NCBI RefSeq assembly: GCF_014678725.1 | Contig: NZ_CP061497.1 | Span: 744,001 to 808,000, forward strand | Length of the DNA stretch: 64,000 bases | Origin: Thermomonas sp. XSG | Lineage (GTDB): Bacteria; Pseudomonadota; Gammaproteobacteria; Xanthomonadales; Xanthomonadaceae | Reading direction: 5' to 3' | In this document: positions 1 through 64,000 of the stretch, in pieces | Layout: each line of letters starts with the position of its first letter | Position numbering within the stretch: the first letter of the stretch is position 1 | The notes under the pieces: generated by a model | What the model was told of the DNA's origin: nothing | The model's input: only the letters and a program-made list of their open reading frames with translations | Database searches by the model: none | Program-made: the position numbers and the translations under genes

Positions 1-386
1 ACGAAGCGGTTGCCAGCCAGCGCGCCGCGCGGCAGCTTGCGCGCGTGCCATGCGTGTTCCAGCACCTGCAGCTCATCCGACCTCAGCGCATCGATGGCCG
101 GCGCGACCTTCTTGGGCAGCCATACGCTGAAGCGCTGGCGGGTCACCGCATGGCGGTCCTTCAGCCCGGCGTAGCCGATCGCCGATTCATCCACGCCCGC
201 CCATTGCGCGATGGTCCTAGCGGCGAAGGCGGTGTTCATTCCGCGCTTCTCGATGGTCAGCAGCAGGTGCTCGCCGGCGCCGCTGGCCTCGAAGCCCGGC
301 AATTCCTCGACGAAGAAATCTTCCGCGCTGCTGCGGATGCGCGCGGCCAGCACCGGCGCGCCGTGGGCGCGCGCAGCCGCCGTCAC
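1..386 (-). CDS. truD: tRNA pseudouridine synthase D, 5' part (runs off the window)
   Basis: TruD isomerises U13 of tRNA to pseudouridine. Only the first 128 codons are inside the window. They contain the family motif [10 protein letters not shown] at residues 71-80, and Asp77 in it matches the catalytic aspartate of the family. The early EDFFVEE motif at residues 22-28 is also typical. I chose the GTG start at 386 because it overlaps the ispF stop by four bases (GTGA), as expected for the last gene of a translationally coupled operon. Missing C-terminal part is simply beyond base 1. Confidence 0.93.
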
Positions 387-862
387 GCCCGCACCAGCAG
401 GCAGATCGCCTGCGCCGCGATGCCCTCGCCGCGGCCGGTGAAGCCCAGCTGCTCGCTGGTGGTCGCTTTCACGCTTACCGCATCGATGTCGATGCCGAGG
501 TCGGCGGCGATCCGTTCGCGCATGACCTGCGCGTGCGGCCCGACCTTGGGCGCTTCGCAGATCACGGTGATGTCGCAATTGCCTACCCGCCAGCCGCGCT
601 CGCGCAGCAGCGCATCGCAATGGCGGACGAAGGCACGGCTGTCGGCGTCCTTCCAGCGCGCGTCCGACGGCGGGAAGTGGCGGCCGATGTCGCCCAGTGC
701 CAGCGCGCCGAGCATGGCGTCGCACAGCGCGTGCAGCGCCACGTCGCCATCGGAATGCGCCAGCACGCCGCGCTCATGCGCGATGCGCACGCCGCCCAGC
801 ATCACATGATCGCCATCGCCGAAGGCGTGGACGTCGTAACCCTGGCCGATCCTGATATCCAT
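383..862 (-). CDS. ispF: 2-C-methyl-D-erythritol 2,4-cyclodiphosphate synthase
   Basis: IspF cyclises CDP-methylerythritol 2-phosphate in the MEP isoprenoid pathway, releasing CMP. The 159-residue protein has the usual family length. The metal ligands are visible as Asp10 and His12 in GQGYDVH and His44 in DVALHALCD, and the C-terminal [19 protein letters not shown] signature is intact. It lies downstream of ispD in the same operon, separated from it by a 96 bp spacer that carries a long inverted repeat, and overlaps truD by four bases. Confidence 0.97.
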
Positions 863-885
863 CTACCCGCCTTTCACCTGCTTTT

Positions 886-962
886 GTAGGAGCGCACCGC
901 AGGGGCGCGAGGCTTGCGCGGGATCTCACAAAGGGCATCGCGCCCCTGCGGTGCGCTCCTAC
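886..962. repeat. REP-like inverted repeat, 25 bp perfect arms
   Basis: Bases 886-910 and 938-962 are perfect reverse complements (arms begin GTAGGAGCGCACC) around a 27-base loop. The right arm covers the ispD stop codon at 959-961. Sequences beginning GTAGGAGCG in inverted pairs are, to my knowledge, abundant dispersed REP-type elements in Xanthomonadaceae and pseudomonads. In the ispD-ispF transcript it would form a very stable hairpin that could stabilise the upstream message or partly terminate. No second copy is present in this window. Confidence 0.8.
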
Positions 963-1645
963 GGGGCTCTTGCCAGCAAAAATTCGACCAGCGCCAAATC
1001 CGCCGGCGTGGTCACCTTCAGATTATCCTCGCGGCCTTCGACCAGCGCAGGATGCAGGCCCAGCCGCTCGACCGCCATTGCCTCGTCGGTCACCACCACG
1101 CCATCGGCCTGCGCCGTTTCCAGCGCGCGCCGCAGCAGGTCGCGGCGGAACGCCTGCGGCGTCAGCGCGCGCCACAGGCGCTCACGCGGCTCGGTGGCCT
1201 CGATGCGAACGTCGACACTGCTGCGCTTGAGGGTGTCGCGGACCGGCGCGGCGAGGATGGCGCCGTCGGCGCAGGCCGTCGCAGCGTCGATCAGCCTGCC
1301 GATGTCGTCCGCGCGCAGATTGGGCCGCGCGGCGTCATGCACCAGCAGCAGCGCGTCTTCGGCCACACCTTCCGGCAACGCGCGCAGCGCGGCCAGCACC
1401 GAGTCGGCGCGTTCAACGCCGCCCACGCAGGCAATCACCGGCTTGCCATGCATGCTGGTCCAGCCCGGCCAGTGCGGATCGTCCGCGGCCAGCGCCACCA
1501 CCGCGCCATCGACACGCGGATGCGCCAGCAGCGCCTCCAGCGCATGCGCGATCAACGGCTTGCCGGCGGCAGGCAGGTACTGCTTCGGCACCTCGCCGCC
1601 GAAGCGGCGTCCGCTGCCGGCGGCGGGCATCAGCGCCCAGCTCAT
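959..1645 (-). CDS. ispD: 2-C-methyl-D-erythritol 4-phosphate cytidylyltransferase
   Basis: IspD joins methylerythritol phosphate and CTP to give CDP-ME in the MEP pathway, directly before IspE and IspF. The 228-residue protein starts with the nucleotide-binding loop AAGSGRRFGGEVPKQY (residues 8-23) and keeps LVHDAARPN, VTDEA and NLKVTTPADL, all diagnostic for IspD. Its ATG overlaps the ftsB stop by four bases. The last codons and the stop lie inside a REP-like inverted repeat. Confidence 0.97.
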   Translation of the reverse strand: MSWALMPAAGSGRRFGGEVPKQYLPAAGKPLIAHALEALLAHPRVDGAVVALAADDPHWPGWTSMHGKPVIACVGGVERADSVLAALRALPEGVAEDALLLVHDAARPNLRADDIGRLIDAATACADGAILAAPVRDTLKRSSVDVRIEATEPRERLWRALTPQAFRRDLLRRALETAQADGVVVTDEAMAVERLGLHPALVEGREDNLKVTTPADLALVEFLLARAP

Positions 1646-1977
1646 GGCTGCGGTGCGGCCTCGCCCGCCGGCGCGCCGGATGCGGGCGCGGCCTGCGCGC
1701 CGTCGATCACCCGGTAGAAGGTTTCGCCCGGCTTGACCATGCCCAGCTCGCTGCGCGCGCGTTCTTCCACCGCTTCGCCGCCGGCCTTGAGGTCGGCGAC
1801 TTCCGCGGCCAGCGCATCGTTGCGCGCCTGCAGCTTGCGGTTCTCGGCCGTCTGCGTCGCGACCTGCACCTTCAGTGCGGCCACCTCGCGCTGGCCGCCG
1901 CTGCCGTACCAGAGCTTGGCCTGCAGCGCCGCCAGCAGCAGCGCCAGGATCAGCAGCAGCACGCGCATCGACGTCAC
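1642..1977 (-). CDS. ftsB: cell division protein FtsB
   Basis: FtsB is a bitopic inner-membrane protein of the divisome that pairs with FtsL and FtsQ. The 111-residue product has one N-terminal membrane segment (about residues 5-20), a coiled coil (about 30-72) and the conserved ERARSELGMVKPGE stretch followed by YRV. The C-terminal tail after about residue 92 is Ala/Pro-rich and probably disordered. The position between eno and ispD is the classical gammaproteobacterial order. A second in-frame ATG three codons in (MRVLLL) is an equally plausible start. Confidence 0.94.
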   Translation of the reverse strand: MTSMRVLLLILALLLAALQAKLWYGSGGQREVAALKVQVATQTAENRKLQARNDALAAEVADLKAGGEAVEERARSELGMVKPGETFYRVIDGAQAAPASGAPAGEAAPQP

Positions 1978-1990
1978 CAGGGCGACCGGC

Positions 1991-4139
<2,149 letters not shown>

Positions 4140-4147
4140 GGATGCAC

Positions 4148-5848
<1,701 letters not shown>

Positions 5849-5998
5849 GCGGCTAGACGCGCCGGCGTACATGGCCGCCGCCCCGCACCCCGGACATAAA
5901 CCATTGATCCTGATACGGAAAGCCGCTTTCCGGGAAATCCGGCAATGGGGCCACCACCGCGACCGGTGCCGCCACCGAGTGGCGACTGCGGCCGCCGC

Positions 5999-7018
5999 TC
6001 AGTCGCGCGGCTGTGCCGCGTGCCAGGCCGCAGCGCCGATCAGGCCCAGGTCACCGTGCTCCAGCGCGTGCACCGGCAGCTGGCGCAGGCTGTCGGACAG
6101 CACGCCCTTGTCGACGAAACGCCGCATGAAGTCACCCTGACCCAGGTGCCGCTGTAGATGCCCGGTCAGGCCCCCGGCCAGGCAGACCGAACCGGCCCGG
6201 AAGGCCAGCGCCAGGTCGCCGGCGAAGCTGCCCAGCCATCCGCAGAAGAGCGTGATGCACTCGACCGCCAGCGGGTCATCCCCGTGGTCCGCCGCCGCCA
6301 CCAGTTCCGCGGGCGCATTCCAGCGCGGCGGCACCCCGCGCAGCGCGCACAGCGACTGGTACAGGTTCACCAGCCCGGGGCCGGAGAACACCCGCTCGTT
6401 GGCCACATGACCAAAACGCGCCTGCAGCATCCGCACCACATCCAGCTCCAGCGGCGTGCCGGCGGCAAGCGCGGCCTGTCCCGCTTCGCTGGGCTGGACG
6501 GCGAGCCGGCCGTTCTGGTCGACCAGCAGCGCGGCGCCAAGCCCGGTCCCCGGACCCAGCAACAGCACCGGCAGCGGCAGCCCACCTGCCGCGCCGAGTG
6601 GCTGGAACTGCGCAAGCGGAATCCGCGGCAGCGCCCAGGCCAGCGCCTCGAAATCATTGATCAGGTGCAGGTGGCCGATGCCGGCGTCGCCACGTGTCGC
6701 AGACAGCGACACCGGCCACGCTAGGTTGCCGTTGAGCAGGTGATCGCCCTGCAGCACGCCGGCAATCGCCACGACGCAGGCGTCCGGGAACGCGGCTTCG
6801 CCGGCCTCGACGGCCTCGTCGTGGAAATGGCGCAAGACCGCGGCCAGGCTGGGGAAGGCCGCGCATTCGTAGCGGCGGTGGAAACCAACGGTGAAACCGC
6901 TGCCGTCCGGATCAACCAGACCCACCCGTGCATAGGTGCCGCCCACGTCGGCGGCAAGCAGCCGCGTCGTCGCTGCCGGTGCGGTTGCGCCCGCCTCATC
7001 CACCGCCCTGTTGCCCAT
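5999..7018 (-). CDS. glk: glucokinase
   Basis: Glk phosphorylates glucose with ATP to glucose 6-phosphate in the cytoplasm. The 339-residue protein shows the ROK/ASKHA-type phosphate loop DVGGTYARVGLVD near residues 25-37, LINDFEALAWALP with the sugar-binding Asn-Asp, GPGTGLGAALL and the late VCLAGGLTG. This is the proteobacterial Glk type. The N-terminal 20 residues before the core are Ala/Thr-rich, so the true start could be slightly later. It is monocistronic as far as visible, with a TACAAT element about 60 bp upstream. Confidence 0.94.
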   Translation of the reverse strand: MGNRAVDEAGATAPAATTRLLAADVGGTYARVGLVDPDGSGFTVGFHRRYECAAFPSLAAVLRHFHDEAVEAGEAAFPDACVVAIAGVLQGDHLLNGNLAWPVSLSATRGDAGIGHLHLINDFEALAWALPRIPLAQFQPLGAAGGLPLPVLLLGPGTGLGAALLVDQNGRLAVQPSEAGQAALAAGTPLELDVVRMLQARFGHVANERVFSGPGLVNLYQSLCALRGVPPRWNAPAELVAAADHGDDPLAVECITLFCGWLGSFAGDLALAFRAGSVCLAGGLTGHLQRHLGQGDFMRRFVDKGVLSDSLRQLPVHALEHGDLGLIGAAAWHAAQPRD

Positions 7019-7077
7019 GCACCTGTCGCCGTCGCCTGCCTTCGGGAAGGATCGACCCGTCCGGCGACCCCGCGGCG

Positions 7078-7083
7078 ATTGTA
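7078..7083 (-). promoter_or_regulatory. putative -10 element (TACAAT) of glk
   Basis: Minus-strand GCCTACAATCGCC lies 59 nt before the glk start. It resembles the GCTANAAT elements in front of several other genes of this window. No clear -35 sequence accompanies it. Confidence 0.35.
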
Positions 7084-7124
7084 GGCGATGGCGCCGCGCC
7101 GGCGGATGGCCGGCGCGGCAAGGC

Positions 7125-7538
7125 TCACGCAGCCGGATAGCGGCGGGTGAAGGTGTCGCAGACCACGCCCATCGCGGTGTGCCAGCGCGCCATCAGCGCC
7201 GGCGTGGCCTCCTCGTCGGTTTCGCCGATCACCTGCAGCAGGCTGTCGATCCAGTACGGATACAGCACCGGATCGACCGGGGCGCGCCCCTGGCAGGCGT
7301 GCACGTCGGCCATCTGCTCGGTGGTCCGCCGCGACAGCCCGCTGCCGGCGGCATGCAGGATCGCCACGCTGATTCCGCGCCGCAGCGCCATCCGCTGCTT
7401 GCTGAAGTCGGTGTCGGCGAACATCGGTGCGATGGCCGGATGGCTGGCCATGAACACCTCATAGAAGCGTTCGATGAAGCGCTTGTCACGCAGGCAGCGG
7501 CCGTAGCTCTGCTGCAGGTCTTCGTACTGGTCGGACAT
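7125..7538 (-). CDS. single-domain globin
   Basis: This 137-residue protein matches the globin fold in length and pattern: an N-terminal helix (MSDQYEDLQQSYGRCL), the FYEVFMASHPAIAPMF stretch typical of the B-C-D region, and a probable proximal histidine in MADVHACQG. Heme binding and O2 or NO handling are inferred from the family, not shown here. The frame is open to 7631, but the ATG at 7538 gives a normal globin length and the preceding residues look like non-coding translation. It is divergent from parE, with 169 bp between the start codons. Confidence 0.8.
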   Translation of the reverse strand: MSDQYEDLQQSYGRCLRDKRFIERFYEVFMASHPAIAPMFADTDFSKQRMALRRGISVAILHAAGSGLSRRTTEQMADVHACQGRAPVDPVLYPYWIDSLLQVIGETDEEATPALMARWHTAMGVVCDTFTRRYPAA

Positions 7539-7707
7539 CGCCGGCCGCTCTCCATGGGGGTTGCACGGCATGATCGGCCCGGCACGCACGGCCGGTGTTG
7601 ATCTGGCGCAAAGCCGCACACGGCGTGGCACGGTTCGTGACGGCGTTCAACCTTGACCGCGGCAGGCGGGGCGACCATCCTGCGCCGTCCCCCCGCAGTA
7701 CGCCCGC

Positions 7708-9597
7708 ATGAACACCCGCTACAACGCCGCCGACATCGAAGTCCTCTCCGGCCTGGACCCGGTCAAGCGCCGGCCCGGCATGTACACCGACACCAGCCGC
7801 CCGAACCACCTGGCGCAGGAAGTCATCGACAACGCGGTGGACGAGGCACTGGCCGGGCACGCGCGCGGCATCGAGGTGACCCTGCATGCCGACGGCAGCT
7901 GCGAAGTGGCCGACGATGGCCGCGGCATGCCGGTGGACATCCATCCGGAGGAGAAGATCCCCGGCGTCGAGCTGATCCTCACCCGCCTGCACGCGGGCGG
8001 CAAGTTCAGCAACAAGAACTACACCTTCAGCGGCGGCCTGCACGGCGTGGGCGTGAGCGTGGTCAACGCGCTCTCGACCAAGGTCGACGTGTTCATCAAG
8101 CGCGACGGCAGCGAGTACCACATGGCCTTCGCCGACGGCGATCGCATCTCGGCGCTGTCGGTGGTCGGCAGCGTGGGCAGGAAGAACACCGGCACCCGCG
8201 TTCGCTTTTGGCCGGACCCTAAATACTTCGACACGCCGAAGTTCAACCTGCGCGCGCTCAAGCACCTGCTGCGCGCCAAGGCCGTGCTGTGCCCGGGCCT
8301 GACCGTCTCGCTGTTCGACGAGGCCAGTGGCGAGCGCGTGCAGTGGTATTTCGAGGACGGCCTGCGCGACTACCTGAAGGGCGAACTGGACGGCCGGGAA
8401 CTGCTGCCGCCGGAGCTGTTCGTGGGCAGCCTGAAGAAGGACACCGAGGTGGTGGACTGGGCGGTGGCCTGGCTGCCGGAAGGCGACCTGGTGCAGGAAA
8501 GCTACGTCAACCTGATTCCCACAGCCCAGCACGGCACCCACGTCAACGGCCTGCGCAGCGGCTTCACCGATGCGCTGCGCGAGTTCTGCGACTTCCGCAA
8601 CCTGCTGCCGCGCGGCGTCAAGCTGGCGCCGGAAGACGTATGGGACCGGGTCGCCTTCGTGCTGTCGCTGAAGATGACCGACCCGCAGTTTTCCGGCCAG
8701 ACCAAGGAGCGGTTGTCATCGCGCCAGGCCGCGGGTTTCGTCGAGGGCGCCGCGCACGACGCCTTCAGCCTGTGGCTCAACGCCCACACCGAGTTCGGCG
8801 AGAAGATCGCGCAGCTGGCCATCGAACGCGCCTCGGCGCGACTGAAGACCGAAAAGCAGATCGTCCGCAAGAAGGTCACCCAGGGCCCGGCCCTGCCCGG
8901 CAAGCTTGCCGACTGCATTTCGCAGGACCTGTCGCGCACCGAGCTGTTCCTGGTCGAGGGCGACTCCGCCGGCGGCAGCGCCAAGCAGGCGCGCGACAAG
9001 GATTTCCAGGCCATCCTGCCGCTGCGCGGCAAGATCCTGAACACCTGGGAAGTCGCCTCCGGGCAGGTGCTGGGTTCGCAGGAAGTCCATGACCTGGCGG
9101 TCGCCATCGGTTGCGATCCCGGCAAGGACGAGATCGACGGACTGCGCTACGGCAAGATCGTGATCCTGGCCGACGCCGACAGCGACGGCCTGCACATCGC
9201 CACCCTGCTCACCGCGCTGTTCCTCCGGCATTTCCCCGCGCTGGTCGCCGCCGGCCACGTGTTCGTGGCGATGCCGCCGCTGTTCCGCGTGGACGTGGGC
9301 AAGCAGGTGTTCTACGCGCTGGACGAGGAAGAAAAGCGCCTGCTGCTGGAGAAGATCCAGCGCGAGAAGCTCAAGGGCCAGGTCCACGTCACCCGCTTCA
9401 AGGGCCTGGGCGAGATGAACCCGCAGCAGCTGCGCGAATCCACCATGCACGTGGACACCCGCCGGCTGGTGCAGCTCACCGTCGACGACGACACCGCCAC
9501 CCGCTCGCTGATGGACATGCTGTTGGCGAAGAAGCGCGCCTCCGACCGGAAGGCATGGCTGGAGCAAAAGGGCGACCTGGCCACGCTGGAAGTCTGA
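7708..9597 (+). CDS. parE: DNA topoisomerase IV subunit B
   Basis: ParE is the ATPase subunit of topoisomerase IV, which decatenates daughter chromosomes together with ParC. The 629-residue protein has the GHKL ATPase motifs DNAVDEAL, DDGRGMPVDIHP and GLHGVGVSVVNALS, and the TOPRIM motifs EGDSAGGSAKQARD and LADADSDGLHI. The length of about 630 residues and the absence of the extra GyrB insertion favour ParE over GyrB. No parC lies in the window. Confidence 0.97.
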   Translation: MNTRYNAADIEVLSGLDPVKRRPGMYTDTSRPNHLAQEVIDNAVDEALAGHARGIEVTLHADGSCEVADDGRGMPVDIHPEEKIPGVELILTRLHAGGKFSNKNYTFSGGLHGVGVSVVNALSTKVDVFIKRDGSEYHMAFADGDRISALSVVGSVGRKNTGTRVRFWPDPKYFDTPKFNLRALKHLLRAKAVLCPGLTVSLFDEASGERVQWYFEDGLRDYLKGELDGRELLPPELFVGSLKKDTEVVDWAVAWLPEGDLVQESYVNLIPTAQHGTHVNGLRSGFTDALREFCDFRNLLPRGVKLAPEDVWDRVAFVLSLKMTDPQFSGQTKERLSSRQAAGFVEGAAHDAFSLWLNAHTEFGEKIAQLAIERASARLKTEKQIVRKKVTQGPALPGKLADCISQDLSRTELFLVEGDSAGGSAKQARDKDFQAILPLRGKILNTWEVASGQVLGSQEVHDLAVAIGCDPGKDEIDGLRYGKIVILADADSDGLHIATLLTALFLRHFPALVAAGHVFVAMPPLFRVDVGKQVFYALDEEEKRLLLEKIQREKLKGQVHVTRFKGLGEMNPQQLRESTMHVDTRRLVQLTVDDDTATRSLMDMLLAKKRASDRKAWLEQKGDLATLEV

Positions 9598-9670
9598 GCC
9601 GACGACCCGCGGCCACCGGCCGTGGCGCCTGCTGCACCATGATGTCCATGGCAGCCGCCGGCGCACCGGT

Positions 9671-9859
9671 CTAGGCGAACCAGCCGGAAACCCAGCGCAC
9701 CACGCCGTGGAAGCGCGCGGCCAGCCAGTCGGCGCTGGCCTGCAACTCGGACGGGAACAGCCTGCCCAGCAGCCAGTAGACCAGCCAGGCCGCGGCGGCG
9801 AGGATCGCCAGTCCCAGCAGCTGCATGCGGAAGTCAGCGCGGGCCTTGCTCGTGGTCAT
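9671..9859 (-). CDS. small single-span membrane protein of unknown function
   Basis: This 62-residue frame has one strong membrane segment (about residues 11-30, LGLAILAAAAWLVYWLLG) and an amphipathic, tryptophan-bearing C-terminal half (WLAARFHGVVRWVSGWF). I do not recognise a family. The ATG at 9859 (MTTSKARADF) is preferred over an earlier in-frame start because the upstream residues look non-coding. It is convergent with parE and not obviously in an operon. A real gene is likely but unproven. Confidence 0.55.
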   Translation of the reverse strand: MTTSKARADFRMQLLGLAILAAAAWLVYWLLGRLFPSELQASADWLAARFHGVVRWVSGWFA

Positions 9860-9958
9860 CTCATCCGTCTCCTGCGCCGATCCCCGGCCGGCGCATCGAT
9901 AGTGCACCGGCCGCGGCCGACAGGCTACCGGCGCCCCGGGCGGGCGCGAGCGCCGTAC

Positions 9959-11263
9959 TCAGGCGAACCGCGCCGGATCGAACGGCTCCGGGTTCACGCA
10001 GGGCGTGCGGCCGGCGATCATGTCGGCCAGCAGCTGGCCGGTGCTGGCACTCATGCTCACCCCCATCATGCCGTGGCCGACAGCCATCCACAGGTGCGGA
10101 TGGCCGGGCGCCCGCCCGATCAGCGGGATGTCATCGCGGCTCATCGGCCGCCATCCACACCACTTCTCGCGCACTTCCGGGCCGACCGGATGGTGCAGGA
10201 ACTGCGCCGCGCCACGCTCCAGCGCACCCAGGCGCTTCTCGTTGAGGCTGTCATCGAAGCCGGTGAATTCCATCGTGCTGCCCAGCCGGTAGCCGCTGCC
10301 CCAGGCGGTCACGCAGACCGACGGCTCGTAGAGGATGACCGGACGCTTCGGCGCCAGCGGCGGCGAGCTGTAGGTGATCGAATAGCCCTTGCCCGGCTGG
10401 ATGGTCTTGCGCAGCCAAGGCAGGCCGACCTCCGAGGCGATCTGCGGCGACCATGCACCAGTCGCCAGGATCACGTCGCGCGCGCGCAACTGGCCCTGCG
10501 CGGTGGTGGCCAGCACGCCCTGCGCGCCGGACGCCAGCGACTGCAATGCGCAATGCTCGATGATCCGCCCGCCGCGCGCGCGCACGACGCGGGCCAGCTC
10601 GGCCACGTAGCGGTCCGGGCGCAGCGCGGCATCGCCGCGGAAGCACATGGCGCCGGCCAGGCCGGGCTTGAAGGCGGGATCGCGCGCTTCGTAGTCGCTG
10701 CCCTCGACGACTTCCACATCCACGCCCAGCTCGTTCAGCAGCGGCACGTCGCCCAGTTCGCGGTCCAAGTCGCGGCGGGTTTTGAACACGTAGTCCTCGC
10801 CGGTTTCGGCGAACTCGCAGTCCAGCGCGTAGCGTTCCACCCACTGCTGGATGCGCTGGCGCGAATCCGACAGCAGGGTGTACTTGGCGCGGGCGCTGGC
10901 CACGTAGTCGCGGTGGTTGCAGCGCTGCATGAAACCCAGCATCCAGCGCAGGGTGTCGGGATTCAGGGTGGGCTTGATGTACAGCGGCGCGTCGGGGGTG
11001 AACATCCAGCGCGCGGCACGCAGCAGCGTGCTTGGGCCCGCCAGCGGCGGCGCGTGGCTGGGGGTGAGCGTGCCGCAGTTGCCGTGCGAGGCGCCGGCGC
11101 CGACCTTGCCGGCATCGATCACCGTCACTTCACGCCCATCGTCGAGCAGCGCCAGCGCGGTGGCAAGCCCGGACACGCCGGCTCCGACCACGAGGCAATC
11201 GATGGATTCTTCGGCGATGGCTGCGCTCACGATGTCCGGCGTCCGCTGGGAAAGAACGCCCAT
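9959..11263 (-). CDS. FAD-dependent D-amino-acid dehydrogenase family protein (DadA-like)
   Basis: The roughly 434-residue protein begins with a Rossmann FAD-binding motif (CLVVGAGVSGLATALALL), followed by the acidic end of the second strand (VTVIDAG), and has the DAO-family C-terminal GWRPMSRDDIPLIGR and AVGHGMMGVSMSASTGQ. This matches DadA-type dehydrogenases, which pass electrons from D-amino-acid oxidation to the respiratory chain. D-hydroxyproline dehydrogenases look similar, so the substrate is open. The start at 11263 (MGVLSQRT) or a GTG at 11230 are both possible. It sits near other D-amino-acid genes (dgcN, dgcA). Confidence 0.82.
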   Translation of the reverse strand: MGVLSQRTPDIVSAAIAEESIDCLVVGAGVSGLATALALLDDGREVTVIDAGKVGAGASHGNCGTLTPSHAPPLAGPSTLLRAARWMFTPDAPLYIKPTLNPDTLRWMLGFMQRCNHRDYVASARAKYTLLSDSRQRIQQWVERYALDCEFAETGEDYVFKTRRDLDRELGDVPLLNELGVDVEVVEGSDYEARDPAFKPGLAGAMCFRGDAALRPDRYVAELARVVRARGGRIIEHCALQSLASGAQGVLATTAQGQLRARDVILATGAWSPQIASEVGLPWLRKTIQPGKGYSITYSSPPLAPKRPVILYEPSVCVTAWGSGYRLGSTMEFTGFDDSLNEKRLGALERGAAQFLHHPVGPEVREKWCGWRPMSRDDIPLIGRAPGHPHLWMAVGHGMMGVSMSASTGQLLADMIAGRTPCVNPEPFDPARFA

Positions 11264-11344
11264 TATCAGGGCGTGGGCGCCGCCGGGACAGCCCGTCGCC
11301 GCCCGCCAGCAACGGAGTGACGGCATGCCGGCCCCGGGAACGCG

Positions 11345-11368
11345 AACGGCCCGCGAGGGCGGGCCGTT
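11345..11368. terminator. hairpin terminator-like element (first hairpin of an array)
   Basis: A perfect 10 bp stem (11345-11354 with 11359-11368) and a GAGG tetraloop. It lies in the gap between slyD and the DadA-like gene, both leftward, and is well placed to end the slyD transcript, although no U-tract follows. It also forms the left end of the hairpin array described separately. Confidence 0.55.
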
Positions 11369-11388
11369 GCGATGCAGCTGTTACCCAG

Positions 11389-11507
11389 CCCCCTGAGTCA
11401 GGGGGCGATTCGTGCCGCAGGCACGAATGGGGGTCTGGCAGCGAACAGCGGGGCCCAAGGTTTGCGTAGCAAATCTTGGGATTGATTCATGCGCAGCATG
11501 GATCAAT
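11389..11507 (+). repeat. array of four further tight hairpins next to slyD
   Basis: Four more inverted repeats follow in 119 bp: 11389-11405 (CCCCCT stem around GAGTC), 11408-11428 (9 bp stem, GCA loop), 11454-11480 (12 bp stem, GTA loop) and 11481-11507 (12 bp stem, GCA loop). The last one overlaps the slyD stop codon. The two 12 bp stems each contain one non-Watson-Crick position that is G-U in plus-strand RNA but A-C in minus-strand RNA, which favours plus-strand transcription. It may be a mobile or repetitive intergenic element or a structured RNA. Function unknown. Confidence 0.65.
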
Positions 11508-11985
11508 GCGCGTGGCCGCCCTCGCCGTGCACGTGGCCGTGGGCGATCTCTTCCTCGCTGGCCTCGCGCACTTCGACGATCTCGATGTCGAATTCCAGGT
11601 CCTTGCCCGCCATCGGGTGGTTCAGGTCCACGTCGACCACGCTCATGCCCACCTTCTCGATGGTCACCGCGCGCGGGCCGAAGTTGGTGTTCAAGACCAC
11701 CTGCATGCCCGGGGCGAGCTTCTGGTCGCCGAAATGCTTCTTGGGAATGCGCTGGGTCAGCCCGTCGCGGCGCTCGCCATAGGCCTCGCTGGCGGTGACC
11801 GCGGCCTTGAAGCTGTCGCCGGCTTCATGGCCGTCCATCGCCTTTTCCAGGCCGGGGATGATCTGCCCGCGGCCGAACAGGATGGCCAGCGGCTCGCCCA
11901 CGGCCTTGGAGCTCTCCAGCTGCTCCTTGCCGGCCTCGGCCACGGCGTAGTGGAAACGGACAACGCGGTCTTTTTCGATCTTCAT
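11503..11985 (-). CDS. slyD: FKBP-type peptidyl-prolyl isomerase, SlyD family
   Basis: SlyD is a cytoplasmic prolyl isomerase and chaperone, and often a metal-binding protein. The 160-residue product starts MKIEKDRVVRFHYAV and carries GRGQIIPGLEKAMDGHEAGD and VDLNHPMAGKDLEFDIEIVEVREA, which are diagnostic. The inserted-flap region is present. The C-terminus ends HGHVHGEGGHAH, a short histidine tail that could bind nickel or zinc. The start at 11985 is chosen because upstream residues of the open frame have no family similarity. Confidence 0.95.
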   Translation of the reverse strand: MKIEKDRVVRFHYAVAEAGKEQLESSKAVGEPLAILFGRGQIIPGLEKAMDGHEAGDSFKAAVTASEAYGERRDGLTQRIPKKHFGDQKLAPGMQVVLNTNFGPRAVTIEKVGMSVVDVDLNHPMAGKDLEFDIEIVEVREASEEEIAHGHVHGEGGHAH

Positions 11986-12047
11986 GATGTGCCTGCCAAT
12001 CGGTTGGGCGCTTGCCGCCGCATGCGGTTGCGGCAACACTGCGCGGG

Positions 12048-12608
12048 ATGGAACCAGCCGACTGCATCCAGCGACCGGGCGCGCATTATCGACGCTGCGC
12101 CGCGCTTGCGCCATTGCCGGGCCTGCTGCTGGCCGCCGCGCTGGCCGGCTGCGGCGGCGGCAAAGCCACCCGCGACCCGCCGCCACGCCCGGTCGCCCGC
12201 GACTGGCCGATCGTGGCGCCGGCCGACCCGGCCAAGGCCAACGCGGTGCTGATGCGCGCCATCAGCCTGGTCGGCACGCCCTATCGCTACGGCGGCAACA
12301 CCCCCGAAGGGGGCTTCGACTGCAGCGGCCTGGTCGGCTACGTATTCCGCGACATGCTGGACCTGCGCCTGCCGCGCACCACCCGCGAACTGGCGGCCCT
12401 GCAGGGCCCACGCATCCGGCCGGAGCGGCTGGCAGGCGGCGACCTGGTGTTCTTCGGCAGCGCCGGCCAGGTCAGCCACGTCGGCATCTACGTAGGCCAA
12501 GGCCGCTTCGTCCATGCGCCCAGCAGCGGCGGTACGGTCCGGCTTGATTCCCTCGACGGACACTGGTGGATCGACCATTACTCCGGGGCGAGACGGCTGC
12601 TGAAGTGA
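12048..12608 (+). CDS. NlpC/P60 family lipoprotein (peptidoglycan endopeptidase)
   Basis: NlpC/P60 enzymes cut peptide bonds in peptidoglycan stems, usually gamma-D-Glu-DAP. This 186-residue protein has a hydrophobic leader ending in a lipobox (LAGC, Cys35), so it is probably lipid-anchored in the periplasm. The catalytic domain follows directly: Cys92 in FDCSGLVGYVFR, GGDLVFFG, and the histidine in VSHVGIYVG. It is the first of two tandem paralogues. The start at 12048 is uncertain because no ribosome-binding site is evident. An upstream ATG at 12012 is in frame. Confidence 0.9.
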   Translation: MEPADCIQRPGAHYRRCAALAPLPGLLLAAALAGCGGGKATRDPPPRPVARDWPIVAPADPAKANAVLMRAISLVGTPYRYGGNTPEGGFDCSGLVGYVFRDMLDLRLPRTTRELAALQGPRIRPERLAGGDLVFFGSAGQVSHVGIYVGQGRFVHAPSSGGTVRLDSLDGHWWIDHYSGARRLLK

Positions 12609-12754
12609 AACGTGAAGCCCGTCACGAAAGCTCGCATCCCGATGATGGATATGTGAATTCCTGCCTATTCATCTTGCTCCAGCTAACAGTTTCTGAACTT
12701 CCCGACCCGTCTTCGCAGGCATAGTCGCCCCTGTTTTTGCCTCGTGATGACCGC

Positions 12755-13411
12755 GTGAAGACAGCGAACCTGCCCCACGGCCATTCCGCACCGCGTTTCC
12801 GTCGCGTGCTCCGACTGGCCCTTGCCCTCGCCCTCGCGGCGGGCAGCCTGCCGGCACTGGCGATGAATCCCGCGATTTCCAAGGCTGACCCCGTGTCGCA
12901 GACCGCGCCATCGGCGGCGGCCAGCGTGCTGGCCCTGCCCGCCCCGGCGGCCATCGCCACCCCCGATACCGCGCCGCTGTCCGCACAGCTCGCCATCCTG
13001 CAGAAGGCCAAGGACGCGCCTACCAGCCCGTCGCTGGTCAAGACCGTGCTGCAGCGCGCTATCTCCCTGCTCGGTACGCCCTACCGCTGGGGCGGCAGCT
13101 CGCCGGAAAGCGGATTCGACTGCAGCGGCCTGGTCGGCTACGTGTTCCGCACCATCGGCATCGACCTGCCGCGCGTGTCGCGCGCGATGGCCGATGAAGG
13201 CACCAAGGTGGCAAGCCGCGACGCGCTGGCCGAGGGCGACCTGGTGTTCTTCGGCAAGCGCGGCCACATCGACCACGTCGGCATCTATGTCGGCGAAGGC
13301 AAGTTCGTGCACGCACCGCGCACCGGCCGCGACGTCACCGTCTCCAGCCTGACCAGCGGCTATTGGGCGCAGAAGTATCTCGAGGCGCGGCGCCTGGCCA
13401 CCGGCAGCTGA
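12755..13411 (+). CDS. NlpC/P60 family secreted endopeptidase, second paralogue
   Basis: This 218-residue protein shares the catalytic core of the preceding gene, including the identical stretch FDCSGLVGYVFR with the nucleophile cysteine, EGDLVFFGKRG and the histidine in DHVGIYVG. It differs in having a conventional signal peptide (LALALALAAGSLPALA) with no lipobox, followed by about 70 residues of Ala/Pro-rich linker. It is therefore probably soluble in the periplasm or secreted. The GTG at 12755 is my choice. A TTG at 12737 is in frame and no clear ribosome-binding site decides. Confidence 0.88.
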   Translation: MKTANLPHGHSAPRFRRVLRLALALALAAGSLPALAMNPAISKADPVSQTAPSAAASVLALPAPAAIATPDTAPLSAQLAILQKAKDAPTSPSLVKTVLQRAISLLGTPYRWGGSSPESGFDCSGLVGYVFRTIGIDLPRVSRAMADEGTKVASRDALAEGDLVFFGKRGHIDHVGIYVGEGKFVHAPRTGRDVTVSSLTSGYWAQKYLEARRLATGS

Positions 13412-13436
13412 GCCGGCAGGCCCTGGGCCACACCGA

Positions 13437-13460
13437 TGACGCCGCCTGCGGGCGGCGTCA
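13437..13460. terminator. bidirectional hairpin terminator
   Basis: A perfect 10 bp stem (13437-13446 with 13451-13460) around TGCG, followed on the plus strand by CTGTTT. It lies between two convergent genes, the second NlpC/P60 gene and the acyl-CoA thioesterase gene, and covers the stop codon of the latter at 13458-13460. Confidence 0.75.
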
Positions 13461-13967
13461 CTGTTTGCGGGTGTCGGCGGCCGCCTGCCGGTAGCGCGAC
13501 ACCGCCTGCTCCACGTCGCGACCCAGCGCCATCACCTGTTGCGCGTACTCGGCCAGCTTTCGGTCCTCCTCGCTGCGCGGCTGCCACGCCGGCACCGGCA
13601 CCGGCGCGCCTTCCGGGGCATCCAGCGCCACGAACACGATCACGCAGTGGGTGCACAGGCGCGCGTCGGCCTCGTCGGCGCGCGGATCGCGCGCACGCAC
13701 GTCCACCGCGAAGTGCATGGAAGTGGTCCCGGTATGGATCAGCGTGGCCTGCACCGCGACCAGATCGCCGATCCGGATCGGTGCCACGAAGCGGATCCCG
13801 CCCACCGCCACGGTGACGCTGTAGTGCCCGCTCCAACCGACCGCCGCGGCATAGCCGGCCTGGTCGATCCAGCGCATCACCTGCCCGCCGTGCACCTTGC
13901 CGCCGAAATTCACGTCCGATGGCTCGGCAAGGAACCCCATGCTCAACTGGCGCTGACGTCCGCTCAT
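13458..13967 (-). CDS. acyl-CoA thioesterase, YciA-like hotdog fold
   Basis: The 169-residue protein has the hotdog thioesterase pattern of the YciA/BACH group: an early asparagine and conserved GGKVHGGQVMRWIDQAGYAAA helix (quoted here in part as VHGGQVMRWIDQAGYAAA), then DLVAVQATLIHTGTTSMHF and RLCTHCVIVFVALD. Such enzymes hydrolyse acyl-CoA to free acid and CoA. The C-terminal 45 residues after the hotdog core are charged and probably helical. It stands alone, convergent with the NlpC/P60 gene and sharing its terminator. Confidence 0.9.
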   Translation of the reverse strand: MSGRQRQLSMGFLAEPSDVNFGGKVHGGQVMRWIDQAGYAAAVGWSGHYSVTVAVGGIRFVAPIRIGDLVAVQATLIHTGTTSMHFAVDVRARDPRADEADARLCTHCVIVFVALDAPEGAPVPVPAWQPRSEEDRKLAEYAQQVMALGRDVEQAVSRYRQAAADTRKQ

Positions 13968-14084
13968 GCGTGGCTCCTGGCTGCGCCGGGTGGCGTCGGT
14001 CGCCAGCCTAGCGGAACCGCCGCGGTCGTGTCAGCCGCCCGCAGCGCGCCCAGACGCCCTGCGAACACGGGATCCAGCGCGGCC

Positions 14085-15068
14085 TCAACCCCAGAGCGCA
14101 GGTGCCGGCAGCGACATGCGCCCCTGGCGGTAGACGATCCCGCCCGGCCAGTCTTCCGCCTGCAGCCATGGTCCGTCCAGATCGCAGACCTCGCACTGCT
14201 GCGCCAGGACCATGCCCGGCGCGACCGAAATCGAGCCGCCCAGCATGCAGCCCACCATCAGGCGGAACCCGGAGGCGCGCGCCGCCGACGCCAGCTGCAG
14301 CGCCGCGGTCAGGCCGCCCACCTTGTCCAGCTTGATATTGACGAACTGGTAGCGCCCCACCAGCCGCGGCAGGTCGTCCGCGGTGGAAAGCGACTCGTCG
14401 GCGCACAGTGGGATCGGGCAGGTGTAGTCGCACAGGCCCGCGTCGGAGCCGGCGGCCAGCGGCTGTTCCAGCAGATCCACCGCGAAGGGCCGCAGCTGCA
14501 GGGCGTAGTCGCGCAGCTCGTCCAGCGTCCACGACTGGTTGGCATCGACGATCAGGTGCGCATCCGGCGCGCCGCGCCGCACCGCAGCCACGGCTTCGCG
14601 CGGAGATCCAGGCCCGACCTTCACCTTGATCCAGGAGAAGCCCGCGCGTTCGCGCGCCGCCGCCTCGTAGTCGGCGATGCCGCGGATGCCGATGGTCACC
14701 GCGCTGTCGACCGGCTGCCAGCCGGGCGCACCCGCGCGCTGCCAGACAGGCACGCCGGTGCGCTTGGCTTCCAGATCCCACAACGCCGCATCCACGGCGT
14801 GCCGCGCACCGCCGGCGGGCAACAGGTGCAGCAGCTGCTGGCGGTCGCAGCCGGCTTCGATAGCCGCGCGCACCTGCTCGATCTGCGCCGCCATCGTCTC
14901 CGGGGTTTCGCCGTGGTAGGGCACGCCACAGGCCTCGCCGCGGCCGACACTGCCAGCCTGCTGCAACTCGACCATGATCACCCTCGCCTCGCTGCGCACG
15001 CCGCGGGCGATGGCAAAGGGTTCCTTCAGTTTCCAGGCGTGCGGCCTGATCTGCAGCTTGCGCGTCAT
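14085..15068 (-). CDS. dgcA: enolase-superfamily racemase/epimerase, DgcA-like (N-acetyl-D-Glu racemase or L-Ala-D/L-Glu epimerase)
   Basis: The 327-residue protein belongs to the muconate-lactonising/dipeptide-epimerase branch of the enolase superfamily. It shows WIKVKVG with the first catalytic lysine, the metal-ligand series LIVDANQSW, LLEQPLA and CADESLST, and the second lysine in NIKLDKVGG. In isolation it would be annotated L-Ala-D/L-Glu epimerase (YkfB/YcjG). Its position 22 bp after a DUF1611 gene matches the DgcN-DgcA pair, in which DgcA converts N-acetyl-D-glutamate to the L form. The start at 15068 has a good GGAAGAG ribosome-binding site. Confidence 0.82.
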   Translation of the reverse strand: MTRKLQIRPHAWKLKEPFAIARGVRSEARVIMVELQQAGSVGRGEACGVPYHGETPETMAAQIEQVRAAIEAGCDRQQLLHLLPAGGARHAVDAALWDLEAKRTGVPVWQRAGAPGWQPVDSAVTIGIRGIADYEAAARERAGFSWIKVKVGPGSPREAVAAVRRGAPDAHLIVDANQSWTLDELRDYALQLRPFAVDLLEQPLAAGSDAGLCDYTCPIPLCADESLSTADDLPRLVGRYQFVNIKLDKVGGLTAALQLASAARASGFRLMVGCMLGGSISVAPGMVLAQQCEVCDLDGPWLQAEDWPGGIVYRQGRMSLPAPALWG

Positions 15069-15090
15069 GGGCTCTTCCTTTCGCGGCGCA

Positions 15091-16128
15091 TCAATCCAGC
15101 AGCGCCGCCACCGCACGCTCCAACGGCGTGCGCATCGGGTCGAACGCCGGCACGCCAAGCGCCCGTTCGGCCTGCACCAGCGCTTCCTGCGCCGCCGCAT
15201 CGTCCAGGGCGGAGGTGTTCAGGCTGACCCCGGCGAGGCGGGCGCCGGGATTGGTCATCCGCGCCATGCGCAGGTACAGATCGCGGGCCTCCTCCAGGCC
15301 CGGCAGCGGATAATCCGGCCAGCTGACGATGTGCGTGCGCGACGGATCGTGGCAGAGGATCAGCGCATCCGGCTGCGAGCCATGCAGCAGGCCCAGGGTG
15401 ACCCCGGCATAGGCGGGATGGAACAGCGAGCCCTGGCCTTCGATCAGGTCCCAATGGTCGGGCGCGGCCGCGGGCGAGATGCACTCGGCCGCACCGGCGA
15501 TGAAGTCGGCGATGACCGCGTCGACCGCGATGCCGGCGCCCACGATCATGATCCCGGTCTGCCCGGTGGCGCGGAAATCGGCGTCGATCCCCTCCCCGCG
15601 CATCGCCCTGGCCAGCGCCAGTGCGGTGTATTTCTTGCCCAGCGCGCAGTCGGTGCCGACCATCGCCGCGCGCTTGCCGCTGCGGCGCTTGCCGGTGGCG
15701 CGCGGCAGGTTGTCGGGCGGGCGGCGCACGTCCACCAGCCTGACGCCCGCCGAGGCGGCGGCCTGCGCTAGGCCCGGCACTGATTCCAGCGGCGTGTGGA
15801 GCCCGCTGACGATGTCCAGGCCCGCCTCCGCCGCGGCGACCAGCACCGGCGCCCAGTGCGCGGGGATGCGCCCGCCCACGGGGGTGACGCCGATCAGCAG
15901 CGAGCGGGCGCCAGCCGCAGCGGCCGCGACCGGCGCCAGTTCGGGCAGGCCCAGGTCCACGCTGCCTCCGGGCATGCGCGTCTGGCCCAGGCAATGGGCC
16001 GGCGCCCAGTCGCGCAGACCCAGCGCGGTTTTGGCCTTCAGCGGATTGGTTTCCTCGCCGAGGAACAGCAGATAGGGCGTGCGCAGGGTCAGCGTGTGCA
16101 ACTGGTCCACGAATGCGTTCTCCGTCAT
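15091..16128 (-). CDS. dgcN: DUF1611 protein, DgcN-like D-glutamate N-acetyltransferase
   Basis: The 345-residue protein is a DUF1611 member with an N-terminal Rossmann-like domain and a C-terminal P-loop-like domain (GTDCALGKKYTALALARAM). DUF1611 proteins paired with a dipeptide-epimerase-family gene have been described as DgcN, which acetylates D-glutamate so that DgcA can racemise it. That role is inferred here from family and gene order. I prefer the start MTENAFVDQL at 16128. A longer reading from 16167 is possible. It is divergent from a LuxR-type regulator that may control it. Confidence 0.8.
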   Translation of the reverse strand: MTENAFVDQLHTLTLRTPYLLFLGEETNPLKAKTALGLRDWAPAHCLGQTRMPGGSVDLGLPELAPVAAAAAGARSLLIGVTPVGGRIPAHWAPVLVAAAEAGLDIVSGLHTPLESVPGLAQAAASAGVRLVDVRRPPDNLPRATGKRRSGKRAAMVGTDCALGKKYTALALARAMRGEGIDADFRATGQTGIMIVGAGIAVDAVIADFIAGAAECISPAAAPDHWDLIEGQGSLFHPAYAGVTLGLLHGSQPDALILCHDPSRTHIVSWPDYPLPGLEEARDLYLRMARMTNPGARLAGVSLNTSALDDAAAQEALVQAERALGVPAFDPMRTPLERAVAALLD

Positions 16129-16318
16129 CTGGTGCGCGGATCCCGGCCCGGCCATCCACGGCACCATTCGATCACACCTACGCGCCGACGCAATCGGAGA
16201 AAACCCGCATGTTCCCGCCAGCCGCCTTGCCGCCCCCTTGGGCCGATGCTACAAGTTCGCGCGCACGACGCCATGCGCCCCCGGCAGACATGCCGCGGGC
16301 CTTCCGCCAAGGGACGAC

Positions 16319-17431
16319 ATGCTGATACCCGATGCCTGCAATGCCCTCGCCCATGCGGACACGCTGGCGGTGGCGCGTGCCAACCTGGTGAAGGCCGCCG
16401 ACCTGGACGCGCTTTGGGCTTCCTGCGCCGCGTTCATCACCAGCTCCCTGCCCTGCCACTCCTGCAGCCTGCTCTTCGATATCCGGGGATTCCATCCTCT
16501 GCAGGGCAGGCACCACCTGCCGGAAAGCGGCGGCATTGCCGCGCGGCTGGCCACCAGCCTGGATGTCGCCGCCCCCTACCTGACCGCGAACCCGCGGGTG
16601 CGCTGGTACACCTTTTCGCAGATCGCTTCGCAGGATGCCGCTGCGCGCGCGCGCCTGGAAGCACAGGACCAGACGCCAGGCTGGAACGAATTCATCCACC
16701 TTGCGTTCTGGGACGCCACCCGGCTGGAAGCGGTGCTGAGCATCCGCATCCGCGCCGGCCATACGACGCTGTCGGACGGCGAAGCGGCCTTCCTGATGGA
16801 CCTGTACCCCTTGCTGGACGCCAGCCTGCAGCGCATCCGCGCGCTGGAGCGCGAACGCGCGCGCAGCCACGCATTCGAAACCCTGCTGCACGAATTCCCG
16901 CTGCCGGCGGTGCTGGTGGACGGCGACCTGGTGCCGGGCTGGATGTCGCTGGAAGCCAGCCGCCTGTGCCGTCGCTGGAGCGGGGATGCCGAAGCGGACG
17001 GACGGCTCCCGCGCGCGATTGAAACGCCTTTGCGCCAGTGGCTGGAAAGCGGCGCCGTGCTGCCTCAGGCGCCGGGCAACAGGACGACGCTGACACTGCA
17101 GCATCCACAGCGCCCGGACCTGCGCCTGCGGCTGGAAATCAGCTCGGCGCCGGGCCATTCCGCCCGTTCCGCCCAGCACCTGCTGATCCTGGCCGCCGAC
17201 GGCCCCGCGATGGCGGCGGTCGACACCACCTCGCCGCGGGTCCTGCCGCTGCTCAAATCGCTGTCGCCGAGTGAACGCAAGGTGGCGGCGCTGGTCGCCG
17301 CCGGGCTCCGCAACGGGGACATCGCGCAGCAGCTGTGCCGCTCGCGCAAGACCATCGAAAGCCAGGTCAGCTCGATTTTCCGCAAGCTCGATGTCGCCAA
17401 CCGCACCCAGTTGGCGCGGCTGCTCGGCTGA
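16319..17431 (+). CDS. LuxR-family transcriptional regulator
   Basis: The 370-residue protein has a C-terminal LuxR/FixJ helix-turn-helix (about residues 310-368) that includes LSPSERKVAALVAAGL, the recognition helix region CRSRKTIESQVSSIFRKL and LDVANRTQLARL. The N-terminal 290 residues are not a recognisable receiver or autoinducer domain. They look like a GAF/PAS-type sensor with a conserved Trp-rich patch (RVRWYTFSQI). The ATG at 16319 has a strong ribosome-binding site (AAGGGACGAC). It is divergent from dgcN-dgcA with 190 bp between, so local control of D-glutamate use is plausible but unproven. Confidence 0.85.
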   Translation: MLIPDACNALAHADTLAVARANLVKAADLDALWASCAAFITSSLPCHSCSLLFDIRGFHPLQGRHHLPESGGIAARLATSLDVAAPYLTANPRVRWYTFSQIASQDAAARARLEAQDQTPGWNEFIHLAFWDATRLEAVLSIRIRAGHTTLSDGEAAFLMDLYPLLDASLQRIRALERERARSHAFETLLHEFPLPAVLVDGDLVPGWMSLEASRLCRRWSGDAEADGRLPRAIETPLRQWLESGAVLPQAPGNRTTLTLQHPQRPDLRLRLEISSAPGHSARSAQHLLILAADGPAMAAVDTTSPRVLPLLKSLSPSERKVAALVAAGLRNGDIAQQLCRSRKTIESQVSSIFRKLDVANRTQLARLLG

Positions 17432-17437
17432 ACCGCC

Positions 17438-18610
17438 TCAGCGCGCGGGCGCCTGCGCCGCCTGCAGCGCCCCGGCCCGGCGCAACGCCTGCAGCACCGG
17501 CGCCAGCGGCAGCGCGGCGGCGTTGCCGCGGTGCCCGCGCACGCTGGTGGCACGGAACAGCGAGTTCACGATCGCTTCCTCGGTCGCTTCGGCTGTTGCA
17601 TGGAACAGCGGCGTGATCGCTTCGCCGGCAACGCTGCGCGCCGGCTGCACGGCGGCCTCCGGATCGCGCCGGTTTTCCTTCGCGGTGGAAAAGGAGATGA
17701 CGTAGTCGCCGGACCCGTTCGACATCACCGAGCCGGTGCGGGCCAGGCCCACCAGCGCACGCCGGGCCAGCCGCTGCAGGCCGGCGGCGTCCAGCGGCGC
17801 ATCGGTGGCCACCACGATCATGATGCTGCCATCGCCGGTGCTCGGCGGCGGCGCCTTGAGGCTTTGCGCCTGCGCTGCCGGATCCGGCAGCTGCTTCCAT
17901 ACCGGTACGCCGGCAATGGTGAGGTCGCCACCGAAATTGCTCTGCACCAGCACCCCGACCGTGTAGCCGCCGTCCGCCTGTGCAAGCCTGCGCGAACTGG
18001 TGCCGATGCCGCCCTTCCAGCCGAACGCCACCGTGCCGGCACCGGCCCCGATGCTTCCTTCGGCGACCGCGCCGTGCGACAGCGAGGTCAGCGCCTGCTC
18101 GACCAGCGCGGGTGTCAACGGCCGCGCGCGGATGTCGCTGAGGTAACCATCGTTGGTTTCGCCGACCACCGGGTTGATCGAGCGCACGTTTTCCATCCCG
18201 GGCCGGCGCAGCAGCCAGTCCGCCGCGGCGTCGGCGACCTTCCACGTGCCCAGGGTGCCGGTCAGCAGGATCGGCGTTTCCAGCTCGCCGAGTTCCTGGA
18301 CCTGGGTGATTCCGACCAGCTTGCCGAAGCCGTTGCCGACCACGATCGCCGCCGGTACCCGCTGGCGGAACAGGTTGCCGGTGTGCGGCACGATCGCGGT
18401 GACGCCCGTGTGCAGGCGCGTGCCCTCGGCCAGCGTGGCATGGCCAACGCCAACGCCGTCCACGTCGGTGATCGCGTTATGCGGGCCCGGCGCCATGCTG
18501 CCGATGACCACGCCGGCGGCACGCGCGCGGGGGCGCTGCTCGCCGGCAGCGACAGGCTGCATGGCGGCAGCCAGCGACAGCAACAGCAGGACAGGGAGTC
18601 CGGGTTTCAT
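17438..18610 (-). CDS. P1-family peptidase (DmpA-type aminopeptidase), secreted
   Basis: The 390-residue protein is a member of the S58/DmpA family of self-cleaving N-terminal nucleophile hydrolases. These include L-aminopeptidases with D-amino-acid esterase or amidase activity and beta-aminopeptidases. It has NAITDVDGVGVGHATL near the start, GKLVGITQVQELGELETP, the VVGETNDGYL motif and the SNGSGDYVISFSTA block near the nucleophile. A signal peptide (MKPGLPVLLLLSLAAAM) puts it outside the cytoplasm. The start at 18610 is chosen because it opens that signal peptide. It is convergent with the LuxR gene, only 6 bp apart. Confidence 0.9.
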   Translation of the reverse strand: MKPGLPVLLLLSLAAAMQPVAAGEQRPRARAAGVVIGSMAPGPHNAITDVDGVGVGHATLAEGTRLHTGVTAIVPHTGNLFRQRVPAAIVVGNGFGKLVGITQVQELGELETPILLTGTLGTWKVADAAADWLLRRPGMENVRSINPVVGETNDGYLSDIRARPLTPALVEQALTSLSHGAVAEGSIGAGAGTVAFGWKGGIGTSSRRLAQADGGYTVGVLVQSNFGGDLTIAGVPVWKQLPDPAAQAQSLKAPPPSTGDGSIMIVVATDAPLDAAGLQRLARRALVGLARTGSVMSNGSGDYVISFSTAKENRRDPEAAVQPARSVAGEAITPLFHATAEATEEAIVNSLFRATSVRGHRGNAAALPLAPVLQALRRAGALQAAQAPAR

Positions 18611-18803
18611 CGATGCATCGCCTCCAGTCGGAACAACGCGGAACCGCCGGGCGGGTCGCCGCGCAGGACGGGCGGCACCATGGACACGCCGTCCCCGGAT
18701 GCTGCCCGCTGCGCCGCGACGGCGCATCGGGGGAAACCCTGCATTCCTCCGGTCGGTGCCGTCTCGGCGCGCGCTCTGCGCGGCCGGGCACCGGTCTGGT
18801 GGA

Positions 18804-19346
18804 TCAGAACGGGATATCGTCGTCGAACGGCACGTCATCGAAGGCCGGCTTGGAAGGCGCCTGCGCGGGCTCGCGGCGCTGGGCCGGCGCGCTGCGCTGC
18901 GGGCGATCACCGCCGTAGCCACCACCGCTGCCACCGCCACGCTGGTAACCGCCGCCTTCGCCGCCGCCACGCGGCTGGTAACCACCGCCACCCTCGCCGC
19001 CACCGCGCTGGCCTTCGCCGCCGCCGATCATCTGCATCTCGTCGGCGACGATGTCGGTGGTGTAGTGCTTGACCCCGTCCTTTTCGTAGGAGCCGTATTC
19101 GAGGCGACCTTCGATGTAGACCTGGCGACCCTTCTTCAGGTACTCACCGGCAATCTCGCCGAGCTTGCCGAACAGCTTGACGCGGTGCCATTCGGTCTTT
19201 TCCTGCTGGTTGCCGTCGCGGTCCTTGCGCACGCTGGTGGTCGCCACGGACAGCGTGGTGATCGCCATCCCGCCCTGCGTGTACTTCACGTCGGGGTCGT
19301 TGCCCAGGTTGCCGACCAGGATCACTTTATTCACGCCGCGCGCCAT
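18804..19346 (-). CDS. ssb: single-stranded DNA-binding protein
   Basis: SSB coats single-stranded DNA and recruits repair and replication partners. The 180-residue protein begins [18 protein letters not shown] and has the OB-fold sequence [20 protein letters not shown] glycine/arginine-rich linker of about 50 residues leads to the acidic tip FDDDIPF, the partner-binding tail. The extra 16 upstream codons of the open frame are not conserved, so the ATG at 19346 is used. It is divergent from ispB. Confidence 0.97.
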
Positions 19347-19397
19347 GTGCTGCCTCACTCTGGATTTCGCTCGTCCGGGACTGGACGATGGCATCGG

Positions 19398-19403
19398 AGT
19401 ATA
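19398..19403 (-). promoter_or_regulatory. putative -10 element (TATACT) of ssb
   Basis: Minus-strand GCTATACTCC lies 51 nt before the ssb start and stands out in this GC-rich region. It faces a second TATACT at 19459-19464 that points the other way towards ispB. No good -35 match is visible. Confidence 0.4.
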
Positions 19404-19458
19404 GCCGGCGCCAGCCGGCCGACGCCGCGCCGCGGGGTCGGGAAACCACCCTACCGCT

Positions 19459-19464
19459 TATACT
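19459..19464 (+). promoter_or_regulatory. putative -10 element (TATACT) of ispB
   Basis: CGCTTATACTTCGG on the plus strand, 16-25 nt before the possible ispB starts. Together with the ssb element it makes a compact divergent promoter region. No clear -35 box. Confidence 0.4.
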
Positions 19465-19489
19465 TCGGCATTCCCCGCCGATGCCGCCC

Positions 19490-20488
19490 ATGACCGCTCC
19501 CGACCTCGCGCATGCCGCGCCCGACCTCAAGGCGATCCAGGCCCTGGCCGCGCCCGACATGACCGCGATGGACGCGCTGATCCGCCACCGGCTGGCCTCG
19601 GACGTGGTGCTGGTCAACCAGATCGCCGAGTACATCGTCGGCGCCGGCGGCAAGCGGCTGCGACCGATGCTGCTGTTGCTGGCGGCGGGCGCGCTGGGCC
19701 ACCGCGGCCCCGATGCGCACCAGCTGGCGGCGGTGGTGGAGTTCATCCACACCTCCACCCTGCTGCACGACGACGTGGTCGATGAATCCGACCTGCGCCG
19801 CGGCCGCAAGACCGCGAACGCGGTCTGGGGCAACGCGGCCAGCGTGCTCGTCGGCGACTTCCTGTATTCGCGCAGCTTCCAGCTGATGGTGGAACTGGAG
19901 CGGATGGACGTGCAGAAGATCCTTGCCGACACCACGAACATGATCGCCGAGGGCGAGGTGCTGCAATTGCTGCACGTGCGCAACCCGGACACCGACGAAG
20001 CCGCCTACCTGCGGGTGATCGAGCGCAAGACCGCGATCCTTTTCGCCGCCGCCACCCGTCTGGGCGCGCTGCTGGCCGGCGCCGACGCCGCCACCCAGCA
20101 GGCCCTGCACGACTACGGCCTGCGCCTGGGCTACGCCTTCCAGATCGCCGACGACGTGCTGGACTACGCCTCCGACGCCGCCACCCTGGGCAAGAACCTC
20201 GGCGACGACCTGGCCGAAGGCAAGATGACCCTGCCGCTGATCCACGCGATGGGGCACAGCGACGACGGCGTGCGCGCCGAGCTGCGGCGGATCGTGGAAG
20301 AAGGCGATCTGGACGGACTGGCCACGGTGCAGGCGGCGATCGCCCGCTGCGGCAGCCTTGACTACAGCCGCGCGCGGGCCATGGCTTACGCCGAAGCGGC
20401 TGATGCCGCGCTGGCGGCGCTGCACGGCAATACCTATCTGGATGCGCTGCGCGGACTGGCCCGCTATTCGGTCAGCCGCGACCACTGA
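19490..20488 (+). CDS. ispB: octaprenyl diphosphate synthase (polyprenyl synthetase)
   Basis: IspB elongates farnesyl diphosphate with IPP units to the octaprenyl chain of ubiquinone. The protein (332 residues from this start) has both aspartate-rich motifs, LLHDDVVDESD and QIADDVLDYASD, plus GGKRLRPMLLLLAAG, typical of trans long-chain prenyl synthases. ATG codons at 19481 and 19490 are both in frame and no ribosome-binding site decides between them. It is the natural consumer of the isoprenoid units made with IspD and IspF at the left of the window. Confidence 0.94.
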   Translation: MTAPDLAHAAPDLKAIQALAAPDMTAMDALIRHRLASDVVLVNQIAEYIVGAGGKRLRPMLLLLAAGALGHRGPDAHQLAAVVEFIHTSTLLHDDVVDESDLRRGRKTANAVWGNAASVLVGDFLYSRSFQLMVELERMDVQKILADTTNMIAEGEVLQLLHVRNPDTDEAAYLRVIERKTAILFAAATRLGALLAGADAATQQALHDYGLRLGYAFQIADDVLDYASDAATLGKNLGDDLAEGKMTLPLIHAMGHSDDGVRAELRRIVEEGDLDGLATVQAAIARCGSLDYSRARAMAYAEAADAALAALHGNTYLDALRGLARYSVSRDH

Positions 20489-20523
20489 GCCGGCCGCGGC
20501 GCCGGGCGCGCAGAAGCGACGCG

Positions 20524-21318
20524 CTACTGCGAAAACCGCTCGCGGAAGAAGTCCGCCATCATCCTGTAGGCGCGCTTCGCCGCGCGCTCGTCGTAGCGAC
20601 AGTTGCTGGCGGGATCGCTGCCGGCCGAAGGCTCGGCGAAGCAGTGCACAGCGCCGCTGAAGTCGACGAACTGCCAGTCCGCGCCGGCGCCGTCCATCTC
20701 CTGCTCGAAGGCGACGATGTCGCTGTCGGGAACTGCCTTGTCGTCTGCGCCATTGAGCACCAGCACCGGCGTCTTCACCACCGCGGCGGTGGCCGACTTC
20801 GCACCTGGCGCCAGCCCGCCGTGCAGGCTGACCACGCCGGCGAGATCCGCGCCGTTGCGCGCCAGCTCCAGCACGGTTGAACCGCCGAAGCAGAAGCCGA
20901 ACGCGCCGATCCTCGCCGCATCCAGCGGCGTGCTGCCGGCCTGGCCCTTCAGCGTGGCCACCGCGGCGTCGATGCGCGCGCGAAGCGCGGCCCGATCATC
21001 TCCGCGCAGGCCGCCGGCCAGCTTGCCTGCCTCGCCCGCGTTGGCAGGCTGGCGGCCCTTGCCATACACATCCGCCACCAGCACCACGTAATCGGCCCCA
21101 GCCACCGCCTTGGCACGCGTCACCGCGTCGTCGGTGACGCCCATCCAGTTCGGCACCATCACCAATCCCGGCCGCTTCGCCGCCGAGGCATCGTCGTAGA
21201 CCACGTAGCCGCTGAAGCGGTCCTTGCCGACCATCCATTCCACCGGCTTGGCCTGCATGGCCGCGAACGCGGGCAAGGCGGCAAACGAAAGCGCGAGGGC
21301 AAGCAGCGAACGACGCAT
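20524..21318 (-). CDS. dienelactone hydrolase family protein, secreted
   Basis: This 264-residue alpha/beta-hydrolase of the dienelactone hydrolase group has a signal peptide (MRRSLLALALSFAALPAFA), the nucleophile elbow GFCFGG with a cysteine in place of serine as usual for the family, an acid in LNGADDKAVPDSD and a histidine in GAVHCFAEP. The natural substrate is unknown. Members act on lactones and esters, and many periplasmic ones have no assigned role. It follows the murD2 gene on the same strand after 138 bp with a hairpin between, so it is probably separately transcribed. Confidence 0.88.
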   Translation of the reverse strand: MRRSLLALALSFAALPAFAAMQAKPVEWMVGKDRFSGYVVYDDASAAKRPGLVMVPNWMGVTDDAVTRAKAVAGADYVVLVADVYGKGRQPANAGEAGKLAGGLRGDDRAALRARIDAAVATLKGQAGSTPLDAARIGAFGFCFGGSTVLELARNGADLAGVVSLHGGLAPGAKSATAAVVKTPVLVLNGADDKAVPDSDIVAFEQEMDGAGADWQFVDFSGAVHCFAEPSAGSDPASNCRYDERAAKRAYRMMADFFRERFSQ

Positions 21319-21430
21319 GGCGAGGCTCCGGAGGGATGACTGGCTTACGCTACCCGAATCCGGTTCAACCACCGTGAAATTTTTGCCTGGCCCGTCGGGG
21401 CTGGATCTGCGAGGCACACGCCGACCAACC

Positions 21431-21456
21431 GCCTTAGCGGGCACGCCCGTAAAGGC
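21431..21456 (-). terminator. hairpin directly after the murD2 stop codon
   Basis: Twelve-base arms (21431-21442 and 21445-21456) pair with two mismatches around a two-base loop, starting one base beyond the murD2 stop codon. It could end the lysAC-murL-murD2 transcript. No U-tract follows on the minus strand. Confidence 0.35.
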
Positions 21457-22878
21457 TCAGGCGATCCCCATGCCCTGGATGCCGGAAATCGCGTCCGGAT
21501 CGAAGCCGGCCAGCCGCGCGAAGTGGCGACCGCGTTCGACGTAATTGCGGTACGGCCCGAAGCTCGGCGCACCGGGCGAGAGCAGCACCACGCCGCCGTC
21601 GGGCAGGGCCGAGCGCGCCTTGTCCATCGCATCGGCCAGATCGCCCGCGGCCTCCAGCACGAAACCGGCCTGCGCCGCCACCGGCATCAGCAGCGCGTGG
21701 ATGCGCGGCCCGTTCTGGCCCATGGTGATGACCGCACGCGGCGCGTGTTCACGCATGGCATCGGCAAATTCGTCCCACGGCAGGCCGCGATCGTGGCCAC
21801 CGACCAGCACCGCGACGTCGCGGCCGGCATACAGGTCGAGCGCCGCCTGGGTGGCCATCGGCGTGGTGCTGATGGAATCGTTGACGTAGAGGACGCCGTC
21901 TCTTTCGCCCAGCGGCTGCAGGCGGTTGGGCAGTGGCTGGAAGCTGGCGGCGCGCGCAGCCAGTGCCGCCGCGTCGAGTCCGAACGCTTCCAGCGCGGTC
22001 AGCACCGCGCACAGATTGCTGCGGTTGTGCCGACCGGGCAGCGGCAGCGCGGCGGTGTCCATGATGAACGCGTCGCCGCGATACAGCGCGTCCTCGCGCA
22101 GATGCCAGCCTCGTCCATCGCCGTACCAGTGTATGTCGCTGTCAGGCAGCTGCAACTTCGCCAGCAGCGGGTCGGCGGCGTTGAGCACGGCGATGCGCGG
22201 CTTTGCCTGCGTCACCAGCGCCAGCTTGTCGGCGATGTAGCGCGCCTCGCTGCCGTGCCAGTCCAGGTGCTCCGGGTGCAGGTTGGTGACGATGGCGATG
22301 CGCGGGCGTGCGCCGGAAGCGGCAACATCGTCGGTCTGGTAGCTGGACAGCTCGATGGCCCAGGCATCGGCATGGCCGTCCAGCAATTCCAGCAGCGGCA
22401 CGCCGATGTTGCCGCACAGGGCGGTGCGCAGCCCCGCTGCACGCAGCAGGTGCGCCAGCAGCGAGGACGTGGTGCTCTTGCCCTTGGTGCCGGTCACGCA
22501 GATGGCATTGGCCACCTCGCCCGCTGCATCGGCGCGCTCGGCGAACCACAGCGCGGTGCCGCCGATGAAGCGGGTGCCCTGTTGCGCAGCATACGCGGCT
22601 TCGGGCTTGTACGGGCTGATGCCGGGGGACTTCACCACCACGTCGAACGTGGCCAGGCGCTCGCCGGTGGCGGCGTGTTCGATGGACAGCAGCGGATCGC
22701 CCAGCGCCGCCACTTCCGCTGCCTCGGCCTCGCTGCAGAACAGCGTCATGGCCTGCTGCGGCAGGCGCGCGCGCAACGCCGCACGGGCAGCGCGGCCTTC
22801 ATGGCCCCAGCCCCACAGCGCCACGCGGCGGCCGGACAGGTCGGCGATGCGCAGCCGCTCAGGCAGCGAAGCGGGCAC
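21457..22878 (-). CDS. murD2: UDP-N-acetylmuramoyl-L-alanine--L-glutamate ligase
   Basis: MurD2 adds L-glutamate, not D-glutamate, to UDP-MurNAc-L-Ala in xanthomonads, and MurL then epimerises the product. The 473-residue protein has the Mur-ligase ATP loop [19 protein letters not shown], the ELSSYQTDD block, [12 protein letters not shown] and [18 protein letters not shown]. The immediate murL neighbour separates it from ordinary MurD. No ATG exists upstream in frame. The GTG at 22878 overlaps murL by 20 bp and gives the expected length. It is the last gene of the lysAC-murL-murD2 operon. Confidence 0.92.
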
Positions 22879-24220
22879 GCAGGCGCTCCCACAGCGCGGC
22901 GGGGATGCGGTGCTCCGCGTCCAGCGCAAGCAGCGGCTCGATGGCCAGCGCGGCCGCGTCCAGCTGCGGCGCGATCTGGCGGGCGAAGCGCTGCACCACC
23001 GCGTCCTCGCGCCAGTCCGGGCGCTGCGCCAGCGCGGCCATCGCCGCGCGCGACTCGCGGCCCTCGCCCACGCATTCGAACGGCTTGTGGTCGCCGTATT
23101 CCAGCAGCGCGTCGAAGCCCGGGATCTGCGCCGGATCGTCCAGCAGGTTGCGGCCGACGATGCCGACCAGCCGCAGCTTGGGCATGAACGGCGCCAGCGC
23201 CAGGAACACGAAATGGCACTTCGGGCAGACCCCGCACCAGCGGCTGGTGGGGCGCTCGCCGAGGATGTGGAAGTTGCGGTTGCAGCTGGAGAAATGCGCG
23301 TCGTAGCGGTCCGTCCTGGCGAACTGCCGCGCCACCGCCAGCTCCGACAACGGCCGCAGCAGCGAGTAGTAGTGCAGGTCGGCGGCGACATGCGACTGCA
23401 GGTAATCACCGAACGCGGACTCGAACGCCCAGCCCTTGGACCACTGGTGGTTGACCTCGCCGGTGCCGGGGATCTGCGAGCCGTAGCTGGCCGAGCGCTC
23501 GTTGGAGAACACCACCTGGTCGACGCCCAGCAGCACCGCGGCGAAGGCCATGATCGCCGAGTTCACCGCGGTCACCGGGATGTGGCCGTTCCACGCGCCC
23601 TGGCGGTTGAATTCGAACAGCTGCGGCGCCAGCTGGCGGCCGATGTTGAGCGTGGGCAGGCCGGTGTGCGCGGCGCAGGCGGCGATCAGCTGCGAACCGC
23701 CGATCCAGGTCACCGTCTGGGCGACGCCCTCGGCGCGCAGCGCCTCGATGCTTACCAGCGAATCCTTGCCGCCGCCAATGGCGACCAGCGCGTGCTCGCG
23801 CAGGCCGAGCCCGGGTGCGGGCAGCGAGGGCGCGGCGTCAGCCGGAAAGCGGATCCTGCCGCGCAGGTCCAGCCCGTTGCGGTAGGCGAATTCGCCCAGC
23901 CCGTTGCGGTAGACAGTCTGCAGCAACGCGGCGGTGTCGGCATCGATGGCGTAATCGTCGAGGCGGATCTCGCCCGGCACCGCCGCCTTGTAGTAGCTCA
24001 CGCCGGCGATCAGGTGCAGCAGGCGCAACGCGCGCTCCGCGGCGGTGGCGCGGGCATCGTCCAACACGAACGGCGCGCCCGGCACGGTGACCGTCTCGAT
24101 CAGTTCCGGGCCGTCATCGAAGGCGTACACCAACTGCGCCACGCCGGTCTGCGCATCGAAGGCGCAGCGGACGAAGCGGAACGTGCGGATGGTGTCGCGG
24201 TTGAAAATCCAGTCGGTCAT
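22859..24220 (-). CDS. murL: UDP-N-acetylmuramoyl-L-alanyl-L-glutamate epimerase
   Basis: MurL inverts the terminal L-Glu of UDP-MurNAc-L-Ala-L-Glu to D-Glu in an ATP-dependent reaction, replacing glutamate racemase (MurI) as the source of D-Glu for peptidoglycan. The 453-residue protein shows the PP-loop-like motif GGGKDS at residues 149-154 and cysteine motifs FSSCNRNF and [15 protein letters not shown]. Size, motifs and the murD2 partner fit the xanthomonad enzyme. Its ATG overlaps the lysAC stop by four bases (ATGA). Confidence 0.93.
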
Positions 24221-26865
24221 GGTTGCTCGATAGCGTTGCTGCGCGGTTCAACCGCGTCCGGAAGGACGGCTTCCGCCGGCAGCGCCCGCAGATTGTAGGC
24301 GCTGGCCATGCTGAAGCCGTAGGCGCCGGCGTCGGCGATCAGCATGACGTCGTCCGGCGCGGTGGCGGCGGGCAGCTTGACCCGGTGGCCGAACACGTCG
24401 CTGGACTCGCAGATCGGCCCGACCACGTCGAAATCGCGCTGCGCGCCATCGTCCAGCCGCGACAGGTTGTGGATGTCGTGCCACGCGTCGTAGAGCGCCG
24501 GGCGGATCAGCGCGTTCATGCCGGCGTCCAGCCCGACCCGCAGCACCTCGTCCTTCTCCACCACCTGCGTCGCGCGCGCCAGCAGCACGCCGGCTTCGGC
24601 CACCAGGAAGCGGCCGGGCTCGATCGCCAGCTGGAAGGCCGGATGCACCGCCTTGATCGCGGCCAGTCCCGCCGCCCAGGTGGGAAGGTCGAACGGCTCG
24701 TCGTCGTCGGTATAGGGAATCGGCAGGCCGCCGCCGATGTCCAGCACCTCCACGCTACCGATGCGGCGCGCGAAGCCGGCCAGTTCGTCCACCACTTCCT
24801 GCCAGTGGCCGATGGTCTCGATGCCGCTACCCAGGTGCGCGTGCAGTCCGGTGATGCGCACGTCCAGCGCGCGCGCCAGGTCCACGAATTCGTCCACCCG
24901 CTGCGCCGACAGCCCGAACTTGGCCTCCTTGCCGCCGGTGTTGACCTTCTCGTGGTGGCCGTCGCCGTGGCCGAGGTCGATCCGCAGCCACAGCGCGCGG
25001 CCGCGGAACACCTCCGGCCAGCGCTGCAGCAGCTCGACGTTGTCCACCGTCACCGTGACGCCGCGCGCCAGCGCCGCCTGGTATTCGGCGATGGGCGCGA
25101 AGCTGGGGGTGAACAGCACGCGCTGCGGATCGAAACCGGGCAGTGCTTCAAACACGCGCTCGATCTCGCCCAGCGACACGCATTCCAGCCCGAACCCCTC
25201 GTCCGCCAGCGTGCGCAGGATCTCCGGGTGCGGGTTGGCCTTGACCGCGAAATAGCGCCGGTCCACCGCCGCGATCGCCTTCAGCTGGGCGGCGCGGGCG
25301 CGCACCGTGGGCAGGTGGTAGGCGTAACGCGGCGTACCGGCCTGCGCCAGCTGCAGCAGGGCGTCGCGTTCGGCCGGGGCCTGCCACCACGGCGCAGGGC
25401 GCGGGCGGAACGTGCCCTCGATCTCGCGCCAGCGCGGGCCGAACACGGCCTCCTCGTGCACCGGCATCGCGCCTGCATCGATCAGCGCCGCGTGCAGCTT
25501 GGGCAGCATGCCGTCGGCGGCGGCCTCGTCCACCACGAAGGTCAGGTTGAGGTCGTTTGACGACTGCGAGATCAGGTGCACGTTCTCGCGCCCGAACATC
25601 GCCCACACGTCCTGCAGCTTGTGCAGCAGCGAACGCATGCCGCGCCCGACCAGGGTGATGGCGGCGCAGGGCACGATGATCTTGACCCGGCAGATCGCCG
25701 ACAGGTCGGCCGACAGCGCGGCGAGCACGTCGGTATTGACCAGGTTCTCGGACGGATCCAGCGACACGGTGACGTTGGTTTCCGCCGAACCGATCAGGTC
25801 CACCGACAGCCCGTGCTGCTTGAACAGCGCGAACACGTCGGCGAGGAAGCCGACCTGCTGCCACATGCCGATGCCTTCCATCGACACCAGCACGATGCCG
25901 TTGCGGCGGCTGATCGCCTTCACCCCCGGCACCGCCGCGGCGGCGTCGTCGATGCTGGTGCCGGGCAGTTCGGGGCGCTCGGTATCGAGGATGGCCATCG
26001 GCACGCCGGCGTTGCGGCAGGGCCGCAGCGAGCGCGGGTGCAGCACCTTGGCGCCGGTGGTGGCGATCTCCTGCGCTTCGTAATAGTCCAGCCGGGTCAG
26101 CAGGCGCGCGTCCGGCACCTCGCGCGGATTGGCGCTGAACATGCCGGGCACGTCGGTCCAGATCTCCACCCGGCGGGCGCCGAGCAGCGCGCCGAAATAG
26201 GCGGCCGAGGTATCCGAACCGCCGCGCCCGAGGATCGCGGTGCCGCCGTCCTGGTGGCGGGAGATGAAGCCCTGGGTGATCAGCAGGCGGGTGGGCTGCG
26301 AGGCGAAATGCACGCGCCAGTCGGCGCTGCCCTGCCAGCGGCAGTTCACCGACAGCCGCTGCGACCATGCGCTCTGGTTGGGCTGCGGCGGCAGCGCATC
26401 GAGCCAGTCGCGCGCATCCATCCAGCCGATGTCCAGACCCTGCGCGCGCAGGTAGGCCGCACCGATGGTGGACGAGAGCAACTCGCCCTGCCCCAGCACC
26501 TCGGCCTGCCAGTCCAGGGTGCGCGCGGGCGCGCGCGGATCGGCCAGCAGGGCGTGCAGCGCGGCCAGCCGTTCGCCCAGCACCGCGCCTGCATCGAGGT
26601 CCAGACCGGCGACGAACTCGCGGTGGCGCGCGTCGAGTTTGGCGATGCGTTCCGCGCTGTCCGCGGCGCCATCGGCAATCGCGGTCAGTTCGTTGGTGAC
26701 GCCGGACAGTGCCGACACCACCACCAGCACCCGCGCGTCGAAGTCGCGCGCGCGCGCCGCCGCCAGCTTCCCGATATTGTCCCAGCGCGTGCGTTTCGAG
26801 ACCGAGGTGCCCCCGAACTTGAGGACAAGCCAGCAGTCGTTGGACGCGGGAAAGGAAGGGGACAT
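24217..26865 (-). CDS. lysAC: bifunctional aspartate kinase / diaminopimelate decarboxylase
   Basis: This 882-residue fusion joins the first enzyme of the aspartate pathway to the last enzyme of lysine synthesis. The N-terminal half has the kinase motif KFGGTSVSK (residues 16-24), then LITQGFI, LGRGGSDTSAAYFGALL and ACT-type sequence (VSLDPSENL). The C-terminal half is a PLP-dependent decarboxylase with the cofactor lysine at Lys542 in YFAVKANPHP, GGGLPIPY, EPGRFLVAEAG and CESSDVFG. Both halves look intact. The start at 26865 (MSPSFPASN) is favoured over upstream frame extension. First gene of the operon with murL and murD2. Confidence 0.95.
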   Translation of the reverse strand: MSPSFPASNDCWLVLKFGGTSVSKRTRWDNIGKLAAARARDFDARVLVVVSALSGVTNELTAIADGAADSAERIAKLDARHREFVAGLDLDAGAVLGERLAALHALLADPRAPARTLDWQAEVLGQGELLSSTIGAAYLRAQGLDIGWMDARDWLDALPPQPNQSAWSQRLSVNCRWQGSADWRVHFASQPTRLLITQGFISRHQDGGTAILGRGGSDTSAAYFGALLGARRVEIWTDVPGMFSANPREVPDARLLTRLDYYEAQEIATTGAKVLHPRSLRPCRNAGVPMAILDTERPELPGTSIDDAAAAVPGVKAISRRNGIVLVSMEGIGMWQQVGFLADVFALFKQHGLSVDLIGSAETNVTVSLDPSENLVNTDVLAALSADLSAICRVKIIVPCAAITLVGRGMRSLLHKLQDVWAMFGRENVHLISQSSNDLNLTFVVDEAAADGMLPKLHAALIDAGAMPVHEEAVFGPRWREIEGTFRPRPAPWWQAPAERDALLQLAQAGTPRYAYHLPTVRARAAQLKAIAAVDRRYFAVKANPHPEILRTLADEGFGLECVSLGEIERVFEALPGFDPQRVLFTPSFAPIAEYQAALARGVTVTVDNVELLQRWPEVFRGRALWLRIDLGHGDGHHEKVNTGGKEAKFGLSAQRVDEFVDLARALDVRITGLHAHLGSGIETIGHWQEVVDELAGFARRIGSVEVLDIGGGLPIPYTDDDEPFDLPTWAAGLAAIKAVHPAFQLAIEPGRFLVAEAGVLLARATQVVEKDEVLRVGLDAGMNALIRPALYDAWHDIHNLSRLDDGAQRDFDVVGPICESSDVFGHRVKLPAATAPDDVMLIADAGAYGFSMASAYNLRALPAEAVLPDAVEPRSNAIEQP

Positions 26866-26917
26866 GGGTCCTGGTCGGGAAATTGGGGGAAAGATGCCGC
26901 TCGCGCGGGCCTGCGGC

Positions 26918-26923
26918 ATTCTA
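26918..26923 (-). promoter_or_regulatory. putative -10 element (TAGAAT) of the lysAC-murL-murD2 operon
   Basis: Minus-strand CGCTAGAATGCC lies 52 nt before the lysAC start. The core CGCTAGAATGC is identical to the element upstream of pyrG. No lysine riboswitch-like structure is apparent in the 91 bp between lysAC and the divergent PhzF gene. Confidence 0.4.
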
Positions 26924-26956
26924 GCGGCCTCTTCCGCCACCTTGACGCATCGCAAC

Positions 26957-27823
26957 ATGGCACGTCGTTATATGCAGCTGGACGTTTTCGCCGCCCGCCC
27001 CGGCCAGGGCAATCCGCTGGGCGTGGTGCTGGACGCGCAGGACCTGGACGGTACGTCGATGCAAGCGCTGGCCGCCTGGCTGAACCTGTCGGAGACGGTG
27101 TTCTTCCTGCCGCCCGATAGCGGCGCCGACTACCGCATCCGCATCTTCACCCCCGGCAGCGAACTGCCGTTCGCCGGCCACCCCAGCGTGGGCGCGGCGT
27201 GGGCGGCGGCGCAGCTGGGCTTGGCGCAGCCACGCGCGGGCGCGCTGGTGCAGCAGTGCGGCGCCGGGCTGCTCCCGGTGCGGATCGAAGCGGAAGGCGC
27301 GCGCCTGCTGCCGTCCGTGCGCAGTCCGCGTGCGCGCGAGCTGGCGCGTCACGAAGGACCACTGCCGGCCGGGCTGGAGGCGCTGGCCGCTCCGGGCATC
27401 GCCGCCGCGCTGTGGGACAACGGCCCGCGCTGGTGGCTGGTGGAGGCCGCATCGGCCGCCCGGTTGCGCAGCCTGCGCCCGGACTTCGCCGGGATCGCCG
27501 CATGGAGCAACGCCACCGCGTCCACTGGCGTGGCGGTGTTTGCCTTCGAGGACGGCGCCGACCACCAGCTGGCGGTGCGCGCGTTCTGCCCCGGCGATGC
27601 CGTGAACGTGCCGGAAGATCCGGTCACCGGCAGCGCCAATGCCGCGATCGCCGCCTGCCTGCACCGGCAGGGCCGGTTGCCGGGCGATGGCCACAGCTAC
27701 GTCGCCAGCCAGGGCCGCGAACTCGGCCGCGATGGCCGGGTGGCGGTGCGCGTGGACGCCGAGGGCGACGTCTGGATCGGCGGCCAGGTGCAGCAGGTGA
27801 TCGCCGGCACGCTGGACTGGTAA
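26957..27823 (+). CDS. PhzF-family isomerase, first tandem copy
   Basis: PhzF-like proteins are cofactor-free isomerases/epimerases with a diaminopimelate-epimerase-like double fold. The 288-residue protein has VFAARPGQGNPLGVVL near the N-terminus, the catalytic glutamate at Glu46 (LSETVFF), FAGHPSVGAAW and the second-half motif EDPVTGSANAAIA. The substrate is unknown. It is divergent from lysAC, and the second PhzF copy follows after 30 bp. The ATG at 26957 gives the standard family start. Confidence 0.9.
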   Translation: MARRYMQLDVFAARPGQGNPLGVVLDAQDLDGTSMQALAAWLNLSETVFFLPPDSGADYRIRIFTPGSELPFAGHPSVGAAWAAAQLGLAQPRAGALVQQCGAGLLPVRIEAEGARLLPSVRSPRARELARHEGPLPAGLEALAAPGIAAALWDNGPRWWLVEAASAARLRSLRPDFAGIAAWSNATASTGVAVFAFEDGADHQLAVRAFCPGDAVNVPEDPVTGSANAAIAACLHRQGRLPGDGHSYVASQGRELGRDGRVAVRVDAEGDVWIGGQVQQVIAGTLDW

Positions 27824-27853
27824 CCTGCGCGGCCCCTCCGACGGCCTTCCCCC

Positions 27854-28735
27854 ATGCCGCGCCGCTACGTGCAACTCGATGTGTTCGCCTCCCGTCCTGG
27901 CGACGGCAATCCGCTGGCCGTGGTGCTGGAGGCGCAGGGACTGGACGACGCCACCATGCAGGCGATCGCGCGCTGGACGCGACTGCCGGAAACCACCTTC
28001 GTGTTCCCGCCCACCACGCCGGAAGCGACCCACGCCATCCGCATCTTCAGCCCGCGCCGCGAGGTGCCATTCGCCGGCCATCCCAGCGTCGGTACCGCGT
28101 ATGCGCTGCTGGATGCGGGACTGGTGACGCCACGTGACGGACTGCTGGTGCAACAGGGCATCGCCGGCAACCTGCCGCTGCGGGTGCATGGCGAGGGCGC
28201 CGCACGCACGGTGGCGGTGCGCACGCCGCGCGCCCGCGTGCAGGAAATCGCCGCGGCCGACGACACCCGCCTGGCCGCCGCACTTGCCGGCCTGCAGCTG
28301 GGCGCGCTGCCGCCGGTGCAGATGGACGGCGGTCGCCGCTGGTGGCTGGTGGAACTGGCCAGCGAAGCGCACCTGCGCAGCGCCGAACCCGACTGGGACG
28401 CCATCGCCGCGCTGGCCGAGGCCAGCGACAGCATGGGCCTGTTCGTCTATGCACGCAGCACGGATCCGGTCTACTACTACGCCGTGCGCGCCTTCGTCGG
28501 CGCACCGGCGCGCTTCGAGGACGCCGCATCCGGCGCCGCCAACGCCACCCTTGCGGCATGGTTGGCCGAACGCGATGCCCTGCCCTCCAGCGGCGGCTTC
28601 TACCGCATCAGCCAAGGCCGCGAAGTGGGCCATGACGCCATCATCGAACTCACCGTCGATGCCGACGGCGAAGTCTGGTCCGGTGGCCGCGCGGCGACGG
28701 TGGTGACGGGCGTGCTGGAGTGGCCGGAGGCCTGA
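27854..28735 (+). CDS. PhzF-family isomerase, second tandem copy
   Basis: This 293-residue protein is a clear paralogue of the preceding gene: RRYVQLDVFASRPGDGNPL, Glu46 in LPETTFVF and FAGHPSVGTAY. Its second-half signature is altered, DAASGAANATLAA in place of the usual DPVTGSANAAIA, and it carries an aromatic run YYYAV just before. The Pro-Val-Thr change near the active site suggests a different substrate. The pair probably arose by tandem duplication and then diverged. Confidence 0.9.
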   Translation: MPRRYVQLDVFASRPGDGNPLAVVLEAQGLDDATMQAIARWTRLPETTFVFPPTTPEATHAIRIFSPRREVPFAGHPSVGTAYALLDAGLVTPRDGLLVQQGIAGNLPLRVHGEGAARTVAVRTPRARVQEIAAADDTRLAAALAGLQLGALPPVQMDGGRRWWLVELASEAHLRSAEPDWDAIAALAEASDSMGLFVYARSTDPVYYYAVRAFVGAPARFEDAASGAANATLAAWLAERDALPSSGGFYRISQGREVGHDAIIELTVDADGEVWSGGRAATVVTGVLEWPEA

Positions 28736-28849
28736 CCTTCCGGCGGGTGGGCGGTGCGGGGCGGCCGTCGTCCTGCGGGGGCGTGTGAGATTTTCCGCGC
28801 TGGCACGAATCATGGAATCGAGAGGCGCGAAGGCCGCGCCGGGGTTTCC

Positions 28850-29377
28850 ATGACTACACTCACCTCCATTGCCGCCATGAACACGCCCGACGCCCGAGCC
28901 GCCTTCGGCACGCTGTTGCAGCAACACGCCGGGATCGTGTTCAAGATCGCCCGCAGCTATGCGCGCGGCGCCGAGGACCGCGCCGACCTTGCGCAGGAAA
29001 TCGCCGCCCAGCTCTGGCACGCCTGGCCGAAGTACGACCCGGCGCGCAGCTTCAGCACCTGGATGTACCGGATCGCGCTGAACGTGGCGATCGGCCATCT
29101 GCGCCAGCAGGAGCTGCGGCGCCGGCACGACGCCGTGCCGCTGGACGACGCCCTGCACGACGTGGCGGATGCGAATGCCCCAGACCCGGAACAGGCACAG
29201 CACCTGCGCCTGCTGCAGGGTTTCATCGCCCGCCAGCCGCCGCTGGACCGCGCCCTGCTGCTGCTCTACCTCGACGATCGCCCGCAGCGCGAGATCGCGG
29301 AGATCCTCGGGATCAGCGAAAGCAATGTCTCCACCAAGATCGGGCGGCTGAAACAGCGCATCCGCGACGCTTTCTGA
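28850..29377 (+). CDS. ECF-type RNA polymerase sigma factor
   Basis: The 175-residue protein has the two ECF domains: region 2 (DLAQEIAAQLWHAWPKYDP, FSTWMYRIALNVA) and region 4 with the helix-turn-helix REIAEILGISESNVSTKIG. There is no region 1 or 3, so it is an alternative sigma factor of the extracytoplasmic-function class. The start at 28850 follows a 114 bp gap after the PhzF pair. The membrane protein 9 bp downstream is its likely regulator or signal partner. I see no recognisable autoregulated promoter motif. Confidence 0.9.
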   Translation: MTTLTSIAAMNTPDARAAFGTLLQQHAGIVFKIARSYARGAEDRADLAQEIAAQLWHAWPKYDPARSFSTWMYRIALNVAIGHLRQQELRRRHDAVPLDDALHDVADANAPDPEQAQHLRLLQGFIARQPPLDRALLLLYLDDRPQREIAEILGISESNVSTKIGRLKQRIRDAF

Positions 29378-29386
29378 GCAACGACC

Positions 29387-30058
29387 ATGCACACGACGAT
29401 GGACACCGCCATGGAACTCGACGACTTCAAATCCGCCTGGCAGGCGCTGGACGCACGACTGACCCGCCAGGACCGCCTGCAGCTGGAACTGCTGCGCGAA
29501 CACCGGCTGCACCAGGCCCGCCGCAATCTGCGCCCTCTGCATATCGGCCTGTTGTTCCAGGCGCTGCTCGGCATCGGGCTGGTGGTGCTGGGCGTGGCCT
29601 GCTGGAAGCGCAACCTCGATATCCCCGGCCTGCTGGCGGCGGGCATCGCCCTGCACGCCTTCGGCGTCCTCAACATCGCCTTTGCCGGCATCCTCACCGG
29701 GTTGGCCGCGGGCATTGACCTGGCCGCGCCGGTGCTGGCCATCCAGAAGCGCCTGCGCCTGCTGCTGCGGCTGCAGACGCTGAACTCGAACCTGTGCGGC
29801 GCGCCGTGGTGGATCCTGTGGGTGGTGGTGGTGATCGGCTTCACCGGTTTGGCGCCGACACCGCCCGCCACGACCACCCCGGCCTGGATCTGGATCAGCC
29901 TGGCCCTGGGCGTGGTCGGCACGCTGGTGACCTGGGCGTGGGCGGCACGCGCCGCGGGCAGGCCCGACAGCCTGCATGCACGCATCGACGACGGCACCGG
30001 TGGCATCCGCCGCACCCTGCACCTGCTCGACGACCTCGAGCGCTTCGAGCGCGACTGA
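29387..30058 (+). CDS. membrane protein paired with the ECF sigma factor, possible anti-sigma factor
   Basis: The 223-residue protein has a charged cytoplasmic-type N-terminal segment (DDFKSAWQALDARLTRQDRL), then about four hydrophobic membrane segments between residues 50 and 180, and a charged C-terminal tail. It lacks the zinc-finger motif of ZAS anti-sigma factors. The 9 bp spacing to the sigma gene and the membrane topology suggest a partner that holds or senses for the sigma factor. This is inference from context. An ATG at 29411 is an alternative start. Confidence 0.7.
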   Translation: MHTTMDTAMELDDFKSAWQALDARLTRQDRLQLELLREHRLHQARRNLRPLHIGLLFQALLGIGLVVLGVACWKRNLDIPGLLAAGIALHAFGVLNIAFAGILTGLAAGIDLAAPVLAIQKRLRLLLRLQTLNSNLCGAPWWILWVVVVIGFTGLAPTPPATTTPAWIWISLALGVVGTLVTWAWAARAAGRPDSLHARIDDGTGGIRRTLHLLDDLERFERD

Positions 30059-30090
30059 GTTTCGGACGGACGCAACATCGCCCGCAAACG

Positions 30091-30116
30091 AAACCGGCCG
30101 CAATCGCGGCCGGTTT
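30091..30116. terminator. bidirectional rho-independent terminator
   Basis: A perfect 11 bp stem (30091-30101 with 30106-30116) with an AATC loop, A-rich on one side and ending GGTTT on the other. It serves the rightward sigma operon and the leftward serine hydrolase gene. Confidence 0.85.
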
Positions 30117-30138
30117 CATGCGTGGTACCGCTCCCGGC

Positions 30139-31797
30139 TTACTGCGCCTTGACCGGCGCCAGCCGCAGGTCCTGGAAGTCGAAGCTGAAGTCGGTCAGCG
30201 GCGACACCGGCTCCATCCGCAGCTCGCGGATGTTGCCGTCCGGATCCAACGAGAAGTTGACGAAGGCGTCGGCGTTCAGGCTGCGGTCGCGCCAGCGCAC
30301 GATGAAGCTGTCGTGCTGCCAGTGCTCGATGTCGCCCAGCAGCTCGGCGGTCTTGCTGAACTGCATCTCCAGCCCGTTCTTGCCCTGCCGGATGACGACA
30401 TCGCCGTACCACGGATCACGGTAGGTACCGGCGTATTTCGCCAGCGGCAGCGAGGGCTTGCTGGCGGCGTCGCGCGCGGCGACGTGCTTCTGCCAGTCCT
30501 CGTCGGCATTGCCCTGCGCCCTGGCGAACGCGGCGGCATAACCCTTGAGCCAGTCGTTGCCGCTCTTGCCCAGCATCATGTCCATCGCTTCGTAGGTGAT
30601 CGCGTTGAAGGCCACGCCCGCCTCCGCACTGGTCAGTACCACCACGCCGATCTTCTCGTTCGGCAGCAGGGTCAGGCGCGATACCTGGCCCGGCCAGCCG
30701 CCGGTGTGCCAGACCAGTTTGTGGCCGGCGTAGTCGGATACCTGCCAGCCCTGCGCATAGCCCATCGCGTTGGGGGTGGCCACGGCCAGCTCGGGGATGG
30801 ACGGCTTGCCGACCGGGATCGGCGTCAGCACCGTCCACATCTCGCGCTGGCGCTGCTCCGCGAACAGGCGCTTGGCCTTTTCGCCCTCACCCGAAATCAC
30901 GCCGCCGGCAAGCTGGACGTTCATCCACTTGGCGATGTCATGCACGCTGGAATAGATGCCACCGGCACCGGAGACGTTGCGCCAGCTGGTCACGCCGACC
31001 GGCCGCAGGTCCTTGAAGTCGAACTTGGCGTGGCCGGTGGCGACGTTGTCGCCGGGCTTGAGCCCATCGCTGTTGTAGCGCGTCTCCTTCATGCCCAGCG
31101 GTTCGAAGATGCGGGTTTCCAGGAACTTCTGGAACGACATGCCGGATGCGGCTTCCACCACCAACCCGGCGACGCCGAACAGGATGTTGTCGTAGGCGTA
31201 CTGCTCGCGGAAGCCGCCGGTCAGCGGCACGTCCTTCAGGCGTTCCGCCACCTCGCGCGTGGTGTAGGTGGTGGTCGGCCAGTACAGCAGGTCGCCCGCG
31301 CCCAGACTGAGGCCGCTGCGGTGCGCCAGCAGGTCGCGGATGCGCATTTCACGTGTCACGTAGGCATCGCTCATGCGGAACCACGGCAGGTGGTCGATGA
31401 CCCGGTCGGTGGTCTTCAGCTTGCCCTCGTCCTGCAACATGTTCAGCGCCGCGGCGGTAAACGCCTTGGTGTTGGACGCGATGGCGAACATGGTGTGTTC
31501 GTCCACCTTCGCCGGCTTGCCCAGCTCGCGCACGCCATAGCCGCGCGCCATCACCACCTCCCCGTCCTTGACGATGGCCACTGCCACGCCGGGCACATCG
31601 AACTGCTTCTGCACCGCTTCGACGTAGGCATCGAAGCGGGCCAGCCGCGCCGCATCCGGCAGCGGCGCAGCCAGCGGCGCGCGGGTGTCGTCGATCAGGA
31701 ACGGCCGCGATACGGTCCGCTCGGCCTGCTGCGCCGACACCGGCGCGGCGGTGGCAAGGGTCAGGGCCAGGGCGACGGCCAGCGGGGCGATGCGCAT
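30139..31797 (-). CDS. serine hydrolase of the beta-lactamase/penicillin-binding family, with a C-terminal extension
   Basis: The 552-residue protein has a signal peptide (MRIAPLAVALALTLATAAPVSA), the class C-like SxxK motif in FAIASNTKAFTAA, a YxN-type motif in EQYAYDNILFG and HTGG in VWHTGGWPG. The last 100 or so residues form a beta-rich DUF3471-like domain (PLAKYAGTYRDPWYG). Such proteins are secreted esterases, D-aminopeptidases or similar enzymes, and resistance to beta-lactams should not be assumed. The start at 31797 opens the signal peptide. Confidence 0.9.
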   Translation of the reverse strand: MRIAPLAVALALTLATAAPVSAQQAERTVSRPFLIDDTRAPLAAPLPDAARLARFDAYVEAVQKQFDVPGVAVAIVKDGEVVMARGYGVRELGKPAKVDEHTMFAIASNTKAFTAAALNMLQDEGKLKTTDRVIDHLPWFRMSDAYVTREMRIRDLLAHRSGLSLGAGDLLYWPTTTYTTREVAERLKDVPLTGGFREQYAYDNILFGVAGLVVEAASGMSFQKFLETRIFEPLGMKETRYNSDGLKPGDNVATGHAKFDFKDLRPVGVTSWRNVSGAGGIYSSVHDIAKWMNVQLAGGVISGEGEKAKRLFAEQRQREMWTVLTPIPVGKPSIPELAVATPNAMGYAQGWQVSDYAGHKLVWHTGGWPGQVSRLTLLPNEKIGVVVLTSAEAGVAFNAITYEAMDMMLGKSGNDWLKGYAAAFARAQGNADEDWQKHVAARDAASKPSLPLAKYAGTYRDPWYGDVVIRQGKNGLEMQFSKTAELLGDIEHWQHDSFIVRWRDRSLNADAFVNFSLDPDGNIRELRMEPVSPLTDFSFDFQDLRLAPVKAQ

Positions 31798-31878
31798 GAC
31801 GGGGCTTCCTCGGGGATCGAAAGCACCGAGTATGCCGGCGCCGTTGCCCCGGCGCGATCCGCCATCGGTCATGCGCGC

Positions 31879-31884
31879 TATGCT
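31879..31884 (+). promoter_or_regulatory. putative -10 element (TATGCT), 6 nt before the DUF72 start codon
   Basis: GCGCTATGCTGCGGCG precedes the ATG at 31891. The spacing would place transcription start at or next to the A of ATG, giving a leaderless mRNA. There is no Shine-Dalgarno sequence in this gap. Confidence 0.35.
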
Positions 31885-31890
31885 GCGGCG

Positions 31891-32724
31891 ATGGACATGT
31901 TCGATGACGGCGTCGCCGCGATCGACGGCATCCGGGTCGGCATCGGCGGCTGGACCTTCGCGCCGTGGCGGGCCAATTTCTACCCGCAGGGCCTGGTGCA
32001 GCGGCGCGAGCTGGAGTACGCCAGCCGCCAGCTCAGCTGCATCGAGATCAACGGCACCTACTACGGCACGCAGAAGCCGGCGACCTATGCGAAATGGCGC
32101 GATGAAACGCCGCCCGGCTTCATGTTCTCCGCCAAGGCGCCGAAGCGGATCATGCAGGCGCGCGCGCTGGAGAAGACCGGACCGCAGATCGAGGACTTCG
32201 TCGGCGGCATCGCCGAGCTCGGCGACAGGCTGGGTCCGCTGGTCTGGCAGTTCGATGCCGGCACCCGGCTGGAGGCCGGGGCGTTCGAAGCGTTCTGCGC
32301 GCTGTTGCCGAACAGCGTCGGCAACCGTCGCCTGCGGCACGTGCTGGACGTGCGCGATCCGGGCTTCGTCGATGCCGGACTGGTGGCGCTGGCGCGCAGG
32401 CACGGCTTTGCCACCGTGTTCACCGATTCGCCCGAACATCCCTCGTTCGCGGACCTGTCCGCCGACTTCGTCTACGCCCGCCTGATGCGCTCGCAAAGCG
32501 CCATCGCCAGCGGCTACAGCCCGCAGGCGCTGGCGCAATGGGCGCAGCGCGCGCGCCTGTGGGCGGCAGGTGGCGAGCCCGCGGACCTGCCGCGGCTATC
32601 GGCCGACCCGCCGCCGCCCGCGAGCGCGCGCGACGTCTTCATCCTGTTCATCAGCGCCGCCAAGGAGCGCAACCCGGCGGCCGCGATGGCCATGATCGGG
32701 CTGCTGGGCGGCCGGCGCGGGTAA
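31891..32724 (+). CDS. DUF72 family protein
   Basis: The 277-residue protein is a DUF72 (YecE-type) TIM-barrel-like protein: IRVGIGGWTFAPWRANFYP near the start, CIEINGTYYGTQKPATYAKW, FSAKAPKRIMQ and the C-terminal DVFILFISAAKERNP. No reaction has been established for this family to my knowledge. The ATG at 31891 lies 6 nt after a TATGCT element, so the message may lack a leader. The EamA transporter gene follows after 34 bp with its own -10-like sequence. Confidence 0.88.
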   Translation: MDMFDDGVAAIDGIRVGIGGWTFAPWRANFYPQGLVQRRELEYASRQLSCIEINGTYYGTQKPATYAKWRDETPPGFMFSAKAPKRIMQARALEKTGPQIEDFVGGIAELGDRLGPLVWQFDAGTRLEAGAFEAFCALLPNSVGNRRLRHVLDVRDPGFVDAGLVALARRHGFATVFTDSPEHPSFADLSADFVYARLMRSQSAIASGYSPQALAQWAQRARLWAAGGEPADLPRLSADPPPPASARDVFILFISAAKERNPAAAMAMIGLLGGRRG

Positions 32725-32746
32725 GCGCAAGCGGGTCGTTGCCCGC

Positions 32747-32752
32747 GATAAT
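32747..32752 (+). promoter_or_regulatory. putative -10 element (GATAAT), 6 nt before the EamA gene
   Basis: CGCGATAATGCGCGG leads directly into the ATG at 32759. A short stem (32731-32736 with 32741-32746) lies immediately upstream and may terminate the DUF72 transcript. The spacing suggests a leaderless transcript. Confidence 0.35.
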
Positions 32753-32758
32753 GCGCGG

Positions 32759-33706
32759 ATGCGAAATCCCGACACCACCCGCGCGCTCTGGCAGATCCAC
32801 TTCTGCGTGCTGCTGTGGGGCTTCACCGCCATCCTCGGAAAACTCATTTCGCTGCCGGCGCTGCCGCTGGTGTGGTGGCGGATGCTGATCGTGGTGGCGG
32901 CACTGGCGCTGCTGCCCAAGGTCTGGCGCGGACTGCGCGCGATGCCGGCGCGCACGCGCCTGGCCTATGCCGGCATCGGCGCGCTGGTGGCGCTGCACTG
33001 GCTGACCTTCTACGGCGCGATCAAGCTGGCCAACGCCTCGGTGGCCGCCACCTGTATCGCGTTCGCCACCCCGATGACCGCGCTGATCGAGCCGTTGCTC
33101 ACCCGGCAGAAGTTCCAGCCGCGCGACCTGCTGCTGGGGTTGGCCTCGCTGCCGGGCATCTGGCTGGTGGTGGGCGGCGTGCCCGCCGGCATGCATGCCG
33201 GGATCGTGGCCGGCGTGGCCTCTGCCGCACTGGTGGCGCTGTTCGGCACCCTCAACAAGCGCATGGTCGACGGCGGCGATCCGCTCACCGTCACCGCGCT
33301 GGAACTGGGCGCCGGCACCCTGATGCTGACCATGCTGGCACCGTTGATGCCATTGCTGGTGCCCGCCTTCGCCGGCCCGCTGCTGGTGCTGCCCTCCACC
33401 ACCGACACGCTGTGGCTGGTGCTGCTGGCGCTGGCCTGCACGCTGCTGCCGTTCGCGCTGTGCCTGGTGGCGCTGCGCCACCTGTCCGCCTTCACCGCGC
33501 AGCTGTCGGTGAACCTGGAGCCGGTCTATGCCATCGTGCTGGCCGCGATCCTGTTCAACGAACAGCAGGAACTGTCGCCGCGCTTCTACCTCGGCGTCGC
33601 CATCATCCTCGGCGTGGTGTTCGCGCAGGGCCTGCTGGCCGGCCGTCGCCAGCCGGCGCATGTCGAACAGGTCGGCGTGAGCGAATCCCACCATCTCGCC
33701 GACTGA
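32759..33706 (+). CDS. EamA/DMT-family transporter
   Basis: The 315-residue protein has about ten hydrophobic segments arranged as two EamA repeats, with typical stretches such as LWGFTAILGKLISLPALPLVW and LSVNLEPVYAIVLAAILFNE (shown here only as LSVNLEPVYAIVLAAILF). DMT transporters of this kind export amino acids, metabolites or drugs. The substrate cannot be read from the sequence. A C-terminal hydrophilic tail of about 20 residues follows the last helix. Confidence 0.88.
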   Translation: MRNPDTTRALWQIHFCVLLWGFTAILGKLISLPALPLVWWRMLIVVAALALLPKVWRGLRAMPARTRLAYAGIGALVALHWLTFYGAIKLANASVAATCIAFATPMTALIEPLLTRQKFQPRDLLLGLASLPGIWLVVGGVPAGMHAGIVAGVASAALVALFGTLNKRMVDGGDPLTVTALELGAGTLMLTMLAPLMPLLVPAFAGPLLVLPSTTDTLWLVLLALACTLLPFALCLVALRHLSAFTAQLSVNLEPVYAIVLAAILFNEQQELSPRFYLGVAIILGVVFAQGLLAGRRQPAHVEQVGVSESHHLAD

Positions 33707-33742
33707 CACCACATCCCAACGCATCGCCACGGAGCTCCACCC

Positions 33743-33973
33743 ATGCAGGCAACCCAGGCCATCGATTTCGAACTGGACCGCGACTACATCGAGCTGAACC
33801 AGCTGCTGAAGCTCGCCGGCCTGTGCGATTCCGGCGGCGCCGGCAAGCAGCTGGTGGCCAGCGGCGCGGTGCGGGTCGATGGGCTGCCGGAACAACGCAA
33901 GACCGCCAAGATCCGCGCCGGCCAGACCGTGCAGCTGGGCGACGTTCTGATCCACCTGCGCGACGTCAGCTGA
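33743..33973 (+). CDS. RNA-binding S4 domain protein (YbcJ-like)
   Basis: This 76-residue protein is essentially one S4 RNA-binding domain: IELNQLLKLAGLCDSGGAGK, then VASGAVRVDG and TAKIRAGQTVQLGD. Small stand-alone S4 proteins of the YbcJ/RqcP type bind structured RNA, in some cases the ribosome. The specific role here is unknown. A GGAGCTCC stretch provides a plausible ribosome-binding site about 8 nt upstream of the ATG. Confidence 0.88.
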   Translation: MQATQAIDFELDRDYIELNQLLKLAGLCDSGGAGKQLVASGAVRVDGLPEQRKTAKIRAGQTVQLGDVLIHLRDVS

Positions 33974-34046
33974 CACCGCAAACACGAACACACCGGGCAC
34001 GGCCGCCTCGTTTACCCTTGCCACTGGCAATCGCGGACGACTGGCT

Positions 34047-34598
34047 ATGACCCTGTTGGCACTGGTGATCCTCGCGGCGCTCGCGGTCTGGGCGATGCTG
34101 GCCTACAACCGGCTGGTGCGGCTGCGCAACCAGCACCGCACCGCCTGGGCCGACATCGACGTGCAGCTGCAGCGCCGGCACGACCTTGTGCCACAGCTGG
34201 TGACCGTGGCGCAGGCCTATGCCGCACACGAGCGCGCCACGCTGGAGGCGGTCACCGAGCTTCGCGCGCAGGCGCAGGCAGCGCACGGCGCGGCCCGGCA
34301 AGGCCAGGCCGAAGCGGCGCTGGAGCAGGCGCTGGGCCGGCTGATCGCGCTGCGCGAGGCCTATCCCGATCTCAAGGCGAACCAGAACTTCGCCCAGCTC
34401 TCGTCCGCGCTGGTGGAGGTCGAGGAACACCTGCAGTACGCGCGCCGCTTCTACAACGGCGCGGTGCGCGACTACAACGACGCCACCCAGCGATTCCCCG
34501 CGCTGCTGGTGGCGCGCAGCTTCGGTTTCGCCGCGGCGGAATTCTTCCAGGCGGAAGGCGACAGCCGCGCCGCGCCGAAGCTGGAGCTGGCATCGTGA
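34047..34598 (+). CDS. lemA: LemA family protein
   Basis: LemA proteins are small membrane-anchored helical proteins with no settled function. The 183-residue product has an N-terminal membrane segment (LLALVILAALAVWAMLAY) followed by the family signature NRLVRLRNQHRTAWADIDVQL (given here from NRLVRLRNQ onwards), RRHDLVPQLV and QNFAQLSSALVEVEEHLQYARRFYN, of which ENxQYARRFYN is most conserved. It overlaps the DUF2207 gene by four bases, a common pairing. Confidence 0.94.
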   Translation: MTLLALVILAALAVWAMLAYNRLVRLRNQHRTAWADIDVQLQRRHDLVPQLVTVAQAYAAHERATLEAVTELRAQAQAAHGAARQGQAEAALEQALGRLIALREAYPDLKANQNFAQLSSALVEVEEHLQYARRFYNGAVRDYNDATQRFPALLVARSFGFAAAEFFQAEGDSRAAPKLELAS

Positions 34599-36325
34599 TC
34601 CGCGCGCTGCTGGTGGCCACGTTCGCCCTGCTGACGGCGCTGCCGCTGCAGGCGCGAGCACAGGAACGCATCCTGTCGTACGACAGCACGGTGACGGTGA
34701 ACGCCGACGGCAGCATGGACGTGGAGGAGCGCATCCGCGTGCGCGCCGAGGGCGAGGCGATCCGCCGAGGCATCTACCGCGACTTCCCCACCCGCTATCG
34801 CGACCGCCACGGTAATCGCGTGGTCGTCGACTTCACGGTGAAGGCCGTGCTGCGCGACGGCCGGCCGGAACCGTGGTTCACCGAAAGACAATCCAACGGC
34901 GTGCGCCTGAATACCGGCAACGACGACTTCCTGCCGGTGCCGGCGGAATACACCTACACCCTGCGCTACCGGACCAGCCGCCAGCTGGGCTTCTTCGCCG
35001 ACCACGACGAGCTGTACTGGAACGCGATCGGCACCGGCTGGGCCTTCCCCATCGAGAGCGGCAGCGTGGACGTGCGCCTGCCGCGTACCGTCACCACCAG
35101 CGAACTGCGCGCCGAGGGCTATACGGGTGCGCAGGGCGTGCAGGGCCAGGATTTCGTCACTTCGCTGCCTGCACCAGGGCTGGCGCACTGGCAGCTGACC
35201 CGCCCGCTGGCACCGCAGGAAGGGCTGACCATCGTGCTGTCCTTTCCCAAGGGCGTGGTCGTGGAGCCCACCACCGCACAGCGCGCATGGTGGCTTCTGC
35301 GCGACAACCGCGGCGTGCTGGTGGCGCTGGCCGCGCTGCTGGCCATGCTGGCCTACATGCTGCGCCGCTGGCGGCGGGTCGGCCGCGACCCCGCGCCCGG
35401 CATCATCATCGCGCGCTACCAGCCACCGGGCGGCTATTCACCGGCCGCGCTGCGCTTCATCCGCCGGATGGCCAGCGACACCCGCTGCATCACCGCCGAC
35501 CTGCTGGCGCTGGCGGTGGCCGGCCACCTGCGCATCGAGCGCGAGAAGGGGCTGCTGAAGGACGACTGGACCCTGCATCACCTGCCGGGTGGTGAGGTCG
35601 CAGCGCTGGCTGACTCGCCGCGGGCGCTGCTGGCCGGGCTGTTCCGCGAAGGCGACACGCTGGAACTCAAGAACAGCAACCATGCGCTGCTGCAGGCGGC
35701 CATCGCGGCGCAGACCAAGGTCATGGAAAAGTCCTACGCCGGGCGCATGTTCCAGCGCAACTACGGCAGCATGGGGGTCGCCTTCGCGATTGGCGCGGTT
35801 GGACTGGCGATGGCGGCGGCGGTATCCGGCGGCGGCGGCCTCCTGCTGATCGCGATCATCGGCGCACTGATGCTGGCGGCGGTGATCACCTTCGCTTTCC
35901 TGGTGCCGGCACCGACCGCAGAAGGCCGCAAGCTGCTGGACGAAATCGAAGGATTGAAGCTGTATCTCGGCGTGGCCGAACGCGACGAACTGGCGCGCAT
36001 GCCGGGGCCGGACGCACCGCCACCGCTGGACGCGCAGCGCTACCAGCTGCTGCTGCCCTACGCACTGGCGCTGGACGTGGAAGCGGCGTGGACGGAAAAG
36101 TTCACCGCCGCGGTCGGCGCCGCGGCAGCGGAAGCGGCAACCGCCAACATCGGCTGGTACCGGGGCGGCAACCTCACCAGCCTGAACCAGCTCACCAGCA
36201 GCCTTGGCAGCAGCCTCGGCTCGCAGATCGCATCGGCATCCTCACCACCGGGCAGTTCCTCCGGCGGCGGCGGCGGCGGCTTCTCCGGCGGCGGCGGCGG
36301 CGGCGGGGGGGGCGGCGGTCGCTGA
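34595..36325 (+). CDS. DUF2207 membrane protein with a poly-glycine tail
   Basis: The 576-residue protein starts at a GTG that overlaps the lemA stop (GTGA). It has a signal peptide (about residues 1-23), a large extracytoplasmic beta-rich DUF2207 domain (SYDSTVTVNADGSMDVEERI region), one membrane segment near residue 235, a cytoplasmic part, and two more membrane segments around residues 390-435. The C-terminus is almost pure glycine with a few Ser, Phe and Arg. Such tails are common in LemA-linked DUF2207 proteins, and the function of the pair is not known. The glycine-coding GGC run is prone to slippage. Confidence 0.9.
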   Translation: MIRALLVATFALLTALPLQARAQERILSYDSTVTVNADGSMDVEERIRVRAEGEAIRRGIYRDFPTRYRDRHGNRVVVDFTVKAVLRDGRPEPWFTERQSNGVRLNTGNDDFLPVPAEYTYTLRYRTSRQLGFFADHDELYWNAIGTGWAFPIESGSVDVRLPRTVTTSELRAEGYTGAQGVQGQDFVTSLPAPGLAHWQLTRPLAPQEGLTIVLSFPKGVVVEPTTAQRAWWLLRDNRGVLVALAALLAMLAYMLRRWRRVGRDPAPGIIIARYQPPGGYSPAALRFIRRMASDTRCITADLLALAVAGHLRIEREKGLLKDDWTLHHLPGGEVAALADSPRALLAGLFREGDTLELKNSNHALLQAAIAAQTKVMEKSYAGRMFQRNYGSMGVAFAIGAVGLAMAAAVSGGGGLLLIAIIGALMLAAVITFAFLVPAPTAEGRKLLDEIEGLKLYLGVAERDELARMPGPDAPPPLDAQRYQLLLPYALALDVEAAWTEKFTAAVGAAAAEAATANIGWYRGGNLTSLNQLTSSLGSSLGSQIASASSPPGSSSGGGGGGFSGGGGGGGGGGGR

Positions 36326-36371
36326 GGTTGGAGCCGTCAATCCCGACCTTCAGCTCGCACGCCAACGCCGA

Positions 36372-37502
36372 TCAGGGGTGGGCCACCACCGTGGCGTCCT
36401 CGCCGGCGGCGTGCTCGGCGGCGCCTGGCGCAGCGGTACCGGAATCGCCCCCCGCCGCCACGTCCGCCGGCGCCGGCTCCGCAGGCATCGCCAGCACCGC
36501 GCCGTCCAGTTCCGCCATCGGACTTTCGATCGGGCAATGCGGGTCGGGGAAGCCGTAGCGCGTCCGCAGCGCCAGACCACAGGCGTTGATGTCGGCCACG
36601 TCCTGGTGGGCCGCGTCGGCCGGCTGCACGCACTGCGCCTCGTAAGCACGACGGAAGCTGTCGCGGCGGCGCAGGAACTCGGTGCCGCAGCGGCGCGCCA
36701 GGCGGATGCGGTCGAGGTCGTCCTCCACCGCGTTGGAGCCGGCCAGGCCGAAATCCTCCAGTTCCTGGTCGGTGAGGATGCGCAGAGTGCGGTTGGGCAC
36801 CGTTGTCATCAGGTCGTAGACCTCGATCGAAGCCCCATTGCGCTCCAGGTAGTTGCGCAGGTCGTCGCTGATCCTGCGCAGCTCCTCGCCCAGCTCCTTG
36901 CGCGAGGTGGCGGTGGAACGCAGCCGGATCATCCGGTGGATGCCCACCGGACCGACGATCACGCGCATGTCGCCCGCCGCCAGCAACAGGACGCAGGCGC
37001 TGTGGCAGACCGAATCGGCGCGCACCCAGATGGTCCAGTCGTTCTCGCCGATGGCGTCGCCGGCACGCATGGCTGACTCCACGCTGCCACCGCCGGAATC
37101 GATGTCGAGAATGCGCTTGCCGATGCCCAGGTCGCCCGCCACCTTGCCCGCGCGCTCGGCCAGCGCAGCGAAGCTGGCGGTCATCCGGCCCTTGTAGCGC
37201 AGTCGCAGCAGGCCGGTGGACCGGCAGTCCTGCATGGCGCCGCGCAGGTCGATGTAGGCAAGCGAAAGCACTGGCCGGCCGTCGCCCTGACGGTAGTCGG
37301 CGCCGCAGTCAACCCAGGCATCACCAGCCTCCAGCCGTACCGGCGACCAGTCGATCTCCGCCTGCGGCTTGCGTTGCACGGCCGGCGCCGGCGCCTCCAT
37401 CGCCTCGGTGCTGGCGCTGGTCTGGACGTCGGGAGCGCGGCTGCAGGCAGTGGCCAGCAGCAGGAAAACCAAGATCAGGGTCCGGTAGAACGGCATCGGC
37501 AC
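36372..37502 (-). CDS. lipoprotein with a ClpP-like domain (COG3904-type)
   Basis: The 376-residue protein has a lipobox (LLLATAC, Cys20) and then a ClpP/crotonase-like core: RILDIDSGGGSVESAMRAGD forms the oxyanion-type strand and helix, VCHSACVLLLAAG holds the candidate nucleophile serine between two cysteines, and VGIHRM supplies a histidine. This resembles periplasmic ClpP-like proteins of unknown role. The C-terminal 110 residues carry several cysteines and an acidic Ala/Pro tail. It may be an envelope protease or peptide-binding protein. A minus-strand CACTAGACTGG upstream could be its -10 region. Confidence 0.75.
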   Translation of the reverse strand: MPMPFYRTLILVFLLLATACSRAPDVQTSASTEAMEAPAPAVQRKPQAEIDWSPVRLEAGDAWVDCGADYRQGDGRPVLSLAYIDLRGAMQDCRSTGLLRLRYKGRMTASFAALAERAGKVAGDLGIGKRILDIDSGGGSVESAMRAGDAIGENDWTIWVRADSVCHSACVLLLAAGDMRVIVGPVGIHRMIRLRSTATSRKELGEELRRISDDLRNYLERNGASIEVYDLMTTVPNRTLRILTDQELEDFGLAGSNAVEDDLDRIRLARRCGTEFLRRRDSFRRAYEAQCVQPADAAHQDVADINACGLALRTRYGFPDPHCPIESPMAELDGAVLAMPAEPAPADVAAGGDSGTAAPGAAEHAAGEDATVVAHP

Positions 37503-37589
37503 GGTCAGGCGGGGGATGGCCCCAGTCTAGTGCGGGGTCTGTGGAAAGCGTGCAACCGTACATGAACCGGCGGGCCTGCCGCGCGGTGC

Positions 37590-38687
37590 TCAGCGCGCCA
37601 TGCACGCCTGCCAGCGTCGCTCCACCCGTTCCGCGAACCAGGCGGTGGTCAGGCGCCGGCTGATCTTGGGGCTGCGCAGCTCGATCTGGGGCAGCCCGGC
37701 ACGCGGCACCGGCCTGCCGGCGCCCTTGCCATCGGCAATCGCCATCACCCGGCGGTACAGCTCGGTGTGGATGAAACCCTGGTCGCGTTCGCGGCCCAGG
37801 TCGCGGCGGATCGCCGCGGCATCCATCCCCAGTGCCGGGGCGATGCGGCGCAGGGCGGCTTCGGTGGCGCCCGGGCGTTCCATCGGCGCCCCCGGCACAA
37901 GCAGGTCGCCATCGCGCGCCAGCCTGACCCCGCTGGCGATTGCAGCCGCCTGCTGGAAGGCTGCATTGCGACTGGCGTACCAGCCGGCGTTGAAATCGGC
38001 GAAGCGGTAAAGCGGCCGCTCGTAGTCGGCCGGATAGCCCAGCAGATGCTTGATGCCGAAGTACAGCCCGCCGCGGCGGTCGAATACCTCGCGCCGGATG
38101 GAACCCGCCGACGTGTAGGGATAGCCGCGCGCATGCCGTTCGGCGAAGTCCACCCGCACCTGCATCGGGCCGCCGGTGCGCACAGGGTTCAATCCGGCCA
38201 GCAGGCGACCGCTGCCCAGCGGCAGGCGCGCGATCATCGCTTCGTACATCTCGCTCAGTTCGCGCTCGCTGCGCAGCGCCTGCAGTTGCTGCGCGTAACT
38301 GCGGCCGTCCGGACCGCGCAGTGCCAGCGCGGCATCGACCATGAAGCCCGGCACGTGCTTCTCGGCGGCCCGCCGGCGGATCTCGGCTATCGCGATGCCA
38401 CCCAGCCCCGGCACCGGCGGATCGGCGCGATAGCCGGACTCCTGCTCCACCACCGCCAGCACCGCGCAGAGATTGGAGGAGGTCGGCTCGATCTTCTGGG
38501 TGGCGAACGCGGTCTGGATATCACGCGCCCAGCCTTCGCGGTCATGCAGGGTGGCAGGCAGCTTGCGCAGCAGTTCGGCATGCACCTGCTCCGGCGAGCG
38601 CTGCGTTCTGCAAGCGGAAAGGCAGGCCAACGTCAGGCACAGGGCCGTCAGGGTGAACCAGCCAGGCGGTCGGGAAATCGGCGTCAT
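37590..38687 (-). CDS. DUF1615 (YaiW-like) lipoprotein
   Basis: The 365-residue protein has a lipobox (LACLSAC) and the DUF1615 pattern: AVVEQESGYRADPPVPGLG, HVPGFMVDAAL, NPVRTGGPMQVRVDFA and YFGIKHLLGYPADYERPLYR (within the 20-residue limit). E. coli YaiW, the best-known member, is an outer-membrane lipoprotein linked to peptide uptake through SbmA. No sbmA is present here. The early EQESGY segment recalls lysozyme-like folds, so a cell-wall role is possible. Confidence 0.87.
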   Translation of the reverse strand: MTPISRPPGWFTLTALCLTLACLSACRTQRSPEQVHAELLRKLPATLHDREGWARDIQTAFATQKIEPTSSNLCAVLAVVEQESGYRADPPVPGLGGIAIAEIRRRAAEKHVPGFMVDAALALRGPDGRSYAQQLQALRSERELSEMYEAMIARLPLGSGRLLAGLNPVRTGGPMQVRVDFAERHARGYPYTSAGSIRREVFDRRGGLYFGIKHLLGYPADYERPLYRFADFNAGWYASRNAAFQQAAAIASGVRLARDGDLLVPGAPMERPGATEAALRRIAPALGMDAAAIRRDLGRERDQGFIHTELYRRVMAIADGKGAGRPVPRAGLPQIELRSPKISRRLTTAWFAERVERRWQACMAR

Positions 38688-38748
38688 GCGGCGCAGTCAT
38701 TGGAGTCCGGTGAAGGCTAGCAAAGCGGGCCAAGCGATAGCCGCGCCC

Positions 38749-39237
38749 TCAATCGGCGTCCGCACCGCCATCCCGGTGCGCCGGCATGCGGCTCATCAGC
38801 TTGGGAACTGCCGCCACCACCAGCCAGGCCAGCAGGGTGGTCAGCAGCGCCAGCATTTCCTGGCCCATGCCCACCGCCATGCCGATGGCCGCCGTCATCC
38901 AGATCCCGGCCGCGGTGGTCAGGCCCTCCACGCGCATGCCGTCACGCAGGATCGCGCCCGCGCCGAGGAAACCGATGCCGGAGACAATGCCCTGCATCAC
39001 GCGGGTGTTGTCGCCGCCGGAAATCCCGGCCACTTCCGGCGCCAGCACGAACAGGGCCGAGCCCACCGACACCAGGATATGCGTCTTCAGCCCGGCGGCG
39101 CGGCCTTTCCGTTCACGCTCCCAGCCGATGATGCCGCCCAGCATGGCGGCGGCCAGCACCCGCACCAGGATCACCGTCATCGTGGCAATGTCCGGCAATG
39201 CCAGTTCCGACGCCAGCGTGCGCGCGACTTCGTCCAT
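38749..39237 (-). CDS. MgtC/SapB family membrane protein
   Basis: The 162-residue protein has about four membrane segments and the MgtC family motifs ILVRVLAAAMLGGIIGWERE, RAAGLKTHILVSVGSALF, GIGFLGAGAIL and VEGLTTAAGIW. MgtC-type proteins are tied to magnesium starvation and, in pathogens, to survival in macrophages through effects on the F-type ATPase. It lacks the long soluble C-terminal domain of MgtC proper, so it belongs to the short SapB-like group. The start MDEVARTL at 39237 is used because the longer open frame is the shadow of dbpA. Confidence 0.9.
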   Translation of the reverse strand: MDEVARTLASELALPDIATMTVILVRVLAAAMLGGIIGWERERKGRAAGLKTHILVSVGSALFVLAPEVAGISGGDNTRVMQGIVSGIGFLGAGAILRDGMRVEGLTTAAGIWMTAAIGMAVGMGQEMLALLTTLLAWLVVAAVPKLMSRMPAHRDGGADAD

Positions 39238-39331
39238 CTTCCGCCTCCGTCTGTGGCACCTGCAGGGTCGCATCCGCGGCGTCATGCCGGCGTCACCACA
39301 CCCACGGCCTACGGCGAGCGGCAGCACCGGC

Positions 39332-39337
39332 GATAAT
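39332..39337 (+). promoter_or_regulatory. putative -10 element (GATAAT), 5 nt before dbpA
   Basis: GGCGATAATGGGCA lies directly before the dbpA ATG at 39343. The distance is too short for a leader with a ribosome-binding site, so a leaderless mRNA is likely if this is the promoter. Confidence 0.35.
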
Positions 39338-39342
39338 GGGCA

Positions 39343-40725
39343 ATGACCACGCCCGCTACCTTCGCCGACCTCGCCCTTGCGCCCTCCCTGCGCGCCGGCC
39401 TCGACGCACTCGACTACACCGCTCTCACGCCCATCCAGGCGCAGGCGTTGCCCGCCATGCTCGAAGGCCGCGATCTGGTCGCGCAGGCGCCCACCGGCAG
39501 CGGCAAGACCGCCGCGTTCGGACTGGGCCTCCTGCAACGGATCGACCCCGCGGCCGGCGGCACGCAGGCGCTGGTGCTCTGCCCCACCCGCGAGCTGGCC
39601 GACCAGGTGGGCAAGCAACTGCGCAAACTGGCCACCGGCATCGCCAACCTCAAGCTGTCGGTGCTGTGCGGCGGCATCCCGCTTGCGCCGCAGCTGGCGT
39701 CGCTGGCGCATGCCCCGCAGGTGGTGGTGGGCACGCCCGGACGGGTGCTGGAACTGGTGCAGAAGGACGCGCTGGACCTGCGCGGAGTGCGCGTGCTGGT
39801 GCTGGACGAGGCCGACCGCATGCTGGACATGGGATTCGACGAACCGATCCGCGCGCTGGTCAAGCGCACCCCGAAAACGCGGCAAAGCCTGCTGTTCTCA
39901 GCCACCTACCCCGACGCCATCCGCACGCTGGCCACCGCGATGCTGCGCGAGCCGCTGGAAGTCAGCGTCGACGGCGGCGCCCAGCCAGCCACCATCGAAA
40001 CGCATTTCTTCGAGGCCGAACCCGCCCGCCGCGCGCCGCAGCTGGCCGCGCTGCTGCTGCAGTTCAACCCGGAATCCACCGTGGTGTTCTGCAATATGCG
40101 CAAGGACACCGAGGAAGTGGTGGGCTCGCTGGCGCACTACGGCTTCACCGCGCTAGCGCTGCACGGTGACATGGAGCAGCGGGACCGCGAGGAGGTGCTG
40201 GTGCGCTTCGCCAACCGCAGCTGCAACGTGCTGGTGGCCAGCGACGTGGCCGCGCGCGGGCTGGACATCGACGACATCGGCGCGGTGGTGAACTTCGAAC
40301 TGCCCACCGACGCCGACACCTACCTGCACCGCATCGGCCGCACCGGCCGCGCCGGCCGCGATGGGCTGGCACTGAGCCTAGTTGCGCCGGGCGAGCGCAA
40401 CCGCGCCGCGCTGATCGAGGAACGCCAGGGAAACCCGATCCGCTTCGAACGCATCGCAGCGTTGGAAGGCAAGCCGCGCGGCGTGCCGCAGGCGGCGATG
40501 GCGACACTGCGCATCGACGCCGGCCGCACCGACAAGCTGCGCCCCGGCGACATCGTCGGCGCGCTCACCGGCGAGGCGGGACTGGCGAAGGAGGCCGTCG
40601 GCAAGATCGACGTCTATCCCACCCGCAGCTACGTGGCGATCGCCCGCGGCCAGGCCGACCGCGCACTGGAGCGCCTGCGCGCCGGCAGGATCAAAGGCCG
40701 GCGCTTCCGCATCCACCGGCTGTAG
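39343..40725 (+). CDS. dbpA: ATP-dependent RNA helicase DbpA
   Basis: DbpA is a DEAD-box helicase that acts on 23S rRNA hairpin 92 during large-subunit assembly. The 460-residue protein has the Q motif (YTALTPIQAQALPAML), motif I APTGSGKTAAFGLG, DEAD motif LVLDEADRMLDMGF, SAT (LFSATYP), and motif VI HRIGRTGRAG. The C-terminal RNA-recognition domain that gives rRNA specificity is present, including IDVYPTRSYVAI and KGRRFRIHRL. It is convergent with arsJ. Confidence 0.96.
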   Translation: MTTPATFADLALAPSLRAGLDALDYTALTPIQAQALPAMLEGRDLVAQAPTGSGKTAAFGLGLLQRIDPAAGGTQALVLCPTRELADQVGKQLRKLATGIANLKLSVLCGGIPLAPQLASLAHAPQVVVGTPGRVLELVQKDALDLRGVRVLVLDEADRMLDMGFDEPIRALVKRTPKTRQSLLFSATYPDAIRTLATAMLREPLEVSVDGGAQPATIETHFFEAEPARRAPQLAALLLQFNPESTVVFCNMRKDTEEVVGSLAHYGFTALALHGDMEQRDREEVLVRFANRSCNVLVASDVAARGLDIDDIGAVVNFELPTDADTYLHRIGRTGRAGRDGLALSLVAPGERNRAALIEERQGNPIRFERIAALEGKPRGVPQAAMATLRIDAGRTDKLRPGDIVGALTGEAGLAKEAVGKIDVYPTRSYVAIARGQADRALERLRAGRIKGRRFRIHRL

Positions 40726-40740
40726 GCCGAGCGGGTGCGG

Positions 40741-40779
40741 TGCCGTGCCGGCTATGGTGCGCCCGGCACCGGCACGGCA
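40741..40779. terminator. inverted repeat between dbpA and arsJ
   Basis: An 11 bp perfect stem (40741-40751 with 40769-40779) with a 17-base loop lies after dbpA and covers the arsJ stop codon. It could stop both convergent transcripts. The long loop and lack of a T-run make this uncertain. Confidence 0.35.
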
Positions 40780-41978
40780 TGCCGCGGCAGCGCCAGCGAA
40801 ATGAGCGCTGCCAGCGCGACGAACACCGCCGAGATCGCCAGGCATGCGCCGAGCCCCGCCTGCTGGAACACCCAGCCGGACAGCACCGTGCCCAGCAGGC
40901 GGCCCAGCGCATTGGCCATGTAGTAGAAGCCGACGTCCAACGACACGCCGTCCTCGCTGGCGTAGCTGACGATCAAGTAGCTGTGCAGCGACGAATTGAT
41001 CGCGAACAGCACGCCGAACACCATCAGCCCGAAAACCAGGACGAGCTCGGCCGGATACTCCCGCGCCAGCAGCCCCGCCATCGTCGCGGGGATGATCGCC
41101 AGCAGCGTTGCCCAGCCGAACGCCGCGCGGCCGTCGGGGACTTCGCCACCGCGTCGCCCGGTGACATACGGCGCCAATGACTGCACCAGCCCGTAGCCGA
41201 TCACCCACGCGGCCAGGAACCCGCCCACCTGCCAGAAATCCCAGCCCAGCGACTGCGCCAGGAACACCGGCAAGGCGACCACGAACCACACGTCGCGTGC
41301 GCCGAACAGGAACAGCCGCGCCGCCGACAGCAGGTTGATCGCGCGACTCTTGGACAGCAGGTCGCGGAACCTGGGCGTGTGCTTCGCCTTGCCCAGGTCG
41401 CGCTTGAGCAGGGCCAGGCTCGACAACCACACCAGTGCCAGCGAGAAGGCCATGGCGGCAACCGAGGCCTTGAACCCGACCACGCTCAAGAGCGCGCCAC
41501 CGAGGAAGAACCCGATCCCCTTCAGCGCATTCTTGGAGCCGGTGAGCGCGGCCACCCAGCGGTACAGCGTGCCCTGCCGCTCGCCCGGCACCAGCAGCTT
41601 GATGCTGCCCTTGGCGCTCATCTTGTTGAGATCCTTGGCGATGCCGGACAGCGCCTGTGCAGCCATCACCCACGGCACCGCCAGCACCGCCGATGGCACC
41701 AGCAGCATCGACAGGGCCACCACCTGCATCGCCAGCCCGAGGTTCATCGTGCGATTGAGCCCGAGGCGTGCGCCCAGCCAGCCGCCGACGAGGTTGGTGA
41801 TGACGCCGAAGATCTCGTAGAACAGGAACAACATCGCCACCTGCAGCGGCGAATAGCCCAACTGGTGGAAGTGCAGCACCACCAGCATGCGCAGCGCACC
41901 GTCGGTCAGGGTGAACGCCCAGTAATTGCCGGTGACCAGCAGGTACTGGCGAACGTCCGGCGACAGGCGCGAAAGCAT
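40752..41978 (-). CDS. arsJ: organoarsenical efflux MFS transporter ArsJ
   Basis: ArsJ exports 1-arseno-3-phosphoglycerate, formed when GAPDH uses arsenate in place of phosphate. The exported product then breaks down to arsenate outside. The 408-residue protein is an MFS carrier with about twelve membrane segments (YWAFTLTDGALRMLVVLHFH near the start, FFLGGALLSVVGF in the middle). The assignment rests on the GAPDH gene 4 bp upstream and the ArsR-headed operon, the known arsJ context. It is the last gene of the five-gene leftward operon. Confidence 0.9.
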   Translation of the reverse strand: MLSRLSPDVRQYLLVTGNYWAFTLTDGALRMLVVLHFHQLGYSPLQVAMLFLFYEIFGVITNLVGGWLGARLGLNRTMNLGLAMQVVALSMLLVPSAVLAVPWVMAAQALSGIAKDLNKMSAKGSIKLLVPGERQGTLYRWVAALTGSKNALKGIGFFLGGALLSVVGFKASVAAMAFSLALVWLSSLALLKRDLGKAKHTPRFRDLLSKSRAINLLSAARLFLFGARDVWFVVALPVFLAQSLGWDFWQVGGFLAAWVIGYGLVQSLAPYVTGRRGGEVPDGRAAFGWATLLAIIPATMAGLLAREYPAELVLVFGLMVFGVLFAINSSLHSYLIVSYASEDGVSLDVGFYYMANALGRLLGTVLSGWVFQQAGLGACLAISAVFVALAALISLALPRHAVPVPGAP

Positions 41979-41982
41979 CGGC

Positions 41983-42987
41983 TCAGCCCGCCTTGCCGAC
42001 CAGCCGCACCAGCTCGGCGGTGCGGTTCACGTAGCCCCATTCGTTGTCGTACCAGGCGTAGAGCTTCACCTGGGTGCCGTTGATGACCATCGTGGACAAC
42101 GCATCGATGATGCTGGAGCGCGGATCGGTCTGGAAATCGATCGACACCAGCGGACGGGTTTCATAGCCCAGCACGCCCTTGAGTTCGCCTTCGGCCGCCG
42201 ACTGCAACAACTGGTTGACCTCCCCTACCGTGGTCGCACGCTCCACCTCGAACACGCAGTCGGTCAGCGAGGCATTGGTCAGGGGCACGCGCACCGCGTG
42301 GCCGTTCAAGCGCCCCTTGAGTCCGGGAAAAATCTCGGCGATGGCGGTGGCCGAACCGGTCGAGGTCGGGATCAGGCTGCTGCCACATGCGCGCGCGCGG
42401 CGCAGGTCCTTGTGCGGCGCATCGACGATAACCTGCGTGTTGGTCAGGCTGTGGATGGTGGTCAGGCTGCCGTGGCGGATTCCCAGGCCTTCGTGGATCA
42501 CCTTGACCACCGGCGCCAGGCAGTTGGTCGTGCACGAGGCCGCGGACACGATGCGATGCTGCGCCGGATCGAAGCGTTGGTGGTTCACGCCCATGACCAC
42601 GTCCAGCGCACCGGGCGACTTGACCGGCGCGGTCACCACCACGCGCTTCACGCCCTGATCCAGGTACGGCTGCAGCACGTCTGGCTTGCGGAACCTGCCG
42701 GACGCCTCGATCACCACGTCGCAGCCGGACCAGTCGGTGGCGGCCAACTCCTTGTTGCGACTGACCGGGATGCGCACGCCATCGACAAGCAACGCATCGC
42801 CATCGGCGATCGCCTCGCGCGTCCAACGCCCGTGCACCGAATCGAAATCCAGCAGGTGCGCAAGCGTTGCCGCATCGCCGGCCGGGTCGTTGATGTGGAC
42901 GAATTGCAGGTCGGGATTGCCCCAGGCCGCACGCAGGGTGAGGCGCCCCATGCGGCCGAAGCCGTTGATGCCAACGCGAATCGCCAT
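41983..42987 (-). CDS. ArsJ-associated glyceraldehyde-3-phosphate dehydrogenase
   Basis: The 334-residue protein is a full [22 protein letters not shown] for NAD binding, catalytic Cys152 in [12 protein letters not shown], and the C-terminal [15 protein letters not shown]. Next to arsJ such enzymes make 1-arseno-3-phosphoglycerate from arsenate and glyceraldehyde 3-phosphate for export, so it is probably a dedicated resistance enzyme and not the housekeeping GAPDH. The start at 42987 (MAIRVGING) has a GAGG/AAGG-rich ribosome-binding region. The housekeeping copy should be elsewhere. Confidence 0.92.
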
Positions 42988-42997
42988 GTCCTTGCCC

Positions 42998-43258
42998 TCA
43001 TCCATTGCCATGCAACCCGGCGTCATGGGCCAGGATCAGGTCTTCGATCGACTTCGGCGCCAGCACCCGCCCGGTGGAGACGACGACATCATCGATTGCG
43101 AGCGCGGGGGTGGACATCACCCCGAGCATCGCGATCTCTGTGAGGTCGGTGACTTTCACGATCTCGGCATCGCGGCCCATGTTGTCGAGGGCACGCCGCG
43201 TGTTGTCCGCCAGCATTATGCACTTGGAGCAGCCGGATCCCAGAATCTTGATGCGCAT
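42998..43258 (-). CDS. thioredoxin-like small redox protein (arsenic operon)
   Basis: This 86-residue protein is of the small 'redox-active disulfide' type: [13 protein letters not shown] with the CxxC pair at Cys10 and Cys13, then a cis-proline-type [18 protein letters not shown]. It lies between the permease and GAPDH genes, 14 and 10 bp from each. Such proteins are regularly next to COG0701 permeases in metalloid clusters and may pass arsenic or electrons to them. The exact chemistry is not established. Confidence 0.88.
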
Positions 43259-43272
43259 GGCGCCGTCCTCGG

Positions 43273-44274
43273 TCAGGTGAAAAAGGATGCGGTGGCGTTG
43301 AACAGCAGGCCGATCACGACGATGCCGGCAACGACGATGAACAAGAACGTTGCCAGCAGGCGGGCCTTGACCACCCGTTTGAGCATGATCAGCGAGGGCA
43401 GCGACAGCGCGGTGACCGCCATCATGAAAGCAAGCACGGTGCCCAGGCCGACGCCCTTTCCGACCAGCGCCTCGGCGATAGGGAGCGTGCCGAAGATGTC
43501 CGCGTACACGGGGACGCCCACCAGCACCGCCACCGGCACCGCCCACCACTTGTCCTGCCCCAGCAGCGTGGTGATCACATCCTGCGGGATCCAGTTGTGG
43601 ATTGCAGCGCCGATGCCTACGCCGATCAGCACGTACAGCCATACCCGGCGCACGATCTCGATGACCTGATCGCGCGCATAGGCTGCACGCTCACGCCAGC
43701 TCATTGCCTGCGGCGCCACGTCCACCGCCGGTGCGCGGGTAACGAACGCCTCAATCTCCCCATCCATCCGCAACGCACCGATCAGGGTGCCTCCCGCCAC
43801 CGCCAGGACAATGCCAACGGCGACATAGGCGATCGCCACCGTCCAGTTGAAGATGCTGGCCAGCAGGATCATCGAAGCCAGATCCACGAGCGGCGAGGAG
43901 ATCAAAAACGAGAACGTGACCCCCAACGGCAAGCCCGCGCTGGTGAAGCCGATGAACAGCGGGATCGACGAGCAGGAACAAAACGGCGTCACCGTACCCA
44001 GCAGGGCGCCCACCGTATTCGCCTTGACCCCGCGCATGCCCCCCAGGATCCGGCGCGTGCGTTCCGGCGGGAAGTGGCTCTGGATCCATGACACCGCGAA
44101 GATCAGGACCGCCAGCAGCAGGAAGATCTTGATCGTGTCGTAAATGAAGAAGTGCACCGATCCACCGAGCCGGCTGGAAGGATCCATCCCCGCCCTCCCC
44201 AACAGCCATGCCACGAGGTCGGACAGCCATTGCATCCGCAGCAGTTGTTCATTGAGCCAGCGCAGGATTTCCAT
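43273..44274 (-). CDS. COG0701/DUF318 permease (ArsP-like)
   Basis: The 333-residue protein has about eight to ten membrane segments and the family motif TPFCSCSSIPLFIGF followed by GVTFSFLISSPLVD. COG0701 permeases include ArsP, an exporter of trivalent organoarsenicals, but many members have unknown substrates. Its ATG shares one base with the arsR stop (TGATG), so the two are translationally coupled. A longer upstream reading is excluded because it would run far into arsR. The CSC motif could bind As(III). Confidence 0.88.
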   Translation of the reverse strand: MEILRWLNEQLLRMQWLSDLVAWLLGRAGMDPSSRLGGSVHFFIYDTIKIFLLLAVLIFAVSWIQSHFPPERTRRILGGMRGVKANTVGALLGTVTPFCSCSSIPLFIGFTSAGLPLGVTFSFLISSPLVDLASMILLASIFNWTVAIAYVAVGIVLAVAGGTLIGALRMDGEIEAFVTRAPAVDVAPQAMSWRERAAYARDQVIEIVRRVWLYVLIGVGIGAAIHNWIPQDVITTLLGQDKWWAVPVAVLVGVPVYADIFGTLPIAEALVGKGVGLGTVLAFMMAVTALSLPSLIMLKRVVKARLLATFLFIVVAGIVVIGLLFNATASFFT

Positions 44275-44636
44275 CAGCGGATGCTCCGGGCTCTTGCAGA
44301 CGGCGCTGTTGCCTCTGCTTTCCTGCTCGCAACCGGTGCGCACTGCGCACTGTCACCGCCACAGCAGTTGCGGGTGAGGAAAGCGATGAGCTCGGCCATC
44401 CGCCGGAAGTCGGCGCTGTAGCGGATGCACCGGCCCAACTGCTCGCCGCGGATCAACCCGGCGGCGCTCAGCTCCTTCAGGTGGAACGACAGGGTGGCCC
44501 CGGGCAACGACAGCGCCTCGGCGATATCGCCCGCCATGCGGCCCTCCGGGCCCGCCTCGACCAGCAGACGGAATACCGAAAGGCGGGTGGCCTGCCCCAG
44601 CGCCGACAAGGCGAGGGTTGCATCTTTTATTTCCAT
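44274..44636 (-). CDS. arsR: ArsR-family arsenical-responsive repressor
   Basis: The 120-residue protein has a winged helix-turn-helix (about residues 18-75) with LPGATLSFHLKELSAAGLI as the recognition part. Candidate As(III) ligands are Cys91, Cys92 and Cys99 in NCCGGDSAQC, with Cys70 nearer the DNA-binding domain. The classical ELCVCDL motif is absent, so it belongs to a C-terminal-cysteine type. It heads the leftward arsenic operon. The -10 element lies only 6 nt before the ATG, so the mRNA may be leaderless. Confidence 0.92.
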   Translation of the reverse strand: MEIKDATLALSALGQATRLSVFRLLVEAGPEGRMAGDIAEALSLPGATLSFHLKELSAAGLIRGEQLGRCIRYSADFRRMAELIAFLTRNCCGGDSAQCAPVASRKAEATAPSARARSIR

Positions 44637-44647
44637 GTTTCTAGAAT
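44618..44647 (+). promoter_or_regulatory. promoter of the ATP-grasp-like gene (TTGCAT, 18 bp, TAGAAT)
   Basis: A -35 TTGCAT at 44618-44623 and -10 TAGAAT at 44642-44647 are 18 bp apart. The -35 lies inside the arsR coding start region. The -10 overlaps the -10 of arsR on the other strand. Confidence 0.55.
44639..44646. promoter_or_regulatory. palindrome TTCTAGAA, candidate core of an ArsR operator
   Basis: A perfect 8 bp palindrome covers the overlapping -10 elements of arsR and the divergent gene. A looser dyad ATTGG...CCGAAT lies beside it at 44648-44663. One bound repressor here would block both promoters. No ArsR footprint is known to me for this sequence. Confidence 0.45.
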
Positions 44648-44671
44648 ATTGGAATTACCGAATCGTAGCAA
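44643..44671 (-). promoter_or_regulatory. promoter of arsR operon (TTGCTA, 17 bp, TATTCT)
   Basis: On the minus strand -35 TTGCTA (44671-44666) and -10 TATTCT (44648-44643) are 17 bp apart, the best promoter match in this window. The -10 ends 6 nt before the arsR ATG. Confidence 0.6.
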
Positions 44672-44677
44672 CCCGCC

Positions 44678-46105
44678 ATGACAGAAATGCGACTGTCCGA
44701 TGTTGCACCGCCAGCCATGGCCGCGCCGGCTCCGGGCGGACGCCGGGCGTGCGCCGCAGCGTCGCCTTCTGCAGCCAGCGAGCGCCTGAACGCGGAGTGC
44801 TTTTGCGTGGGCCTGGACGACGACGCCCTGCGCGCTGCGATCGAAGCGGCCAGCCCGCAGCCCGGATTCCTGGCGCTGCTGCAGGAGCGCTGTCCGTACG
44901 CGTTTGCCGCGCATCCGGTGTTCGTTTCGGCGCGTCAAAGCGCAAGGATGACGGCGCTGGTCGGCGCGATCGAATCGGTGGTGGCGCTGCCTGCCTATCA
45001 GGATGAAGTCCTGAAGCGCGCGCCTGCCATCGCGCGCTACCAGCCGGGCGCAAGCGGCGTGTTCTTCGGTTACGACTTCCATGTGAGCAACACCGGCCTG
45101 GGCCTTATCGAAATCAACACCAACGCCGGCGGTGCGATGCTCAACGCCCTGCTTGCCCGCGCGCAGCGGGCCTGCTGCGCCGCGGTGCAGGACCTGCTGC
45201 CGGCCGCCGCCACGGTGGAGGCATTCGAGTCGGGCATCGTGGCGATGTTCCGCAACGAATGGTCGCTGAGCGGGAAAACCCGCCCGCTGCGCAGCATCGC
45301 CATCGTGGACGAGAACCCCGAGGCGCAATACCTGTATCCGGAATTCCTGCTGTTCCAGCAGCTGTTCGAAGCCCACGGCCTGCGCGCGATCATCACCGCG
45401 CCCGAGGCGCTGCAACTGCGCGACGGCGTGCTGTATTGCGGCGCCGAGGCGATCGACCTGGTTTACAACCGCCTCACCGATTTCTACTTCGAAACCGAAG
45501 CCAGCGCCGTCCTGCGCGAGGCTTACCTTTCCGACGCCGCGGTGGTGACGCCACATCCGCGCGCGCATGCGCTGCATGCGGACAAGCGCAACCTCGTCCT
45601 GCTCTCCGATCCCGGCCATCTGCGCCGGCTGGGCGTGCCCGAATCCACCCAGGCGGTGCTGCTGGAACACATCCCGCGCACCGAGATCGTGACCGCCGCG
45701 AACGCCGACCACCTGTGGGGCGAGCGCAAGCGGCTCTTCTTCAAGCCGTTCGCGGGATTCGGGAGCCGCGCCGCGTACCGCGGCGACAAGCTCACCCGGC
45801 GCGTATGGCAGCAGATCGCCACCGGGGGCTACATCGCACAAGTGCTGGTCGCGCCCGGCGAGCGCATGCTGTCGGAACACGATGCCGCGCCCGCGCTCAA
45901 ATTCGACCTGCGCGAATATGTCTACCAAGGGCAAGTGCAGTGGACAGCGGCCAGGTTGTACCAGGGACAGACCACCAACTTCCGCACCCCCGGCGGCGGG
46001 TTCGCCCCGGTCTACGAAACGCCAGACGCCAGTCTGGATACGCAGGGAACCGCGATGCCGGTTGACTGCGGCGGCGTGGGCTGCACGACCCCGGAAGCAC
46101 ACTGA
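44678..46105 (+). CDS. uncharacterised ATP-grasp-like protein divergent from arsR
   Basis: I do not recognise a named family for this 475-residue protein. It has features of an ATP-grasp ligase: GLIEINTNAGGAM near residue 145, RLFFKPFAGFGSRAAYRGDK with a likely ATP-binding lysine, KFDLREYVYQG, and a late NFRTPGGGFAPV that could hold the metal-binding Asn. Cysteines cluster at both ends: CFC at 41-43 and CGGVGC at 464-469. It is divergent from arsR with interlocked promoters, so it is probably part of the arsenic response. A thiol-ligase or peptide-forming role is conceivable but unsupported. Another in-frame ATG is at 44687. Confidence 0.75.
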   Translation: MTEMRLSDVAPPAMAAPAPGGRRACAAASPSAASERLNAECFCVGLDDDALRAAIEAASPQPGFLALLQERCPYAFAAHPVFVSARQSARMTALVGAIESVVALPAYQDEVLKRAPAIARYQPGASGVFFGYDFHVSNTGLGLIEINTNAGGAMLNALLARAQRACCAAVQDLLPAAATVEAFESGIVAMFRNEWSLSGKTRPLRSIAIVDENPEAQYLYPEFLLFQQLFEAHGLRAIITAPEALQLRDGVLYCGAEAIDLVYNRLTDFYFETEASAVLREAYLSDAAVVTPHPRAHALHADKRNLVLLSDPGHLRRLGVPESTQAVLLEHIPRTEIVTAANADHLWGERKRLFFKPFAGFGSRAAYRGDKLTRRVWQQIATGGYIAQVLVAPGERMLSEHDAAPALKFDLREYVYQGQVQWTAARLYQGQTTNFRTPGGGFAPVYETPDASLDTQGTAMPVDCGGVGCTTPEAH

Positions 46106-46143
46106 AGCGAACCAAGATCGTCAGCGCCGTCCGGATCGACGCC

Positions 46144-46797
46144 TCAGGCTGCCCCGGCGGCGAGCTCGCGCAGCGCGCGCTCGAATACCTCCGGCGGCTG
46201 TCCGCCGGAAATCAGGTGCTTCCGCTCAACGATCACCGCCGGCACGCTGCTGATGCCCAGGCCCTGGAAGAATTTCTCCGCATCACGCACGGCATCGGCG
46301 AACTCGCCGCCCGCCAGCACTGCGCTCGCACGCTGCGCATCGAGGCCGACCCCGGCGGCCACCTCGGCAAGCACCGCGTGGTCACTGATGTCGCGGCCTT
46401 CGCTGAAGTTGGCCACCAGCAGCGCGCGCTTCAGCGGCAACTGGCGCTCCGGCGCTTCGGCCGCCGCCCAGTGCAGCAGGCGATGTGCATCGAAGGTATT
46501 CCAGGTGCGGCTACGGGCATTGAAATCGAAGCTGAAACCCAGCTCCGCGCCGCGATCGCGGATGCGCGCCTGGTTCTCGGCCAGCTGCGCGTCGCTCATG
46601 CCGTACTTGCGCTTCAGGTTCCCGGCCACGTCCATGCCGCCGGCGGGCATGTTCGGGTCCAGCTCGAATGGCTGGAAATGGATCTCCGCCTCCACCTCGC
46701 CCTGCAGCTGGCGCAACGCCTGCTCCAGCGAGGCCAGGCCCACCGCGCACCACGGGCAGACCACGTCGGACACGAAATCTATGCGCAGCTTGGTCAT
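46144..46797 (-). CDS. DsbA-family oxidoreductase, FrnE-like
   Basis: The 217-residue protein has the thioredoxin-fold DsbA pattern of the FrnE group: DFVSDVVCPWCAVGLASLE with the redox pair Cys14 and Cys17, FQPFELDPNMP, FNTFDAHRLLHWA-type sequence (here WNTFDAHRLLHWA), and the cis-proline loop GISSVPAVIVE. There is no signal peptide, so it is cytoplasmic. Members act as disulfide isomerases or glutathione-linked enzymes. It is convergent with the ATP-grasp-like gene of the arsenic cluster. Confidence 0.92.
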   Translation of the reverse strand: MTKLRIDFVSDVVCPWCAVGLASLEQALRQLQGEVEAEIHFQPFELDPNMPAGGMDVAGNLKRKYGMSDAQLAENQARIRDRGAELGFSFDFNARSRTWNTFDAHRLLHWAAAEAPERQLPLKRALLVANFSEGRDISDHAVLAEVAAGVGLDAQRASAVLAGGEFADAVRDAEKFFQGLGISSVPAVIVERKHLISGGQPPEVFERALRELAAGAA

Positions 46798-46881
46798 GCC
46801 GGAATCCCTCGATGAAAGACGCGCAGAGTGCCACGCCGTCACCATCGCTTCATCTCCTACGCTGCAACGCACTGGCGCGCC

Positions 46882-47763
46882 TCAATTGCCGGGACTCACC
46901 CAGCGCTGCAGCGCCTGCGCAAAACCCGCGCCCTGCGCAGGATCCACGCCGAGGTAGAAATCCGGCTCGATCAACTCGGCCTCCATCAGCAGCCAGCGGC
47001 CGTCGGCGTCCGGCAGCGTGTCGATGCGTGCGTACAGCAGCGGTTCGTCAACCACCCGCAGCACCTGTTCCGCCAGCGCCAACGCCTCGGCAGGCGGCGC
47101 CGGCACCAGTGCGTATTGTCCGCCGAACTCTTCCTGGATGCGGAACTCGCCGACCACCGGCCGCTTGTTCACCACGTGGCTGAGATGGCCACCGAAGTAC
47201 AGCAGCGAGGTCTCTCCCTGCGTTTCGATGGTCGACAGGTAAGGCTGCAGGAGCATCGGCATGGGTTCCGCCGCGTCGATGACATCGCCGCGCCGCAACC
47301 GGCGCGTCTTCCACGCGCCGCCAGAGACCGCCGGCTTGGCGATCAATTCCTCCGCGCCGGTGTCGGCGAACGCCTGCTCGACCGCCGCCTGCGTCAGCGC
47401 GTCCACGAACGCGGTGGGTGGGATCGCCACGCCCAGCTCCGCCAGCTCACACAGATAGCGCTTGTCGGTATTCCACGCCAGCACCTTTGCCGGATTCGCC
47501 AGCGGCAGGCCTTCACGCTGCCAGGTCGCGCAAGCGCGCTGCCAGCGCGCGGCGTCGTGGTGGTAGCCCCAGGCCAGCAGCGGCAGTACGCAGGCGTAGC
47601 CGCGCAGTGCGGAAGCGTCGTCCACATGCGCCGTCCACGGCGTCGGTACGGCGTCGATGCCGGCGCCCTCCAGCGCGCGCTGCAGGCGCGCCAGCACCTT
47701 CGGCCACAGATCGGGATAGGCGACTTCCGCGGGGTCGGGAGTGAGGATGGCGACGCGGATCAT
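46882..47763 (-). CDS. ATP-grasp domain protein of unknown substrate
   Basis: The 293-residue protein has an ATP-grasp layout like RimK or glutathione synthetase: an N-terminal pre-ATP-grasp part, the lysine in EELIAKPAVSGGAWKTRRL, MLLQPYL, and the metal-binding set in YARIDTLPD and LMEAELIEPDFYL. It probably ligates a carboxylate to an amine or thiol, but the substrates are unknown. It overlaps the 74-residue protein upstream by four bases (ATGA), so the two are co-translated. No close relation to the ATP-grasp-like protein at 44678 is visible. Confidence 0.82.
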   Translation of the reverse strand: MIRVAILTPDPAEVAYPDLWPKVLARLQRALEGAGIDAVPTPWTAHVDDASALRGYACVLPLLAWGYHHDAARWQRACATWQREGLPLANPAKVLAWNTDKRYLCELAELGVAIPPTAFVDALTQAAVEQAFADTGAEELIAKPAVSGGAWKTRRLRRGDVIDAAEPMPMLLQPYLSTIETQGETSLLYFGGHLSHVVNKRPVVGEFRIQEEFGGQYALVPAPPAEALALAEQVLRVVDEPLLYARIDTLPDADGRWLLMEAELIEPDFYLGVDPAQGAGFAQALQRWVSPGN

Positions 47764-47984
47764 GCCCGCAGGCCAGCCAGCACTTCCGAAACGTTCAGGC
47801 CGAGCTCGAGCTGCAGGCGCACGTACTCGCGCTCCTTGCGCGACAGCGTGCGCCCCATCTCCAGGCGCACGTCCTCCGCCTGCAGGATGCGCATGATGCG
47901 CGGCAGGGCCGAACCGATGGCATCGGGGCCGTAGCCGGCTTCGCGCAGGGCGGCCTTGATCAGGGTTTCAGCGTCCATGGGCAT
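47760..47984 (-). CDS. 74-residue protein co-translated with the ATP-grasp gene
   Basis: This 74-residue protein is charged and predicted mostly helical (ALPRIMRILQAEDVRLEMG, LSRKEREYVRLQLELGLNV). I do not recognise a family. It ends in LAGLRA. The four-base overlap with the following ATP-grasp gene implies a functional link, for example a partner, a carrier or a substrate protein, but none can be shown. It contains no cysteine and no obvious core repeats. ATG at 47984 or, two codons later, 47978. Confidence 0.65.
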   Translation of the reverse strand: MPMDAETLIKAALREAGYGPDAIGSALPRIMRILQAEDVRLEMGRTLSRKEREYVRLQLELGLNVSEVLAGLRA

Positions 47985-48033
47985 CCAGTTCGATCAGTGG
48001 GCTGCGGCGAGCGTAGGCCGAAGGGCGGTTCGC

Positions 48034-49704
48034 TTACAGCATCGGCAGTTTAAGCCCCTGCTCCCTCGCGCACTGCTGTGCGATTTCATAGCCCGCATCC
48101 GCATGCCGCATAACGCCGGTGCCGGGGTCGTTCCACAGCACGCGGGCGATCCGCTTGTCGGCGGCTTCGCTGCCGTCGCAAACGATGACCACGCCCGAAT
48201 GCTGCGAATAGCCCATGCCGACGCCGCCGCCGTGATGCAGGCTCACCCAGGTCGCGCCGCCGGCGACGTTGAGCATGGCGTTGAGCAGCGGCCAGTCGGA
48301 GACGGCATCGGAACCGTCGCGCATGGATTCGGTTTCACGGTTGGGCGAGGCCACGCTGCCGGAATCCAGGTGGTCGCGGCCAATGACGACAGGCGCCTTC
48401 AGTTCGCCATTGCGCACCATCTCATTGAACGCAAGGCCCAGCTTGTGGCGCAGGCCCAGGCCCACCCAGCAGATCCGCGCCGGCAGGCCCTGGAAACTGA
48501 TGCGCTCGCGCGCCATGTCGAGCCAGTTGTGCAGGTGGGCATCGTCCGGGATCAGTTCCTTGACCTTGGCGTCGGTCCTGTAGATGTCCTCGGGATCGCC
48601 ACTCAGCGCCACCCAGCGGAACGGGCCGATGCCGCGGCAGAACAGCGGGCGTACGTAGGCGGGCACGAAGCCGGGGAAGGCGAAGGCGTTCTCGCAGCCG
48701 ACGTCGAACGCCATCTGGCGGATGTTGTTGCCGTAGTCCACGGTCGGGATGCCCTGCGCATGGAAGGCCAGCATCGCCTCCACGTGCACGCGCATCGACT
48801 GCTTGGCTGCGTCGCGCACCTGCTCCGGGTTCGCCTTCTGTCCGGTCAGCCACTGTTCCACCGTCCAGCCGATCGGCAGGTAGCCGTGCACCGGGTCGTG
48901 CGCGCTGGTCTGGTCGGTCACGCAATCCGGCTTGACGCCGCGCCTCACCAGCTCCGGCAGGATTTCCGCGGCGTTGCCCAAGAGCGCAATCGACCTAGCT
49001 TCGCCGGCCGCCGTGTACCGGGCGATGCGGGCCAGCGCATCATCGATGTCGCTGGCCTGCTCGTCGACGTAGCGCGTCTTCAGGCGGAAGTCGATGCTGC
49101 TCTGGCGGCATTCGATGGTAAGGCTGCAGGCGCCGGCCAGCGAGGCCGCCAGCGGCTGCGCGCCGCCCATGCCGCCAAGCCCGGCGGTCAGGATCCACTT
49201 GCCTTTGAGCGAGCCGTCGTAGTGCTGGCGGCCCATCTCCACGAAAGTCTCGTAGGTGCCCTGCACGATGCCCTGGCTACCGATGTAGATCCAGCTGCCG
49301 GCGGTCATCTGGCCGTACATCATCAGGCCTTTCTTATCGAGCTCGTTGAAGTGCTCCCAGTTGGCCCAGTGCGGCACCAGGTTGGAGTTTGCGATCAGCA
49401 CCCGCGGCGCATCGGAATGGGTGGGGAACACGCCGACCGGCTTGCCCGACTGCACCAGCAGGGTTTCGTCGTCGCCGAGGGTCTTCAGGGTTTCGAGGAT
49501 CCTGTCGTAACAGTCCCAGTCGCGCGCGGCGCGGCCGATGCCGCCGTACACCACCAGCGAGGCCGGGTCCTCCGCCACCTCCGCATCCAGGTTGTTCTGC
49601 AGCATGCGGAACGGCGCTTCGGTCAGCCAGCTTCTGCAATGCAGCTGGTTGCCGCGGGGCGCGCGGATGGAACGGGACGGATCAAAGCGGTTTCTGGGGA
49701 TCAT
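48034..49704 (-). CDS. hutU: urocanate hydratase
   Basis: HutU converts urocanate to imidazolone propionate in histidine degradation, using tightly bound NAD. The 556-residue protein has the expected length and motifs: [78 protein letters not shown], and [17 protein letters not shown]. The start at 49704 ([10 protein letters not shown]) is chosen because the upstream open frame is not conserved. HutH, the preceding enzyme, is not in the window. Confidence 0.97.
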
Positions 49705-49823
49705 GGGGGCTCCAACGGCGAACTGGACTGGCGAAAAGTCTGCGCCGCATCCATGCACGTCGCCAGCACGCAGGCCGCGGATTCGCCCGATTCCGGCCCG
49801 GGTTTGCGCGATTTCCGCCACTT

Positions 49824-49840
49824 TGTTTACGCTGTAAACA
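49824..49840. promoter_or_regulatory. perfect palindrome TGTTTAC-GCT-GTAAACA, TetR operator
   Basis: Seven-base arms around a 3 bp spacer end exactly on the A of the TetR start codon. A -10-like TACGCT (49828-49833) lies inside it, 6 nt before the ATG. The site is well placed for autorepression and could also affect hutU, whose start is 120 bp away on the other strand. Confidence 0.8.
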
Positions 49841-50421
49841 TGGCCCGGCCCGATACCGCCACCCGCATCCTCAACGCCGCGCGCGCATTGTTCGAGCGCG
49901 AAGGCGCGGAGAGCGTGCGCATGCGCAGGGTGGCGGACGCGGTAGGCATCACCCCGACCGCGATCTACCGGCATTTCCCAAGCCGGGAGGCGCTGCTGGA
50001 AAGGATCAGCGACGACAGCTTCGACGAGATCGCCCGCCACTGGGACGCGCACCGCCAGGCCAGGGACCCGGTCGCACGGCTGCTGGCGACCCAGCAGATC
50101 TATCTCGACTACGCGCTGGCCTATCCGCACCTGTTCGACCACGCCTTCCTTGCCCGCCGCCGCAACGCGCGGCGGTTCCCCGCGGACTTCATTACAGGAC
50201 AGTCGCCCACCGCCAACGTGATGTACGAAGCGGTGGTGGAGGCACAGGCGCGCGGGCAACTGCGTACGGGCGATGCCTGGGCGCTCACCATGACGGTGTG
50301 GGCGCACGCGCACGGCCTGATAGCACTGCAGCGCGCCGGCCGCTTCAGCTTCGACGAGGCCGGCTTCCGCGCCTTTTTCACCACATCCCTGCATCACCTC
50401 ATGGACGGCTTGCGCCCCTGA
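49840..50421 (+). CDS. TetR/AcrR-family transcriptional regulator
   Basis: The 193-residue protein has the TetR helix-turn-helix in residues 6-52: [39 protein letters not shown]. The C-terminal ligand domain shows no recognisable effector class. The start at 49840 is fixed by the family N-terminus ([11 protein letters not shown]) and by the operator that ends there. Promoter and operator coincide, so autorepression is likely. The targets may include the phosphodiesterase gene downstream or hutU upstream. Confidence 0.92.
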
Positions 50422-50450
50422 TCGCGCGATCAACCGTCTTCCGCCTTCGC

Positions 50451-50456
50451 TATCAT
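50451..50456 (+). promoter_or_regulatory. putative -10 element (TATCAT), 7 nt before the phosphodiesterase gene
   Basis: CGCTATCATCCCGCGG runs into the ATG at 50464. No Shine-Dalgarno sequence fits in between, so a leaderless message is likely if this is used. It lies 29 bp after the TetR stop. Confidence 0.35.
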
Positions 50457-50463
50457 CCCGCGG

Positions 50464-51713
50464 ATGCGAATCCTCTTCCGAACAGGGCTGCTGGCCTGCG
50501 CGCTGCTGGCCTCCGCCTGCGCAACCCGAACCCCTTCCACGACCCCGGCCGCAACGCAGCCGGCCACCCTGCTGCTGATATCCGTGGACGGCCTGCGCCC
50601 TGCCGATATCACGCCAGCGCAGATGCCGGTGCTGGACGCCCTGGGCAATGCCAACGTGCGTGCGGAAGGCATGCGGCCGTCCTATCCCAGTCTCACCTTC
50701 CCCAACCACTACACGCTGGTCACCGGGCGACGGCCGGATCACCACGGCATCATCCACAACAGCATGGAGGACACCCACCTGGGGGAATTCCGGCTGAGCA
50801 ATCGAGATGCGGTGGGCAACGGCGGCTGGTGGCAGGGGGGCGCGCCGGTGTGGGCCAGCGTGCAGCGCGCAGGCCTCCGCGCCGCCACCATGTTCTGGCC
50901 CGGTAGCGAGGCGGAGATCGATGGCGTGCGGCCGTGGCGCTGGCGCGCCTACGACGGCGCGATCAGCGATGCCGACCGCGTGGCCCAGGTGCTGGAATGG
51001 TTACGCCTGCCCGCCACCGAGCGGCCGCGCTTCATCACCCTGTACTTCGACGTCGTCGACCACGTCAGCCACGATCACGGCCCCGGTTCCGACCAGGCCC
51101 GCGCCGCGCGCGCCGACGTGGATGCGGCGCTGGGACAGTTGCTGGACGGCCTGCGCGATGCACAGCAGCTCGACACCACCAATCTGGTCATCGTCTCCGA
51201 CCACGGCTTCGAAACCGTCCCGCCGGGCCACAGCATTGCGGTCGAGGACATGGCCCCGCGCGAGCTCGCGCAGGCGGTCAGCGTGGGCCAGGTGATCGGC
51301 TTCACCCCGCGCGCCGGCAAGACCGCCGACGTCGAGCGCCTGCTGCTGGGCCGGCATGCGCAGTACCAGTGCTGGCGCAAGGGCGAGTTGCCCCCGGATT
51401 GGCATTACGGCAGCCATCCGCGGATCCCCGCCATCATCTGCCAGATGGCGCCCGGTTGGGATGCCCTGTTCGCGAAGGCACACGCCATGCGCCAGCAGCA
51501 GGAACACGCGCGCGGCTCGCATGGCTACGATCCGTCGCTGCCGTCGATGCGCGCGACCTTCATCGCCGCCGGGCCGGCATTCCGCCCCGGCACCCGCCTG
51601 CCGGTGTTCGACAACGTCGATGTCTATCCGCTGCTGATGCGCCTGCTGGCGCTGCCGCCGGAGGACAACGACGGCGACATTTCCCCGCTGCTGCCGGCGC
51701 TGGAGCCAGCCCG

Positions 51714-51717
<4 letters not shown>
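50464..51717 (+). CDS. nucleotide pyrophosphatase/phosphodiesterase (NPP) family lipoprotein
   Basis: The 417-residue protein belongs to the alkaline phosphatase superfamily, ectonucleotide pyrophosphatase branch. A lipobox (LLASAC) follows the signal segment. The metal site is clear: LISVDGLRP, nucleophile threonine in [30 protein letters not shown], and [12 protein letters not shown]. It should hydrolyse phosphodiester or pyrophosphate bonds of nucleotides in the periplasm or at the outer membrane. It overlaps ogt by four bases (ATGA). Confidence 0.92.
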
Positions 51718-52238
<521 letters not shown>

Positions 52239-52275
52239 CGGCATCCGTGCGCTGGCGGCCCGTACAGCAGGCTCC

Positions 52276-53226
52276 CTATGCCGGGCGTGCAGCCTTCATG
52301 GCAGCATGCGTCACCCGATGGATCAGGCGCGCGGCGACGCGCGCGGTGACATTGTCGCGGTCCAGCGGCGGCGACAGTTCGGCCACGTCCATCAGCTTGA
52401 GCTTGCCGGTCGCGGCCACCGCGTCGAGCAGCGGTTCCACCACCTCCATCGGCACCCCGCGCGCGGCCGGGGCACTGACGCCGGGCGCCATCGCATGCGG
52501 CAGGCCATCGATGTCGATGGTCAGGTAGACCGCATCCACGTCGGCCAGCCTGTCTTTCAACTCCGCCAGGCGCTGCGGCAGTTCGAGCACGCCGAGTTCG
52601 TCGTCGCGCACGTAGTGCACGCCCAGCGCGTTGGCGGTGTCGAACAGCACGCGCGTGTTGGCGGCGGCGCTGATGCCGTAGGCCAGGTACTCCAGCGGGA
52701 GGCCCGACGCGCGCGCATGCTCGATCGCCTGCAGGAACGGCGTGCCGGAGCTGGCTTGGTCCTGCCGGCGCAGGTCGAAATGGGCGTCGATGTTGACGAT
52801 GGCCACCCGCGGCCGGCGCGCGCGCAAATGCCCTGCCAGGCCAAGGTAGCTGGCGAAGGCGATCTCGTGGCCGCCGCCCAATCCCACTGCCAGGTGGCCG
52901 GCGTCCAGCAGCGCTGCCATCGCCTCGGCATAGCGCGCCTGCGCGGCTTCCAGATCACCGTCGGTGCAGGCCACGGTGCCGGCGTCGTAGAGCGGCGCCT
53001 CGTCCAGCACCGGCAGGTTGGACAGCATCCTGCGCAGCGCCGCCGGGCCTTCCACCGCACCCACGCGGCCGTGGTTGCGGCGCACGCCTTCGTCGCAGGC
53101 GAAGCCCAGCACCGCGACCCCCGGCGCACAGCCCGGGAGCGGCGCGCGCACCCACTGGTGCCAGCGCCGGGTCGACGCATCCTCGGGCAGGTCGACGCGG
53201 CCGCTCCAGCCTTCAATGGCGCTCAT
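52276..53226 (-). CDS. hutG: formimidoylglutamase
   Basis: HutG cleaves N-formimidoyl-L-glutamate to glutamate and formamide in histidine degradation. The 316-residue protein is a ureohydrolase with the manganese-site motifs GLGGGHEIAF, NIDAHFDLR and TIDIDGLP, and C-terminal DVAELSPPLD. The family also contains arginase and agmatinase, but the hutI neighbour and the RNHGRVGAVEGP segment favour HutG. Its ATG overlaps the stop of a possible 11-codon leader peptide. Confidence 0.92.
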   Translation of the reverse strand: MSAIEGWSGRVDLPEDASTRRWHQWVRAPLPGCAPGVAVLGFACDEGVRRNHGRVGAVEGPAALRRMLSNLPVLDEAPLYDAGTVACTDGDLEAAQARYAEAMAALLDAGHLAVGLGGGHEIAFASYLGLAGHLRARRPRVAIVNIDAHFDLRRQDQASSGTPFLQAIEHARASGLPLEYLAYGISAAANTRVLFDTANALGVHYVRDDELGVLELPQRLAELKDRLADVDAVYLTIDIDGLPHAMAPGVSAPAARGVPMEVVEPLLDAVAATGKLKLMDVAELSPPLDRDNVTARVAARLIHRVTHAAMKAARPA

Positions 53227-53258
53227 GCCGGCAACTCGCAGGCGGTGACGGGGTACAT
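53223..53258 (-). CDS. possible 11-residue leader peptide upstream of hutG
   Basis: A short frame, MYPVTACELPA, starts at 53258 behind a good Shine-Dalgarno (AGGAG, 8 nt away) and ends with a TGA that overlaps the hutG ATG (ATGA). hutG itself has only a weak GAG near its start, so ribosomes may reach it by coupling. It contains no histidine, so classical attenuation by histidine is unlikely. Could also be chance. Confidence 0.4.
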   Translation of the reverse strand: MYPVTACELPA

Positions 53259-53285
53259 GGCGGACTCCTGAGGATTCGATACGCC

Positions 53286-53291
53286 ATTCTA
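53286..53291 (-). promoter_or_regulatory. putative -10 element (TAGAAT) of hutG
   Basis: Minus-strand CCTAGAATGGCG, 59 nt before hutG and 27 nt before the leader peptide. It matches the TAGAAT elements of pyrG and lysAC. Confidence 0.4.
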
Positions 53292-53351
53292 GGAAACGTC
53301 GCGGGGCGGCGCCGGCATCCGCCCCGGTCCCAGCCGGTCGACCGCGTTTGC

Positions 53352-53357
53352 GATAAT
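53352..53357 (+). promoter_or_regulatory. putative -10 element (GATAAT) of hutI
   Basis: TTTGCGATAATCCCC lies 33 nt before hutI, which has a CGGAG ribosome-binding site in its leader. It faces away from the hutG element 60 bp to the left. Confidence 0.4.
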
Positions 53358-53390
53358 CCCCGGCCGCACGCGCATCACGGAGTCGTCGCC

Positions 53391-54608
53391 ATGCCGGCCC
53401 ATCGCTGGGACCTGCTGCTCACCCACGCCACCCTGGCGACGCTGGACGGCGAAACGCCATTCGGGCTGCTGGAAAACGCCGCCCTGGCGATTGCGGATGG
53501 CCGCATCGCCTGGCTGGGGCCGATGGACGCGCTGCCGGCGCGCGCCAGCACCGGCCGCAGCGAAGAGCTCGGCGGCCGCCTGCTCACCCCGGCGCTGGTC
53601 GACTGCCATACCCACCTGGTGTTCGCCGGCAACCGCGCCAGCGAGTTCGACATGCGCCTCAACGGGGCCAGCTACGAGCAGATCGCGCGCGCGGGCGGTG
53701 GCATCCGCTCCAGCGTGTCGGCGCTACGGCAGGCCGACGAGGACGAGCTGCTGCGGCAGTCGCTGCCGCGTGCCCGCGCGCTGCTGCACGACGGTGTGGC
53801 CACGCTGGAGATCAAGTCCGGCTACGGGCTTGACCTCGAGAACGAGCGCAAGATGCTTCGCGTCGCGCGGCGCATCGGCCAGCTGCTGGGCATCAGCGTG
53901 CGCACCACCTATCTCGCCGCGCACGCGCTGCCACCGGAGTACCGGGACAACGCCGATGGCTACGTCGATGCACTGATCGACTGGCTGCCGCAGCTGCATG
54001 CGGAAGGACTGGTGGACGCGGTCGACGCGTTCTGCGAGAGCATCGGCTTCTCGCCGGCACAGACCCGCCGCCTGTTCGAGGCCGCGCGCGCGCTTGGCAT
54101 CCCGGTGAAACTGCACGCCGACCAGCTCACCGACCTTGGCGGCGCGGCGCTGGCGGCGGAATTCGGTGGCCTGTCCGCCGACCATGTCGAATACACCGGC
54201 GAAGACGGTGTGCGCGCAATGGCGAAGCGGGGCACGGTAGCGGTGCTGCTGCCAGGCGCCTTCCACGTGCTGCGCGAGACGAAGCTGCCGCCGATCGCGC
54301 TGCTGCGGGAACACGGCGTGCCGATGGCGGTGGCCACCGACTGCAACCCGGGCACGTCGCCACTGCTGTCGCTGCGGCAGGCGATGCAACTGGCCTGCAC
54401 GCACTTCCGGCTGACACCGGAAGAAGCGCTGCGCGGCGCCACCGCCAACGCCGCGCGCGCGCTGGGGCTGGCCGATCGCGGCCTCCTGCGCGCGGGACTG
54501 CGCGCCGACCTGGTGGCGTGGGAAGTCGCCCATCCCGCCGAACTGTGCTATTGGCTTGGCGGTCCACTGGCCACGCGTATCTACGTGGCCGGCCTGCCAC
54601 TTTCCTGA
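53391..54608 (+). CDS. hutI: imidazolonepropionase
   Basis: HutI opens the imidazolone ring to N-formimidoyl-glutamate in histidine degradation. The 405-residue amidohydrolase has the metal motif VDCHTHLVFAGNR, ARAGGGIRSSV, TLEIKSGYGLD, YLAAHALPPEY, HADQLTDLGGAALAAEF and ATDCNPGTSP, all typical. It is divergent from hutG with 164 bp between the starts and is followed by a membrane dipeptidase gene after 13 bp, probably in one transcript. Confidence 0.97.
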   Translation: MPAHRWDLLLTHATLATLDGETPFGLLENAALAIADGRIAWLGPMDALPARASTGRSEELGGRLLTPALVDCHTHLVFAGNRASEFDMRLNGASYEQIARAGGGIRSSVSALRQADEDELLRQSLPRARALLHDGVATLEIKSGYGLDLENERKMLRVARRIGQLLGISVRTTYLAAHALPPEYRDNADGYVDALIDWLPQLHAEGLVDAVDAFCESIGFSPAQTRRLFEAARALGIPVKLHADQLTDLGGAALAAEFGGLSADHVEYTGEDGVRAMAKRGTVAVLLPGAFHVLRETKLPPIALLREHGVPMAVATDCNPGTSPLLSLRQAMQLACTHFRLTPEEALRGATANAARALGLADRGLLRAGLRADLVAWEVAHPAELCYWLGGPLATRIYVAGLPLS

Positions 54609-54621
54609 CCCGGAGATCCAG

Positions 54622-55821
54622 ATGCGCCTCACCCTGCTTGCCGCTGCCTGCCTGTTGTCCGCTCCCATCGTCGCCCATGCCCAGGCCACCGACGCCGCGC
54701 GCAGGCTGGCGCAGGATGCGATCATCGTCGACACTCATATCGACGCACCGGGCGTGCTGACCGACAAGTGGGCGGACCTTGCCGGCGAGCACAAGGACCG
54801 CGAGTTCGACTACCCGAAGGCGCGCGCCGGCGGGCTGGACGTGGCGTTCATGTCGATCTACACCTCCCCGCGGCAGGACGCCGATGGCAGCGCATGGCAG
54901 GCCGCCAACGCGATGATCGACGGCGTCGAGGCGCTGGTGCAGCGGCACCCGGACAAGTTCGCCGTCCTCACCTCGCCCAGCGATGCCGCCCGCCTGCTCG
55001 AGGGCGGCCGCGTGCTGCTGCCGCTGGGCATGGAGAACGGCGCGCCGCTGCAGGACAAGCTGGAGAACGTTCGGTTCTTCTTCGACCGCGGCGTGCGCTA
55101 CATCACCCTCGCCCACAGCGCCGCCAACCGGCTGGCCGATTCCTCCTACGCCGCCGAAAAGAAGTGGAACGGACTGAGCCCGTTCGGCCGCCAGGTGGTG
55201 GCGGAGATGAACCGGCTCGGCATCATGGTGGACGTCTCGCACCTGGGCGACGCCTCGGCGCTGGAGGCGATCCGGCTGAGCAAGGTACCGGTGATCGCCA
55301 GCCACTCGGCGTTCCGCCATTTCACCCCCGGCTTCGAGCGCAACATCAGCGACGAGATCGCCAAGGCGGTGGCAGCGCGCGGCGGCGTGGTGCAGGTGCC
55401 GTTCGGCACCGCCTTCATCAATCCCGACAGCGCCGCCGACCTGCAGGCGCAGTTCCGCGCACGGGTGGCGTTCGACCAGCGCAACATCGAGCTGAAGGCG
55501 CAAGGCAAGCCGCAGGAAGATCGCGCGGCGTTCGAGAAGGCCTGGGAGGAAGCGCATCCGGTGCGCAGCAGCACGCTGGCGCAGGTGCTGGACCAGATCG
55601 ACTACGGGGTGAAGCTGCTCGGCGTCGACCACGTCGGCATCGGTTCCGATTTCGATGGCGTGGGCGGCGAGCTGGCCAACGAACTCAAGACCGTGGCCGA
55701 CTTCCCCAACCTGGTGGCCGGCCTGCAGGCACGCGGCTATTCCGATGCCGATATCCGCAAGATCCTCGGCGGCAACCTGCTGCGCGCCTGGGCGGCCATC
55801 GAGGCCGGCGCCGGCAAGTAA
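54622..55821 (+). CDS. membrane dipeptidase (renal dipeptidase family), secreted
   Basis: The 399-residue protein has a signal peptide (MRLTLLAAACLLSAPIVAHA) and the M19 dipeptidase metal site: DTHIDAP at about 37-43, LGMENGAPL with the bridging glutamate, MVDVSHLGD, VIASHSAFRHF, and the C-terminal HVGIGSDFDGVGG. M19 enzymes cleave dipeptides, several preferring a D-residue at the C-terminal side. The ATG at 54622 has a CGGAG ribosome-binding site. Close spacing to hutI suggests co-transcription, linking peptide and histidine use. Confidence 0.93.
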   Translation: MRLTLLAAACLLSAPIVAHAQATDAARRLAQDAIIVDTHIDAPGVLTDKWADLAGEHKDREFDYPKARAGGLDVAFMSIYTSPRQDADGSAWQAANAMIDGVEALVQRHPDKFAVLTSPSDAARLLEGGRVLLPLGMENGAPLQDKLENVRFFFDRGVRYITLAHSAANRLADSSYAAEKKWNGLSPFGRQVVAEMNRLGIMVDVSHLGDASALEAIRLSKVPVIASHSAFRHFTPGFERNISDEIAKAVAARGGVVQVPFGTAFINPDSAADLQAQFRARVAFDQRNIELKAQGKPQEDRAAFEKAWEEAHPVRSSTLAQVLDQIDYGVKLLGVDHVGIGSDFDGVGGELANELKTVADFPNLVAGLQARGYSDADIRKILGGNLLRAWAAIEAGAGK

Positions 55822-55831
55822 CCCGCGGACT

Positions 55832-55859
55832 CCGAGCGCCCGGCCAACCGGGCGCTCGG
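55832..55859 (+). terminator. first of two tandem hairpins after the dipeptidase gene
   Basis: A perfect 12 bp GC-rich stem (55832-55843 with 55848-55859) and a CCAA loop, 10 bp after the stop codon. It has no T-run of its own. Confidence 0.65.
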
Positions 55860-55870
55860 CCCTGAAACGC

Positions 55871-55896
55871 GAAAACCCCGCCGAGGCGGGGTTTTC
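55871..55896. terminator. rho-independent terminator (second hairpin)
   Basis: A 12 bp complementary pair of arms (55871-55882 with 55885-55896) reading GAAAACCCCGCC...GGTTTTC, with A- and T-rich ends on both strands. It serves the dipeptidase gene and the convergent THX gene. Confidence 0.88.
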
Positions 55897-55917
55897 GTGG
55901 TCACGGCAGCGCCGGGA

Positions 55918-56091
55918 TCAGGCAGCGGTCTTCTTGACCGCCTTCTTCGCCACGCTCTTGCTGGCGGCAGCCTTCTTCGTGACCGGCGCAGCGGCGGTGC
56001 CGGCGGCCTTGGTCACGGTCTTCAGTCGCGCGTTGCCGTAGCTGGCGTTGTAGCGCTTGCCCTTGGCGGTCTTGCGGTCGCCCTTGCCCAT
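55918..56091 (-). CDS. 30S ribosomal protein THX
   Basis: This 57-residue basic protein begins MGKGDRKTAKGKRYNASYGN, the hallmark of the THX family that binds at the head of the small ribosomal subunit. The remaining 37 residues are a Lys/Ala-rich tail (SKSVAKKAVKKTAA at the end), longer than in the Thermus protein but usual for proteobacteria. A strong Shine-Dalgarno (AGGAG) lies 8 nt before the ATG. It stands alone, convergent with the dipeptidase gene. Confidence 0.93.
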   Translation of the reverse strand: MGKGDRKTAKGKRYNASYGNARLKTVTKAAGTAAAPVTKKAAASKSVAKKAVKKTAA

Positions 56092-56201
56092 CGTGTTGCT
56101 CCTGGATCGATACGTGTCGGTGGATCGCGCCGCGCGCGAGAACCGGGGATTCTAGCACGCGTCCGGGGCGGCACGCGGGAGGCCTGGAATTGCCGGCTCG
56201 C

Positions 56202-56615
56202 TCAGTGCGAATGCGCGCAGGCCGCGTCGTGGACATGGCCGTGGTTCAGCCGCAGGTTGGCCACGTGGGCCAGCCCCACCAAGGTGCCCCCGAAGGTCAT
56301 CACCACCGCATGCATCACCACCGAGTGATGCAACGGCGGGTACAGCACCGCCACCCACAGCGCACCCAGTCCCGGCAACAGCAGGCCCAGCGCGCGCATC
56401 ACGCGATGGCGGCGGTAGCTCCACACCAGCACCGACAGGCCGAACAGGCTGGCGAAGGTCACGAACGCCGCCTCGAAGCCATCGTCCAGCCACAGCGCCA
56501 CGCCCAGCGACGGCAGCAGCGCGACCGCCAGCGGGATCAGGGCGCAATGGATGGCGCAGATCAGCGAACCGGTGGCACCGATCCGGTCCAGCAGCAGGTG
56601 CAGGCGTGGGTTCAT
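56202..56615 (-). CDS. MerC-domain membrane protein, probably Zur-controlled
   Basis: The 137-residue protein has four membrane segments and the MerC-type cysteine pair Cys20 and Cys24 in SLICAIHCALIPLA. The C-terminus is histidine-rich (RLNHGHVHDAACAHSH). MerC proteins carry mercury across the membrane, but this one faces a Zur-box-like palindrome and a ZnuD-like receptor gene, with no other mer genes. A role in zinc uptake through the inner membrane is therefore more likely, as an inference. Confidence 0.88.
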   Translation of the reverse strand: MNPRLHLLLDRIGATGSLICAIHCALIPLAVALLPSLGVALWLDDGFEAAFVTFASLFGLSVLVWSYRRHRVMRALGLLLPGLGALWVAVLYPPLHHSVVMHAVVMTFGGTLVGLAHVANLRLNHGHVHDAACAHSH

Positions 56616-56651
56616 CGCGACATGACGTCCGGCAGGGGAGACTGTGTTTGT

Positions 56652-56665
56652 TATGTTATAACATA
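56652..56665. promoter_or_regulatory. Zur-box-like palindrome TATGTTATAACATA
   Basis: A perfect 14 bp palindrome with core GTTATAAC lies midway between the divergent MerC-like and ZnuD-like genes, 36 bp from each start. It resembles the known gammaproteobacterial Zur consensus (core ATGTTATAxxATAACAT). It is the only AT-rich palindrome in this region. Confidence 0.85.
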
Positions 56666-56700
56666 TTTAGCATCCCGACATCTTCACACCTCCTCCCCCT

Positions 56701-58875
56701 ATGTCCCGCAGCATCCCCGCCTTCCAGCCCGCCGCCCTCGCCGCCGCCCTGGCATTGGCCCTGTCCCCGGCCACGAACGCCGCCGACGCGCCCCAGCAGG
56801 CCCGGCATGACAGCACGCCCAAGGATCTTGCCGCGGTGGAAGTGCACGCGACGCCGCTGGCCGACACCGCCGAGAACCTGACCGCGCCGGTGGAAGTGCT
56901 GGCCGGCAGCAAGCTGGACGAAGCCAAGGCGGGCACCCTCGGCGAAACCGTGGCCGGGCTGCCCGGCGTGCAGACCTCCAACTTCGGCCCCGGCGTGGGC
57001 CGTCCGATCATCCGCGGCCTCGACGGCGCGCGCGTGCAGGTGCTGAGCGACGGACTGGGTTCGGGCGACGTGTCCACGGTCAGCGTGGACCACGCGGTGA
57101 GCATCGAACCTTTCCTGGCCGACCAGATCGAAGTACTCAAGGGCCCGGCCACCCTGCTCTACGGCAGCGGCGCGATCGGCGGCGCGGTGAACGTGATCGA
57201 TGGCCGGATCCCGGTCGTCCGTCCCGACGTCCCGCTCTCCGGCCGCGCGGAAGTCCGCCACGACGGGGTGAGCGACGGCAACACCGGCGTGGTCCGCATC
57301 GATGGCGGCAGCGGCAGCTTCGCTTTCCACTTCGATGCCCTCCACCGCGAAGCCGGCGATTACCGCATTCCCGGCTTCGCGGAGAGCGCCGAACATCTGG
57401 CCGAACTTGGCGAAACCCCGTCGCCGGACCAGGCCGGCATCCTCGAAAACAGCGCGGTGCGCACCGACAGCGCCGCACTCGGCCTTTCATGGATTGGCGA
57501 GCGCGGCTTCCTCGGTGCCGCGTACAGCCTCTACAACACCCGTTACGGCATCCCCGGCGGCCACGCACACGCGCCCGGGGAGGACGACCACGCCGACCAT
57601 GCCCTTGAAGAAGCCGGCCTGGTGCACGTCGAGATGGACCAGCGTCGCACCGAACTGCGCGGCGGGCTGGATGACCTCGGCCCGTTCGCCTCGCTGCGGG
57701 TGAAGTACGCCGGCACCGACTACACCCATACCGAATTCGAAGGCGATGCGGTGGGCACCGTGTTCAACAGCCGCAGCCGCGAGGCGCGCGTGGAACTGGT
57801 GCACCAACCGCTGGCCGGCTGGAACGGCGCATTCGGCCTGCAGGCCAGCCAGCGCGATTTCACCGCCATCGGCGACGAGGCATTCGTCCCAGGCACGGTC
57901 GCCGACGACACCGGCCTGTTCTGGATCGGCAAGCGCGCATTCGGGCCGCTGCAGCTGGACTTGGGCCTGCGCCACGACCGCAACCACGTCGACGTGGACC
58001 GCGCTGCATCGGCCGCGCCGGATCGCGACTTCAGCACCTCCAGCCTGTCCGCCGGATTGGGTTGGAAGGCCAGCGAGGCGCTCCACTTCAGCCTCGGCCT
58101 GGACCGCGCCCAGCGGGCGCCGACCGCGGAAGAGCTGTATTCGTCCGGCCTGCACGTGGCCACCGGCAGCCATGAACTGGGCGATGCCGGGCTGGGCATC
58201 GAAACCGCCAACCGGGTCGAGTTGGGCATGCACCTGCACCACGGCCCGTTCGAACTGCAGCTGTCCGGCTGGCACGCCCGCTACGACGACTTCATCTACC
58301 TGGCCAACGCCGACCTGCGCGTGGACGGCGCACCGCTGCGCCTGTGGCGGCAGGACGACGCGCGCCTGACCGGGTTCGAGGCCAAGCTGGACTGGGACAT
58401 CGCGGACAACGGCAGCGGCCGCTGGTCGCTCGGCCTGTTCGCCGACACCGTGCGCGGCCGGCTGGCAGCGCCGGCCGGTACAACGGTTGCAGTACCGGTG
58501 GAGCTGCCGCACGGCGACCACAGCCACAGCGGACAGGCGCAGGTGGCCGCCGGCGGCAACCTGCCGCGGATCGCCCCCTCGCGTACCGGCGCACGCCTGC
58601 GCTGGGAACGCGATGCATGGCGTGCCAGCCTCGGCGCGGTACGTCATGCGCGCCAGGACCGGGTGGCGGCGTTCGAGCATCCCACGCCGGGCTACACCCT
58701 GGTCGATGCCCACCTGGCCTGGCACAGGGATACGGCCGGCGGCCGCGAGTGGGAGGTGTTCCTCGATGCCGCCAACCTCACCGACCGCGAAGCGCGCCCG
58801 CACACCTCGTTCCTCAAGGACGTGGTGCCGCTGCAGGGCCGCAATCTCGCGTTCGGCGTGCGGATGTTCTTCTGA
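56701..58875 (+). CDS. znuD: TonB-dependent outer-membrane receptor, ZnuD-like (zinc uptake)
   Basis: The 724-residue protein has a signal peptide, a plug domain with AVEVHATPLADTAENLTAPV (TonB-box region), LPGVQTSNFGPGVGRPIIRG and IEVLKGPATLLYGSGAIGG, and a C-terminal beta-barrel ending in an aromatic residue (RMFF). Two histidine/acid-rich loops, GGHAHAPGEDDHADHA and VELPHGDHSHSGQ, are typical of ZnuD zinc receptors. The Zur-box-like site 36 bp upstream and the downstream zur gene support zinc as substrate. Heme or other metals remain possible. Confidence 0.9.
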   Translation: MSRSIPAFQPAALAAALALALSPATNAADAPQQARHDSTPKDLAAVEVHATPLADTAENLTAPVEVLAGSKLDEAKAGTLGETVAGLPGVQTSNFGPGVGRPIIRGLDGARVQVLSDGLGSGDVSTVSVDHAVSIEPFLADQIEVLKGPATLLYGSGAIGGAVNVIDGRIPVVRPDVPLSGRAEVRHDGVSDGNTGVVRIDGGSGSFAFHFDALHREAGDYRIPGFAESAEHLAELGETPSPDQAGILENSAVRTDSAALGLSWIGERGFLGAAYSLYNTRYGIPGGHAHAPGEDDHADHALEEAGLVHVEMDQRRTELRGGLDDLGPFASLRVKYAGTDYTHTEFEGDAVGTVFNSRSREARVELVHQPLAGWNGAFGLQASQRDFTAIGDEAFVPGTVADDTGLFWIGKRAFGPLQLDLGLRHDRNHVDVDRAASAAPDRDFSTSSLSAGLGWKASEALHFSLGLDRAQRAPTAEELYSSGLHVATGSHELGDAGLGIETANRVELGMHLHHGPFELQLSGWHARYDDFIYLANADLRVDGAPLRLWRQDDARLTGFEAKLDWDIADNGSGRWSLGLFADTVRGRLAAPAGTTVAVPVELPHGDHSHSGQAQVAAGGNLPRIAPSRTGARLRWERDAWRASLGAVRHARQDRVAAFEHPTPGYTLVDAHLAWHRDTAGGREWEVFLDAANLTDREARPHTSFLKDVVPLQGRNLAFGVRMFF

Positions 58876-58882
58876 TTGCGAC

Positions 58883-58907
58883 GCCTGCGCGCCAACTGCG
58901 CGCAGGC
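58883..58907. terminator. hairpin between the receptor gene and zur
   Basis: A perfect 10 bp stem (58883-58892 with 58898-58907) around CAACT, 7 bp after the receptor stop and between convergent genes. No T-run follows. Confidence 0.6.
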
Positions 58908-58910
58908 ACC

Positions 58911-58940
58911 GGCGTCAGGCGGCGTCAGGCGGCGTCAGCG
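58911..58940. repeat. 10 bp tandem repeat, three copies, at the 3' end of zur
   Basis: GGCGTCAGGC, GGCGTCAGGC and GGCGTCAGCG run head to tail. The zur stop codon (58925-58927) lies in the middle copy, and the left copy supplies another TGA in the same relative place. It looks like slippage that did no harm. Confidence 0.6.
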
Positions 58941-59422
58941 CCGGCGCAGCGCGCGCACAGGCCGTGCACTTCCAGCGTCTGCGCCTGCGGCGCGAAACCC
59001 AGCGCACGCGCCGCCGCATCCAGCGTGGCCACGATGCTGGCGTCTTCCAGCTCGGTGGCCGAATGGCAGCGGTTGCAGATCAGGAACGGCACCGAGTGCT
59101 GCGCGGCATTGGGGTGGTGGCAGGCCACGAACGCGTTGATCGACTCCAGCTTGTGGATGAAGCCGTTGGCCAGCAGGAAATCCAGCGCGCGATAGACGGT
59201 GGGGGGCGCCACGTTGGCGCCGTCCTCACCGGCGCGGAAACGGTCCAGCAGATCGTAGGCCTTGATCGGTTGCCCGGCCTGCGCGATCAGCGCCAGCACG
59301 CGGGCGCGCTGCGGGGTCAGCCGCAGCCCGCGCTCCCCGCAAGCGCGCTCCACCGCGGCCACGAACGCGTCGGCGTCGTCGACATGATGGTGTGGATCGA
59401 TGCATGCATGTGGATGGCCCAT
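58925..59422 (-). CDS. zur: Fur-family zinc uptake regulator
   Basis: The 165-residue protein has the Fur winged helix (RLTPQRARVLALIAQAGQPI, PPTVYRALDFLLANGFIHKL) and two CxxC zinc motifs, CNRC and CARC, of the structural site. The histidine-rich N-terminus (HPHACIDPHHHVDD) and FVACHHPNAAQHSVPFLIC favour Zur over Fur. It represses zinc uptake genes when zinc is plentiful. The likely local target is the palindrome between the MerC-like and ZnuD-like genes. It is convergent with the receptor gene. Confidence 0.92.
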   Translation of the reverse strand: MGHPHACIDPHHHVDDADAFVAAVERACGERGLRLTPQRARVLALIAQAGQPIKAYDLLDRFRAGEDGANVAPPTVYRALDFLLANGFIHKLESINAFVACHHPNAAQHSVPFLICNRCHSATELEDASIVATLDAAARALGFAPQAQTLEVHGLCARCAGADAA

Positions 59423-59505
59423 CCCCGGATGATGCGGGCTGGACTGCCGCAGCTCAAGCCGCCAGGTCCCGCGCCGTCAGCGGCGCGGTGCGAAGCCGTC
59501 CGTGT

Positions 59506-60903
59506 TCAGCCGATCCGGGCGAGGGCCGCGTCGATCCGCACCAGCGCTTCCTCGCGCCCGCACAGGTAGACGGTCCAGCCGATGTCGGGGCTGACCTGGG
59601 TGCCGGTGATGGCCACCCGCATCGGCTGCGCGATCTTGCCCATGCCAATGCCCTGCGCCTCGGCGGTCGCCTTGAGCGCCTCGCCGATGGCCTCCGGCGT
59701 CCACGCCGGCAGCGCGGCGATGCGGCCGCGCGCGTCTTCCAGCGGACCGCGCGCTTCCGGCTTGAGATGCTTGGCGACGGCGGCTTCGTCGTAGACCGTC
59801 AGCGGCAGGAACCATACCGCCGACTTCTCCGCCATCTCCTTCAGCGTCTGCGCTCGCTCGCGCAGGGCGAGGACGAGCTCCGCCGGCTTCGGCCCCTTGT
59901 CCAGGTCGAAGCCCGCCTGTTGCAGGTGCCAGGCCAGATACTTCGCCACGGCGTCGGGCTCGTCGGATTTCAGGTACTGCTGGTTGAGCCAGCCGAGCTT
60001 GGCCATGTCCAGCCGCGCCGCCTTGGCGTTGACGTCGGCCAGATCGAACAGAGACTGCATTTCCGCGATGCTGAAGACCTCCTGGTCTCCGTGCGACCAG
60101 CCCAGCCGCACCAGGTAGTTGAGCAGCGCGTGCGGCAGGTAGCCGGCATCGCGGTACTGCATCACGTCGGCCGCGCCGGTGCGCTTCGACAGCTTGGCGC
60201 CCTGCTCGTCGAGGATCATCGGCAGGTGCGCGAAGTGCGGGACCGGCGCGCCCAGCGCCTGGTAGATGTTGATCTGGCGCGGGGTGTTGTTGACGTGGTC
60301 ATCGCCCCGCACCACGTCGGTGATGCGCATGTCGATGTCATCCACCACCACCGCGAAGTTGTAGGTGGCGTAGCCGTCGCTGCGGAAGATCACCAGGTCG
60401 TCGAGTTCGCTGTTGGCGATCTCGATCCGGCCCTTGACCTTGTCGTCCCAGGCGACCACGCCGTCGGTGGGGTTCCTGAAGCGGATGACGCGGTTGGGGT
60501 CGTCGCGCCAGCCGGCGTTGGCGTCGCGATAGGCGCCGTTGTAGCGCGGCTTCTCGCCCGCGGCCATGGCCGCCTCGCGCATCGCCTCCAGTTCTTCCTT
60601 GGTCTCGTAGGCGTAGTAGGCGTGGCCGGTCGCGACCAGCTGCTCGGCGACGGCCTTGTAGCGGTCGAGGCGATGGGTCTGGTAGATCGGGCCTTCGTCG
60701 TAGTCCAGGCCCAGCCAGTCCATCGCCTGCAGGATGGCGTCGATGGCCGCCTGCGTGCTGCGTTCGCGGTCGGTGTCCTCGATCCGCAGGATGAACTGCC
60801 CGCCCTTGCTGCGCGCTTCCAGCCAGCAGTACAGCGCGGTGCGGGCGCCGCCGATGTGCAGGTAGCCGGTGGGGGACGGAGCGAAGCGGGTGCGGACGGT
60901 CAT
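59506..60903 (-). CDS. gltX: glutamyl-tRNA synthetase
   Basis: GltX charges tRNA(Glu) with glutamate. The 465-residue protein has the class I signature [18 protein letters not shown] (HIGH equivalent HIGG), [14 protein letters not shown], and the KMSKS equivalent KLSKRTGA. It ends with the anticodon-binding helical domain. The ATG at 60903 ([11 protein letters not shown]) is the conserved start. A TAAAAT -10-like element lies 30 bp upstream. Confidence 0.97.
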
Positions 60904-60932
60904 GGGGCGCAGGGAGTCGAGCGGAATCGCGC

Positions 60933-60938
60933 ATTTTA
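60933..60938 (-). promoter_or_regulatory. putative -10 element (TAAAAT) of gltX
   Basis: Minus-strand AGCTAAAATGCGC, 29 nt before the gltX start. It matches the GCTARAATGC pattern at pyrG and lysAC. The rest of the 178 bp between gltX and lpxH shows no gene. Confidence 0.4.
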
Positions 60939-61069
60939 GCTTGTCCTTCCGCCATTCCCCGAAAGGAGAGGTGCCGGGCACACGCTCGGCACGGGCTGCC
61001 CTCACCGCATGATGCCCGGGTCCGCAGCGAGAAGGACGCAAGCGCGCACCCGGTCATGGCGGGGGGACT

Positions 61070-61075
61070 TACAAT
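61070..61075 (+). promoter_or_regulatory. putative -10 element (TACAAT), 6 nt before lpxH
   Basis: GACTTACAATTTCCGC runs into the lpxH ATG at 61082, consistent with a leaderless transcript. No clear -35 box. Confidence 0.35.
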
Positions 61076-61081
61076 TTCCGC

Positions 61082-61804
61082 ATGAGCACCCTGTTCGTCT
61101 CCGACCTGCATCTCGACCCGGAACGCCCGGAGATCACCGCGCTGTTCGGCCGCTTCCTCGACGGCGAAGCGCGCGGCGCCGACGCGCTGTACATCCTCGG
61201 CGACCTGTTCGAGGCCTGGGTGGGCGACGACGACCCGTCCGAGGCCGGCGCGTTCGTGGCTGAACGCCTGCGCGCGCTGGCCGAGGCCGGCGTGCCGACC
61301 TACTTCATCCGCGGCAACCGCGATTTCCTGCTGGGCGATGCCTACGCCACGCGCTGCGGCATGACCCTGCTGGACGACCCCACCGTGGTCGACCTGCACG
61401 GCACGCCCAGCCTGCTGCTGCACGGCGACCTGCTGTGCACCGACGATGCCGCCTACCAGCAGTTCCGTGCGCAGACGCGCGATCCGCAGTGGCAGGCACA
61501 GTTCCTTGCCCAGCCGCTGGCGGCGCGGCTGGCTTTCGCCGCGCAGGCCCGCGCAGCCAGCCAGGCCCGTTACGGCGAGCTGGTGGCGAAGGGCATGGCG
61601 GAAACCGTCGGCGACGTGGCGCCAGCCACCGTGCAGGCGTGGTTCGAACGCTTCGGCATCCGGCGCATGATCCACGGGCATACCCACCGCCCGACGATCC
61701 ATGACGAGGGCCGCGGCCGCACCCGCATCGTGCTGGGCGACTGGTACCAACAGGGCTCGGTGCTGCGGGTCAGTGCGGACGGATGCGACCTCGCCCGCCT
61801 GTAG
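61082..61804 (+). CDS. lpxH: UDP-2,3-diacylglucosamine hydrolase
   Basis: LpxH removes UMP from UDP-2,3-diacylglucosamine to give lipid X in lipid A synthesis. The 240-residue metallophosphoesterase has the dinuclear manganese site spread over [52 protein letters not shown] and [11 protein letters not shown], with the usual family length. It probably has its own promoter, with a -10-like element very close to the ATG, and is divergent from gltX. Confidence 0.96.
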
Positions 61805-61808
61805 CCCG

Positions 61809-62264
61809 TCACTTCGCCGCTTCGCCGCAACCGCCGAAATCGACGTCGCCGAAGCGGAATCTCGCCGCCAGCGGGTAGTTGTTGCCGGACATGCCATCGC
61901 TGCACTCGTCCTCGATGACGGTCAGCACGAATGGGCGGCCGTCGTGGCTGCCCGCGATCTCCACGCCACCCGGGATGGCGCGACGCCGCCCCTGCAAGAC
62001 CACCCCCGCGGGATCGTCCGGGGTGCTGTAGGTCAGCCTGTCGCCCTCGACGGCGGCGTTCCAGAACGGCTCATTGCCGAACACGCGGAACACCTGCAGC
62101 GGCAGAGCCACGTCGCCGGGCACCCGCTTCCCCATCGCCACCGACCCCGGGGCAGCCGCAACGGGGGCGGCCGCGCTGGCGCCCGGTGCAGCCGCGGAGC
62201 CGGACGGCTGCGGGGCGCTGCATGCGACCAGCAGCAGCGACAGGCTGGCGAGGACAGGCTTCAT
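61809..62264 (-). CDS. small lipoprotein of the COG3650 type
   Basis: The 151-residue protein has a lipobox (LLLVACSAP, Cys15), an Ala/Pro/Ser linker to about residue 50 and a beta-rich domain with the FRVFGNEPFWNAAVEGDRL and CSDGMSGNNYPLAARF stretches found in small 'membrane lipoproteins' of unknown role. The two late cysteines (ECSDGMSG and DFGGCGE) may form a disulfide. The ATG at 62264 has a good GGAGG ribosome-binding site. It is convergent with lpxH, 4 bp apart. Confidence 0.85.
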   Translation of the reverse strand: MKPVLASLSLLLVACSAPQPSGSAAAPGASAAAPVAAAPGSVAMGKRVPGDVALPLQVFRVFGNEPFWNAAVEGDRLTYSTPDDPAGVVLQGRRRAIPGGVEIAGSHDGRPFVLTVIEDECSDGMSGNNYPLAARFRFGDVDFGGCGEAAK

Positions 62265-62328
62265 GGTGGGCCTCCGGAGGTCGGGGGGCCAGTGTGCCGC
62301 AACCGCCGCCACGGCGCGGCATCGGGGA

Positions 62329-63132
62329 TCAGCCCGCCTCGGCCAGCAGGCTTTCCAGTTCCTCGGGATCGAAACCCGCCTGCAGACGCGCTTCGGTGTT
62401 GAACGGCTTGTGCAGCACGCCGCTGGCGTAGTCGCGCAGCAATTCGCGGAAGCGCGCGCGCGGCTCCACGCCGGCGCGTTCGCAGTACCAGCGATACCAG
62501 CGGCTGCCGGCGGCGACGTGGCCCACTTCCTCGCGCAGGATGACCTCGAGGATGCCGGCGGTGGCCTCATCGCCCAGCGAGCGCAGCTTCACGATCATCC
62601 CGGGCGTGACGTCCAGCCCGCGTGCCTCCAGTACCCGCGGCACCAGTGCCATCCGCGCCAGCCCATCGTGTGCCGTCTTTTCCGCCATTTCCCACAGGCC
62701 GTTGTGGGCATCGAAATCACCGTAGTCGCGACCGAAGTCGCGCAGGCGCGCGCGCAGCAGATTGAAGTGGCGCGCCTCGTCATTCGCCACCGACACCCAG
62801 TCGGCATAGAACGCGGGCGGCATGCCGCGGAAGCGATACACCGCATCCCAGGCCAGGTCCATCGCGTTGAATTCGATATGCGCCACCGCGTGGATGAAGG
62901 CGGCACGCCCTTCGTCCGTACCGAAGCCGCGGCGCGGCAGGTCGCGCGGATGCACCAGCCTTGGCCGATCGGGCCGGCCCGGCATGCGGACGGGTACCGG
63001 CGGCGGGGCGTCCTCCGCAATCGCCAGCTCGCCGCGCGCGAACGCCGCGGCCATCGCCAGCGTCAGCGCCGGCTTGTCGTCGGGCGTGGCGGCATCAAGA
63101 CAGGCGCGGGCGGCGGAAATCAGGTCTTTCAT
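62329..63132 (-). CDS. DUF455 ferritin-like protein
   Basis: The 267-residue protein belongs to the DUF455 group of ferritin-like proteins. Candidate diiron ligands are in AHIEFNAMDLAWDA, NDEARHFNLLRARL and REEVGHVAAG. An oxygenase or iron-handling role is inferred from the fold, and no substrate is known. It follows purF on the same strand, but the perfect 26 bp inverted repeat in between suggests that they are separated transcriptionally. Confidence 0.9.
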   Translation of the reverse strand: MKDLISAARACLDAATPDDKPALTLAMAAAFARGELAIAEDAPPPVPVRMPGRPDRPRLVHPRDLPRRGFGTDEGRAAFIHAVAHIEFNAMDLAWDAVYRFRGMPPAFYADWVSVANDEARHFNLLRARLRDFGRDYGDFDAHNGLWEMAEKTAHDGLARMALVPRVLEARGLDVTPGMIVKLRSLGDEATAGILEVILREEVGHVAAGSRWYRWYCERAGVEPRARFRELLRDYASGVLHKPFNTEARLQAGFDPEELESLLAEAG

Positions 63133-63155
63133 GTCGACAACGAGAGAGTCGCGAT

Positions 63156-63230
63156 GGCGCGCGGCGGGCGATGCGTTTCAACCAAGCGAGTATCGGGGAG
63201 CGACTTGAAACGCATCGCCCGCCGCGCGCC
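63156..63230. repeat. perfect inverted repeat, 26 bp arms, 23 bp loop
   Basis: Bases 63156-63181 and 63205-63230 are exact reverse complements (inner ends GATGCGTTTCAA and TTGAAACGCATC). It lies between purF and the DUF455 gene, both leftward. The arms would form an extremely stable hairpin in either transcript. Its size and loop resemble the repeat at 886-962, but the sequence is different. It may be a terminator, a processing signal or a mobile palindrome. Confidence 0.85.
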
Positions 63231-63307
63231 TGCCTGGCGCCCGCACTCCTCGGGCCGGTGCGCGTGAGGGCTAGCAACACACTCGCCCCCTAAAATCCCG
63301 TGGGCCG

Positions 63308-64000
63308 TCAGCCGGCTCTCCGCTTCTTCTTCGCCTCGTCCGAGCGCTGCTGCTGGATGCGCTCGAAGTAATCGCCGTCGATGCCGGTCACGTACTCGCC
63401 GTTGAAGCAGGAGCTGTCGAACTTGCGGCCGGGGAACTTGGGCCCGGCCACCGCGGTTTCCAGGTCGGCCAGGTCTTGGTAGATCAGCCAGTCGCAGCCC
63501 AGCAACTGTTCGATTTCCTTCTCACTGCGGCCGTGCGCCACCAGCTCCTCGCGCGAGGGCATGTCGATGCCATAGACGTTGGGGTGGCGGACCGGCGGCG
63601 CCGCCGAAGCCAGGTAAACCTTCTTCGCGCCGGCATCGCGCGCCATCTGCACGATCTGCTGGCTGGTGGTGCCGCGGACGATGGAATCGTCCACCAGCAG
63701 CACCACGCGGTTGCGGAACTCCAGCGGGATCGGGTTGAGCTTGCGCTTGACCGACTTCGCCCGCTCGCCCTGCCCCGGCATGATGAAGGTGCGGCCGACG
63801 TAGCGGTTCTTGATGAAGCCCTCGCGGTACTTCACGCCCAGCACGTTGGCAATCTCCAGCGCGGAATCGCGGCTGGTGTCGGGAATCGGGATGACCACAT
63901 CGATGTCGTGGTCCGGCCGCTCGCGCAGGATCTTCTCGCCCAGGGTCACGCCCATACGCATGCGCGCCTTGTGGACCGAGATCTCCTCGATCATCGAATC
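63308..64000 (-). CDS. purF: amidophosphoribosyltransferase, C-terminal part (runs off the window)
   Basis: PurF makes 5-phosphoribosylamine from PRPP and glutamine, the first step of purine synthesis. The C-terminal 230 or so residues are present and carry [28 protein letters not shown], the PRPP loop [15 protein letters not shown] and [18 protein letters not shown]. The N-terminal glutaminase domain lies beyond base 64000. The reading frame stays open to the window edge. Confidence 0.96.

Follow-up and report, generated by a model that had tools for sequence, protein, structure and literature searches.

A hairpin block beside slyD in Thermomonas sp. XSG may well be a copy of a dispersed, polarised palindromic DNA repeat of the Lysobacteraceae

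On balance, the evidence somewhat favours reading positions 11388-11507 of the window, the 64,000-nucleotide stretch of the Thermomonas sp. XSG genome analysed here, as one copy of a dispersed, polarised and composite palindromic DNA repeat of the Lysobacteraceae that would be maintained by folding and template switching. The order of its parts is fixed: hairpins H2 and H3, a G-rich linker, and hairpins H4 and H5.

Five hairpins at the 3' end of slyD

The block lies between the 3' end of slyD and the open reading frame to its left, an FAD-dependent oxidoreductase gene, both genes being on the same strand. A first-pass annotation had described an array of five hairpins in 163 bp (11345-11507), and a direct hairpin check of the sequence found every one of these stems. 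They make up five of the 18 strong hairpins of the whole window, and the fold of 11340-11515 (−105.4 kcal/mol) is well beyond chance on either strand, with a z of −7.0 (none of 200 shuffles as good) and of −7.4 for the minus strand. H2, placed earlier at 11389-11405, is a real hairpin whose bounds were one base short on each side. The features are as follows.

11345-11368, minus strand: H1, 10 bp with a 4-base loop, palindrome AACGGCCCGC/GCGGGCCGTT; probably slyD's own terminator, outside the repeat
11388-11406, plus strand: H2, perfect 9+1+9 palindrome GCCCCCTGAGTCAGGGGGC; outer hairpin of the repeat, a module also seen in other copies
11408-11428, plus strand: H3, 9 bp, ATTCGTGCC-GCA-GGCACGAAT, followed by GGGGG; its stem varies among copies yet stays paired
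11429-11453, plus strand: linker with G runs (GGGGG..TGG...GGGG) directly before H4; near-invariant columns in alignment A1
11454-11480, plus strand: H4, 12 positions, CCCAAGGTTTGC-GTA-GCAAATCTTGGG; the best conserved of the four hairpins
11481-11507, plus strand: H5, 12 positions, loop GCA; variable, abuts the neighbouring gene and holds the slyD stop codon (11503-11505)
11388-11507, plus strand: whole repeat copy, H2 to H5; matched by model R1 at 11388-11508 (genome 755388-755508)
11503-11985, minus strand: slyD-like FKBP-type peptidyl-prolyl isomerase, the host gene (Pfam FKBP_C, E 4.3e-11)

On the plus strand, the imperfect position reads G.T in H4 and T.G in H5. Both 12-position stems thus carry, as first described, a pair that is G.U on plus-strand RNA and A.C on minus-strand RNA.

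Inspection of the slyD flanks in 25 congeners separated H1 from the other hairpins. Many congeners without H2-H5 still have the H1 palindrome after slyD (for example L043, L047, L049, L052, L057, L060 and L063), so H1 probably is slyD's own terminator and not part of the repeat unit, even though its T-rich tail is weak in the window. H2-H5 are found at slyD in only four of the 25 (G000, which is the Thermomonas sp. XSG genome, G018, G020 and G022), where they add sequence between the slyD stop codon and the terminator; G023 has what looks like a remnant. What had been presented as a single array therefore consists of one unit, H2-H5, and a separate H1 that fits a slyD terminator. In the idea of a plus-strand RNA antisense to the end of slyD, the overlap with slyD is incidental, because the repeat sits mostly at other loci.

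Occurrence of the unit in related genomes

A BLASTN search with the block, the copy count first suggested, returned only a single copy as a whole in its own genome, a result that by itself would have hidden the family. A covariance model, R1, instead found relatives in 19 of 25 congeners, and 18 of these 25 had at least two matches, so that the unit occupies non-orthologous sites within one genome. The alignment behind R1 includes the window copy (L039), whose score of 90.3 bits (E 3.9e-19) is therefore high by construction. At many unrelated intergenic loci of the congeners the same unit recurs with its hairpins in the same order, and the earlier suggestion of a composite repeat family with mobile palindromes proved right for H2-H5.

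A search pattern for H4 gave 16 matches in the 25 congeners, and across the family it matched 58 of 247 genomes and 21 of 54 genera; its reversed control matched in no genome searched. Across 274 genomes of the class, R1 matches were found only in genomes of its own family and in one doubtful genome, and the repeat is almost confined to the Lysobacteraceae (Xanthomonadaceae). The doubtful genome, G391, belongs to a different family of the class and has two weak neighbouring matches (L387 and L391) that resemble H3-H2 only (CCCCGGCGC..GCGCC GCCCCCTTTATCAAAGGGGGC); judged from these letters, the H3-H2 module may be older or wider in range than the whole unit. Among the matches listed in a scan of named genomes were Lysobacter, Stenotrophomonas, Xanthomonas, Pseudoxanthomonas, Luteimonas and Thermomonas, together with MAGs of less precise title. 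Copies per genome range from none to at least 92, and one genome holds 92 exact matches to the H4 pattern, with units lying head to tail every 113-124 bases.

The Thermomonas sp. XSG genome has three R1 matches, the window copy and two weaker relatives. L390 (G000:C1:312002-312085) lies after another gene, has H5, H3 and H2 and lacks H4; a TGA stop codon apparently falls inside its H5, as at slyD, and a typical terminator comes next. L394 (G000:C1:1133791-1133892) is an eroded copy 3' of rnpB that has kept H5 and H4 and lost H3 and H2. The sX13 and SRP RNA loci of this genome (L429 and L476) look like decayed former copies, and the close relative G018 is intact at both.

Inward polarity at housekeeping RNA genes

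The 56 R1 matches in the genus, with E up to about 1e-6, were set against RNA genes located with Rfam. Nearly half of them (26/56) abut one of three genes: 11 lie at RNase P RNA (rnpB), 10 at sX13 and five, in four genomes, at SRP RNA. Orthologous sites were filled in 10 of 24 cases for sX13 and in four of 25 for SRP RNA. The sX13 gene itself (L422-L441) is kept by nearly every congener, three matches being under the Rfam cut-off and G014 having none.

For rnpB, 130 loci of the family were chosen regardless of the element; 62 had R1 matches and 59 could be oriented by script. All 91 copies scored at these 59 loci point H5 inward, 77 from the 3' side and 14 from the 5' side, and 10 rnpB genes are flanked by copies on both sides. 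All 10 sX13 copies and all five SRP RNA copies likewise have H5 toward the gene. With respect to rnpB, 3' copies have an antisense plus strand and 5' copies a sense one, and the polarity therefore follows the ends of the gene, not the direction of transcription. The rnpB copies are alike across Xanthomonas-like loci (L232, L239 and L273). At Stenotrophomonas-like rnpB loci (L225, L226 and L256) the element is absent, and GTAG-type or other palindromic repeats occupy the same 3' spot, which looks as if it were a hotspot for palindromes. Neighbouring coding genes occur in all four arrangements at similar frequency; a rule based on their orientation was rejected, there being no overall bias; among genes at most 60 bp away, upstream plus-strand ones were in slight surplus (22:9).

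The fixed orientation toward rnpB, sX13 and SRP RNA could suit a structured RNA, or a module borne on an mRNA or sRNA, made from the plus strand, with a role in trans or in antisense regulation of the adjacent RNA genes. We regard this as possible and rather unlikely. Such a regulator would not be consistently antisense, as the two sides of rnpB illustrate, and the even mixture of coding arrangements speaks against it too. In addition, the scan showed no promoter-like site near the window copy, no conserved upstream box was seen by eye, and there is no Rfam family for the element.

Covariation and strand preference of the stems

Pairing was assessed for H2 and H4 in an alignment of 43 diverse copies, with shuffled and slid structures as controls. 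Standard pairs made up 97.9% of the total, and sliding the partner by one base lowered pairing to about 65%. Two-sided changes (counted as cells) numbered 34 against 10.1 in shuffles, and the covariation score was 0.231 against 0.151; neither value was reached in 500 shuffles, and slid structures scored much lower. Nearly all two-sided changes are in H4, for which the conservation and covariation expected of a real structure were thus found. H3 and H5 were assessed by a direct hairpin search that gave 78 and 138 distinct sequences, respectively, with few mismatches; for H5, the pairing is seen in 138 distinct, mostly paired stems.

We then compared G.T with A.C on the plus strand, counted per distinct hairpin. 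The ratio was 86:11 for H4 (143 distinct), 27:3 for H5 (138 distinct), 5:1 for H3 and 3:1 for H2; the alignment of H2 was not used for wobbles because its stem length varies and the alignment is imperfect there. By site, the excess in H4 was 22:3 at the 3' side of rnpB, 8:0 at its 5' side and 67:10 elsewhere. The H4 figure is inflated by ancestry, since two positions, which may share descent, supply 71 of the 86 G.T pairs. H5 is the better witness to the strand because its sequence differs from site to site. The plus-strand bias, weak when it stood on two wobbles at slyD, thus holds family-wide over the distinct H4 and H5 hairpins. Its explanation as a by-product of transcription is weakened, for the bias is the same at the 3' side of rnpB, where the plus strand is antisense, and in 11 distinct H4 hairpins at the 5' side, where it is sense. 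The unpaired G runs are near-invariant in alignment A1, which hints at a function beyond pairing.

These G.U-compatible wobbles, the covariation of H4 and the conserved unpaired linker would all suit the plus-strand RNA discussed above. As far as the sequences tell, the strand preference fits a fold of single-stranded DNA as well as it fits RNA.

The element could instead be a cassette that terminates transcripts of highly expressed genes or protects their 3' ends, working in the gene sense or in both directions. Its GC-rich stems, its location 3' of rnpB, sX13, SRP RNA and slyD, and a plus-strand T run after H4 in some sX13 and rnpB copies are compatible with such a role. Yet slyD and sX13 still have terminators of their own (probably H1 in the first, U tracts in the second), 14 rnpB copies lie at the 5' side, and the rnpB wobbles (22:3) are A.C on the gene-sense strand. 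T runs after H4 or H2 are not general and none occurs in the window, where a scan of 11000-12300 gave no terminator-like site. A cassette of this kind is therefore a distinctly unlikely explanation.

H5 and the host site

Filled and empty sites could be compared at two of the RNA genes. Empty SRP RNA sites read CCGCC-TTTTCGGGC or close variants (TTTTCGGGC in G024), and the filled site of G018 reads TTTTCGGGC-TTC-GCCCGAAAA, followed by H4. At sX13, the empty site has CTTTTTATTG after the terminator stem, and the filled one has CTTTTTATTGCC...GGCAATAAAAAG. Judged by this comparison, the gene-near arm of H5 is host sequence at both genes and the far arm repeats it in inverted orientation. In nearly all copies 5' of rnpB, H5 includes a −10-like TAGAAT (e.g., L268, L290, L322, L333 and L342), and on this motif the rnpB promoter seems to be built partly from the repeat. 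Housekeeping RNA genes can thus be bracketed by inward-facing palindromic repeats that even overlap the rnpB −10 region.

Lysobacter maris contradicts a universal copying of H5 from the host: its H5 hardly varies among many sites, and the copying is retained as an observation specific to the sites above. Copies in L. maris are 72% identical in their cores and 28% (random) in their flanks, and many of them adjoin GTAG-type (CTAC-ended) REPs; from this pattern, it was apparently a finished unit that multiplied in this lineage. Outside L. maris, the case for mobility comes from presence or absence and from dispersion, because old copies passed on by vertical descent are numerous.

Otherwise similar copies of L. 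maris have H3 stems in which several paired bases are changed. Template switching creates and maintains hairpins and leaves multi-base paired changes as its mark (PMC8794818), and the H3 differences bear that mark. The element could accordingly be pictured as a neutral quasi-palindrome relic with neither function nor mobility, its stems kept perfect by template-switch correction only. The G.T:A.C asymmetry, the near-invariant G runs, the placement of 26 of 56 genus copies beside three RNA genes, and the inward polarity all need more than a mutational process, and we consider a pure relic very improbable.

Relation to known elements

The repeat is, on sequence comparison, like REP/BIME elements in kind, differing in its lack of a tag, its four fixed hairpins and its unpaired linker. 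With the RAYT-associated GTAG/CGTC elements of, for example, Stenotrophomonas and Xanthomonas it shares short GC-rich intergenic palindromes, clustering, many copies in some genomes and compensatory pairing. In contrast to them, it combines four different hairpins in fixed order with a conserved linker that is single-stranded, all within about 115-120 bp, faces inward at RNA genes and has few copies in most genomes. Neither a GTAG/GGAG nor a CGTC end tag is conserved at either end of H2-H5 in the 43 aligned copies and in diverse copies, and the GTAG in the H4 loop of the window is not conserved among copies.

Palindromes of this kind could in principle be mobilised by a REP-associated tyrosine transposase (RAYT), as REPs and BIMEs are. 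The repeat is intergenic, palindromic and variable in copy number, it often adjoins CTAC-ended REPs in L. maris, and matches to RAYT-like proteins were obtained in 18 of 25 congeners, in four of them over the curated cut-off. The unit nevertheless has no tetranucleotide tag and no match by eye to the Xanthomonas and Stenotrophomonas REPs in PMC2817692, and four genomes with copies (G008, G009, G012 and G020) have no RAYT match, three of these assemblies (G008, G012 and G020) being incomplete. With no tag and no firm link to RAYT, this association is not supported, and we judge it improbable.

Like MITEs, the repeat is short, non-coding, dispersed and presumably non-autonomous; it differs in having no noticed terminal inverted repeats or target-site duplication and no identified partner transposase. 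Neither repeats nor duplications were seen by eye between filled and empty slyD, sX13 and SRP RNA sites, where divergence of the flanks blurs the footprint. Template-switch hairpins (PMC8794818) have in common with it a second arm that is an inverted copy and multi-base paired changes between close copies; here these come together with a dispersed element body and strand-biased wobbles. Covarying stems are shared with structured RNAs in Rfam (sX13, anti-hemB and others), and H2-H3 weakly resemble anti-hemB at a sub-threshold E of 0.005. On the element itself, Rfam searches at gathering and relaxed thresholds gave no family above its gathering score, and the Rfam matches at copy loci are the neighbouring RNase P, SRP, sX13, asX1 and tRNA genes only. 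The repeat apparently has not been described before: we found no published description in the open literature, and an older account in subscription journals may exist.

Proposed origin and upkeep

In the favoured reading, a DNA repeat maintained by folding and template switching, the element would be non-autonomous and would settle beside gene ends or strong hairpins already present. At the insertion site, template switching would copy the host flank in inverted form and so produce the second arm of H5, and pairing would be made and renewed by template switching during replication. It would be the fold of the plus strand, formed by single-stranded DNA or with lower likelihood by RNA, that is recognised or that selection keeps. 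Copies would then spread by ordinary recombination or, in L. maris, as passengers between GTAG-type REPs; no transposase that explains the repeat was identified.

A guide-like or copy-back insertion is a more doubtful version of events. Here the element would enter at the foot of a strong hairpin, and the H5 arm would be a copy of 9-14 target bases in inverted form, either made as such or selected for it, through a plus-strand single-stranded intermediate and a putative enzyme. The hairpins concerned, likewise a tentative assignment of low probability, would be the P1 stem of RNase P RNA, entered at both its feet, the end of SRP RNA and the sX13 terminator.

About 60 rnpB loci, together with the filled and empty sX13 and SRP RNA sites, provide a compact natural data set on how long perfect hairpins arise and are kept paired. 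The outcome would be a site-selective repeat of a new class or an RNA so far unrecognised. Close to the slyD copy, the window also contains two adjacent paralogous genes (12012-12608 and 12737-13411) with long shared DNA repeats that are 77-78% alike, the first encoding an NlpC/P60 family protein.
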